A stretch of 27,273 nucleotides of DNA from a virus. The notes under the pieces are model-generated. The model saw nothing but the letters and a program-made list of their open reading frames with translations. It was not told the DNA's origin and searched no databases. Within the stretch, counting starts at the first letter, position 1. The number at the start of each line of letters is the position of its first letter. The stretch is from positions 1-27,273 of IMG/VR virus record IMGVR_UViG_3300033233_000145; one strand, given 5' to 3'. The translations under genes were made by a program, and so were the position numbers. Shown piece after piece: positions 1 to 27,273 of the stretch.

Positions 1-180
1 CCCACCGAGTCCCACACCGAGGCCCCCACCGAGGCCCACACCGAGACCCACACCGAGTCCCCCACCGAGGCCCGCACCGAGACCCACACCGAGTCCCACA
101 CCGAGTCCCGCACCGAGGCCCACACCGAGTCCCCCACCGAGGCCCCCACCGAGTCCCACACCGAGTCCCGCACCGAGGCC
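1..180 (-). repeat. 12-bp tandem repeat array (15 units visible)
   Basis: GAG recurs on the plus strand exactly every 12 bases, from 7 to 175. The unit is CCNCACCGAGNC with variation at two or three positions. The array reaches the window edge, so its full length is unknown. On the minus strand each unit encodes one tetrapeptide of the partial gene, and the variable bases change only the first and fourth residues (D/A/V and W/R/G), leaving the central Ser-Val fixed. Confidence 0.95.
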
Positions 181-569
181 CAACGCCGTAACGCCTCGAT
201 ATCAGCCGCCGTCGGCTTGCGTTTACGAGCGAGCGGGTTGACGGGGTTCGTGGCCTCCGAGTACCTGAAGCCGAACAGGTCGTCCAGGTCGGTAAGTTCC
301 TCCACCACGCGGAGGCGGCGGGCCTTGGACTTGTCCGCGTCGATCCTGCGCCGGATGCCGACCGGCTCCACCACGTAGGCCGAGCATGGGATGGATGCGC
401 CGACGAAGCACGACAGCGGGGATGAGCAGTAGTGCAAGCCGCCGCCGCAGTCCTTGTCGGCGCGCCAGTCCGGGGCCTCAACGATGCCGCCGATCGCGGC
501 GCGGTAGTCGATGGTGTTCCCGGTGCGGAAGTCGAAGCCGTCGGGGCGGGCGAGCTTGTAGTAGGTCAC
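1..569 (-). CDS. Partial hypothetical protein ending in SV(W/R/G) tetrapeptide repeats
   Basis: The gene starts with GTG at 569, whose GTGA overlaps the TGA of the upstream nuclease gene, and it runs off the left edge after about 189 codons. The N-terminal part (residues 1-130) begins VTYYKLARPDGFDFRTGNT and contains a Cys-containing stretch (GLHYCSSPLSCF, then IPCSAYVVEP) and a conserved-looking RYSEATNPVNP. From residue 131 the chain is a run of four-residue units, (D/A/V)-S-V-(W/R/G), encoded by the 12-bp tandem repeats at the edge. From memory, similar proteins with DSVW-type tails occur as uncharacterised phage and environmental-bacterial proteins; no function is known to me. It is last in the visible leftward operon. 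The frame is open throughout, and the regular codon phase of the repeat favours this strand. The C-terminus is not visible. Confidence 0.8.
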   Translation of the reverse strand, partial: MTYYKLARPDGFDFRTGNTIDYRAAIGGIVEAPDWRADKDCGGGLHYCSSPLSCFVGASIPCSAYVVEPVGIRRRIDADKSKARRLRVVEELTDLDDLFGFRYSEATNPVNPLARKRKPTAADIEALRRWASVRDSVWDSVGASVGDSVWASVRDSVWDSVWVSVRASVGDSVWVSVWASVGASVWDSV

Positions 570-1039
570 GCCGCCTCCTTTAGTCGCACGATGACCTCGG
601 CGGGGTCCATCGGCTCCCCGAAGCGGCGAGCTCGGAGCGCCGCGTAGCCCTCGGAGCCGAGCAGGCGCTCGCAGAAGTCGTAGTGCTCGTCCGGGTTCAG
701 CGTCAGGTAGTGGTGGTGGGCGACGCAGCCAGCCGCCCCGTTGCCGATCCCGTCCGTGCCCTCCCCCACGTCCCAGCGGAGCGCCTGGTACCTGCGGCGG
801 ACCAGGTGCATATGCTGGAGGGCTCCCAAGCACGCGATGTCGGGGAAGAACTCCCGCGCCACGCAGCGGCCGTCACGCTCGCGGATGTAGCGGGACACGA
901 GGTCGTCGGCCTTCTTCCAGGCGTGGGACTTGCACATGCCTTCGATCCGCGGCGGCTCGGCACAACGCTGAAACGAGCACTTCACCTTCGGGGGGCGACG
1001 TGGCTTGGCTCGGCGTCGGGGCATCGGCGTGCGCTTCAT
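566..1039 (-). CDS. NinG/Rap-like recombination nuclease
   Basis: This 157-aa protein has a basic N-terminus (MKRTPMPRRRAKPRR), a Cys cluster at C21, C26 and C36 with H39, then a core resembling lambda NinG/Rap: RYIRERDGRC (50-59), QHMHLVRRRYQALRWD (75-90), GCVAHHHYLTLNPDEHYDF (104-122) and LLGSEGYAALRAR. In the Rap family this layout (GHF..RR...RWD...C..CN..) forms a zinc-dependent fold that cuts recombination intermediates; here the family's Cys/Asn positions are partly His. The ATG shares one base with the stop of the fusion gene (TGATG), implying translational coupling. An Erf-like annealing protein in the same operon supports a recombination role. It could instead be a general HNH nuclease; the fold call is from motif pattern only. 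Confidence 0.65.
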   Translation of the reverse strand: MKRTPMPRRRAKPRRPPKVKCSFQRCAEPPRIEGMCKSHAWKKADDLVSRYIRERDGRCVAREFFPDIACLGALQHMHLVRRRYQALRWDVGEGTDGIGNGAAGCVAHHHYLTLNPDEHYDFCERLLGSEGYAALRARRFGEPMDPAEVIVRLKEAA

Positions 1040-3282
1040 CAGAGGCGTCCGACCGGTGCGAACTCGTCACGGATGGCCTTGATGTCGCCCTTGTACGCGA
1101 CGATGATCCGCTGCTCGCGCTTGGGGAACTTGCGGACGTTGAGGGTCTTCTTCGCCTGGGCTAGCCGCGTGAACTCGGCCTCGAGGTAGACGATCTTGTT
1201 GTAGACGCTGAGGCCCTGTTCCTTGAGGAACACTTCCGTCTCGGCCTCGTGGCAGTGGTACGCGCCGTCCTTATCCCGGCTGTCGCCGGTCATCACCACG
1301 AAGAAGCGGTTATCGCCTAGGTGTTTGAGCGCGGTCGTGTAGCCCGCGAACAGCGTGTCGCGGAACTCGTCATAGGAGGGGAGCGCGTTGATCTCACCGG
1401 GGGGCGGCGAGCCATCGTAGTCCACATATCGCTCGACCCGGTAGTACGGCGGACAGGTGAACACGAGGTCCCATTCACCTTCCGGCTCGTAGGTCGCGCT
1501 ATCGGCCTGGACCCAGCGCACATCGGCGAACTCGCTGCAGAGCGCGTTGTTCGCGTCACACTGGTTCTGTCTGATCTCGCTCGCCTCGTACTGATACCCG
1601 CTGGCGCCGGCGACGAACCCGAACTGGACTCCACCCCCGAACGGGTTATAGACGCGGCGACCCTCACGCGGCGTGAAGAACCGCAGGATGACCTCGCACG
1701 CGACAGGATCGAGCACCGAGGCGTTGCCATTGTGCGACCGGCCGGTCACCACATTGGCGAACCCGGCCTCGCCCTGCCAGCATCCTTCCCGCGTGGCGAA
1801 GGACGGATTGGGGATTGCCTCCCTTTCCCCGGCCTCGGTGAGACGTTCGTTCCACTCTTTCTTGAGCCGCAGCCAGTCGCCCTTCGTGCTGTTCCAGACG
1901 TTCGTCATCGTGATGTGAGCGAGGGTCTTCAGCCGGTGGTACGCGGGGTCGCCTGCGAGCATGTAGTGGAAGCCGGACATCTGGAGGTAGGTCGAGAATC
2001 CGAGGCTCTCGAAGAGGGCAGGTGTCTCGAACTTGCTCTTGGGGTTCGTGGTCATGAGTGCGGGGAGGTTGTCGGTATTGCACTCGAGCACCTCTTCGGC
2101 CATCGCCCTGTAGAGCTCGGGCGAATACACGTCCGGTCGGATGACGGACTGCAGGAGGCAGAACTCTCCATCCTTCGCGTTGTTCTGGAAGGTGAAGAAC
2201 CCGGCGAACTCACCACCCATCAGCAGGATGATGGCCGAGTGAATCTGCATGTTCTTGCGCGCGGCCCGGTGCGCGATGCCGTCTTCGAGAGCGAGGGCCG
2301 CGACCTGCTCCTCGTAGCCCGACCCGATCACGCTTTCGACATAGCGAAACTCGATGCCCGCCTCGATCGGTAGTTCATCCCTGTGCTGCTCTTCCTCCGG
2401 TTCGAAGAGCATCATGCTCTGGGACATCCAGTCCTCCTTCGCTCGTCGGGTGTGCCATCCGTCGATCACCCCGCACTGGTCGGGGCAGGTGCTGCAGTGC
2501 CCTAGATAGACCTCGGGGTTGTGCAAGGAGACCAGCGTGCCCCCGCCGATGGAGTCGGGGCGGCGGGTCGCCTTGAGGTCCCCACTGAGAAGCCTTGGAT
2601 TGTCAGGACTCACCCGCAACGGGTTGTCGATGAGTGGTTCCAACGTGAGCAGGTAGTCCTGCCGCGCTGCGGCCTGTCGGCCCCATTCGGTATCCCCGTA
2701 GTCCGCCGTCACCACACGGTTGATACTGGTGATCCCCGCGTCACGGATGCGGTACATCTGCTCCACCCGGAACCGCATCTGGGCGTCGGTGTCGAACCCA
2801 CTGGTCGAGGTGTTCACAACCACGTCGAGGTCGAGCATCCGGCTGAGATGCTCGTCGGATAGGGGGAGCCAGTGCTTCGTGATAATCACGGCCGTCTTCT
2901 TGGCGGGCTGAAGCGCTCTGATCACATCCAGGGTATGCGGCCAGTCGTGACAGGGGTCACCCATTACCCCGATGCGATACCAACTCGCCGAGTGGTTGAG
3001 CAGTTGCCGGATAATCATGTCGCGGTGCTGGCGGGTGTCCGCGAAGTGACGGGATACGCTCGTACTGAAGTCGATGCCGTACCGAGTCGCGATGGTGTTC
3101 GCATAGCACTCGTCGTAACACCCCCGGCCGTTGTGGCCAGCGCGCATCCCCGCCGTGCAGCCCTTGACCGTATCGACATCCATGCAGCCCTTCAGGTTGA
3201 CGGACGCCGTGATGATGTCGTGATAGCCGCGCGGGACTCGCTCCACTACCCCTAGGTCGAGCTTCACCCGCACGGCGCTCAC
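1039..3282 (-). CDS. Three-domain fusion: radical-SAM-like, GNAT-like and CPPYY DNA methyltransferase
   Basis: The start chosen is GTG at 3282: it makes a GTGA overlap with the MazG-like gene and has GGAG five bases upstream. GTG 3297 is possible in frame. Length is 747 aa. Residues 1-290 carry Cys33, Cys42, Cys55, Cys59 (GRGCYDECYA) and a later CSTCPDQC (263-270). The GC...C..CYA pattern and the following VMGDP/TKHW segments recall the phage Gp37/Gp68 (DUF5131) radical-SAM-like family, although the spacing is not the canonical CxxxCxxC. Residues about 308-440 look like a GNAT acyltransferase fold ending FESLGF. Residues about 490-735 are a DNA amino-methyltransferase: YNPFGGGVQFG (545-555, SAM loop) and TCPPYY (609-614, catalytic), then a KGD tail typical of phage DNA modification methylases. 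Known: such methylases modify adenine-N6 or cytosine-N4. Inferred: the extra domains elaborate the added group. No partner nuclease is visible. Confidence 0.8.
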   Translation of the reverse strand: MSAVRVKLDLGVVERVPRGYHDIITASVNLKGCMDVDTVKGCTAGMRAGHNGRGCYDECYANTIATRYGIDFSTSVSRHFADTRQHRDMIIRQLLNHSASWYRIGVMGDPCHDWPHTLDVIRALQPAKKTAVIITKHWLPLSDEHLSRMLDLDVVVNTSTSGFDTDAQMRFRVEQMYRIRDAGITSINRVVTADYGDTEWGRQAAARQDYLLTLEPLIDNPLRVSPDNPRLLSGDLKATRRPDSIGGGTLVSLHNPEVYLGHCSTCPDQCGVIDGWHTRRAKEDWMSQSMMLFEPEEEQHRDELPIEAGIEFRYVESVIGSGYEEQVAALALEDGIAHRAARKNMQIHSAIILLMGGEFAGFFTFQNNAKDGEFCLLQSVIRPDVYSPELYRAMAEEVLECNTDNLPALMTTNPKSKFETPALFESLGFSTYLQMSGFHYMLAGDPAYHRLKTLAHITMTNVWNSTKGDWLRLKKEWNERLTEAGEREAIPNPSFATREGCWQGEAGFANVVTGRSHNGNASVLDPVACEVILRFFTPREGRRVYNPFGGGVQFGFVAGASGYQYEASEIRQNQCDANNALCSEFADVRWVQADSATYEPEGEWDLVFTCPPYYRVERYVDYDGSPPPGEINALPSYDEFRDTLFAGYTTALKHLGDNRFFVVMTGDSRDKDGAYHCHEAETEVFLKEQGLSVYNKIVYLEAEFTRLAQAKKTLNVRKFPKREQRIIVAYKGDIKAIRDEFAPVGRL

Positions 3283-3530
3283 ATCGACTCCAGCCACGCG
3301 ACTGCCACGGCGGCGATCTCGATCAGCTCGGCACGGATACCCGGTTCGTCGCCCTCAAGGACCGCGGAGGCGACCTCGCCGCATTCCTCCGTTAGTACGG
3401 CGACCTTGACGATGACCGGAACATCCGTCGAGGAGCAGTCTCCGTAGCCCCAGCCGTGATCGCGGGTCCACAGGAGCCCTTGTCGTACACGTTCGGCGTC
3501 GATGCGCTCGTAGATGTCGGCGCGCTTCAC
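3279..3530 (-). CDS. MazG-like nucleotide pyrophosphohydrolase
   Basis: This 83-aa all-helical protein reads IYERIDAERVRQGLLW near its N-terminus and TEECGEVASAVLEGD at about 47-61, followed by ELIEIAAVAVAWLESM. The EExxE...E(L)xx(A) pattern is the metal-binding arrangement of the MazG/all-alpha NTP pyrophosphatase family, which hydrolyses (d)NTPs to monophosphates. The length is usual for phage single-domain members. GTG at 3530 overlaps the preceding stop as GTGA, and its own stop overlaps the fusion gene start. The location next to a DNA-modification enzyme is compatible with nucleotide-pool housekeeping, but that link is inference. Confidence 0.8.
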   Translation of the reverse strand: MKRADIYERIDAERVRQGLLWTRDHGWGYGDCSSTDVPVIVKVAVLTEECGEVASAVLEGDEPGIRAELIEIAAVAVAWLESM

Positions 3531-3778
3531 GACTTCTCCCGCAGCAGCGCCGACCGGGCCATCTTGCGGAGCTCGTCGTCCTCTCGCATCAGCAGGCCGC
3601 CGCAGCGGTCCTTCCGCAGCCGCCAGATGTCGTCGGGGTCATCCGCGGCCATCTCGACGCAGGAGGCTTGGAAGTCCCGCACGCCGGCGCGTAGCGTCTG
3701 CTCGCGGAGCCTTGCCAGACGCGAGGCCGCGCACAAGATGGCGTCGTCCACCCGCGCGTTGAAGTCGAGGTCAACCAC
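3527..3778 (-). CDS. Hypothetical helical protein
   Basis: This 83-aa protein is unrecognised. It starts with GTG at 3778, preceded by GGAGG at six-base spacing, and overlaps the stop of the winged-helix gene by 8 nt, the only non-4-nt overlap of that size in this operon. It is rich in Arg, Asp and Ala, predicted helical, with a short Cys-containing segment (FQASCVEMAADDPDDIWR) and a second Cys (KDRCGGLL). No membrane segment or known motif was seen. Its place between the replication-type gene and the MazG-like gene suggests a nucleic-acid metabolism accessory, but nothing in the sequence shows it. Confidence 0.65.
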   Translation of the reverse strand: MVDLDFNARVDDAILCAASRLARLREQTLRAGVRDFQASCVEMAADDPDDIWRLRKDRCGGLLMREDDELRKMARSALLREKS

Positions 3779-4457
3779 GGCGGGCCTCCTCGATCTCCAT
3801 CTCGGCGATCAGCGGGTCGTAGGGGCGCGGCGGATCGGGTCGACCGCCATGGCCGTTGGAGCGTTCCGCCGGGTAAGGCTCATCGAGCCATCCCTCCGCA
3901 CGGAGCCACGATGCCGGGTACGGGATGTGCTGCTTGTCGGGCAGGTGCGGATCGCTAGCTAGGCGCCGCGCGGACTCCATCAGCGTTGCGTGGTCGGTCT
4001 TCCGCAGCGCCTCGCGGTACGCCTTGAGCGCATCGGCCCGTTTCATGTGTCTCGGGTAGGCGGCGTACCACTCGGCGAAGCCAAGGGTGTTAGTACCCAC
4101 AGAGGATGAAGCTGTAGAACCAGTGCTAGGAGCAAGTTCCTTAAGTTCGGGTGACATCTGCGGTCCGTGGATGTCACCGTGCCAAAGTGGCATGGTCTCG
4201 TTGGGGAGGACCCGGTAGAGGTTCGTGCCGTGCGGTCCGGCCTTGAACGCGATCAGCAACTCGCCCTGCAGGCGCGCCTGCTCGATCGCCCGGAAGACCG
4301 TCCGCGAGCTCACGTTCGCCTCTTTGGCGATCCGGTCGATGGAGGGGAACGCGCCCCGTTCCTCGGTCTCGTGGTTGGCGATGACTAGGAGCACCATGCG
4401 AGACGCGCCGCCGAGCTTTGAGTGCTCAAGCACACGGGTCATGGCCTGAACGCTCAC
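3771..4457 (-). CDS. Winged-helix replication-initiation-type protein
   Basis: This 228-aa protein has an N-terminal winged helix-turn-helix (about residues 18-65): LLVIANHETEERGAFPSIDR, IAKEANVSSRTVFRAIEQAR, a typical HTH_36-like arrangement. A Ser/Thr-rich linker (about 108-125) leads to a C-terminal module, FAEWYAAYPRHMKRADALKA and IPYPASWLRAEGWLDEP, which is common at the C-terminus of phage replication proteins (protein O or DnaD-like primosome loaders). The likely role is binding the phage origin and recruiting the host helicase. GTG at 4457 forms GTGA with the preceding stop; an in-frame ATG lies 15 bases further in. No helicase, primase or polymerase gene is in the window, so those would be outside it or supplied by the host. 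Confidence 0.7.
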   Translation of the reverse strand: MSVQAMTRVLEHSKLGGASRMVLLVIANHETEERGAFPSIDRIAKEANVSSRTVFRAIEQARLQGELLIAFKAGPHGTNLYRVLPNETMPLWHGDIHGPQMSPELKELAPSTGSTASSSVGTNTLGFAEWYAAYPRHMKRADALKAYREALRKTDHATLMESARRLASDPHLPDKQHIPYPASWLRAEGWLDEPYPAERSNGHGGRPDPPRPYDPLIAEMEIEEARRG

Positions 4458-4627
4458 CCGCGCTCCTCGTCCTGGTCATAGGGGCCACGTCGGACGCGGA
4501 GGGGACGCTCGGGCTCGAACTCGGCCGGCGGACGACGAGCCGCGCGGGAAGCCAGCGCCACGCCGACGAGCAGGGTGAGGAACCCCGCGACCATGAGCCA
4601 CCAGCCGATCTCGAGGATCGCGTTCAC
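4454..4627 (-). CDS. Small single-span membrane protein
   Basis: This 57-aa protein starts VNAILEIGWWLMVAGFL and has one hydrophobic segment of about 20 residues (5-26), followed by a basic tail (SRAARRPPAEFEPERPLRVRR), so the C-terminus is probably cytoplasmic. GTG at 4627 overlaps the preceding TGA as GTGA and has GGAGAA six bases upstream. A longer frame opens upstream but is only a shadow of the annealing-protein gene. The function is unknown; small membrane proteins of phage early operons can be exclusion or host-takeover factors, but nothing specific is seen. Confidence 0.65.
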   Translation of the reverse strand: MNAILEIGWWLMVAGFLTLLVGVALASRAARRPPAEFEPERPLRVRRGPYDQDEERG

Positions 4628-5250
4628 GCCGACTTCTCCAGGTCGAGCGCCTTGCCGCAGGTCACGCAGAAATCGGCGACCTTGCCGCTTGAGAGCGTGT
4701 GCTGCCGCGTGCCGGCGGTGTGGGTGCAGCCCCCCCGGGGGGAGGGTGTCGGCAAGGCCGTACCCGTTGCCGTCTCCCCCGAGGGCGGGCTGGCATCGGC
4801 GCCGTCTCCCGCAGCGGCGGCCGACGTGGTATCCGGGGGGGCAGCCACCTTCCCCGTATGACTGTTCCCCCCGGACGCTTGTGCCTTGGAGACTTCCTCG
4901 CGGGACGGACGCTTGCCCTTGGCGGCGTAGCCGAGGTTCGCCAGGGCGCGGCCGATCGCGGAGGTCTCGGCGACTTCCCACGGTGAGGTCCACTCCGGGG
5001 CGGTGTGGTTCGGCTCGCCGCTCTTCTTCAGGGGCGGCGTGTCAAGGATGCGCTGGTGCGCGTAGCCGGTCGCATCGGGGCCGGAGTCGAAACCCCCCCG
5101 GTCCTCGCGCCAGACCTCGGCGCGGAAGATGATGACCTCCCCCGCCTGGGCCGCGTCGCCGATCAGGACCGTGACCACGCGGCCTCCGGCATGGTCCCCC
5201 CAGAACTCGCGCAGGCGGTCTTCTACGGGTTCGTAGTCTTCGGGAATCAT
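4624..5250 (-). CDS. Putative Erf/Rad52-like single-strand annealing protein with zinc finger
   Basis: This 208-aa protein has a core of residues 1-125 containing VVTVLIGDAAQAGEVIIFRA, DATGYAHQRI and the motif AETSAIGRALANLGY (94-108) with GKRPSREEV after it. The ETSAxGRALA motif is frequent in phage Erf-like and related single-strand annealing proteins, which pair complementary strands during phage recombination. A low-complexity Ala/Ser/Gly/Pro linker (about 125-173) follows, then a Cys/His end (C175, H177, H184, C195, C198) resembling a zinc finger. This domain-linker-finger layout suits a single-stranded DNA-binding protein. The ATG overlaps the preceding stop as ATGA. The annealase assignment is from motif recall and is not certain. 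Confidence 0.55.
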   Translation of the reverse strand: MIPEDYEPVEDRLREFWGDHAGGRVVTVLIGDAAQAGEVIIFRAEVWREDRGGFDSGPDATGYAHQRILDTPPLKKSGEPNHTAPEWTSPWEVAETSAIGRALANLGYAAKGKRPSREEVSKAQASGGNSHTGKVAAPPDTTSAAAAGDGADASPPSGETATGTALPTPSPRGGCTHTAGTRQHTLSSGKVADFCVTCGKALDLEKSA

Positions 5251-5507
5251 GCGGACTCCATTTCCCCGGGGGGATTCCCCATCCGCTCAGCAAGGTGCTC
5301 GACAACCCATTCGCCGACGATGGCTCGCTCCGTTAGCAGACGGATTGCCTTCCAGCTGATGCCCCAGTCGTTCAGGTAGAACTCCCCCGCAGGGGTGATC
5401 GTCATCTCAAGCACAGTTGGTCGCCCGTTACGTAGTGCCACATCGGCCACCACATGTAGGTTCGGCACCTCGTCAATGCTCACCCGGCGCGGTTGGTCCC
5501 TAATCAC
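5247..5507 (-). CDS. Hypothetical protein
   Basis: This 86-aa protein is unrecognised. GTG at 5507 overlaps the preceding stop as GTGA. The sequence looks like a small alpha/beta fold: alternating strands (LHVVADVALRNGRPTVLEMT, then FYLNDWGISW) followed by helices (IRLLTERAIVGEWVVEHLAE). It has no Cys, no membrane segment and no basic patch. It lies between the helical protein and the annealing protein and is coupled to both, so it may serve the recombination module, but there is no motif to support a function. Confidence 0.6.
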   Translation of the reverse strand: MIRDQPRRVSIDEVPNLHVVADVALRNGRPTVLEMTITPAGEFYLNDWGISWKAIRLLTERAIVGEWVVEHLAERMGNPPGEMESA

Positions 5508-5881
5508 GCCGATGCCACCTCGCTCGGCTCCCAGCGCGCCAACTGCGCTTCCGCCTTAGTAACCGAGGCCAGCGTCATCAGCGCCGAGAGCCACTGCTTC
5601 TTCCCGTCGAAAGCACCCTGCGCCGAGCGCTTGAGGCCCTCGGCCAGGCGGGCGCGCTTCTGGGCGTCGGCGGTCTCCAGGTCCACCGCGGCCTCGATGG
5701 CGCTCACGGTGGCCTTGCCCCCCAACTGCTCGCGGGTGGTCAGATAGCTCCGAGCCTTCGCACGGCGCATCTCGTCGTCGGCTACGGCGTCCTCGGCGAT
5801 CGCGGCGCGCCACTGCTCGAGCGCGGCGTCGATCTCCGACTTGGCGGCGTGCATGGCACGAGCCAACTCGCCCGCGTTCAC
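5504..5881 (-). CDS. Helical hypothetical protein of the recombination module
   Basis: This 125-aa protein starts at GTG 5881, which has a strong AGGAGGT-like site (GGAGGTGACCGC before GTG) and makes GTGA with the preceding stop; a longer in-frame opening upstream is a shadow of the Cys-rich gene. It is almost entirely helical, rich in Ala, Glu, Lys and Arg (ARAMHAAKSEIDAALEQW, AIEAAVDLETADAQKRA), and ends with GKKQWLSALMTLASVTKAEA. Phage recombination operons often carry such an Ala/Glu-rich helical protein next to the annealing protein. I do not recognise a named family. Confidence 0.6.
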   Translation of the reverse strand: MNAGELARAMHAAKSEIDAALEQWRAAIAEDAVADDEMRRAKARSYLTTREQLGGKATVSAIEAAVDLETADAQKRARLAEGLKRSAQGAFDGKKQWLSALMTLASVTKAEAQLARWEPSEVASA

Positions 5882-6171
5882 GCGGTCACCTCCGAGCAGA
5901 CCGGACATGCCGACGCGGGCTCTGTCCCGTGTTTGCAGGTGTCGGGGTCGATGTGGTGTCGGGGGTCGATGTAGCGCGCGGTGAGTTCTTCGCGTTCGCG
6001 GTCCTGATCGACGATGGATTGTGAACGCGGGGGGCGGCGCCAGACGGGGCAAGAGGGTTCGTGCCAGCGACGGCCTAGCTTGGCGCTATAGGTTGCGCCG
6101 CAGATGCCGCAGGGTTCGCGGATGAGACGGGCATACGCGGCGTCGGCCTCGCGGTCGAAGGCAGACTTCAC
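5878..6171 (-). CDS. Cys/His-rich small protein (two putative zinc sites)
   Basis: This 97-aa protein has CGICGATYS (21-29) with WHEPSCPVW (36-44), a plausible CxxC/HxxxC zinc ribbon, and at the C-terminus CKHGTEPASACPVC, a second putative site. The middle is charged and helical (DQDREREELTARYIDPRHH). GTG at 6171 overlaps the HNH gene stop as GTGA. Small zinc-ribbon proteins are common in phage early regions; no specific activity can be assigned. Metal binding is inferred from spacing only. Confidence 0.65.
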   Translation of the reverse strand: MKSAFDREADAAYARLIREPCGICGATYSAKLGRRWHEPSCPVWRRPPRSQSIVDQDREREELTARYIDPRHHIDPDTCKHGTEPASACPVCSEVTA

Positions 6172-6626
6172 GCCTGCTCCGCTTCACGAGCGCGCCAATA
6201 TGCCGCCGACGCCTGGGCTCGGGCGCATTGACGGCACTTCCGCCGCGGCTTGCGATGGGGCCCGTAGCGAGCGATGCGAAGGTTGTCCCCCGACAAGGGG
6301 TGACCATGCACGCAGTGGGTCTTGCGAGCATTGAGCGCCGCCGGTGCGATGGGGCTTCGCATCAGGTTCTCTCGCGGCGTCACCGGTTCAAGATGGTCCG
6401 GGTTCACGCAGTGCCTTACACGGCAGAGGTGGTCGAGTTGAAGAGTTTCAGGAATGGGTCCGACTAGGACCGAATACACGAGTCGGTGGACTAGAACGTA
6501 GCGCTTGTTGATGCTTGACCCGGCATAGCCTTTGGATCCGATCCAGCCAGTCCAAAGCCAGCACCCCGCCGCATCCGGTGCGATCTTCGATGCAACATGA
6601 GTAGGAAGTGTCGAGACGCTCTTCAC
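6168..6626 (-). CDS. HNH endonuclease (homing-type)
   Basis: This 152-aa protein reads GCWLWTGWIGSKGYA (21-35), VHRLVYSVLVGPIPE (46-60), LQLDHLCRVRHCVNPDHLEP (62-81) and PRENLMR, then CVHGHPLSGDN (105-115) and a CRQC pair (131-134). The H-N-H core with a structural Cys/His site matches the HNH_3-type free-standing nucleases frequent in phages and often annotated as homing endonucleases. The GTG start at 6626 overlaps the upstream stop as GTGA. No intron or intein flanks it, so it is free-standing; it could move with this locus or nick DNA in some phage process. The family call is firm; the biological role is open. Confidence 0.9.
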   Translation of the reverse strand: MKSVSTLPTHVASKIAPDAAGCWLWTGWIGSKGYAGSSINKRYVLVHRLVYSVLVGPIPETLQLDHLCRVRHCVNPDHLEPVTPRENLMRSPIAPAALNARKTHCVHGHPLSGDNLRIARYGPHRKPRRKCRQCARAQASAAYWRAREAEQA

Positions 6627-6844
6627 GATTCCACTTCCAGCAGCGCCCGAGCAGCCCGGACACGATCGAGAGCACTTCTCAGCATGGGGCCTATCCGCCC
6701 GATCGCGGTGGCGGCATCGACGTATCCGCGGACTAGAACGTCACCGTTCAGCGCGGCCATCTCCCGGAGGAGGTCTTCAAGTTCGGCCAGGACGTGCAGG
6801 GCCGTGCCAGCGGCGGGATCGAGGGAGTGGGCGGGGGTGCTCAC
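6623..6844 (-). CDS. Hypothetical helical protein
   Basis: This 73-aa protein is unrecognised. GTG at 6844 overlaps the preceding stop as GTGA. It is predicted nearly all-helical with Leu/Ala-rich amphipathic stretches (TALHVLAELEDLLREMAAL; IGPMLRSALDRVRAARALLE) and could form a helical bundle or a dimer. No Cys, no membrane segment and no DNA-binding motif is visible. Confidence 0.55.
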   Translation of the reverse strand: MSTPAHSLDPAAGTALHVLAELEDLLREMAALNGDVLVRGYVDAATAIGRIGPMLRSALDRVRAARALLEVES

Positions 6845-7041
6845 GCGTCCGCCTCGTCGTACTTCATGAGGTTGACGGCCGCGCGGGCGTCCAGCGCGGT
6901 CAGGATGCGTCCGGCGCGCAGGCGGGCCAGGTTCGTGGAGTCAAGGCTTCGTTCGGGGTGCTCGGCGTGCTCGATGCACCGCGGGCAATCCGCCCGGAGA
7001 CCGTGGATGTGGGTGTCGGGATGGTAGGAGTGCGTCGTCAC
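6841..7041 (-). CDS. Small Cys/His protein
   Basis: This 66-aa protein has an N-terminal His/Cys cluster (HSYHPDTHIHG, then DCPRCIEHAEHPER) that could bind a metal ion, followed by a helical region (NLARLRAGRILTALDARAAV). GTG at 7041 overlaps the preceding stop as GTGA. DCPRC(x)EHAxHP-type short proteins occur in high-GC phages and bacteria without a known role, as I recall. No function is assigned. Confidence 0.6.
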   Translation of the reverse strand: MTTHSYHPDTHIHGLRADCPRCIEHAEHPERSLDSTNLARLRAGRILTALDARAAVNLMKYDEADA

Positions 7042-7163
7042 GCCGCCGCCTTGGTCCGGGCCAGCCGTTCGCGCTCGGCGCGTTCAGCGGCGGCAGCCAG
7101 AGCAGCCGCGATAAGTCGGCGGCGGGCCTCGGGGCCGTAGCGGGCTGGGGGGTGGCCGATCAC
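7038..7163 (-). CDS. Small helical protein (41 aa)
   Basis: This short frame begins with GTG at 7163, overlapping the XRE gene stop as GTGA, and ends overlapping the next gene as GTGA. It reads VIGHPPARYGPEARRRLIAA and then a long Ala/Glu/Arg helix ending RTKAAA. The support is the exact 4-nt overlap at both ends, the same pattern as its neighbours, and filling what would otherwise be a gap in the operon. The function is unknown. Confidence 0.55.
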   Translation of the reverse strand: MIGHPPARYGPEARRRLIAAALAAAAERAERERLARTKAAA

Positions 7164-7357
7164 GATGCGACCTTCTGGCCCATCAGGTCTTCGACGGTTG
7201 TCCCGAGGGCCTGGGCAAGCCTCAGGGCGTTCTCGACGCTGGTGGCCGTGCCCTTCATCTCGATCCCCTCGATGGTCTCGGGGGTGACACCGGCGGCCAT
7301 CGCGAGCTTGAAGCGGGATAGGCCAGCGTCCTCGCGGCGTTTGCGGAGGTTGTCCAT
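7160..7357 (-). CDS. XRE-family helix-turn-helix regulator
   Basis: This 65-aa protein from the ATG at 7357 starts MDNLRKRREDAGLSRFKLA and has a classic lambda-Cro/XRE fold: helix-turn-helix MAAGVTPETIEGIEMKGT and the closing LRLAQALGTTVEDLMG. An upstream in-frame ATG at 7378 would add seven residues, but it has no ribosome binding site and overlaps the -10 element of the candidate promoter, so the inner start is preferred, giving a nearly leaderless mRNA. It is the first gene of the left operon and could regulate its own promoter or a lysis/lysogeny decision. It lacks the C-terminal dimerisation or cleavage domain of CI-type repressors. Confidence 0.8.
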   Translation of the reverse strand: MDNLRKRREDAGLSRFKLAMAAGVTPETIEGIEMKGTATSVENALRLAQALGTTVEDLMGQKVAS

Positions 7358-7367
7358 GACGGACGGG

Positions 7368-7397
7368 ATTCTAGGCATATCGAAGGCGGCGCGGCAA
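7368..7397 (-). promoter_or_regulatory. Candidate sigma70-type promoter for the left operon
   Basis: On the minus strand, TTGCCG (7397-7392) is followed after 18 bases by TAGAAT (7373-7368). Transcription would start a few bases before the ATG at 7357, making a leaderless or nearly leaderless message, as is common in Actinobacteria. It lies just after the structured region ending the late block and before the only XRE gene, a sensible place for an early promoter. Confidence 0.5.
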
Positions 7398-7430
7398 GTA
7401 CCTGGAACAAGATTCTTTCCCCGGAACGCC

Positions 7431-7586
7431 GAAAGCCCCCCAGGTCCCCGCCCGGGAGGGAGGCGGGAGCCCGGAGGGGCGTCTTACACGGCCTGGGGAG
7501 GCCCAGGACGGGCGCAGGATGCCGGTGCGGTGTCTTTGGACGTTGAGCCGGTCCGCGGCGTCCTGGGCGCTCTCAGGGGGGCTTTC
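7431..7586 (-). other. GC-rich noncoding region with nested inverted repeats (terminator or structured RNA)
   Basis: The noncoding gap 7379-7587 holds a perfect 11-bp inverted repeat (GAAAGCCCCCC at 7431-7441 with its complement at 7576-7586) enclosing a perfect 10-bp inverted repeat (GCCCAGGACG at 7501-7510 with 7559-7568). Local 6-bp hairpins also form (7448-7453 with 7462-7467; 7492-7497 with 7502-7507). On the minus strand the outer stem ends GGGGGGCTTTC, reminiscent of a phage terminator, but its arms are about 130 bases apart. It follows the last late gene and precedes the left promoter, so transcription stop is the simplest role. No coding frame with support was seen. Confidence 0.55.
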
Positions 7587-7587
7587 C

Positions 7588-7746
7588 TTAGAGGGGCTCC
7601 AGCGGCTCCTCCGGGGGGAACGCCGCGTCCGAAAGCGCCTCTACCTGCGCCTCCAGCGCCGCGATCCGCTCCTCCTGGGAAGCTTGGATGCCAGCCGCCG
7701 TCCACTTGCCACGACCACGACCGGGGCCCTTGTCCTCATCTGCCAT
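7588..7746 (-). CDS. Small coiled-coil protein (52 aa) after the holin
   Basis: ATG at 7746 has GGAGGGTGAT directly upstream, and the frame ends with TAA at 7588. The protein starts MADEDKGPGRGRGKWTAAG and contains a short heptad-like segment (QEERIAALEAQVEALSDA) and an acidic Pro-rich end (FPPEEPLEPL). It is the last gene of the late block, right after the holin. The function is unknown; it could be a lysis accessory. Confidence 0.65.
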   Translation of the reverse strand: MADEDKGPGRGRGKWTAAGIQASQEERIAALEAQVEALSDAAFPPEEPLEPL

Positions 7747-7747
7747 A

Positions 7748-7966
7748 TCACCCTCCTGTCGTCTTGCCGAACCGTGGGTCCGACGTGTTCAGGAACGCGA
7801 CGATGATCGGGAGCACGCTGACCAAGCCGGAGACCACGTAGGTCTGCCACTTGGCGAAGTCGATCACCGCGGCGTTACTCAGGTCCAGGAGCCACGCCGA
7901 CAGCATCGCGGCGACGAACACCCGGATCCAACTTCCTACCGGACCTGCCAGGAACGAACCAAGCAT
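7748..7966 (-). CDS. Putative holin
   Basis: This 72-aa protein has two predicted transmembrane segments, about residues 13-30 (WIRVFVAAMLSAWLLDL) and 41-59 (WQTYVVSGLVSVLPIIVAFL), and a polar end NTSDPRFGKTTGG. The WIRVFVA start and the LPIIxxxLNxxDPRFG end are typical of the two-span holins of actinophages, which form the inner-membrane lesion timing lysis. ATG at 7966 has AAGGAGGGA upstream. It neighbours the M15-like endolysin gene and a second membrane protein, making a lysis cassette. Confidence 0.75.
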   Translation of the reverse strand: MLGSFLAGPVGSWIRVFVAAMLSAWLLDLSNAAVIDFAKWQTYVVSGLVSVLPIIVAFLNTSDPRFGKTTGG

Positions 7967-7968
7967 GT

Positions 7969-8331
7969 CTATCCCTCCTTCCCTTCTTCGACCTGCTTCT
8001 CGGCCCGCGCCCGGAGCGGCGCGACCTCGGCCAGGTGATCGTCGAGCTTGTCGCCCACCCGGGAGACCTGCTCGGCCACCGCGCCGATGCGCTCGTGGAC
8101 CTCGTAGAGCGCCCGCGCGGTCTCATGCCCCTGGGCCTGTACCACCGTCACCGTGTCGGCGATGTCATGGACGGTGGCCCCCAGGGACCGCTCGTTGCCG
8201 GTGTCGATAGAGCCTTGCGTGCGTTTGAGCGTGCGCCGGTTGAGCAGCAACACGGGCAAGACCGCCGCCAGGATGATCGCGACGGCGCCGAACGCGGCTA
8301 CGGTGATATCGCTCACACTCGACGCGATCAC
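7969..8331 (-). CDS. Membrane-anchored coiled-coil protein of the lysis cassette
   Basis: This 120-aa protein has one N-terminal hydrophobic segment (about 10-31, VAAFGAVAIILAAVLPVLLL), then a basic stop-transfer (NRRTLKR) and a long helical, coiled-coil-like tail (VHERIGAVAEQVSRVGDKLD to the end). This resembles small DUF2746-type phage membrane proteins encoded beside endolysin and holin genes, which may be second holins or spanin-like lysis factors. GTG at 8331 overlaps the endolysin stop as GTGA. No lipobox is present. Confidence 0.65.
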   Translation of the reverse strand: MIASSVSDITVAAFGAVAIILAAVLPVLLLNRRTLKRTQGSIDTGNERSLGATVHDIADTVTVVQAQGHETARALYEVHERIGAVAEQVSRVGDKLDDHLAEVAPLRARAEKQVEEGKEG

Positions 8332-9020
8332 GGACAGCTCGCACGCGGTTGTCCGGTCCTCTCGGGGGTCCCTTCACAATGGATATGCCCGGTGTGCGGG
8401 TCACTCCCGCCGTAGTAATGGATGCCTTGGGCCGGGTCCCATATCTGGCGGTTGAATATCCATCTACCCACCGGGAGGCCGTCCTTCCCGTTGCTGCGTT
8501 GATACGCGAGTGCCTGCGCGTGCAGGAAGTCCTTGACCTTGGACAACGTGGAGAACGACGCGCCGATGTCCCACGCGTTCGAACCAGGGTCAGGCGCCGG
8601 CCACGGCGAGTGTTGCGTCCACGAACTCGAGCCCGCGATCTTGCGCCGAGAGCAGATGCCGTAGCTCGACACCTTGAACGCCGCCATGACCGCGGTGTAG
8701 ATACGGTCGATGTCCGAGTTACCGTCCGTCTGCTTGACCGGGGGTGCGGTCTCGACGCGGCGCAGGTAGCAGACGAGTTCGCCTGCCGCGAGTTGCACGA
8801 CCGTCCCGGTCTCTCCCTTGCGGAGGAGAGACCGGGCGTAGTCCAGGGCCGGCGCACCCGTCTTGAAGTGGCGCCAGCGATCCTGCCCGCGGCGCTTGAC
8901 CCTCACCTCTCCCCCGACGCGGCGCAGCGGACGCCAGGCGCGGCGGATGGCCGTGTCGAGCTCCAGCGGCCCGGAGACCTTGTCCCGGTCGGAGCGGCGC
9001 AAGACGTAGTGAACCGACAA
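8328..9020 (-). CDS. Putative M15-like peptidase endolysin
   Basis: This 230-aa protein starts with TTG at 9020, supported by GAGGAGG five bases upstream. Residues 1-100 are a charged domain of unknown fold. Residues about 105-225 resemble VanY/extensin-type peptidases: QHSPWPAPDPGSNAWDIG supplies H...AxD and DPHTGHIHCEG supplies the HxH zinc ligands, with LPVGRWIFNRQIWDPAQG between. Enzymes of this group cut peptidoglycan stem peptides. The position directly before the holin-like genes fits an endolysin. An alternative is a tail-associated lysin, since fibre genes lie just upstream. No signal peptide is present. Confidence 0.6.
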   Translation of the reverse strand: MSVHYVLRRSDRDKVSGPLELDTAIRRAWRPLRRVGGEVRVKRRGQDRWRHFKTGAPALDYARSLLRKGETGTVVQLAAGELVCYLRRVETAPPVKQTDGNSDIDRIYTAVMAAFKVSSYGICSRRKIAGSSSWTQHSPWPAPDPGSNAWDIGASFSTLSKVKDFLHAQALAYQRSNGKDGLPVGRWIFNRQIWDPAQGIHYYGGSDPHTGHIHCEGTPERTGQPRASCP

Positions 9021-9037
9021 GATGACCTCCTCGCGAG

Positions 9038-9490
9038 CTAGGCGGGAACGGGCGAGCGGAGCGGGATACCCCAGGTCGCCACGGCCGTATACAGCACATC
9101 TACCGTGACGTTGAAGCTGTGATCGCCGCCCGCGAGCGTGACTACCGCGGCCGAATGAGTGACGGTCGGGCCGTGAAGCACCGTATCCGTACCGCCCGCA
9201 AGCGAGACCGTGGCTGCGATGTGCGCTCGTGTCCCCGAGAGGGCGGCGGATGCGCCAGACAGGGCAACGGACGCGGCGACATGAGCCACCACCGGACCGC
9301 GGATAGCCTCGTGCGTCCCCCCGGCCAGGGTAAGCGTCCCTGCGGCGTGGGCGACACCGTGCGCTATGACATGCGCGCCGCCCGACAGGGCCGCCACCCC
9401 GGCAACATGCGAGACGGTGTTTCCCGCGGTCCCCCGGTAGGGGATGGAGCTGCGGTATTCCTGGCCGGATTCCCGGTAGCCGGTCGGCAT
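9038..9490 (-). CDS. Virion protein with about five 21-residue beta-rich repeats
   Basis: This 150-aa protein consists of a 25-residue start (MPTGYRESGQEYRSSIPYRG), then five degenerate units of 20-22 residues (about 26-130) with consensus H-x-A-x(3)-L-(A/S)-G-G, for example VAHAAGTLTLAGGTHEAIRG, and a closing segment (LYTAVATWGIPLRSPVPA). It is Gly/Ala/His/Thr-rich, nearly uncharged, and predicted beta. The ATG shares a base with the stop of the fibre gene (TGATG). The location at the end of the fibre genes suggests a fibre tip or capsid/tail decoration protein; I recognise no named family. Confidence 0.65.
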   Translation of the reverse strand: MPTGYRESGQEYRSSIPYRGTAGNTVSHVAGVAALSGGAHVIAHGVAHAAGTLTLAGGTHEAIRGPVVAHVAASVALSGASAALSGTRAHIAATVSLAGGTDTVLHGPTVTHSAAVVTLAGGDHSFNVTVDVLYTAVATWGIPLRSPVPA

Positions 9491-10119
9491 CAGCCCAGCC
9501 GGATCGCGCTCAGATAGGCTTTGGTGTAGTCGAAGTTCAAGTTGCCGCCTGCCGCGTGGTACACGTAGACCTCGACGTAGTCGTTCGCCGCCGCGTTGTA
9601 GATGGTGCTGACGACCGCTTCGGTTTCCCCGCTACCCGTGGTGGACTGTCTTCGGTCCCGAGCCAGCGTTGTTCCGCTTCCTGCTCCCGCCGAGTTCAGT
9701 TGTATCTCAACGAAGCGGAATCCGGTCGAGTTGTTCGCCCAGGAACTCTGCACCATGACGAGATAGAGCCCCGCGGTCGTGAACTTCAGCCGGGTCGGGT
9801 TCCCCCCGATGTCCACCATCGAGTCGGTGTCGGCGTCTTCCGCCTGCCACGAGATGACCGTGAGCGTCACCTGCGAGATGGTCTGATCCGAGGTCCTGGA
9901 CATCCGCCCATACGCGAGGGAGGAATGGGCTCCCCGAGCGACCTTGTAATCCAGCGACGTCGTTACCGCCGATGAGTCGATGCCGACCTTGGCTTCCAGC
10001 GCCTCGATGGCGTCGTTCGCGTCCGAGTGCTCGACATCATGAAGGACACCGGTCGTGTTCAACGAATCCGAGGACGTCGGGTTCGTGAAGGAGTCGAGCG
10101 AGGTTGGGAACGAGACCAT
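9490..10119 (-). CDS. Tail fibre-like protein with C1q/TNF-like C-terminus
   Basis: This 209-aa protein has the N-terminus SFPTSLDSFTNPTSSDSLN with DANDAIEALEAKVG, the short attachment and trimerising segment found at the start of many fibre or appendage proteins in high-GC phages. The C-terminal two-thirds is beta-rich (TTAGLYLVMVQSSWANNSTG, FRFVEIQLNSAG, DYVEVYVYHAAGGNLNFDY, AYLSAIRLG), matching the strand pattern of a C1q/TNF jelly roll, a trimeric receptor-binding fold. ATG at 10119 has AGGAGCTAG upstream. The likely role is host binding at the tail tip. The fold assignment is by pattern only. Confidence 0.65.
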   Translation of the reverse strand: MVSFPTSLDSFTNPTSSDSLNTTGVLHDVEHSDANDAIEALEAKVGIDSSAVTTSLDYKVARGAHSSLAYGRMSRTSDQTISQVTLTVISWQAEDADTDSMVDIGGNPTRLKFTTAGLYLVMVQSSWANNSTGFRFVEIQLNSAGAGSGTTLARDRRQSTTGSGETEAVVSTIYNAAANDYVEVYVYHAAGGNLNFDYTKAYLSAIRLG

Positions 10120-10130
10120 CTAGCTCCTAT

Positions 10131-11036
10131 CTATCCGTCCCAGTAACCGAACGAAGCCTGATAGAGCAGGTCGGTCGTAGATGCCGTCACCGCGACAAGG
10201 ATCCCGCCTCCGTCCACAGCGGCGGCGATGCGGACGGTTCCTAAGGAGAACTGAGCAGCGGGACCATCCACCCAGGTATCCGGCGTCCAGACCACGGTAG
10301 CGTCTGTGGAGCCACCGTTATCGGCGAACCCTACGACGAGCCAGATCGCCCCCGTGGCGGAGTTGAGGAACGCCCCGCTACCATCCGGCCCCCAGCCACC
10401 TCCACCAAGAGAGCTGGGCATATCGGCGAACCCGGTGTCATAGGTATCGCCAACCGTGTCGTAGGTGACGTGGTTTCGGAGATCGTAGGTGCCGCCGTAA
10501 TCGGCGCCGCCGATGATGTGGATGAGATCTCCCACGACGACGGCCTGGTTAGGAACGTTCAGGTCCGTGAACGGCAGGCTGGCACCGGAGGACCACGAAT
10601 CGCCGATGATGTCATAGACCTGCATCGCCAGGCTGCCGTATCCGCCATAGACGTAGATGAAGTCTCCGACAACGCCCGCCTGGGCCTGGTACACGGCGGT
10701 CGGGATGCTCGTTACCGTAGACCAGGAGTCGCCTATGGTGTCGTAGACGCGGACGACCGCGGTGCTGGACCCTGACCCGCTCCCGTCGCTGCCTTCGGTC
10801 CCTGATATGAGATACACGTTCCCGCCGTGGTATGCAACGGCGCAGTCTCGGCGCCAGGTCGTCCCCCAGCGCGTGATATCCGTCCAGGTATCCGTTGAGG
10901 GCTCGTAACGCTCAAAGTGCCCGACCTGACTAGGGAAGGACGTTAGCCCGGTCACCCACAGGTAGTGACCATCGCCGCAACCGAAGATGCCCGTCGTGCT
11001 CGACAGACCGACCGAGGCCCCGGGCGTCCAGCCCAC
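10131..11036 (-). CDS. Kelch-type beta-propeller tail protein
   Basis: This 301-aa protein is built of about five or six Kelch-like units: a hydrophobic strand ending in GG or SG (VYLISGTEG, FIYVYGGYG, LIHIIGGADYGG), a Y-D partner strand (VRVYDTIGDSWST, MQVYDIIGDSWSS, VTYDTVGDTYDT) and a Trp four to six residues on. This is a classic propeller signature; propellers bind ligands on a flat face. The GTG at 11036 follows directly on the TAA of the fibronectin-type protein gene (TAAGTG). In the fibre region it is probably a receptor- or glycan-binding appendage. No signal peptide or enzyme motif was seen. Confidence 0.75.
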   Translation of the reverse strand: MGWTPGASVGLSSTTGIFGCGDGHYLWVTGLTSFPSQVGHFERYEPSTDTWTDITRWGTTWRRDCAVAYHGGNVYLISGTEGSDGSGSGSSTAVVRVYDTIGDSWSTVTSIPTAVYQAQAGVVGDFIYVYGGYGSLAMQVYDIIGDSWSSGASLPFTDLNVPNQAVVVGDLIHIIGGADYGGTYDLRNHVTYDTVGDTYDTGFADMPSSLGGGGWGPDGSGAFLNSATGAIWLVVGFADNGGSTDATVVWTPDTWVDGPAAQFSLGTVRIAAAVDGGGILVAVTASTTDLLYQASFGYWDG

Positions 11037-12470
11037 TTACCCCACCCGGTCCGCGATAATCTGCAGGGTCAGGTCTTCCGGGGGGGTCGAGCCGAGCGAG
11101 ACGACCTTGACCTTGAAGTGGTCCCCTCGCTCAACGGCGCGGTTATGGATCAGCTTCGTGGACCCGTCATCGTCCCCTGCCGGCAGCGAGAGCATGTCCC
11201 CCGTGTCGTCCTCGAACACGGAGGCGTAAGCCCCCCCGACCGGACGCACCTGGAGGTCGATGATGGCTGCTCCGCCGGTCCCTGCGGTATCGGCTGCCCC
11301 GGTGTAACGCCGGATGATGTAGTCGTCATCGAAGCGGTTCGGGGGTTTATAGGTCCCCACGACGAGCGGCCCGGGGACGTTGAACGTGATGACACGACGG
11401 ATCATCTTCGGCAGACGACCGTCCGGGTCGGCGTCGGGGTCCGAGTTCCCCCCCAGCGTGGCCGGGATGAACGCCGAACGATCCCGGTCATCGTCCACGT
11501 TCAGCACGCGGGCAAAGAACTTCTGATCCTCGTCGATATCCGACGCATCGACGTGGAAGCGGACCTGTGTCTTCTTCAGATGCCGCTTCCAGTGATACAG
11601 GTCGCGCATGAAGTACCCGGACCCATCAGCGGTGAGGTTGACCGCCGAGCCCCCGGAGGTCAGAGACACCTTAAAGTCGTTGGTCGCCGAGCTCACGACG
11701 TAGTAACGCCGACCGACCTTCAGACCCGCAGGGAGAGATGCCCCCCGGACCATGACGATATCCCCGTTGGCTAGCCCGTGAGAGGTTGCGGAGAGCTTGT
11801 CGTCGGACTCTTCCCCGGTGAACGCTACCCAGGTTGGGAAGGTGTAGGGCTCGGTCCCCAGGAACAGTTGCGCTACGGCGTGGTCCACGTCGTCGTGGAA
11901 TATCTCGCCTTCATCGTCGTCGTCGGTGTCGTCTACCTCCTCGTCCCAGTTGACGAAGATGCCGTGGGGACGCCGATGGATCGACACGTTGGACGGCGCC
12001 GGGGGGCCTTGGGACAGGGTATCGGTGAAGTAGTCGGACCATTCGGCCTTGCAGTTGACCCCGATCGCCCGCACCCGGTAGCGGTAAGCGAGCCGCGCCC
12101 GGATACCCTTGATGATCTTCTGCACCTTGTCGTTGTCGTCGTCATCATCCTTGGCCGGGACCTGGATGCGGTCGAGCAGGAACCAGTCGACCTCGTTCGC
12201 GCTGTATTCGACCTCGACGGCGTAGGTGCGGACGATGAGCGGGAAGCCGTCGGCGTCGAAGCGGACCTCGGGCCAGCGGATGCGCCAGCGCCAGCGGTTG
12301 TGCCGTCCCTTTCCGGGGCGTTTGAAGAACTCCCCGAACAGGTCCCCGGAGTCGATCTGCGCCGGCCGGTGTGGGCAGGGGTTCTTCCGGTGGCGGTTGG
12401 CGCGCTTGCCGTGACCCCCGGCCTTGCGTGCGAGCTCGGCGGTGTCCCCCCGGGGATACTTGGGCTTCAC
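11037..12470 (-). CDS. Minor tail protein with fibronectin type III-like domains
   Basis: This 477-aa protein starts with GTG at 12470, which makes GTGA with the preceding stop; the frame is open further upstream but that part is a shadow. After a very basic N-terminus (GGHGKRANRHRKNPCPHRP) there is a first FnIII-like domain (about 68-150, ending YRYRVRAIGVNCKAEWSDYF), with an Asp run (109-112), and a second one from PPAPSNVSIHRRPHGIFVNW (156-175). The second is interrupted by an Asp-rich stretch (178-186) and a small beta domain (about 225-286) before resuming at TQVRFHV. The C-terminus (about 380-477) looks like a beta-sandwich found in siphophage tip proteins. It is likely part of the tail tip or central fibre. 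Confidence 0.7.
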   Translation of the reverse strand: MKPKYPRGDTAELARKAGGHGKRANRHRKNPCPHRPAQIDSGDLFGEFFKRPGKGRHNRWRWRIRWPEVRFDADGFPLIVRTYAVEVEYSANEVDWFLLDRIQVPAKDDDDDNDKVQKIIKGIRARLAYRYRVRAIGVNCKAEWSDYFTDTLSQGPPAPSNVSIHRRPHGIFVNWDEEVDDTDDDDEGEIFHDDVDHAVAQLFLGTEPYTFPTWVAFTGEESDDKLSATSHGLANGDIVMVRGASLPAGLKVGRRYYVVSSATNDFKVSLTSGGSAVNLTADGSGYFMRDLYHWKRHLKKTQVRFHVDASDIDEDQKFFARVLNVDDDRDRSAFIPATLGGNSDPDADPDGRLPKMIRRVITFNVPGPLVVGTYKPPNRFDDDYIIRRYTGAADTAGTGGAAIIDLQVRPVGGAYASVFEDDTGDMLSLPAGDDDGSTKLIHNRAVERGDHFKVKVVSLGSTPPEDLTLQIIADRVG

Positions 12471-13552
12471 GAGCCCACGTCCCCCACCATCGCCCAGTTG
12501 ACGCGGACGAACACGTTGTCCGGCATCTGCACGGAGACCTCGATCTCCTGCACCCGCACGGGGATGTCGAGCTCCCACCCCGGACGGGAGGACTGAAGGG
12601 TGATGATGTCCCCCACGTCGAACGTGCCGAGGGCGGGGCCGCTTGAGAGTTCGTACCAGACATCCGAACCCACGACCGGCGTGTCGGAGATGAGCGCCTG
12701 CGCCCGCTCGTCCGCGTCGTCCTGGTCGTCCGAGTCGACGCTGTCGAAGTCCTCAAGCAGTCCGTACGTGGCCAGCGCCGAGGCATCCGGCCAGTCCCCC
12801 ACCGGGGGATCGCAGTCCCCCGAGCCGACCGCGTGACCCCGGGACACGATCTGGCCGGCGTCGATCTCGTAGCTGAGCGTGTCCAGGTACTGCGTCCCGT
12901 CCAGCGTCACCGAGCCCGACAGGTCACTCCCGCGAGATGGGTTGAAGGTCACGAACGCCCGGGAGGATGCATCGGTGAGCGTCGGCGTGATGGCCCAGTC
13001 GATCCCGTCGGACAGTGCCGCGTACTCATCCAGCACGTCGGAGATGAACAGGCCGTCCTCGACGCAGTACCAGGCGCGGCGTAGGTGAGAGCCTCCGGTG
13101 TGCGTCCCCTGCGTGAGTCCCAGGTCCCCCCCGGTCTCGGCTTGCGAGCGGTCGATCAGGTCCCAGACGACCTCCTCTTGAGACAACCCATAGGACGTAT
13201 TCAGGTTCGTGGGGGTCTCGGTAACCTTCTCGTAGCGGACCTCCCAGTCGATGCCGCGGCGCCGCAGGATGCCCCCGAGCCCTTCGCCGATGAGCTTGCC
13301 GCTTAGGCGGTTCGCGTTCGTATCCACCCGTGCGATCCAGATACGGCCCTCGGCGCGGAGCGTGGCTCCGTCGAACACCTTGTAGTCGCGCTGTCCCGGC
13401 TCGATGTCGTCCCGGGCGATGTTGTGCATCGAGAACGCGGCCTCGAAGGAGCCTGGACCGTCGAGCGAGTGCGTGAACGAGAAGTCACCTATGGGCAGGT
13501 CGGCGGATACCGGCGTCCCGTCCAGCTCGAACGTCGCGACGGTCCACGTCAT
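12467..13552 (-). CDS. Tail hub-like minor tail protein
   Basis: This 361-aa protein has the N-terminus WTVATFELDGTPVSADLPIG and GPGSFEAAFSMHNIARDDIE, followed by GRIWIARVDTNANRLSGKLIGEG. This is the usual start of siphophage hub or tail-associated proteins related to Gp37-like/gp27-like families, where beta domains form the ring closing the tail tube. The ATG overlaps the tape measure stop as ATGA and its stop overlaps the next gene as GTGA. It occupies the place normally taken by distal-tail and hub genes; no separate distal tail protein gene is seen. The family assignment is moderate. Confidence 0.65.
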   Translation of the reverse strand: MTWTVATFELDGTPVSADLPIGDFSFTHSLDGPGSFEAAFSMHNIARDDIEPGQRDYKVFDGATLRAEGRIWIARVDTNANRLSGKLIGEGLGGILRRRGIDWEVRYEKVTETPTNLNTSYGLSQEEVVWDLIDRSQAETGGDLGLTQGTHTGGSHLRRAWYCVEDGLFISDVLDEYAALSDGIDWAITPTLTDASSRAFVTFNPSRGSDLSGSVTLDGTQYLDTLSYEIDAGQIVSRGHAVGSGDCDPPVGDWPDASALATYGLLEDFDSVDSDDQDDADERAQALISDTPVVGSDVWYELSSGPALGTFDVGDIITLQSSRPGWELDIPVRVQEIEVSVQMPDNVFVRVNWAMVGDVGS

Positions 13553-16104
13553 CGGCCACTGGCGAGCGTGTCGTAATCCAGGGCGCGGCCGAAGCGGCGC
13601 CGGTCTACGCTCAGGTCTACCTTGAGGTCATCCCCGCGCTTGGCGACCTGTCCCACGCCGGGAACGGACCAGGGGACCTCGACGGGACCGCCGGAGTGCA
13701 TCCGGTTGAGCGTCTGAAGGGTCGGCAGCCCGATGCTCTGGACGGCGTGACGCTGCATCACGAACTCGCCTTGCTGCAGGATCGCCGGAACCTCGCCCGG
13801 GCCCATCCCCCCCGAGTGAAGACGTGCCGCGTGGGCCATGACCTCGGACGAGGGCGGAACCATGCCGCCGGCGTGCATGACCAGCCCCCCGGCGTGGAAG
13901 CCGCGCTGCACGATGATCTGGATGGTCTTGCGTGAGGGGAGCTGCGCGATCGAATCGCCGATGGCAGCGAGTTCGCTCCGGGCATTGCCGCCGACGTCTA
14001 CCGTGATGCCCCACCGCTTCGTGATGGCTTGGAGCACGTCGCGGATGTCTCCGAGCGTGCCGAGGATCTGCTTGGACAGGTCCGCCGCCGTGGTGGCCGC
14101 GAACTCCTGCGCCTTGCGGAGGGTCGCTTCGATGGAGCCCCGCGTTTCCTCGGACGCCCCGGCGATCGCGTGCGCGGCGTCGGCTCCCGCAGGACCGAGC
14201 GCGACGAGTTGCTGCACCAGGAGTTTGGACCCCTTGGTCCCGTCGGCAATGATGGAGTTGAGGTCGCGGGCGAACCTGCGCTGCGAGCTGAACGCCTTGG
14301 TCAAAGCGGCGTCGATCTTGCCCGCGTTGCCCTCGAAGTTCGAGGCTATCGTCCCGAACGCGTCGTCAACGAAGTTGAGGCTTTCGGCCGCGGCGGCCTG
14401 CCAGGACTGCATCGCCTGCGCCGCCGACTGGAGCGTGGACCGCGTGAAGGTCCCCCATGCCCCGAAGTCCGTTCGTGACTTGCGGAGCGCGTCCCGGGCG
14501 TCCTTGCGGAAGGCCGAAACGTCGACGCCCATCTGCGCCAGCCCAGCGGATGCCTTGTCTATCTGCGGGTCCAGGTCCGCCAGCCCAGCGACGACCGAGG
14601 AGTGGATGACCGCGCCGGCCAGCGCGGCCTTCTGCTGCATGACCTCGAAACCTAGCGCGAGACTCTCGACCCCGGGTCTGACCTGTTCGAGCGCCTGGTC
14701 GAAGAGATCCAGACCAACCCCCGACAGGTGCTCGCGGGTCTCAGCGGCCGCGGCGTTGAAGTCCTCGATGCTCGTCGCGCCCTGAACGGTGCTCTGCGCG
14801 ATGAGGTCGAACGCCGCCTTGGCCTCGGTGGCTTCCTGGGCGAGCTTGCTGGTGATCGTGTGCAAGATGGCGACGGCGGCCACGCCCAGGGCGATGGGCC
14901 CGGCCAGCGCGGTGACCGAGGCACCTAGGCCGCCGGTAACGGCCGCTCCGCCCGCTGCCGCTCCGCCTGCGAGTGCTCCAGGGACGATGAGCCCCGATGC
15001 CCTCGCGGCGAACCCCGCCGGGATCGCGGCCTCGGCTCCTGCGGCCAAGCCCGCGGATGCCGCTACCTCACCGTTCATGGCGACGACCGCGGCGAGTGCG
15101 GGGACCAGCTCGGTCGTTATGGCCGAGGCGAGCAGCGTCATCGCCGCGGCCTCGTCGATGGTCGTGGCGGTCTGTGCAGTGGTCGCCGCGGTCGTTCCGG
15201 TCAGTCCGGCGACCAAGGCTCCGAGACCTGCCGCGATCTTGCCGAACAGGATCGGGATGAACTCGATCAGCTTGTACGCCAGGAACGCGAGACCGACCGA
15301 ACGGATCAGCGGCAGCGCGGGTCCGATGGCAGCCACGACCAGCCTGAGGACCTCCGCGAGGTCCGTGAGGATCGGGATGACAGCACGGGCGAGAGAAACC
15401 TGGAGCCCATCGAACGCCGCCCCGAGTTCGCGTTGCGCGATGGAGAGTTCACGCGCCGCGGTGACGTCTTCCTCAGACATGACCAGTCCCGCGTCACGGG
15501 CATTCTGCGCGAACGTCGCGAGCTCCTCGGAGTTGGCCGCGAGCAGCGGAAGCAGTGACTTGCCCGAGCGCCCGAACAGGTTCATCGCCGCGGCGGTACG
15601 CGCGAGCCCGGGGGGCATCGCGTTGAAAGTGTCCGAGAGCTGACTGAGGATCGCCTGGAAGTCCAGTTGCCCATCGGCGGTTCGCGCCGCGGTGATCCCG
15701 TACTGCGCTAGCACCGCATCGCCCGCGACCAGATGCTTGGAGAAGATGCCGAACCCGACCGACAGCTTGTCCACCCCGACGCCCAGAGCCTCACCCTGAG
15801 CGCGGAGGATGGAAGCCTGCTCGGCGGTCGTGCCGAGTTGCTTCTCGAGGGTGCGCGTTTCGCCGGCGATGGTCTGGAAGTCGTTCACGGCGGCGATGGT
15901 CATCGCACCGAGCGCGACCCCGACACCGGCTGCGGCGGTCGTGAAGGCCCCCCCGATCCGGGCGGCGCTCGAAACACCCGTTGCTGATGCGGCGGTAGTG
16001 CTCGTGCCGAACTTCTTTACCTGAGCCGACGCGAGCGCGAGGCCCCTCGTCAGACCAGCCGTATCCGCGCCGATCCGCACGAACAGTTCGGAGACCGTCG
16101 CCAC
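13549..16104 (-). CDS. Tape measure protein
   Basis: This 851-aa protein is the longest gene here. N-terminal SELFVRIGADTAGLTRGLAL and KQLGTTAEQASILRAQGEAL are typical of tail tape measure proteins. Hydrophobic Ala/Gly-rich stretches (about 265-310 and 370-415) may enter the host membrane at DNA ejection. The C-terminus has the repeated GG-x-H motif (FHAGGLVMHAGGMVPP, LHSGGMGPGEVPAILQQGEF) common in this family. GTG at 16104 follows the TAA of a 14-codon frame, with GGAAGGGG upstream. From the family rule of roughly 0.15 nm per residue, the tail would be near 130 nm, an estimate only. Confidence 0.92.
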   Translation of the reverse strand: MATVSELFVRIGADTAGLTRGLALASAQVKKFGTSTTAASATGVSSAARIGGAFTTAAAGVGVALGAMTIAAVNDFQTIAGETRTLEKQLGTTAEQASILRAQGEALGVGVDKLSVGFGIFSKHLVAGDAVLAQYGITAARTADGQLDFQAILSQLSDTFNAMPPGLARTAAAMNLFGRSGKSLLPLLAANSEELATFAQNARDAGLVMSEEDVTAARELSIAQRELGAAFDGLQVSLARAVIPILTDLAEVLRLVVAAIGPALPLIRSVGLAFLAYKLIEFIPILFGKIAAGLGALVAGLTGTTAATTAQTATTIDEAAAMTLLASAITTELVPALAAVVAMNGEVAASAGLAAGAEAAIPAGFAARASGLIVPGALAGGAAAGGAAVTGGLGASVTALAGPIALGVAAVAILHTITSKLAQEATEAKAAFDLIAQSTVQGATSIEDFNAAAAETREHLSGVGLDLFDQALEQVRPGVESLALGFEVMQQKAALAGAVIHSSVVAGLADLDPQIDKASAGLAQMGVDVSAFRKDARDALRKSRTDFGAWGTFTRSTLQSAAQAMQSWQAAAAESLNFVDDAFGTIASNFEGNAGKIDAALTKAFSSQRRFARDLNSIIADGTKGSKLLVQQLVALGPAGADAAHAIAGASEETRGSIEATLRKAQEFAATTAADLSKQILGTLGDIRDVLQAITKRWGITVDVGGNARSELAAIGDSIAQLPSRKTIQIIVQRGFHAGGLVMHAGGMVPPSSEVMAHAARLHSGGMGPGEVPAILQQGEFVMQRHAVQSIGLPTLQTLNRMHSGGPVEVPWSVPGVGQVAKRGDDLKVDLSVDRRRFGRALDYDTLASGR

Positions 16105-16148
16105 TTAGACCCCTTCCACGCGAAGGAGGCCGCCCCGAAGGACGGCCA

Positions 16149-16807
16149 TCACTTCGCCAGACGCCGCAAGGCGTCCTCGGCTTCCTGAGGTTCCACCTCT
16201 CGGGGGGCCTCGAAGCGCAGTATGAAGTCCTCCGCAGACAGCGCCTTGTCGCGCCGTCCACGGTTGACGTTGGCGACCGTCGCGGCGATCACACCGGCCC
16301 GCAGGTCGTCGCGGCGGGGTCCGAGCAGCGGCCCCTCGACGGCTTCTAGCGCCATCCATTCAGTCAGCTCGCGACTGGAGATGGAACCGAGGAGTTCGGC
16401 GACGGTGCGGCCGAGAGCGAGGGCGAGGCGGAAGTAGAATCGCCGCTCCCCTCGCTGTCGGAGTTTCCCTCCAGGAACTCCATGTCCTTCTCGCCGATGC
16501 CCGACAGGCGCTTGGCGACCTCGCCCACCCGAGCAAGGGCCGCCGAGGACTTGCGGCCGAGCTTGCCTACCTGGTCCTCGCTCATCTTGGGCTCGACAAG
16601 GGCCATCTGGATCAGCCGCGCGGTCGCGTTGCCCTTGGGGACGAAGCGGTCGCCCTTGATGTAGCCGACGGCGGCTTCCCACCGTTCGCGCTCGGCACCG
16701 GATAGCCCTCGGACCAAGACCGGGCCCCCCCACTCGACGACGTTGACCTCTTCGGTCTCGATGTCATCGGCGGCGAAGATCTGTTCCGCGGACAGGTACT
16801 TGCCCAT
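16149..16807 (-). CDS. Tail assembly chaperone, -1 frameshift G-T fusion product
   Basis: Translation starts at ATG 16807, shared with the shorter chaperone, and after codon 115 shifts to the -1 frame at GGGAAAC (16469-16463), continuing LRQRGERRFYFRLALALGRT to a TGA at 16149; total about 219 aa. The T part contains SSRELTEWMALEAVEG, RRDDLRAGVIAATVANV and SAEDFILRFE, which is a strong match to the T-domain of lambda gpG-T-like proteins. As in lambda, the minor fusion is expected to bridge tape measure and tail tube protein during tail assembly. The T frame has no good start codon of its own at the correct place, which supports the frameshift. Confidence 0.88.
16364..16807 (-). CDS. Tail assembly chaperone (G-type, unshifted)
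   Basis: This is the 147-aa product read without frameshift. It starts MGKYLSAEQIFAADDIETEE, has VVEWGGPVLVRGLSGAERER and VALVEPK-like segments (QMALVEPKMSEDQVGKLG), and after the slippery site has a Ser/Pro-rich low-complexity tail (STSASPSLSAAPSPNSS), as expected when a frame is only kept open by chance. ATG at 16807 has AAGGAGG upstream. In the family the unshifted form is made in excess and coats the tape measure. It lies between the tail tube and tape measure genes, the conserved site for this gene. Confidence 0.85.
   Translation of the reverse strand: MGKYLSAEQIFAADDIETEEVNVVEWGGPVLVRGLSGAERERWEAAVGYIKGDRFVPKGNATARLIQMALVEPKMSEDQVGKLGRKSSAALARVGEVAKRLSGIGEKDMEFLEGNSDSEGSGDSTSASPSLSAAPSPNSSVPSPVAS
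16463..16469 (-). promoter_or_regulatory. GGGAAAC -1 ribosomal frameshift site
   Basis: On the minus strand the heptamer G GGA AAC is in the correct zero-frame phase (X XXY YYZ) relative to ATG 16807: GGA occupies 16468-16466 and AAC 16465-16463. GGGAAAC is a canonical slippery sequence. The GC-rich downstream region (GCGAGGGGAGCGGCGA) could form a stimulatory structure. Confidence 0.88.
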
Positions 16808-16876
16808 GCGGCAGCCTCCTTCGGTAGTGCGGGATAGGACGGATGGTGCTGGTAGTGCTGGTGGTTCAGGGAGGAG

Positions 16877-17269
16877 CTAGGAAGCGCTTACCATGACTCC
16901 GGTAGTCGTGAACTCCAGGTCCACGGTCTCCTCTTCGCCCGTCGCCGGAGCGTGGACGGTGAACCCGCTCACGTAGGCGTCGACCGTGTAGTCGAAGCCC
17001 CCGGGGCTCGTCATCACGAGCGATGCGGGTGAGGAACTGTCGCCCACCACGGCCTCGAACGCGGCGTGGGAGGTGACGTGGTTGCAGGAGAACGTGATCT
17101 GTGAGGGGTCCTTCAGCCCGGCGATGTACTCGCGGGTGCCCGACTCCGAGTCGTGGTTCGTGACCTCCACCCTGGCGCTGGTCACGCCGAGGTCGAAGGT
17201 CTTGATCTCGTCGATGGAGTCGCCACCGAACGTGACGGTCCAACCCTGAGCGAGGAATGCATCGGTCAT
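16877..17269 (-). CDS. Major tail tube protein
   Basis: This 130-aa protein has the compact beta-rich make-up of siphophage tail tube subunits: GWTVTFGGDSIDEIKTFDLG, DSESGTREYIAGLKDPSQIT and FDYTVDAYVSGFTVHAPATG, ending DLEFTTTGVMVSAS. The ExxDLxxS/TxxR...EYIAGLKD pattern is common in lambda gpV/TP901-like tail tube families. ATG at 17269 has AAGGACA upstream. Its position between the tail terminator and the chaperone genes is the conserved place. It would polymerise into the tail tube around the tape measure protein. Confidence 0.85.
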   Translation of the reverse strand: MTDAFLAQGWTVTFGGDSIDEIKTFDLGVTSARVEVTNHDSESGTREYIAGLKDPSQITFSCNHVTSHAAFEAVVGDSSSPASLVMTSPGGFDYTVDAYVSGFTVHAPATGEEETVDLEFTTTGVMVSAS

Positions 17270-17308
17270 CGTGCTGTCCTTTCTCTCGTGCGGTCATGGC
17301 CGGACGGT

Positions 17309-17686
17309 TCAGCTCGTGGCGACCTCCTCCTCCAGCCCGACCCACAGGCGGACGTCGACGATCACGCGGTGGAGCTTCTGCTCCGGCGCGAAGCCCTCGA
17401 GCTGGTTCTGCACCAGGGCTCGACCGGCCTCGGTGGTCATGTCCTCAAGCGCCCCGACGACCTCGCGGGCGAGCGCTCGGGCGCCGGCCGGGGTGTTGTC
17501 CCAGCACGTCACCTGATACAGCGCGCCGACGAGCGAGGTGCCCTCGTGTACGCGCACGCGCTGAGTGGACACGCGCTGGTAGGTGAGCACCGGCAGCGTC
17601 ACGCCGAGGGGGAAGACCAGGGGGTAGACGCGGTCACTCGCCGAGGTCGCCGAGAGCACGTCGTAGAGCAGGGAGTCGGTACTCAG
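17309..17686 (-). CDS. Tail terminator/completion protein (DUF3168-like), apparent CTG start
   Basis: Family-typical sequence starts with LSTDSLLYDVLSATSASDRV and continues YPLVFPLGVTLPVLTYQRV, then LYQVTCWDNTPAGARALARE and HRVIVDVRLWV. Related DUF3168/gpU-type proteins form the ring ending the tail. The first standard in-frame start is GTG 17659, which lacks a ribosome binding site and would delete the conserved LLYDVLS segment. GGAGG lies seven bases before CTG 17686, so CTG is the likely initiator, giving 125 aa. The stop is at 17309, and it precedes the tail tube gene as expected. Confidence 0.75.
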   Translation of the reverse strand: MSTDSLLYDVLSATSASDRVYPLVFPLGVTLPVLTYQRVSTQRVRVHEGTSLVGALYQVTCWDNTPAGARALAREVVGALEDMTTEAGRALVQNQLEGFAPEQKLHRVIVDVRLWVGLEEEVATS

Positions 17687-17785
17687 GGGTTCACCTCCAA
17701 GAACATCTCGAAGCCGTGCCTGACCGTGTTGTCCGTGTTGCCTTATGTGATGAGATGCCGTCCCCGGAACCGTTGGGGCGCAGGT

Positions 17786-17803
17786 GTCAAATCTTTTTTT
17801 GAC
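17786..17803. promoter_or_regulatory. Interrupted palindrome in the noncoding gap before the plus-strand gene
   Basis: GTCAAA (17786-17791) and TTTGAC (17798-17803) are perfect inverted repeats around a T-rich 6-base centre. CAGGT (17781-17785) and ACCTG (17802-17806) offer an alternative pairing. It is the only strongly AT-rich patch in the otherwise GC-rich gap 17687-17904. It may be an operator; both arms also contain a TTGAC -35-like hexamer part, but no convincing -10 sits at the usual distance on either strand. Confidence 0.35.
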
Positions 17804-17904
17804 CTGGGCTTTCGCGTGTGAACCCGCAGGTTACGTTGCGGCGCAGACCGGAGAAACCGACCTCCATTCTCATACTGGTGGGTGACGGAGGGAGGAGGTG
17901 AGAC

Positions 17905-18141
17905 ATGGAACCGAACCGACTCGAGTTGATGGACGAGTGGGAAGGATGGCAGCGCGTCGTGGAGGCCCTCAAAACCTGCGCCTGCGCCATCGACATCAAC
18001 GAGGAAGACCGACTCGCCGCTGCGATCACGATGTGGGGCGAGCTGCTAGTCGCGCTCCGCATGACGCAGACGGCAGAGGTACGAGCGGACGCGCTGGAGG
18101 CGAGGATCACGAAGTTCAACCGCGTTCTTGCGCGGCGGTAA
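17905..18141 (+). CDS. Moron-like small helical protein, only plus-strand gene
   Basis: This 78-aa protein starts at ATG 17905, preceded by GGAGGAGG with a six-base spacer (TGAGAC), and ends with TAA at 18141. It starts MEPNRLELMDEWEGWQRVVE and is predicted mostly helical, with one CAC pair (TCACAID) and AITMWGELLVALRMTQTAEV. I recognise no family. It sits against the direction of all other genes, between head-completion and tail-terminator genes, and has its own strong terminator. This gene-plus-terminator unit is the hallmark of a moron, usually expressed independently of the late genes, for example in lysogens. The convergent minus-strand frame is a shadow. Confidence 0.75.
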   Translation: MEPNRLELMDEWEGWQRVVEALKTCACAIDINEEDRLAAAITMWGELLVALRMTQTAEVRADALEARITKFNRVLARR

Positions 18142-18154
18142 TGGACCGGAGAAT

Positions 18155-18189
18155 GCCCCCTGGCTTCGGCTGGGGGGCTTCTTTCTCTT
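18155..18189 (+). terminator. Rho-independent terminator with UUCG tetraloop
   Basis: GCCCCC (18155-18160) pairs with GGGGGC (18173-18178). Inner TGGC and GCTG pair with two G-U wobbles around a TTCG loop (18165-18168). A T-rich tail TTCTTTCTCTT follows at 18179-18189. It begins 14 bases after the stop of the plus-strand gene and so serves it. Confidence 0.85.
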
Positions 18190-18195
18190 GTGCAA

Positions 18196-18209
18196 CCCCC
18201 GCGCGGGGG
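18196..18209 (-). terminator. Possible minus-strand terminator hairpin after the gp10-like gene
   Basis: CCCCCGCGCGGGGG is a perfect 14-bp palindrome just past the TAG of the gp10-like gene. The minus-strand tail is short (TTGC), so it may only slow transcription. If it does stop it, the tail genes need another promoter in 17687-17904. Confidence 0.3.
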
Positions 18210-18210
18210 G

Positions 18211-18558
18211 CTAGCGGAACAAGCGAGCGAGCAGCACCGAGGCAGCGCGGGCGAACCCGGGGGCGGCCTGGTCGGCGGCGGGGCGAAGGAACGGCTGGGC
18301 GGGGGTATCGCTGGTGCCGAACTCGACTGGAGCGGCGTAGGGGATGCTGGTGCCCACCCGCGCGCCCTCGGAGTCGGTCTCGGTATGGATCGAGTCCCGC
18401 AGCGCGCCCGTGAGCACCGGGGCGCGGGCCTTCGCGGCCTGCTCGACCTCCGCCGCTCCGCTGGCGACGATCCCGGCTCCCGCGGCCTTGGACGCGACGC
18501 CGAGCGCGGCGAACTTGGCCACGGCCTGGGGGACGCCGAACACCTGGATGCGGATCAA
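18211..18558 (-). CDS. HK97 gp10-like head-tail/tail completion protein
   Basis: This 115-aa protein starts IRIQVFGVPQAVAKFAALGV and has the family hallmark AKARAPVLTGALRDSI, then VGTSIPYAAPVEFGTSDTPA and QPFLRPAADQA. AP.xTGxLRxSI...YAxxVEFGT...PFLRPA is the classic pattern of HK97-gp10-like proteins, which complete the neck or tail end. The start is TTG at 18558, overlapping the preceding TGA as TTGA, with GGAG upstream. It lies between the stopper and (beyond the plus-strand gene) the tail terminator, in the usual order. Confidence 0.88.
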   Translation of the reverse strand: MIRIQVFGVPQAVAKFAALGVASKAAGAGIVASGAAEVEQAAKARAPVLTGALRDSIHTETDSEGARVGTSIPYAAPVEFGTSDTPAQPFLRPAADQAAPGFARAASVLLARLFR

Positions 18559-18920
18559 GGCTCACGCTCCACGATGCGTAGCGGCGTCAGGATGGCCCAG
18601 GAGTCCCGCTCTACCCCGGTGATGTCGTAGGTGATCCCGGCTACCAGGGCGCGGTGGGCCTCGGTGATGTCGGGGAAGTCCCCGAGCAGGATGAGCCGCT
18701 GCTCCCGGGCCTGCGTGATCGCCCCCGGGGCGACCAGCTCGGACTCAGGGCCGGACCCGGGGAAGAACGCCGAGCGCTGCGCCGGGATACCGGTGTAGAC
18801 CGAGGACCAGGACTCGGCCTCGCCGCCTTCCTCGTCGCGGCTGACCGAGCGGGCCTGGATCGTGGCGGCGTCGGGGAAACCTCGGGCTACGGTGGTCGCG
18901 CTCGGCGTGGGGAACGGCAA
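18555..18920 (-). CDS. Head closure (stopper-like) protein
   Basis: This 121-aa protein starts with TTG at 18920, with a strong AAAGGAGGT six bases upstream. Sequence includes VSRDEEGGEAESWSSVYTGI, IPAQRSAFFPGSG and the closing ITYDITGVERDSWAILTPLR, with a beta-rich layout (DEEGG... IPAR... Y.I.GVE......) typical of SPP1 gp16/HK97 gp7-like stopper proteins that plug the connector after DNA packaging. It precedes the gp10-like gene. The family match is by pattern and position. Confidence 0.7.
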   Translation of the reverse strand: MPFPTPSATTVARGFPDAATIQARSVSRDEEGGEAESWSSVYTGIPAQRSAFFPGSGPESELVAPGAITQAREQRLILLGDFPDITEAHRALVAGITYDITGVERDSWAILTPLRIVEREP

Positions 18921-19019
18921 CTAGGGACCTCCTTTGGAGATTGACCGCGCCGTCGCCGGTTGACGCCTTGCGGCCCCGGACGCCCGCGCCTCACCTTCAT
19001 GCCGACGACGCTCGGTCAC
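18921..19019 (-). CDS. Possible 32-aa basic protein
   Basis: GTG at 19019 overlaps the stop of the glycosyltransferase gene as GTGA and the frame ends TAG immediately before the TTG start of the stopper gene. It would encode an Arg/Ala-rich peptide starting VTERRRHEGEARASGAARRQ. A competing frame from ATG 19000 (MKVRRGRPGPQGVNRRRRGQ, 37 codons, ending inside the stopper gene) is also basic and resembles small basic proteins seen after capsid genes in some phages. At most one is likely real; neither has clear homology. Confidence 0.3.
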   Translation of the reverse strand: MTERRRHEGEARASGAARRQPATARSISKGGP

Positions 19020-19711
19020 CTGCTCGCGATCAGCTCGCGCATCTGCTCCGGCCTTCGTGCTCTCAGGTACGCCGCGGCGATAGCTCGGTTCTCCGCGTCG
19101 CTCGTCTGTCCGTCCCACAGGTCCCGCCCGCTGCGGCCGATGCGGGGGTGCCACAGGTGGATGCAGGTGCCGCGCATCATCACCGGAGCCCCGTAGAGCA
19201 CCCGGAGCGCCCGGGCGAAGGTGACGTCGTCCTGCCCCCAGCCGGCGATGCGCTCGTCCATCCCCCCGACGCCGTCGAATGCTTCGCGGGTAACGAGCAG
19301 CGGCGGGGCAGCGACGAACGTGTTCAGGTTCTCCAAGCCCTTGCGCTGGCGGGGTGTCAGCGTCCCGTCCCAGGCTGGGCCTTGCGCCAGGATATCCCGA
19401 GTCGTCTGTTCGTCGAGCTTCAGTTTCAGGTTCCACGGCTTAGACCACGCGGCTCCGACGGTGATGGCGTCCAGAGCCTTGCCGACCAGCTCGGGGGACA
19501 CCCAGGTATCGGCGTCGGTGATGAGATACACGCCGCCGGACGCTCGGGACGCGGCGGCGTTCACGGCCTTTCCCTTGTTGAACGGCAACCCGTCGTCTGT
19601 TCCGACGAGCACCTCAGCGAAGCTCTTGTGCAGGCTGGCGGCGATCAGGTCCCAGAGTTTCGTGCGATGCCCGTCCCCCGGTTCGCGGAACGGGACCAGT
19701 ACGGAGATCAC
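19016..19711 (-). CDS. GT-A fold glycosyltransferase (GT2/GT27-like)
   Basis: This 231-aa protein starts with GTG at 19711 (GTGA overlap) reading VISVLVPFREPGDGHRTKLW. It has the nucleotide-binding start, NKGKAVNAAASRASGG, a DxD metal site in LITDADTW (DAD at 66-68) and GGMDERIAGWGQDDVTFARA (149-168), which matches the GWGxED-type acceptor segment of galactosyl/N-acetylgalactosaminyl transferases. HLWHPR near the C-terminus is also usual. There is no membrane segment. It is coupled to the GT32-like gene and probably acts on virion proteins or another phage-specific acceptor; the sugar and acceptor cannot be read from sequence. Confidence 0.85.
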   Translation of the reverse strand: MISVLVPFREPGDGHRTKLWDLIAASLHKSFAEVLVGTDDGLPFNKGKAVNAAASRASGGVYLITDADTWVSPELVGKALDAITVGAAWSKPWNLKLKLDEQTTRDILAQGPAWDGTLTPRQRKGLENLNTFVAAPPLLVTREAFDGVGGMDERIAGWGQDDVTFARALRVLYGAPVMMRGTCIHLWHPRIGRSGRDLWDGQTSDAENRAIAAAYLRARRPEQMRELIASR

Positions 19712-20331
19712 CAGGGCACCCCCGTCTGCGCTTTCCAGCCTGCGACCCAATGGTGTACACAGTAGGACTCCGGGGGATACGGCCCTCCGAGCCGCTCCCG
19801 CTCCCACCACAGCACCGGGTAGAACGTCTCGCGGGGAAGCCGCCGGACGTCGCGGCGTCGGCGCCACACGCGGGTGAACGGCACCGGCCCCGTCTGGTAG
19901 TTGGGCTTGGTTCCCGGCTGGTGATCGAACCAGCCCGGTAGGTAGTCCAACACGGCCGCGAACGCCGGATGTCCCGGGGGCGAACCGAGCACCGTGGGGC
20001 AGAGCAGGACCCGGTCCTTCTCCCACGCCGCGAACGGCCGGTCATCGTCTAGGAGCGGGTCGAACGGTCGCAGCGGTTCCACGTCCGTGTCGACGTAGAC
20101 GCCGCCGTGGGCCAGCATGATCTCGTACCGGAGCAGGTCCGCCTTGCCCGCCCACGTCTGGCACCTGTCGAACAACGCCTTGGTCCGCATCCACCCGAGC
20201 TGTGACGAGTCGTCCCAGGTCACGAACTCCCACGATGGATGCAGCGCCTTGAACCTGTCCCAGTAGTCCTCGAAGCGTCGCGGGACCTGCTCGTCGAGCC
20301 ATATCCTGTGATACACGCGAGGGATGATCAC
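19708..20331 (-). CDS. OCH1/GT32-like glycosyltransferase
   Basis: This 207-aa protein starts with GTG at 20331 and reads VIIPRVYHRIWLDEQVPRRF, then HPSWEFVTWDD and GKADLLRYEIMLAHGGVYVD with DTD at 81-83. IPRxxHxIW, P.WE..xWDD, and AxxxDxxRYxxLxxxGGxYxDxD are the diagnostic blocks of the Gly_transf_sug (DXD) family, which includes OCH1-type mannosyltransferases and bacterial GT32 enzymes. The C-terminal HHWVAGWK supplies the usual late His/Trp. It overlaps both neighbours by four bases in the same cassette. The donor sugar is unknown. Confidence 0.9.
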   Translation of the reverse strand: MIIPRVYHRIWLDEQVPRRFEDYWDRFKALHPSWEFVTWDDSSQLGWMRTKALFDRCQTWAGKADLLRYEIMLAHGGVYVDTDVEPLRPFDPLLDDDRPFAAWEKDRVLLCPTVLGSPPGHPAFAAVLDYLPGWFDHQPGTKPNYQTGPVPFTRVWRRRRDVRRLPRETFYPVLWWERERLGGPYPPESYCVHHWVAGWKAQTGVPW

Positions 20332-20813
20332 GCGAGCTGCTCCACGAGTTCGGCATCGCTCAGGTACTTCGCGTTGCCGTCCAGCCACCCGTACCCCACT
20401 GCCGCCTCGTGGTCCGAGGAGTCCCAGGCCCAGTCGGCGACCCAGCAGCGGTATCCGGGGTCTGCGAACGCTTCGTAGGACGTGAGCAGGAACGGCAGCA
20501 TGAGTTGCGCGCAGTTGGTGATCGCCCATGCATAGGCTCGCTGCGCCATCACGAGCCCTTCCTGCCACGTCGCCGCGTGCCCGTTGCTTACCTGCGACAG
20601 ACCGAGGCAGTCGGCGCGGCGGCTCGTCAGGATCACGCGGGTATCGTTGCGGTCCAGCTCGGCCATGATCGCCGGCAACCGAGGATAGCCTTTCGCGTAG
20701 GGAAGCGACCGGCGTACCAGTCGGTTCGACTCGTCCCAGTTCGCAGCCTCAAGCAGCGCCGCGGTGTAGCGGGTTCCCGACGCCTCCGGCCCAAGGACGA
20801 TGACCCCGATCAC
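20328..20813 (-). CDS. Sulfotransferase-like P-loop protein
   Basis: This 161-aa protein starts VIGVIVLGPEASGTRYTAAL: a strand then a loop (8-15) resembling the phosphosulfate-binding loop of sulfotransferases rather than a Walker A with GK. RVILTSRRADCLGLS has an Arg and a Ser eight residues apart (R65, S73), like the 3'-phosphate-binding motif of PAPS-dependent enzymes, and LLTSYEAFADPGYR recalls their YExLxxDP block. It is shorter than most family members (about 250 aa or more). GTG at 20813 overlaps the upstream stop as GTGA. Among glycosyltransferases it might sulfate a glycan; a nucleotide kinase is the alternative. Confidence 0.55.
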   Translation of the reverse strand: MIGVIVLGPEASGTRYTAALLEAANWDESNRLVRRSLPYAKGYPRLPAIMAELDRNDTRVILTSRRADCLGLSQVSNGHAATWQEGLVMAQRAYAWAITNCAQLMLPFLLTSYEAFADPGYRCWVADWAWDSSDHEAAVGYGWLDGNAKYLSDAELVEQLA

Positions 20814-21460
20814 AGCACCGTGTTGAGGTCGAAGCCCGCGCGGCGTGAGGCCCGCTCGATAGCGTCCCGATGCGCCTCCCGGTGCGCCTCCATCAGCCCT
20901 CGGTTGGCTCGAGCCGTCGGGGTCCGCATGTTGGGCGGCGGGTGGAACAGGTGGTAGGAGTTGCCGGGGATCATGGTCCAGCGATCCACGAGCGAGATGT
21001 TCATGGCCGTGTCCTCATGCCCCCACTCGACGTAATGCGTGTCGTAGCCGCCGACCTTGTCCCAGGCCGTCCGGGAGATCACGAGCGCTCCGCCTCCGGG
21101 AACGGTCCAGCGCAGGAACCGCGCAGGCATGTCCTCCAGTCCGTGGGTAAGCAACCGCTTGGTCGCAACGGGACCGAGCATGTAGCGGTGGTCGTGCGGA
21201 CGTACCGCGCCACCACGACGCACCATATGGACGGCCCTTGCGACCGCATCGGGCTCAAGCAGCGTGTCGGCGTCCGTGATGAGCGCCACGTCCCAGGCCC
21301 CGGCCTGCTCGGCCGCTGAGTTGCACGCCGCGGCTCGAGCCCACGGCCCGACAGAGTCCCCGGTGAACAGGTCGTAGCCGAGCGATTCCAGGTGCGGGCG
21401 GACGAAAGCCCAGTGCCGCTCGCGTAACGGGTCTCCCGGCCTCCAAGGGACCAAGCTCAC
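20810..21460 (-). CDS. GT-A fold glycosyltransferase (family 2-like)
   Basis: This 216-aa protein starts with GTG at 21460 (GTGA overlap with the methyltransferase stop; another GTG lies three bases upstream). It starts VSLVPWRPGDPLRERHWAFV and contains ARAAACNSAAEQAGAWDVAL, ITDADTLLEPDA (DAD at 63-65, the metal/nucleotide-sugar site), VPGGGALVISRTAWDKVGGY and YVEWGHEDTAMNIS (144-157, acceptor side). The layout is close to the other GT-A protein of the cassette, suggesting common ancestry, although the two sequences differ widely. No membrane segments are present. The substrate is unknown. Confidence 0.85.
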   Translation of the reverse strand: MSLVPWRPGDPLRERHWAFVRPHLESLGYDLFTGDSVGPWARAAACNSAAEQAGAWDVALITDADTLLEPDAVARAVHMVRRGGAVRPHDHRYMLGPVATKRLLTHGLEDMPARFLRWTVPGGGALVISRTAWDKVGGYDTHYVEWGHEDTAMNISLVDRWTMIPGNSYHLFHPPPNMRTPTARANRGLMEAHREAHRDAIERASRRAGFDLNTVL

Positions 21461-22047
21461 CACGCGCACGCCCAGACCCCCAGGTATTTCGTCGGATAGA
21501 TCAGCTCGTCCTCCCAGTAGCCGTCCTCGATCACGAGCCACGGCCGACCGAGTGCGAACGGCGGGGCTTCCAGGTCGTACTCGTGGTAGCCCCCGGCCCG
21601 GGTGTCCCGGGTGTTGTCCGAGCCCTCGAACGTCGTGGCGCACAGCCATATGGGGCCGCTGCGCCGGAAGTTGCCGAGCGCCTTGAGAACCTCGGCGTTG
21701 GACAGGTGCGCCAGGACATCGCGCGCCACGATCACGTCGCACCGAGGAAGTTCCGCGGTGCAGATATCCCCGACGTGGTAAGTCCGTCCGGGGAACCGCT
21801 CGGCCGCGGCCTGAACGGCCTCGGGAACGATGTCGATGCCTATGTAGCCGGGCAGGTCCGGCATCCACCAGGACGCGCCACAAGCGGCATCAAGGACCGA
21901 TGTTGCCCCGATGCCGGCGATGAGCTCGGGCAGGACCCGACGCAGCCTCGATGTAGAGGCATACGTCGAGCCCGGCCCTGAGCGCGTCTCCGTGCCGTGC
22001 CAGCGGTTCGACCTGTAGATAGCGCCGAACACGCTCTCACGGCCCAC
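21457..22047 (-). CDS. Class I SAM-dependent methyltransferase (small)
   Basis: This 196-aa protein has FGAIYRSNRWHGTETRSGPG, then the SAM-binding motif TSVLDAACGASWW (49-61), the acidic end of strand 2 in YIGIDIVPEAV (68-78), and CDVIVARDVLAHLSNAEVLK (103-122), a standard Rossmann methyltransferase layout. Phage and bacterial relatives of this kind occur in glycan loci, where they may O-methylate sugars. The GTG at 22047 lies six bases after the capsid gene stop but has a poor ribosome binding site; an in-frame GTG five codons on is an alternative. No DPPY-type motif is present, so DNA is an unlikely substrate. Confidence 0.8.
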   Translation of the reverse strand: MGRESVFGAIYRSNRWHGTETRSGPGSTYASTSRLRRVLPELIAGIGATSVLDAACGASWWMPDLPGYIGIDIVPEAVQAAAERFPGRTYHVGDICTAELPRCDVIVARDVLAHLSNAEVLKALGNFRRSGPIWLCATTFEGSDNTRDTRAGGYHEYDLEAPPFALGRPWLVIEDGYWEDELIYPTKYLGVWACAW

Positions 22048-22053
22048 CGGGGT

Positions 22054-22980
22054 CTAGGACGCCGGCGCCAGCGCCGCGAACGGGTACTCCTGGCCCCCGG
22101 TCTCCGAACGCACCGTGTCCGCCACCACGAAGCCGAGACGGAACTTGGCACGCAGCGCGATCATGTCCTGCTCGGCGAGCGAGAACGTGATGTTGCCCGA
22201 GCCGTCGGTGAGCGTGGCCTCCGTCAGGATCTTGTAGGTCACGTCCTGACGGATGCCGATGATGGCCGCGGAACGGTCGCCCACGATCATCGTGGCCGAG
22301 TCGGAGTCCCACGCGCCGTTGGTGACGAAGGTGATGTCCTCACCCATGAGCGAGCGGTCCGCCCGGTCTCCCCGCAGGGACTCCAGGTAGATCGGCACGC
22401 CGTTGTCGTCACGCAGGCCGCGCAGCCGCATCCGGATCGCCCGCGATGCGTACTGCGTGTTCACGTCGGCACCTACGGCCTCGACCATCCCCCATGTCTG
22501 GTTGATGTCCTCTGCCAGGTCCACCCCGGAGCCTCCCTCGAAGTAGACCTGTCCCGCTGACGTCGCTCCCTCGAACAGGGAGTCATCGAACCCCGAGGGT
22601 GCGCTGGTCCCAAAGAACACCGCGGCGTCGACGATCTTGCCGAGCGCCTCGGCGATCCGCGGACGGACCTCCTCCCAGACACCGAACTCGGTGTCATCGA
22701 AGACGGCCTCGGGGATGGGCACGATCACCGCGGCCTCTTCGGCCGTGATGGTCTTCTTGTCCCACTGCGACTCGGCCGTGGGCTTGTTATCCGTGTCGCC
22801 CGAGAGCCAACCAGCCTGCGGGAGCACCGTCAGGATCGGGTACTTCGCGACCTTGGTCGAGAGCCGAACCGTCCGGAACGTCCGCAGCGCCGCGGAGAAC
22901 TCCACCGCGTTCTGCAAGATGTCCTGGATGTTCTGATCGGCCAACAGACCTGCCGCGTCATTGCGGTCGATGTCCGCCAT
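22054..22980 (-). CDS. Major capsid protein (HK97 fold)
   Basis: This 308-aa protein has ADQNIQDILQNAVEFSAALR, TKVAKYPILTVLPQAGWLSG, EEAAVIVPIPEAVFDDTEFG and the C-terminal GIRQDVTYKILTEATL with AEQDMIALRAKFRLGFVVAD, a typical HK97-fold capsid order (N-arm, E-loop, P-domain, A-domain). ATG at 22980 has GAGGAGGTATCCGC upstream. A separate scaffold gene precedes it, and no protease gene is seen, so assembly is probably by scaffold without a protease-linked delta domain, or with a protease elsewhere. Confidence 0.92.
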   Translation of the reverse strand: MADIDRNDAAGLLADQNIQDILQNAVEFSAALRTFRTVRLSTKVAKYPILTVLPQAGWLSGDTDNKPTAESQWDKKTITAEEAAVIVPIPEAVFDDTEFGVWEEVRPRIAEALGKIVDAAVFFGTSAPSGFDDSLFEGATSAGQVYFEGGSGVDLAEDINQTWGMVEAVGADVNTQYASRAIRMRLRGLRDDNGVPIYLESLRGDRADRSLMGEDITFVTNGAWDSDSATMIVGDRSAAIIGIRQDVTYKILTEATLTDGSGNITFSLAEQDMIALRAKFRLGFVVADTVRSETGGQEYPFAALAPAS

Positions 22981-23027
22981 GCGGATACCTCCTCAGATCC
23001 AGAGAGCCCCGCAGAGCGGAACCCTCG

Positions 23028-23636
23028 CTAATGCCCCGCGGCTGCGCGGAGCAATCCCTCCATCCCGTCAGCACCGCTGGCGGCACCACCCCGCGGACCT
23101 CCGTCGCCGGAGCCGGGGGTGCGTGTCCCGAACAGAGCGGGACGGGACTTCTTCAGGGCTTCGACGAGCCGATCCACGTTCGTAGGTTCGCCGTCGTCGT
23201 CGAACTCGACGTCACCGGGCTCGATGAGCTTGGGGATGTCGTCGGGGTAAGTCGCACCCGCAGACGCTGCGGCGGCCTTGATGGCGGCCTTGGCGATACG
23301 GGCCTGCCCCCTGCTCGAGGACTCGTCCATCTTGGCCTGCAGGTCCACGAGTTGCTGCGCGAGCTTCTCGGCCTCCGAGCGCGATGCACCATCGGCATCG
23401 GCCACCTTGGTCCGCAGTTCCTTCAGCTCCTTCTCGATCTTGCTCGGGAGCTTGTCGCCCTTCTCGAACGCCCGGAGCTTGCCGACCAGGTCAAGGACCG
23501 TCGACGGGTCCTCGACCCCGGCGTCCTTCATCTTGCCGACGATCTCAAGCGCGGCCTTCGCGGCCACGGGGTCTAGGTCGTCCTTGCCTGCACCATCCTT
23601 GCCGCCCTGATCGCCAGAGCCTTCGTCCTGAGCCAT
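23028..23636 (-). CDS. Capsid scaffolding protein
   Basis: This 202-aa protein has an acidic, Gly-rich start (AQDEGSGDQGGKDGAGKDDL), a long charged coiled-coil (about 55-110, ELKELRTKVADADGASRSEA, EKLAQQLVDLQAKMDE) and a C-terminus with VDRLVEALKKSRPALFGTRT and a Gly/Ala tail. This is the usual make-up of scaffold proteins between portal and capsid genes, which guide procapsid assembly and then leave. ATG at 23636 has AAGGAGA upstream. Confidence 0.88.
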   Translation of the reverse strand: MAQDEGSGDQGGKDGAGKDDLDPVAAKAALEIVGKMKDAGVEDPSTVLDLVGKLRAFEKGDKLPSKIEKELKELRTKVADADGASRSEAEKLAQQLVDLQAKMDESSSRGQARIAKAAIKAAAASAGATYPDDIPKLIEPGDVEFDDDGEPTNVDRLVEALKKSRPALFGTRTPGSGDGGPRGGAASGADGMEGLLRAAAGH

Positions 23637-23654
23637 CGCGGCTCTCCTTCCTGC

Positions 23655-25064
23655 TTAGGCCGGATTCATCATCTCGGCCGGCGTACCGACGCCCGTCGCG
23701 GGCGCGGCTGCGATCTCCGCGGCGCGCATCTCGCGCATCCGGTCGATCTGCGTCGGGGTGTACCCGGCGTCTTCCCATGCCTGCTCGAGCGGGACCTCGA
23801 GCATCTGGCGCTTCTTGCCGATCGCGTCGATGTGCTGCGCCTCGGTGCGGGACTCCGGGTCCTTCCACAGCGTCTCGATCGCGGTAAGCGGCACCTGTGT
23901 CCCGGCGACCTGTAGGGCAAGCTGGATGACCTCTTCCCATGCGTCCTCGAAGTGCCGCATCCGTCGGCGCGCCTTGGACACCAGCCCGGCTTCGGCGGCC
24001 ACGATGCTTTCGCCGCTGGGGAACTCGCCGCGCAGGAAGAAGTAGTGGGGCGGGGTCTGCGTCCGGGTCGCTACCTTCTGGATCTCGTGCTCGATCCCCT
24101 GCACGTAGTTCGACAGGTCGGTAGCTTCGATGCTGGTGGCCTTCGCATCCGCGTTAGGAAGGATCAGGAACGCCTCGAGTGCTTGCTTCCAGTAGTCCTT
24201 GATGATCTGACCCGTCTCGGGGTCCTTCGGCACGTCCACGCCGGTCAGCACCCTCTGACGGAACGCCCCATATTCCGATGCGACCAGCATGTCCATCGTC
24301 AGCTTGTTGATCGCGTCTTGCGACGGGATCACGTCGATGATCTCCGAGCGCGCAGGTCGCCTGAGTCGGGGGCGGTTGTAGAGGGGGACTACCGGAACCC
24401 GTCCCAGGCGGTTGGGTAGCGGCCAGGTCTCCCCCGGGACCTCGCGTACCTCCCACGTCAGGCTCCGCATGTCCGAGCCCCGCTCTACCTTCTGGCTCGA
24501 GCGGTACTTGAAGACCTCATCGGGCAGATACAGCGTCGCGTTGACGTAGCCGGTCCAGTCGTCCTTCCATGCCTTCAGCGCCGCGGCGCGCGCCCACCGA
24601 CTCCCGGGGAAGTGCTCCACGATGGTCTCGTGCGGAGACTCCACGGTGATCTGCGGCGTGGTGGCCGAATCGTCCGCGTTCCACACCAGCGCGTAGCTCA
24701 TCCCTAGCGTGAGCGCCTCTGAATGGGCTATCTCGCTCTCCGAGTCCATCTGCGAGCGCTGCCAGATGTCCCACGCCTTAGAGGAGATGGTCTTCTGACG
24801 TGTGGCGATGCGGAACCCGATCACGTCCAGACGCTGCTCGACCGTATCGACCACGAGGGGGCAGATGTTCTCGGCGAACGGTAGAAACTGCTTGCCGAAT
24901 GCTCGGCGGAAGCGCTCCGCGGCGAACTTCAGCGGCTGGTTGCCCTCGTAATAGTTGTCGAGCTGCGTGAGACCGGGTTGGCGCTGCATCAGTGCGGCGA
25001 ACATCCGGGCCAGATACCAGGGCGGCGATCCCACGGCCGCCGTCTTCACGTCGATCGGCGGCAT
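23655..25064 (-). CDS. Portal protein (SPP1 Gp6-like)
   Basis: The 469-aa protein starts at the second ATG (25064), which has AGGAGG six bases upstream; the first ATG at 25070 abuts that site. It has PPWYLARMFAALMQRQPGLT, LDNYYEGNQPLKFAAERFRR, NICPLVVDTVEQRLDVIGFR and later HYFFLRGEFPSGESIVAAEA, VSKARRRMRHFEDAWEEVI, diagnostic of the SPP1 Gp6-type portal family. The portal forms the dodecameric ring for DNA entry and exit. It lies directly after TerL and before the scaffold gene. Confidence 0.93.
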   Translation of the reverse strand: MPPIDVKTAAVGSPPWYLARMFAALMQRQPGLTQLDNYYEGNQPLKFAAERFRRAFGKQFLPFAENICPLVVDTVEQRLDVIGFRIATRQKTISSKAWDIWQRSQMDSESEIAHSEALTLGMSYALVWNADDSATTPQITVESPHETIVEHFPGSRWARAAALKAWKDDWTGYVNATLYLPDEVFKYRSSQKVERGSDMRSLTWEVREVPGETWPLPNRLGRVPVVPLYNRPRLRRPARSEIIDVIPSQDAINKLTMDMLVASEYGAFRQRVLTGVDVPKDPETGQIIKDYWKQALEAFLILPNADAKATSIEATDLSNYVQGIEHEIQKVATRTQTPPHYFFLRGEFPSGESIVAAEAGLVSKARRRMRHFEDAWEEVIQLALQVAGTQVPLTAIETLWKDPESRTEAQHIDAIGKKRQMLEVPLEQAWEDAGYTPTQIDRMREMRAAEIAAAPATGVGTPAEMMNPA

Positions 25065-25077
25065 CAGCATCCTCCTG

Positions 25078-26751
25078 CTAGCGGTAGGTCAGGACCATCT
25101 CGGACGGCTTGGCGTCCTGCGCGAGCAGCGCGCGCCGCAGCGCCATCTCCGCGGCCACCGCCCCGGGTACGACATCATGCGAAGCCTTCGGGTCTATCTT
25201 GGACACCCCACCCGCCGATGTCCGCAGCACCATGTTGCTCATCTCCCAGACCATCACCGGGTTGGAGCCGTGGCGATACCTGCCCGCCCGGACCTGGCCC
25301 TCCCAATCGACCAGCGCGGAGCCCGGGGTGTTCGCGTATATCGGCACGACCGGGAAAGCGTCGTCCTCGATGAGCGCGGAGATGATGCCGATGGCGCCGT
25401 TGGGGTCGTAGGCGAGCTCGGCCACATCGAACCGCGCAGCATCGACTCGGATCTGCGCCAGGTGTGCCGCTACGTCGATGACGTTGCCCTCGGTGAACCT
25501 GATGCGGCCTTCCCGCTTCCAGGATTCCGCGGCTCCCCCGGTGCGCTCGAGCAACGAGGCGAAGCGCTCCTCGGGCATGAAGTAGCGCCAGAGCGTCCAG
25601 GTCTCATCGGGGACCTCGGGAGAGCGGAAGGTCCAGGCGATCGCGGTCAGGTCTTGGGCGGTCCGGGTGACCAGCCCTCCCCAGCACGTCTTGCCCTTCA
25701 GCTTGTCCTCGACCACCATCCCGGCGGCCTCGGTCCATCCCCAATCCACCCGCGATCCCTCATCGGCCATCCGCACGTTCAGATGCAGCCGCAGGAACTT
25801 CGGCAACGAGGACGGTCGTGCCTGGGCCTTGCGGGCCTCCGTCTGCAGGAACTCCGGCGTGGGGGATATCGGGTAGTTCGGGTTAGCCTTGCGCCACGTC
25901 TCCTCGGCGAACGGGTCATCCTCCCTCGAGGCTGCCCATATCACCCCGTAGACGCTGGGATCGACGTGCCGACCCTCGGCCAGGTCTATCGCGTAGCCGT
26001 GCTTCTCCGCGTAGATGGATGTCTCATCCCCGTCATCCGCGGTGGTGATAAAGATGACCAGCGGCTGTTCCCGGGCGGCCGTGCCCGTGGAGATCGCGTC
26101 GATGAGGTCCCGCGTCCTGTGTACGTGGATCTCGTCGATGACCCCGGCGTGGACGTTGGCCCCGTAAGCGAGGTCCCCTGCCTTGGACAGGACCCGGAAG
26201 ACCCCCCCGGTGCGCGGAGCTCGGATGAGCCGCGTCAAGACCTCGAGATTGCCCTTGAGCGCCTTGGACTTCTGCACCACGGTCTTGGCCGGCTCGAACA
26301 CGAACCCCGCCTGATCCCTGGAACCCGCCGCCGCGTAGACCTCCGCGCCCCATTCACGGTCCGCCGCCAGGAGCACTAGAGCCAGACGAGAGGCGAGCGA
26401 GGTCTTACCGGCCTTGCGTGGGACCTCCATCCAGAGTTCACGCACTATCCGCAGCCCGTTGGGGTACTTCCACCCGAACACCGGCCCCAGGACCCAGACG
26501 ATCTGCCACGGCTCCGGGTCAAACGGCGTGCCGCCCCAGCGTCCGGCGGTGTGAGGCATCTCCCGCAGCCTGTCAACCACATGTCCGACCGCTTCGGCGT
26601 CGAACCAGGCTCCAGGCACGTCCGGGTGGGGACAGACCCACCGCGGCGGGCACTTGTCCCAGCCATCCAGGGGCTTCCCGAGGCGTCGCGTGAGCTCCTC
26701 GAGGGCTGCGGGGGGGATCGGGAGGCTAATCCCAGCCGGCGTCTGGGTCAT
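25078..26751 (-). CDS. Terminase large subunit
   Basis: This 557-aa protein has an N-terminal ATPase: Walker A VPRKAGKTSLASRLAL (110-), Walker B VIDEIH (204-209), and FITTADDG coupling motif (234-241). The C-terminal nuclease has YDPNGAIGIISAL (448-460) and SKIDPKASHDVVPGAVAA (517-533). The segment usually reading GLDLSxxxDLTA is GGLVTRTAQDLTA (358-370) here, so the first catalytic Asp is Val361 (GTC, 25669-25671). Otherwise it is a full-length HK97-like (Terminase_1) protein that packages DNA through the portal. ATG at 26751 overlaps TerS by 26 bases and has GGGAGGG upstream. Confidence 0.93.
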   Translation of the reverse strand: MTQTPAGISLPIPPAALEELTRRLGKPLDGWDKCPPRWVCPHPDVPGAWFDAEAVGHVVDRLREMPHTAGRWGGTPFDPEPWQIVWVLGPVFGWKYPNGLRIVRELWMEVPRKAGKTSLASRLALVLLAADREWGAEVYAAAGSRDQAGFVFEPAKTVVQKSKALKGNLEVLTRLIRAPRTGGVFRVLSKAGDLAYGANVHAGVIDEIHVHRTRDLIDAISTGTAAREQPLVIFITTADDGDETSIYAEKHGYAIDLAEGRHVDPSVYGVIWAASREDDPFAEETWRKANPNYPISPTPEFLQTEARKAQARPSSLPKFLRLHLNVRMADEGSRVDWGWTEAAGMVVEDKLKGKTCWGGLVTRTAQDLTAIAWTFRSPEVPDETWTLWRYFMPEERFASLLERTGGAAESWKREGRIRFTEGNVIDVAAHLAQIRVDAARFDVAELAYDPNGAIGIISALIEDDAFPVVPIYANTPGSALVDWEGQVRAGRYRHGSNPVMVWEMSNMVLRTSAGGVSKIDPKASHDVVPGAVAAEMALRRALLAQDAKPSEMVLTYR

Positions 26752-27166
26752 GCAAGCCCTCCCTAGGGTTCAGTTGGTCCCGGGAGGAAGGGTGGAGCCC
26801 GATCTTGCCGGCGATCGAGGTCCAGGCGGCCAGCCACTTGAGCGCCTCGGAGGTGGAGCCGGACCGAGTAGCCTCCCGGAACTCCGCGAAGGCCACGCAC
26901 GCCGCCTCCAGAGCACCATCGTCGATCGCCGAAAGGATCCCCTGGGAACCCAGCCACCGGGACCACAGTGCCCACTTGGCCGCGGCCACCTTGCGGAGCC
27001 GAACGGCCGAGCTGCCCCGCGGGTCGGCTGGGAAGACCTGAGCCCAGGTCGGCTCGGCCGGGACCTCGGGAGGGAGCCGGACACCTTGAGGCAGCGGACG
27101 CTTGCCCGGGTTGCCCTCCCGCTCCCGAACCGCTCGGAGCTTCGGCGCCGGTCCTCGCTGGCCCAT
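26726..27166 (-). CDS. Terminase small subunit (P27-like)
   Basis: The preferred start is ATG 27166, preceded by GGGAGGTGATTGG; an upstream in-frame start at 27229 has no such site. The 146-aa protein starts MGQRGPAPKLRAVREREGNP and continues GKRPLPQGVRLPPEVP, the typical P27-family N-terminus, then helices AAKWALWSRWLGSQGILSAI, DDGALEAACVAFAEFRE. It would recognise the packaging site and bring DNA to TerL. It opens the rightmost end of the late block. Confidence 0.9.
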   Translation of the reverse strand: MGQRGPAPKLRAVREREGNPGKRPLPQGVRLPPEVPAEPTWAQVFPADPRGSSAVRLRKVAAAKWALWSRWLGSQGILSAIDDGALEAACVAFAEFREATRSGSTSEALKWLAAWTSIAGKIGLHPSSRDQLNPREGLHDPDAGWD

Positions 27167-27184
27167 CCAATCACCTCCCGGGGT

Positions 27185-27203
27185 TTGTACCAAGGCTTGT
27201 ACC
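27185..27203. repeat. Direct repeat TTGTACC x2 in the leader of the terminase genes
   Basis: TTGTACC occurs at 27185-27191 and 27197-27203, 12 bases apart (about one helical turn), in the 107-base noncoding stretch 27167-27273. It could be a binding site for TerS or a regulator. No clear promoter was found on the minus strand here. Confidence 0.3.
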
Positions 27204-27273
27204 GCGTGGGTTGTGATGGGATATGACAAACCCGGAGTCCGGAAACCCGCGGGACCGCGCGGAGCCCCGGCAG

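Follow-up and report, generated by a model that had tools for sequence, protein, structure and literature searches.

A conserved viral module of radical-SAM, GNAT and DNA methyltransferase parts suggests a chemical modification of viral DNA not described before

The window analysed here is a stretch of 27,273 nucleotides of viral DNA (IMG/VR record IMGVR_UViG_3300033233_000145), in which one long gene combines a radical-SAM-like part, a GNAT-like part and a DNA methyltransferase (Table 1). This three-part frame had been picked out in an earlier note made from the letters alone, and it is indeed present, on the minus strand; plus-strand translation of the same interval is interrupted by stops. 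An alternative in-frame GTG at 3297 would give a protein of 752 aa (1039 to 3297, minus strand). The likelier start is the GTG at 3282, since it overlaps, as GTGA, the stop codon of the preceding MazG-like ORF and a GGAG stands five bases upstream of it. Residues are numbered here by the 752-aa version, which adds 5 to the 747-aa numbers of the earlier note. Structure prediction (AF2) covers the radical-SAM part (hereafter A) and the GNAT part, and the methyltransferase was assigned by sequence.

Table 1. Features of the three-part gene and its upstream neighbour in the window
Feature	Position	Strand	Basis
Three-part gene	1039..3282	-	747 aa from GTG 3282
Radical-SAM domain (A), residues ~21-280, predicted	2458..3237	-	AF2 pLDDT 92.2, pTM 0.87; Foldseek and VIA matches
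Presumed [4Fe-4S]/SAM cysteines C47-X12-C60-X3-C64	3106..3159	-	all three kept in 56/57 rows
C-terminal cysteine cluster C268-X2-C271-X3-C275	2473..2496	-	invariant in 57 rows of alignment A1
GNAT-fold domain, residues ~313-453, predicted	1939..2361	-	AF2 pLDDT 84.4, pTM 0.80
DNA methyltransferase domain, phage ParB-MTase kind, residues ~462-752	1042..1914	-	phrog_12517, phrog_498, alignment A5
Motif I NPFGGG (551-556)	1630..1647	-	conserved in alignment
Motif IV CPPYY (within TCPPYY 614-619)	1441..1455	-	conserved in alignment
Upstream MazG-like ORF, 83 aa	3279..3530	-	PF03819 E 0.0024, below cut-off

As had been proposed for residues 1-290, A is predicted to take the (beta/alpha) partial TIM-barrel fold of the radical-SAM superfamily. 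The VIA match of residues ~25-279 to 4fhf had a Z of 12.4 over 227 residues (rmsd 4.5); spore photoproduct lyase rows stood at the top of the VIA list (Z 12.4-11.8) with viperin-like rows tied at 11.6, and the best Foldseek radical-SAM match had an E of 1e-4, with low TM-scores (0.35-0.42 by query length in the first 17 matches). Of the cysteines listed in the earlier note, C42, C55 and C59 (here C47, C60 and C64) and the CSTCPDQC cluster are conserved, whereas C33 (here C38) is a cysteine in only 7 of 57 rows. C64 is invariant in the 57-row alignment of A, as are C268, C271 and C275, while C47 and C60 are each retained in 56 rows. The canonical CX3CX2C was not found as the motif of A, which carries CX9-12CX3C in 56 of the 57 rows; two CX3CX2C strings among these rows come from an extra cysteine after the motif. 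Radical-SAM families with other cysteine spacings exist. C47, C60 and C64 are presumed to be the [4Fe-4S]/SAM cysteines, and C268, C271 and C275 may form an auxiliary cluster or a zinc site. Membership of A in DUF5131 (PF07505) is doubtful, as 4 of 57 members matched, weakly and below the cut-off (best E 0.001; 11.5 bits against a curated cut-off of 28.9 for the L080 member). An NCBIfam scan of the members of A gave scattered weak rows, including PA0069-family radical SAM in 2 of 57 (best E 0.018).

The middle part is likewise predicted to have the fold proposed for residues 300-445, that of GNAT, with a VIA match to 1xeb of Z 16.3 over 130 residues (rmsd 2.0) and 917 of 999 chains at Z>=8. 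Polar residues R344, R347, N349, Q351, H353, E378 and Q383 are invariant. The acyl addition envisaged in the earlier note is without direct support, since the acyl-CoA loop [RQ]xxGx[GA] after strand 4 is missing in all 65 rows of the GNAT alignment. The suggested likeness to Mu Mom, the product of which is N6-carbamoylmethyl-adenine, did not extend to sequence. The 65 GNAT members gave a list of 14 families at E<=1 that does not include the Mom profile PF25680, and hhalign against 11 Moms returned a probability of 0.2%; membership of the Mom family was therefore rejected, although both are GNAT folds. In a fold search among viral folds the Mom S4TTR0 came at rank 18 (E 1.1e-4), amid many GNATs.

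The C-terminus is, by its sequence, a phage ParB-type CPPYY amino-type DNA methyltransferase, in agreement with what the NPFGGG and TCPPYY motifs had earlier been taken to mean. It matches phrog_12517 (E 3.5e-38) and phrog_498, "DNA methyltransferase" (E 2.8e-35), and it satisfies both the amino-type motif I and the motif IV pattern [DNSC]PP[YFW]. In this family motif I, NPFGGG, serves SAM binding and motif IV, CPPYY, is catalytic. NPFGGG is kept in 66 of 67 rows and CPPYY in 65 of 67, and T614 of TCPPYY is absent from the list of positions kept in at least 93% of rows. The window protein had no match to Pfam N6_N4_Mtase, and one relative (L044) reached an E of 0.001, below the cut-off. As a separate observation, 48 of 51 non-redundant loci with methyltransferase relatives pair them with a SAM decarboxylase. 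Only 2 relatives came from a scan with the Pam4 protein.

The three-part arrangement is more than a chance event and belongs to a widespread family, given that 152 relatives were found in viral contigs; contigs carrying the module were binned with at least three bacterial phyla. The parts are either fused or encoded by genes that overlap or adjoin, and in 92 of 106 non-redundant loci A is fused to, or lies beside, the GNAT-methyltransferase or its contig-cut start. The single chain on which the earlier note had laid weight holds for the window gene and is not essential, since A is a separate neighbouring gene in 44 of the 106 loci. A scan for A alone fetched 76 new loci, many of them on contigs known from the first scan, and at least the GNAT part adjoined A in 71 of them. 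In four loci A had no GNAT-methyltransferase gene in the fetched stretch, and three of these were not at a contig end.

The GNAT-methyltransferase stands without A in 9 of the 106 loci. In seven of these a second radical-SAM gene (A') lies directly downstream, in one of them as a remnant of 88 aa, and the two remaining loci begin at a contig edge. A tree built from 98 rows shows 13 changes of the fused state, at least 7 of them forced, and 7 changes of the A' state, at least 4 of them forced. Radical-SAM, GNAT and amino-type DNA methyltransferase thus form one conserved unit, and the association in 92 of 106 loci, together with the recurrent replacement of A by A' and the forced switches, is strong evidence that they also work as one functional unit. 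A' has the canonical CX3CX2C motif; of the six full-length A', two were scanned and matched Pfam Radical_SAM above the cut-off (E 4.9e-8 and 7.8e-8). The profile match between A and A' is weak (probability 30%, E 5.5e-4).

The genes around the module support a DNA-modification context. A adjoins a TAGT glycosyltransferase in two loci (L151 and L161), and where A' occurs without the GNAT-methyltransferase its neighbours include ParB, DNA methyltransferases and TAGT. Such genes were a minority: of 103, 14 were ParB, 5 N6_N4 methylases and 3 C5 methylases, and most of the direct neighbours of such A' were not DNA-modification genes. A Mom-like gene and the three-part module are found together on 4 contigs (6 loci). 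A coupled MazG-like gene had been suggested as part of the system; the GTGA overlap in the window holds, but only 6 of 106 loci were seen to have a MazG-like neighbour, the window included and one (L067) lying beyond A', so that MazG was rejected as a component. These counts come from a profile search from two seeds, by which diverged genes may be missed, and a stricter pattern gave 2 of 106. Among the 12 window ORFs scanned, no gene of the 5-hmdU pathway was recognised.

From sequence and predicted folds, we consider it probable that the three-part protein is a phage DNA-base hypermodification module. The methyltransferase domain would put a SAM-derived group, methyl by default, on the exocyclic amine of adenine or cytosine. 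The radical-SAM part, which has the DNA-acting spore photoproduct lyase among its nearest solved folds, would take a hydrogen from the transferred group or from the base and leave a reactive carbon. The GNAT domain, which shares a chain with the methyltransferase, may complete, acylate or position the adduct, probably with a donor that does not bind in the usual acyl-CoA loop. A base so modified would shield the phage genome from host nucleases.

The missing loop would also suit a GNAT domain that has no catalytic role and that reads DNA or dimerises in the place of ParB, leaving the product to the methyltransferase and radical-SAM parts. In several related phage methyltransferases the GNAT position carries a ParB annotation, and in L254 the methyltransferase next to A' has no GNAT and matches ParB weakly (E 0.004, below the cut-off). 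The many invariant polar residues and a mean column identity of 57%, against 33% for A (from partly different row sets), are more than a plain scaffold would appear to need, however, and this reading is possible though doubtful. That spore photoproduct lyase heads the VIA list might instead mean that the radical-SAM part is an enzyme of repair or reversal, which mends or removes a lesion or a methyl and builds nothing; we judge this decidedly unlikely, as A stays durably coupled to one GNAT-methyltransferase despite changes of fusion and partner and adjoins TAGT in two loci.

It is highly improbable that the module acts on protein or RNA. GNAT and radical-SAM enzymes do often target proteins and tRNA, but the methyltransferase is of the DNA ParB-MTase kind and the neighbours of A' include ParB, DNA methyltransferase and TAGT. 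An ordinary N6-adenine or N4-cytosine methyltransferase carrying passenger domains would explain NPFGGG and CPPYY, which suit amino-methyltransferases; a passenger would hardly be kept across at least seven forced fusion changes and be swapped for another radical-SAM gene, and this explanation too seems very unlikely.

The hypermodification reading could be carried further, in a direction that we regard as rather unlikely. The methyltransferases of this clade may do more than methylate and serve as a platform, attaching larger SAM-derived groups (3-amino-3-carboxypropyl, or aminopropyl from decarboxylated SAM) to DNA bases, with companions tailoring that amine or amino acid; the window product would then be an aminoalkyl base, radical-edited and possibly acylated, of a kind not described so far. 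The companions in question are radical-SAM and GNAT in the window family, a PLP enzyme in R6L, Pam4 and AlanGrant, and SAM decarboxylase in the P2559S/ZRG1 family.

Thymidine hypermodification in phages M6 and ViI starts from 5-hydroxymethyl-dU plus an amino acid as primer, whereas here an amino-type methyltransferase sits on the same chain. As is proposed for the module, phage radical-SAM and acetyltransferase-type enzymes there sculpt a DNA base; a radical-SAM isomerase, a PLP enzyme and an acetyltransferase are reportedly involved (Lee et al., NAR 2022). A' matches the M6 radical-SAM protein gp53 (E 3.2e-7, probability 93%), but A of the window has no significant match to it (E 0.056, probability 1%) and is doubtful as its direct homologue. 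The phage ParB-DNA methyltransferases (phrog_498; AlanGrant gp1, phiFL3A gp36, HCTV-2 gp11) share the methyltransferase domain, with 26-33% identity over seven phage proteins, and the CPPY motif, but the window family has GNAT where ParB stands and a radical-SAM partner. Spore photoproduct lyase and COG1533-like radical-SAM proteins have a fold in common with A and a CX3CX2C motif in contrast to its CX9-12CX3C. Mu Mom, described in passages of PMC7824862 as a GNAT superfamily enzyme on adenine in DNA, shares that superfamily with the middle part and no sequence match.

No description of this three-part protein was seen among the matches listed in the literature searched, which comprised titles, abstract openings and passages of PMC10853773, PMC7824862, PMC7641849, PMC10783043 and PMC9992855; subscription papers lay mostly outside, so this absence is a weak one. 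A tblastn search of 50,697 phage records gave no convincing relative of either A or the GNAT part, and hence no isolate for reference. When isolated phages were searched with A, with the GNAT part of the window and with a stand-alone A, each search returned a single chance row (E 2, 3 and 8). PDB sequence searches gave nothing useful; their PPR rows, with no stretch passing on its own, and scorpion-toxin rows (E 5-7) were taken as chance.

The module forms a defined cassette of one or two genes and suggests that viral DNA is chemically modified by a route not yet described. If true, this would be a radical-SAM and GNAT hypermodification route primed by a methyltransferase and not by 5-hydroxymethyl-dU, spread over many uncultured phages, with radical-SAM and GNAT parts that have no recognised counterpart in isolated phages. 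Together with the SAM-decarboxylase and PLP enzymes that accompany it, the wider methyltransferase clade suggests a store of DNA chemistry yet to be described.

The 747-aa frame described in the earlier note was found to be real, but it lies on the minus strand of what, given the terminase and portal genes (PHROGs) on this virus record of 27,273 bases, is a tailed-phage sequence. Two GTG starts are available for this ORF, and the downstream one is the better start, since it forms a GTGA overlap with the stop of an upstream 83-aa MazG-like ORF and has GGAG five bases 5' (residues are numbered here on the longer version, that is, the 747-aa numbering plus 5). The proposed architectural core, a radical-SAM part (A) and a GNAT-methyltransferase part (GM) in one protein, agreed with both the predicted folds and the motifs. 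Pfam gave no match anywhere in the protein at E<=1, and PHROGs matched the methyltransferase part only (phrog_12517, E 3.5e-38; phrog_498, E 2.8e-35). No description of such a protein was found in the titles, abstract starts and passages that the literature search covered, most subscription papers lying outside it, and neither A nor the GNAT part had a convincing match in any isolated phage among 50,697 records.

Coordinates of the three-part gene and of features in other loci (L numbers) fetched from viral contigs, bacterial genomes or phage records
Locus	Positions	Strand	Feature
Window	1039-3297	minus	Three-part ORF from GTG 3297, 752 aa
Window	1039-3282	minus	Three-part ORF from GTG 3282, 747 aa
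L041	3770-5871		GM gene, then another GNAT gene of this family, diverged and truncated at the contig end
L086	7569-7835		88-aa A' remnant 3' of intact GM; contig of a Massilibacteroides MAG
L151	2170-3791		A (in two pieces) beside TET-associated glycosyltransferase, without GM
L161	3562-6783		A beside TET-associated glycosyltransferase, without GM
L153	5506-7926		Stand-alone A adjoining PAPS-reductase PP-loop gene and a gene ParB-like by eye
L206	3995-4728		Microbacterium phage Antuna: tRNA-Gly gene, opposite strand, directly after Mom-like acetyltransferase gene
L207	6039-8459		Erythrobacter phage R6L gp1: PALP domain and methyltransferase
L209	1012-3498		Pseudanabaena phage Pam4: PLP enzyme by annotation, methyltransferase match near C-terminus
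L211	2494-4336		Pseudomonas phage ZRG1: ParB-type methyltransferase with SAM decarboxylase
L296	1982-3620		Croceibacter phage P2559S: ParB-type methyltransferase with SAM decarboxylase
L300-L379			ParB-type methyltransferases with SAM decarboxylase

The structure of residues 1-300, predicted with 57 sequences (pLDDT 92.2, pTM 0.87), bore out the radical-SAM fold anticipated for the N-terminal part. In a Foldseek search the top 17 rows were all radical-SAM enzymes (best E 1e-4; TM low, 0.35-0.42 by query length), and VIA-align placed spore photoproduct lyase 4fhf first (Z 12.4, rmsd 4.5, 227 residues), with viperin-like enzymes tied (11.6) and pyruvate formate-lyase activase near (11.3). C47, C60 and C64 are kept in 56 of the 57 aligned rows, the odd row being without C47 and C60 because its frame is split. 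The C47-C60 gap is 9 to 12 residues and the C60-C64 gap 3, a spacing that differs from the canonical CX3CX2C, and C268, C271 and C275 are invariant across all 57 rows. C33, which had been counted in the first Cys cluster (C38 here), is Cys in just 7 of the rows and so is not conserved.

A GNAT fold was likewise recovered for the middle part. Residues 301-480, predicted with 65 sequences (pLDDT 84.4, pTM 0.80), have the strand-helix order of GNAT and aligned to 1xeb with a VIA Z of 16.3 (rmsd 2.0, 130 residues), 917 of 999 chains having Z>=8. Many residues of this part are invariant in the alignment, and the acyl-CoA loop [RQ]xxGx[GA] was seen in 0 of 65 rows over residues 378 to 410. One related GNAT gene in L041 matched Pfam Acetyltransf_1 below the cut-off (E 0.0023). 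When the GNAT part was run against a viral fold library, the top row was a 464-aa uncultured-phage protein (52% identity), which fits membership of the same family (AGM), and a Mom came at rank 18. The link to Mom drawn in the earlier note gained no support from sequence: the 65 GNAT members brought up 14 listed families at E<=1, PF25680 not being one of them, and hhalign against 11 Moms gave a probability of 0.2%. A Mom-like gene is additionally present on four AGM contigs (L027/L143, L028/L134, L062 and L072), that of L062 matching Pfam Mom at E 1e-46. The tRNA-Gly gene of phage Antuna could have a bearing on Mom's donor.

A first scan of viral contigs returned 152 relatives (80 kept), a second one with the A alignment as query 211, and a GNAT-alignment scan of bacterial genomes 6; as only the closest 80 of the 211 were fetched, distant A genes may differ. 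Together with the window, these made up 163 loci, 106 of them non-redundant at 95%. Both A and GM are present in 92 of the 106, fused in 48 (47, plus one with a broken frame) and as separate genes in 44, so that the single chain is not essential to the system. The separate genes stand as GM then A (28 loci), A then GM (13, plus 2 with A split) or A then a GNAT gene truncated where the contig stops (1), and among the 92 loci A is cut by the contig end in L087 and short in L047. The remainder have GM without A (9 loci), GM with the second, truncated GNAT gene (L041), or A without GM (L135, where the contig ends, L151, L153 and L161). GNAT and methyltransferase share one chain, the exceptions being contig ends, L107 with its broken frame and the additional GNAT gene in L041. 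The A query by itself brought in 76 new loci (L088-L163), many of them on contigs already found by the first scan. The GNAT part or more adjoins A in 71 of these; the other five are L151, L153, L161 and, both cut by the contig end, L135 and L137. A MazG-like gene, earlier described as coupled, was found beside the module in only 6 of 106 loci. The glycosyltransferases adjoining A in L151 and L161 (PF20691, E 7.8e-42 and 3.5e-15) possibly mark another modification pathway.

Residues ~462-752 form a methyltransferase related to phage ParB-methyltransferases, sharing 26-33% identity with seven phage proteins, of which two were compared as C-terminal stretches only. Matches were found in 23 phage records, duplicates included, and gene context was inspected in 12 phages. 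In R6L the PLP enzyme domain (PALP, Pfam) is on the same protein as the methyltransferase and, from profile positions, seems to separate the motif I region from the CPPY half; AlanGrant gp2 is a PALP gene adjoining the methyltransferase gene. A SAM decarboxylase adjoins the methyltransferase in ZRG1 and P2559S, another methyltransferase or ParB gene does so by annotation in Mae-JY30 and HCTV-2, and no such companion was recognised beside it in phiFL3A, Funu2, B054, prophiGD43A-5 and D_HF5_3. The P2559S and ZRG1 methyltransferases are 47% identical, their ParB part being assigned by alignment in the former and by annotation in the latter, and a scan from both gave 264 relatives, of which 80 were kept. 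SAM decarboxylase occurs in 74 of these 80 loci (48 of 51 non-redundant), within 300 bases in 73, and A, A' (a second radical-SAM gene, described below), GNAT and PALP in 0 of 80 with up to 2 kb searched per side; neither SAM decarboxylase nor PALP occurs in any AGM-family locus within the fetched stretches. According to one report (PMC9992855), an E. coli speD deletion regained spermidine when given the P2559S decarboxylase, which hence makes decarboxylated SAM. The P2559S/ZRG1-type pair is a candidate for DNA aminopropylation, and the pairing, taken with that activity, suggests that this clade may deal with groups derived from SAM besides methyl.

Two of the nine GM loci without A (L030 and L042) start at the contig edge. 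In the other seven (L043, L051, L062, L066, L067, L069 and, as a remnant, L086) a different gene, A', lies directly 3' of GM. The two scanned, those of L069 and L066, matched Pfam Radical_SAM above the cut-off (E 4.9e-8 and 7.8e-8), and the six full-length A' genes carry CQHDCxYCY, the canonical CX3CX2C. By hhalign A and A' are in register over 163 columns, weakly so (E 5.5e-4, probability 30%). Compared with gp53, the radical-SAM protein of phage M6, A' gave a match (E 3.2e-7, probability 93%) and A no significant one; M6 is reportedly known for a hypermodified thymidine. A scan with A' returned 130 relatives (80 kept), the profile detecting A' in 78, or 66 non-redundant loci. GM is next door in 14 of the 66, of which five belong to seed contigs of the A' alignment and one more (L225) has match values identical to those of another seed contig. 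The 103 direct neighbours of A' in the 52 loci without GM include ParB_N (14), N6_N4 methylase (5), C5 methylase (3), TAGT (2), PAPS reductase (2) and SAM synthetase (2). Among 90 control genes four places away there were one ParB_N and one C5 methylase; N6_N4 methylase and TAGT did not appear in the 25 families listed of 41, so that one member each is possible.

On a tree of 98 GM sequences, built by a quick method, the fused state required 13 changes, at least 7 of them forced by well supported branches, and the A' state 7, at least 4 forced, gains and losses being indistinguishable; the A' label showed no clustering (500 of 500 shuffles as low). A radical-SAM gene persists although its place, chain and subfamily change, and this persistence through the switches is the strongest evidence that A or A' and GM are a single functional unit. 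In such a unit GM would attach a group at adenine N6 or cytosine N4, A or A' would generate a radical on that group, and the GNAT fold, which lacks the usual CoA loop, might complete or position the adduct. The first group placed by GM may be methyl or, less probably, something larger. Judged by the computed folds, motifs and coupling, and with chemistry of the kind proposed, the whole unit probably serves DNA-base hypermodification.

What the first reader, a model, noticed from the sequence alone, without database searches (positions are those of the whole stretch)
19016..22047. Virion-decoration cassette inserted in the head gene cluster
Five coupled genes (methyltransferase, GT2-like, sulfotransferase-like, GT32-like, GT2/27-like) lie between capsid and stopper genes. 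Each junction inside the block is a GTGA overlap, indicating one unit. Known: some actinophages glycosylate capsid and tail proteins. Inference: this block builds a methylated, possibly sulfated glycan on the capsid or tail, hiding it from antibodies or host factors. A link to the hypermodified base is a less likely alternative because the genes are in the late block.
Basis: partly seen in the sequence, partly recalled or inferred. Interest (0 to 1): 0.6.

Follow-up and report, generated by a model that had tools for sequence, protein, structure and literature searches.

The report
Phage virion sugar-coating gene cassette
This phage fragment carries a five-gene block between its capsid and neck genes that very probably attaches a methylated sugar chain to the last amino acid (a serine) of its capsid and tail-tube proteins, a kind of virus decoration already known from related phages, here with a new enzyme mix and a sequence signature that helps predict it.

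Summary
Window 19016-22047 (minus strand) encodes five genes (methyltransferase, GT7C/GT2-type GT, small P-loop protein, GT32, GT2) joined by four GTGA overlaps, between the major capsid protein (MCP) and an Hc1-like stopper. Microbacterium phages with the same MCP type lack it. Other relatives (L002, L030) have different or reshuffled GT/methyltransferase blocks at that slot, and published cluster J mycobacteriophages have the same arrangement. The window's GT7C enzyme is a homolog of a cluster O GT; cluster O GTs are reported to modify capsid and tail tube.

New evidence for the target: reported glycans sit at the C-termini of capsid and tail-tube subunits, and here MCP (...APAS) and major tail protein (MTP, ...VSAS) both end in serine. 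In two MCP families, GT-bearing phages show this double C-terminal serine far more often than GT-free ones (10/13 vs 3/31 lineages, p = 2.5e-5); one apparent exception proved to carry a distant GT.

So this is a virion O-glycosylation cassette, a new member of a known kind. Sulfation is not established: the P-loop protein has only two detected relatives and no confident fold. The shared C-terminal serine is the most useful result, because it makes virion glycosylation predictable.

The parts
22054..22980 (-). Major capsid protein; ends ...LAPAS; C-terminal Ser is the proposed glycan acceptor
   Evidence: Phage_capsid 2e-29, PHROG 10 4e-41; C-terminus read
21457..22047 (-). Class I SAM-dependent methyltransferase (start GTG 22047 or 22032)
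   Evidence: Methyltransf_25 6e-7, PHROG 3382 6e-33; 44% identical to the L030 and 35% to the Ariel methyltransferase, both in GT blocks
20810..21460 (-). GT7C/GT2-type glycosyltransferase (DAD and WGHED motifs)
   Evidence: Glyco_transf_7C 5e-7, PHROG 1721 2e-18; homolog of Catdawg gp35, 28%, 4e-11
20328..20813 (-). 161-aa P-loop protein (GPEASGTR), function unknown, possibly a sulfo- or phosphotransferase
   Evidence: No family hit; relatives L003 7965-8435 and L011 2489-3058, both beside GT genes
19708..20331 (-). GT32-type glycosyltransferase (DTD motif)
   Evidence: Gly_transf_sug 6e-12; weak match to the yeast Och1-type mannosyltransferase 9n3s, 5e-4; homologs in Phrappuccino, prophiGD91-2, L030, L028
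19016..19711 (-). GT2-type glycosyltransferase (DAD and WGQDD motifs)
   Evidence: PHROG 1721 1e-19, Glycos_transf_2 2e-4
18921..19019 (-). 32-aa Arg-rich ORF coupled by GTGA to the end of the cassette; may not be a gene
   Evidence: sequence
18555..18920 (-). Hc1-like head-closure (stopper) protein
   Evidence: Phage_HCP 1e-3, PHROG 25 3e-3: weak
16877..17269 (-). Major tail protein; ends ...MVSAS; C-terminal Ser is the proposed glycan acceptor
   Evidence: PHROG 158 3e-7; C-terminus read

Best explanation
A virion O-glycosylation cassette. Made late, together with the structural proteins, the three glycosyltransferases build a short glycan on the C-terminal serine of the major capsid protein and the major tail protein, and the methyltransferase modifies it. 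The P-loop protein adds or prepares one further group. Shown here: the genes, their coupling, the homologies, the recurrent slot, the shared C-terminal serine and its statistical link with GTs. Inferred: that these serines are the acceptors, the order of the enzymes, the sugars, and the role of the P-loop protein.
For: Gene content and coupling. Same slot filled by other GT/methyltransferase sets in L002 and L030, and in cluster J; absent from Microbacterium phages with the same MCP type. GT7C homologous to a cluster O GT; cluster O GTs are said to modify capsid and tail tube, and glycans are said to sit at the C-termini of these proteins (papers citing Freeman et al. 2023). MCP and MTP both end in Ser; double C-terminal Ser in 10/13 GT-bearing vs 3/31 GT-free lineages of two MCP families, p = 2.5e-5; L117, which had the signature but no GT nearby, carries a distant GT, and 15 controls of at least 30 kb without the signature have no hit to three GT families. 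Background of Ser-ending genes in GT-free loci is 13%.
Against: No biochemical data. The signature was noticed after the fact and the lineages are not fully independent. Exceptions: L067, L109 (MTP ends in Thr), L069 (GT doubtful), Ariel (MCP ends in Ala), Kudefre, and Myrna's annotated capsid protein. In the window other late proteins also end in Ser (tail terminator, chaperone, one minor tail protein). The window MCP and MTP have no Ser/Thr-rich tail.
Confidence: 0.75

Rival explanations
1. The cassette glycosylates a different virion protein only (minor tail or receptor-binding protein), or internal sites of MCP/MTP; the shared C-terminal serine is incidental.
For: A minor tail protein (12467-13552) also ends in GS. 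GT-bearing Ariel and Kudefre lack the signature on MCP.
Against: The association of double C-terminal serine with GTs in two MCP families; reported glycans are on capsid and tail-tube C-termini.
Confidence: 0.12
2. The enzymes modify the host cell surface late in infection or in lysogens, blocking superinfection or re-adsorption of progeny to debris.
For: Phage GTs are known to alter host serotype during lysogeny (review cited in PMC12619734). Phrappuccino and prophiGD91-2 carry the same enzyme set outside the head genes.
Against: Position and coupling inside the head operon; no membrane anchor, flippase or polyprenyl-phosphate GT was recognised in the block; the C-terminal signature on virion proteins.
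Confidence: 0.08
3. The enzymes glycosylate hypermodified bases in phage DNA.
For: Phage GTs can glycosylate modified DNA bases (Pyle et al. 2024, cited in PMC12619734).
Against: The GT types here are those of the head-operon blocks of clusters J and O and their relatives; the genes sit in the late block; no base-synthesis gene was recognised among ten ORFs from 1-9 kb, though the record is partial.
Confidence: 0.03

Closest known systems
Cluster J mycobacteriophages (Omega, Thibault, Ariel): 8-10 gene insertion between capsid and head-tail connector genes (PMC3706429)
   Same: Same slot; several GTs plus methyltransferase; homologous methyltransferase (Ariel gp17, 35%)
   Different: Ariel has a kinase-like gene and a zinc-protease gene in the block and no P-loop relative; its MCP does not end in Ser
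Cluster O mycobacteriophages (Corndog, Catdawg): O-methyltransferase plus three GTs (PMC4351075)
   Same: Late head-gene block of methyltransferase and GTs; Catdawg gp35 is homologous to the window GT7C; MCP and MTP both end in Ser
   Different: Block lies between portal and protease; no P-loop gene recognised
Phrappuccino genes 142-145 and prophiGD91-2 genes 73-76
   Same: Closest match in enzyme set: GT32, GT2, GT2, methyltransferase
   Different: Located away from the head genes; no P-loop gene recognised
Uncultured relatives L002/L020, L028, L030 (same MCP family)
   Same: GT/methyltransferase blocks in the head operon; MCP and MTP both end in Gly/Ala-Ser
   Different: Different or fused enzymes (GT1 pair; GT7C-GT32 fusion; FkbM methyltransferase; Polysacc_synt_2); the L028 block lies upstream of the scaffold

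Membership tests
Actinophage virion-glycosylation cassettes (Freeman et al. 2023 type) | Phage-encoded GTs homologous to those reported to modify virions | tested here: met
   Window GT7C vs Catdawg gp35 4e-11; cluster O GTs reported to modify capsid and tail tube
Actinophage virion-glycosylation cassettes (Freeman et al. 2023 type) | Glycan on C-termini of capsid and tail-tube subunits | not testable with these tools
   Needs mass spectrometry; indirect: both proteins end in Ser and this tracks GT content
Head-operon GT/methyltransferase insertion (cluster J type) | Block between MCP and head-tail connector genes, absent from relatives | tested here: met
PAPS-dependent sulfotransferase (P-loop protein) | Significant similarity or fold match to sulfotransferases | tested here: inconclusive
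   No family hit for the window protein; L003 relative Sulfotransfer_3 E 0.016 below cut-off; profile vs olefin-synthase sulfotransferase-type chain 4gox E 0.41 (identity of that domain from memory); models pLDDT 48-51
DNA hypermodification system | Base-modifying enzymes together with DNA-acting GTs | tested here: inconclusive
   None recognised among ten ORFs from 1-9 kb; the rest of the genome is missing
Host serotype-conversion (gtr-like) module | Flippase and polyprenyl-phosphate GT genes beside the serotype GT | tested here: not met
   None of the five genes is of these types

The most novel reading that the evidence does not exclude
The P-loop protein founds a new family of very small phage sulfotransferases (or phosphotransferases) that put a charged group on a virion glycan, so that some tailed phages wear an anionic, methylated glycan on the C-terminal serine of their capsid and tail-tube subunits.
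Probability: 0.2. Interest if true: 0.7.

Novelty: new member of a known kind. Interest (0 to 1): 0.48.

Why it matters
Virion glycosylation of tailed phages is a recent discovery, known mainly from mycobacteriophages. The comparison shows GT/methyltransferase blocks recurring in the head operon with non-homologous enzymes. It also shows a simple signature, serine as the last residue of both capsid and tail-tube protein, that goes with such enzymes in two capsid families. If confirmed, virion glycosylation and its acceptor residue could be predicted from sequence for uncultured phages, and the acceptor specificity of these GTs becomes directly testable.

Tried and rejected
Ariel 'Ser/Thr kinase' gp16 as a relative of the P-loop protein: no similarity. 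tblastn of the P-loop protein and its L003/L011 relatives in 50,697 phage records: none; scans of viral and genome contigs gave only L003 and L011. Two structure predictions from three-sequence alignments: mean pLDDT 48 and 51, Foldseek matches not significant, not used. Solved-structure searches gave nothing usable for the P-loop protein or GT7C. Adaptor (Ad1) search in the window: none found, inconclusive because adaptors diverge fast; the Hc1 queries missed the window's own Hc1-like gene too. Codon composition as a sign of recent transfer: none. Freeman et al. 2023 is not held, so its content is cited through other papers. L060: MCP ends in Ser but MTP does not, and its insert includes a GH16-type protein, not a recognised GT. 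Myrna: C-termini not interpretable, since its capsid and tube genes are not securely assigned.

Full report
The window is a 27,273-base uncultivated virus record. On the minus strand the order is TerL, portal, scaffold, major capsid protein (MCP), the five-gene block, an Hc1-like stopper, neck, tail terminator, major tail protein (MTP), tail assembly chaperone and tape measure.

The block is methyltransferase 22047-21457, GT7C/GT2-type GT 21460-20810, a 161-aa P-loop protein 20813-20328, GT32 20331-19708 and GT2 19711-19016. All four internal junctions are GTGA overlaps, and the block starts 6 bp after the MCP stop. DxD-type and WGxED-type motifs can be read in the GTs. GC3 is in the range of neighbouring genes. 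Two other junctions in the operon also overlap by 4 bp, so the overlaps are consistent with one unit but not special.

Synteny in relatives. Microbacterium phages with the same MCP type (MonChoix, WestPM, Morrigan) run straight from MCP to small connector genes. L002, whose MCP is 61% identical, has GT1, methyltransferase and GT1 before its stopper gene. L030 has a GT7C-GT32 fusion right after MCP and, further on in the same block, a methyltransferase 44% identical to the window's. L028 has an FkbM methyltransferase, a Polysacc_synt_2 protein and a GT32-GT7C-GT2 fusion between portal and scaffold. L003, found through the P-loop protein, has two epimerases, a GT2 and the P-loop relative in one block. 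Cluster J phages are described as carrying 8-10 genes with GTs and methyltransferases between capsid and connector genes (PMC3706429; Ariel). Cluster O has an O-methyltransferase and three GTs between portal and protease (PMC4351075). Phrappuccino and prophiGD91-2 carry the GT32-GT2-GT2-methyltransferase set away from the head genes. So the enzymes are shuffled as modules, and the late head operon is a recurrent site.

What the block acts on. Papers citing Freeman et al. 2023 say that glycans sit on the C-termini of capsid and tail-tube subunits and that cluster O GTs modify these proteins. I could not read that paper itself, so I cannot say whether it describes a sequence motif. The window GT7C enzyme is a homolog of Catdawg gp35 (28%, 4e-11). 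I then compared C-termini. The window MCP ends APAS and MTP VSAS; L002 VGS and LGS; Che8 TGS and DGS; Catdawg VGS and GDS; prophiGD91-2 SGS and EAS; GMA2 TGS and TGS. MonChoix, WestPM, Morrigan, TM4, Giles and Bxb1 end in other residues. Absence of GTs from TM4, Giles and Bxb1 was not checked genome-wide here.

This pattern was noticed after the fact, so it was tested on two sets of 80 loci. In the window's MCP family, dereplicated at 80% MCP identity, 5 of 7 GT-bearing and 2 of 15 GT-free lineages have serine at the end of both proteins. In the Catdawg-type MCP family the numbers are 5 of 6 and 1 of 16. Combined: 10 of 13 against 3 of 31, Fisher p = 2.5e-5. About 13% of genes in GT-free loci end in serine, so both by chance would be near 2%. 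GT status was then checked over whole records with three Pfam GT models: L117, which had the signature but no GT nearby, has a Glyco_transf_7C match at 52.6 kb of its 55 kb genome, while 15 signature-free controls of at least 30 kb have none. These three models miss some GTs that protein queries found (L023, L116), so absence is not proof. With L117 moved and the doubtful L069 dropped, 11 of 13 against 2 of 30, p = 9e-7; those moves came after the first test, so the first p-value is the safer one, and neither corrects for shared ancestry. Exceptions: L067, L109 (MTP ends in Thr), Ariel, Kudefre; L024 and L071 have the signature without a GT but are fragments of 6 and 8.5 kb.

Best explanation. 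The cassette O-glycosylates the C-terminal serine of MCP and MTP and methylates the glycan. In phage Douge, Ig-like domains at the C-terminal ends of capsid and tail-tube proteins protrude outward (PMC13033339), so such ends can be accessible. The acceptor, the sugars and the enzyme order are inferred, not shown.

The P-loop protein. It has GPEASGTR near its N-terminus and WLDGNAKYL near its C-terminus. Only two relatives were found, L003 and L011, and both stand beside GT genes. Sulfotransferase evidence is weak: one sub-threshold Pfam match in L003 (E 0.016) and one non-significant profile match (E 0.41). Structure models were too poor to use. 'Possibly sulfated' remains an open guess.

Benefit. 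Weaker antibody responses are reported for glycosylated mycobacteriophages. For a phage of unknown environmental host, protease protection, adsorption effects or particle stability are equally open.

Verdict. A real virion-decoration cassette, a new member of a known kind, in a phage lineage where I found no description of it, with a rare extra enzyme. The shared C-terminal serine is the part most worth following up.

Noticed in passing
window 17905-18141 (+): A 78-aa ORF on the opposite strand inside the late operon (between neck and tail terminator), with a strong ribosome-binding site and a hairpin plus T-run after it; no PHROG hit.
   Followed up: partly
window 18920-22054: No recognisable Ad1 adaptor between MCP and Hc1, where relatives (L023, L028, L030, Che8) have one; the cassette stands in its usual place (inconclusive).
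   Followed up: partly
window 12467-13552 (-): A minor tail protein also ends in ...GDVGS, so it could be a further acceptor.
   Followed up: no
L060 7726-8676: A GH16-family protein (6e-20) and a 475-aa protein without family hit inserted between MCP and adaptor in a phage of the same MCP family.
   Followed up: no
L028 17270-18658: A second GT2-type protein (462 aa) in the tail-gene region, far from the main GT block.
   Followed up: no
L028 3456-4355 and L030 8159-9460: A shared 300-aa protein with no Pfam hit recurs in two virion GT blocks; perhaps an unrecognised GT.
   Followed up: no
window 6168-6626 (-), 3771-4457 (-), 3279-3530 (-): HNH_3 endonuclease, HTH_36 protein and weak MazG match in the left part of the record.
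   Followed up: no
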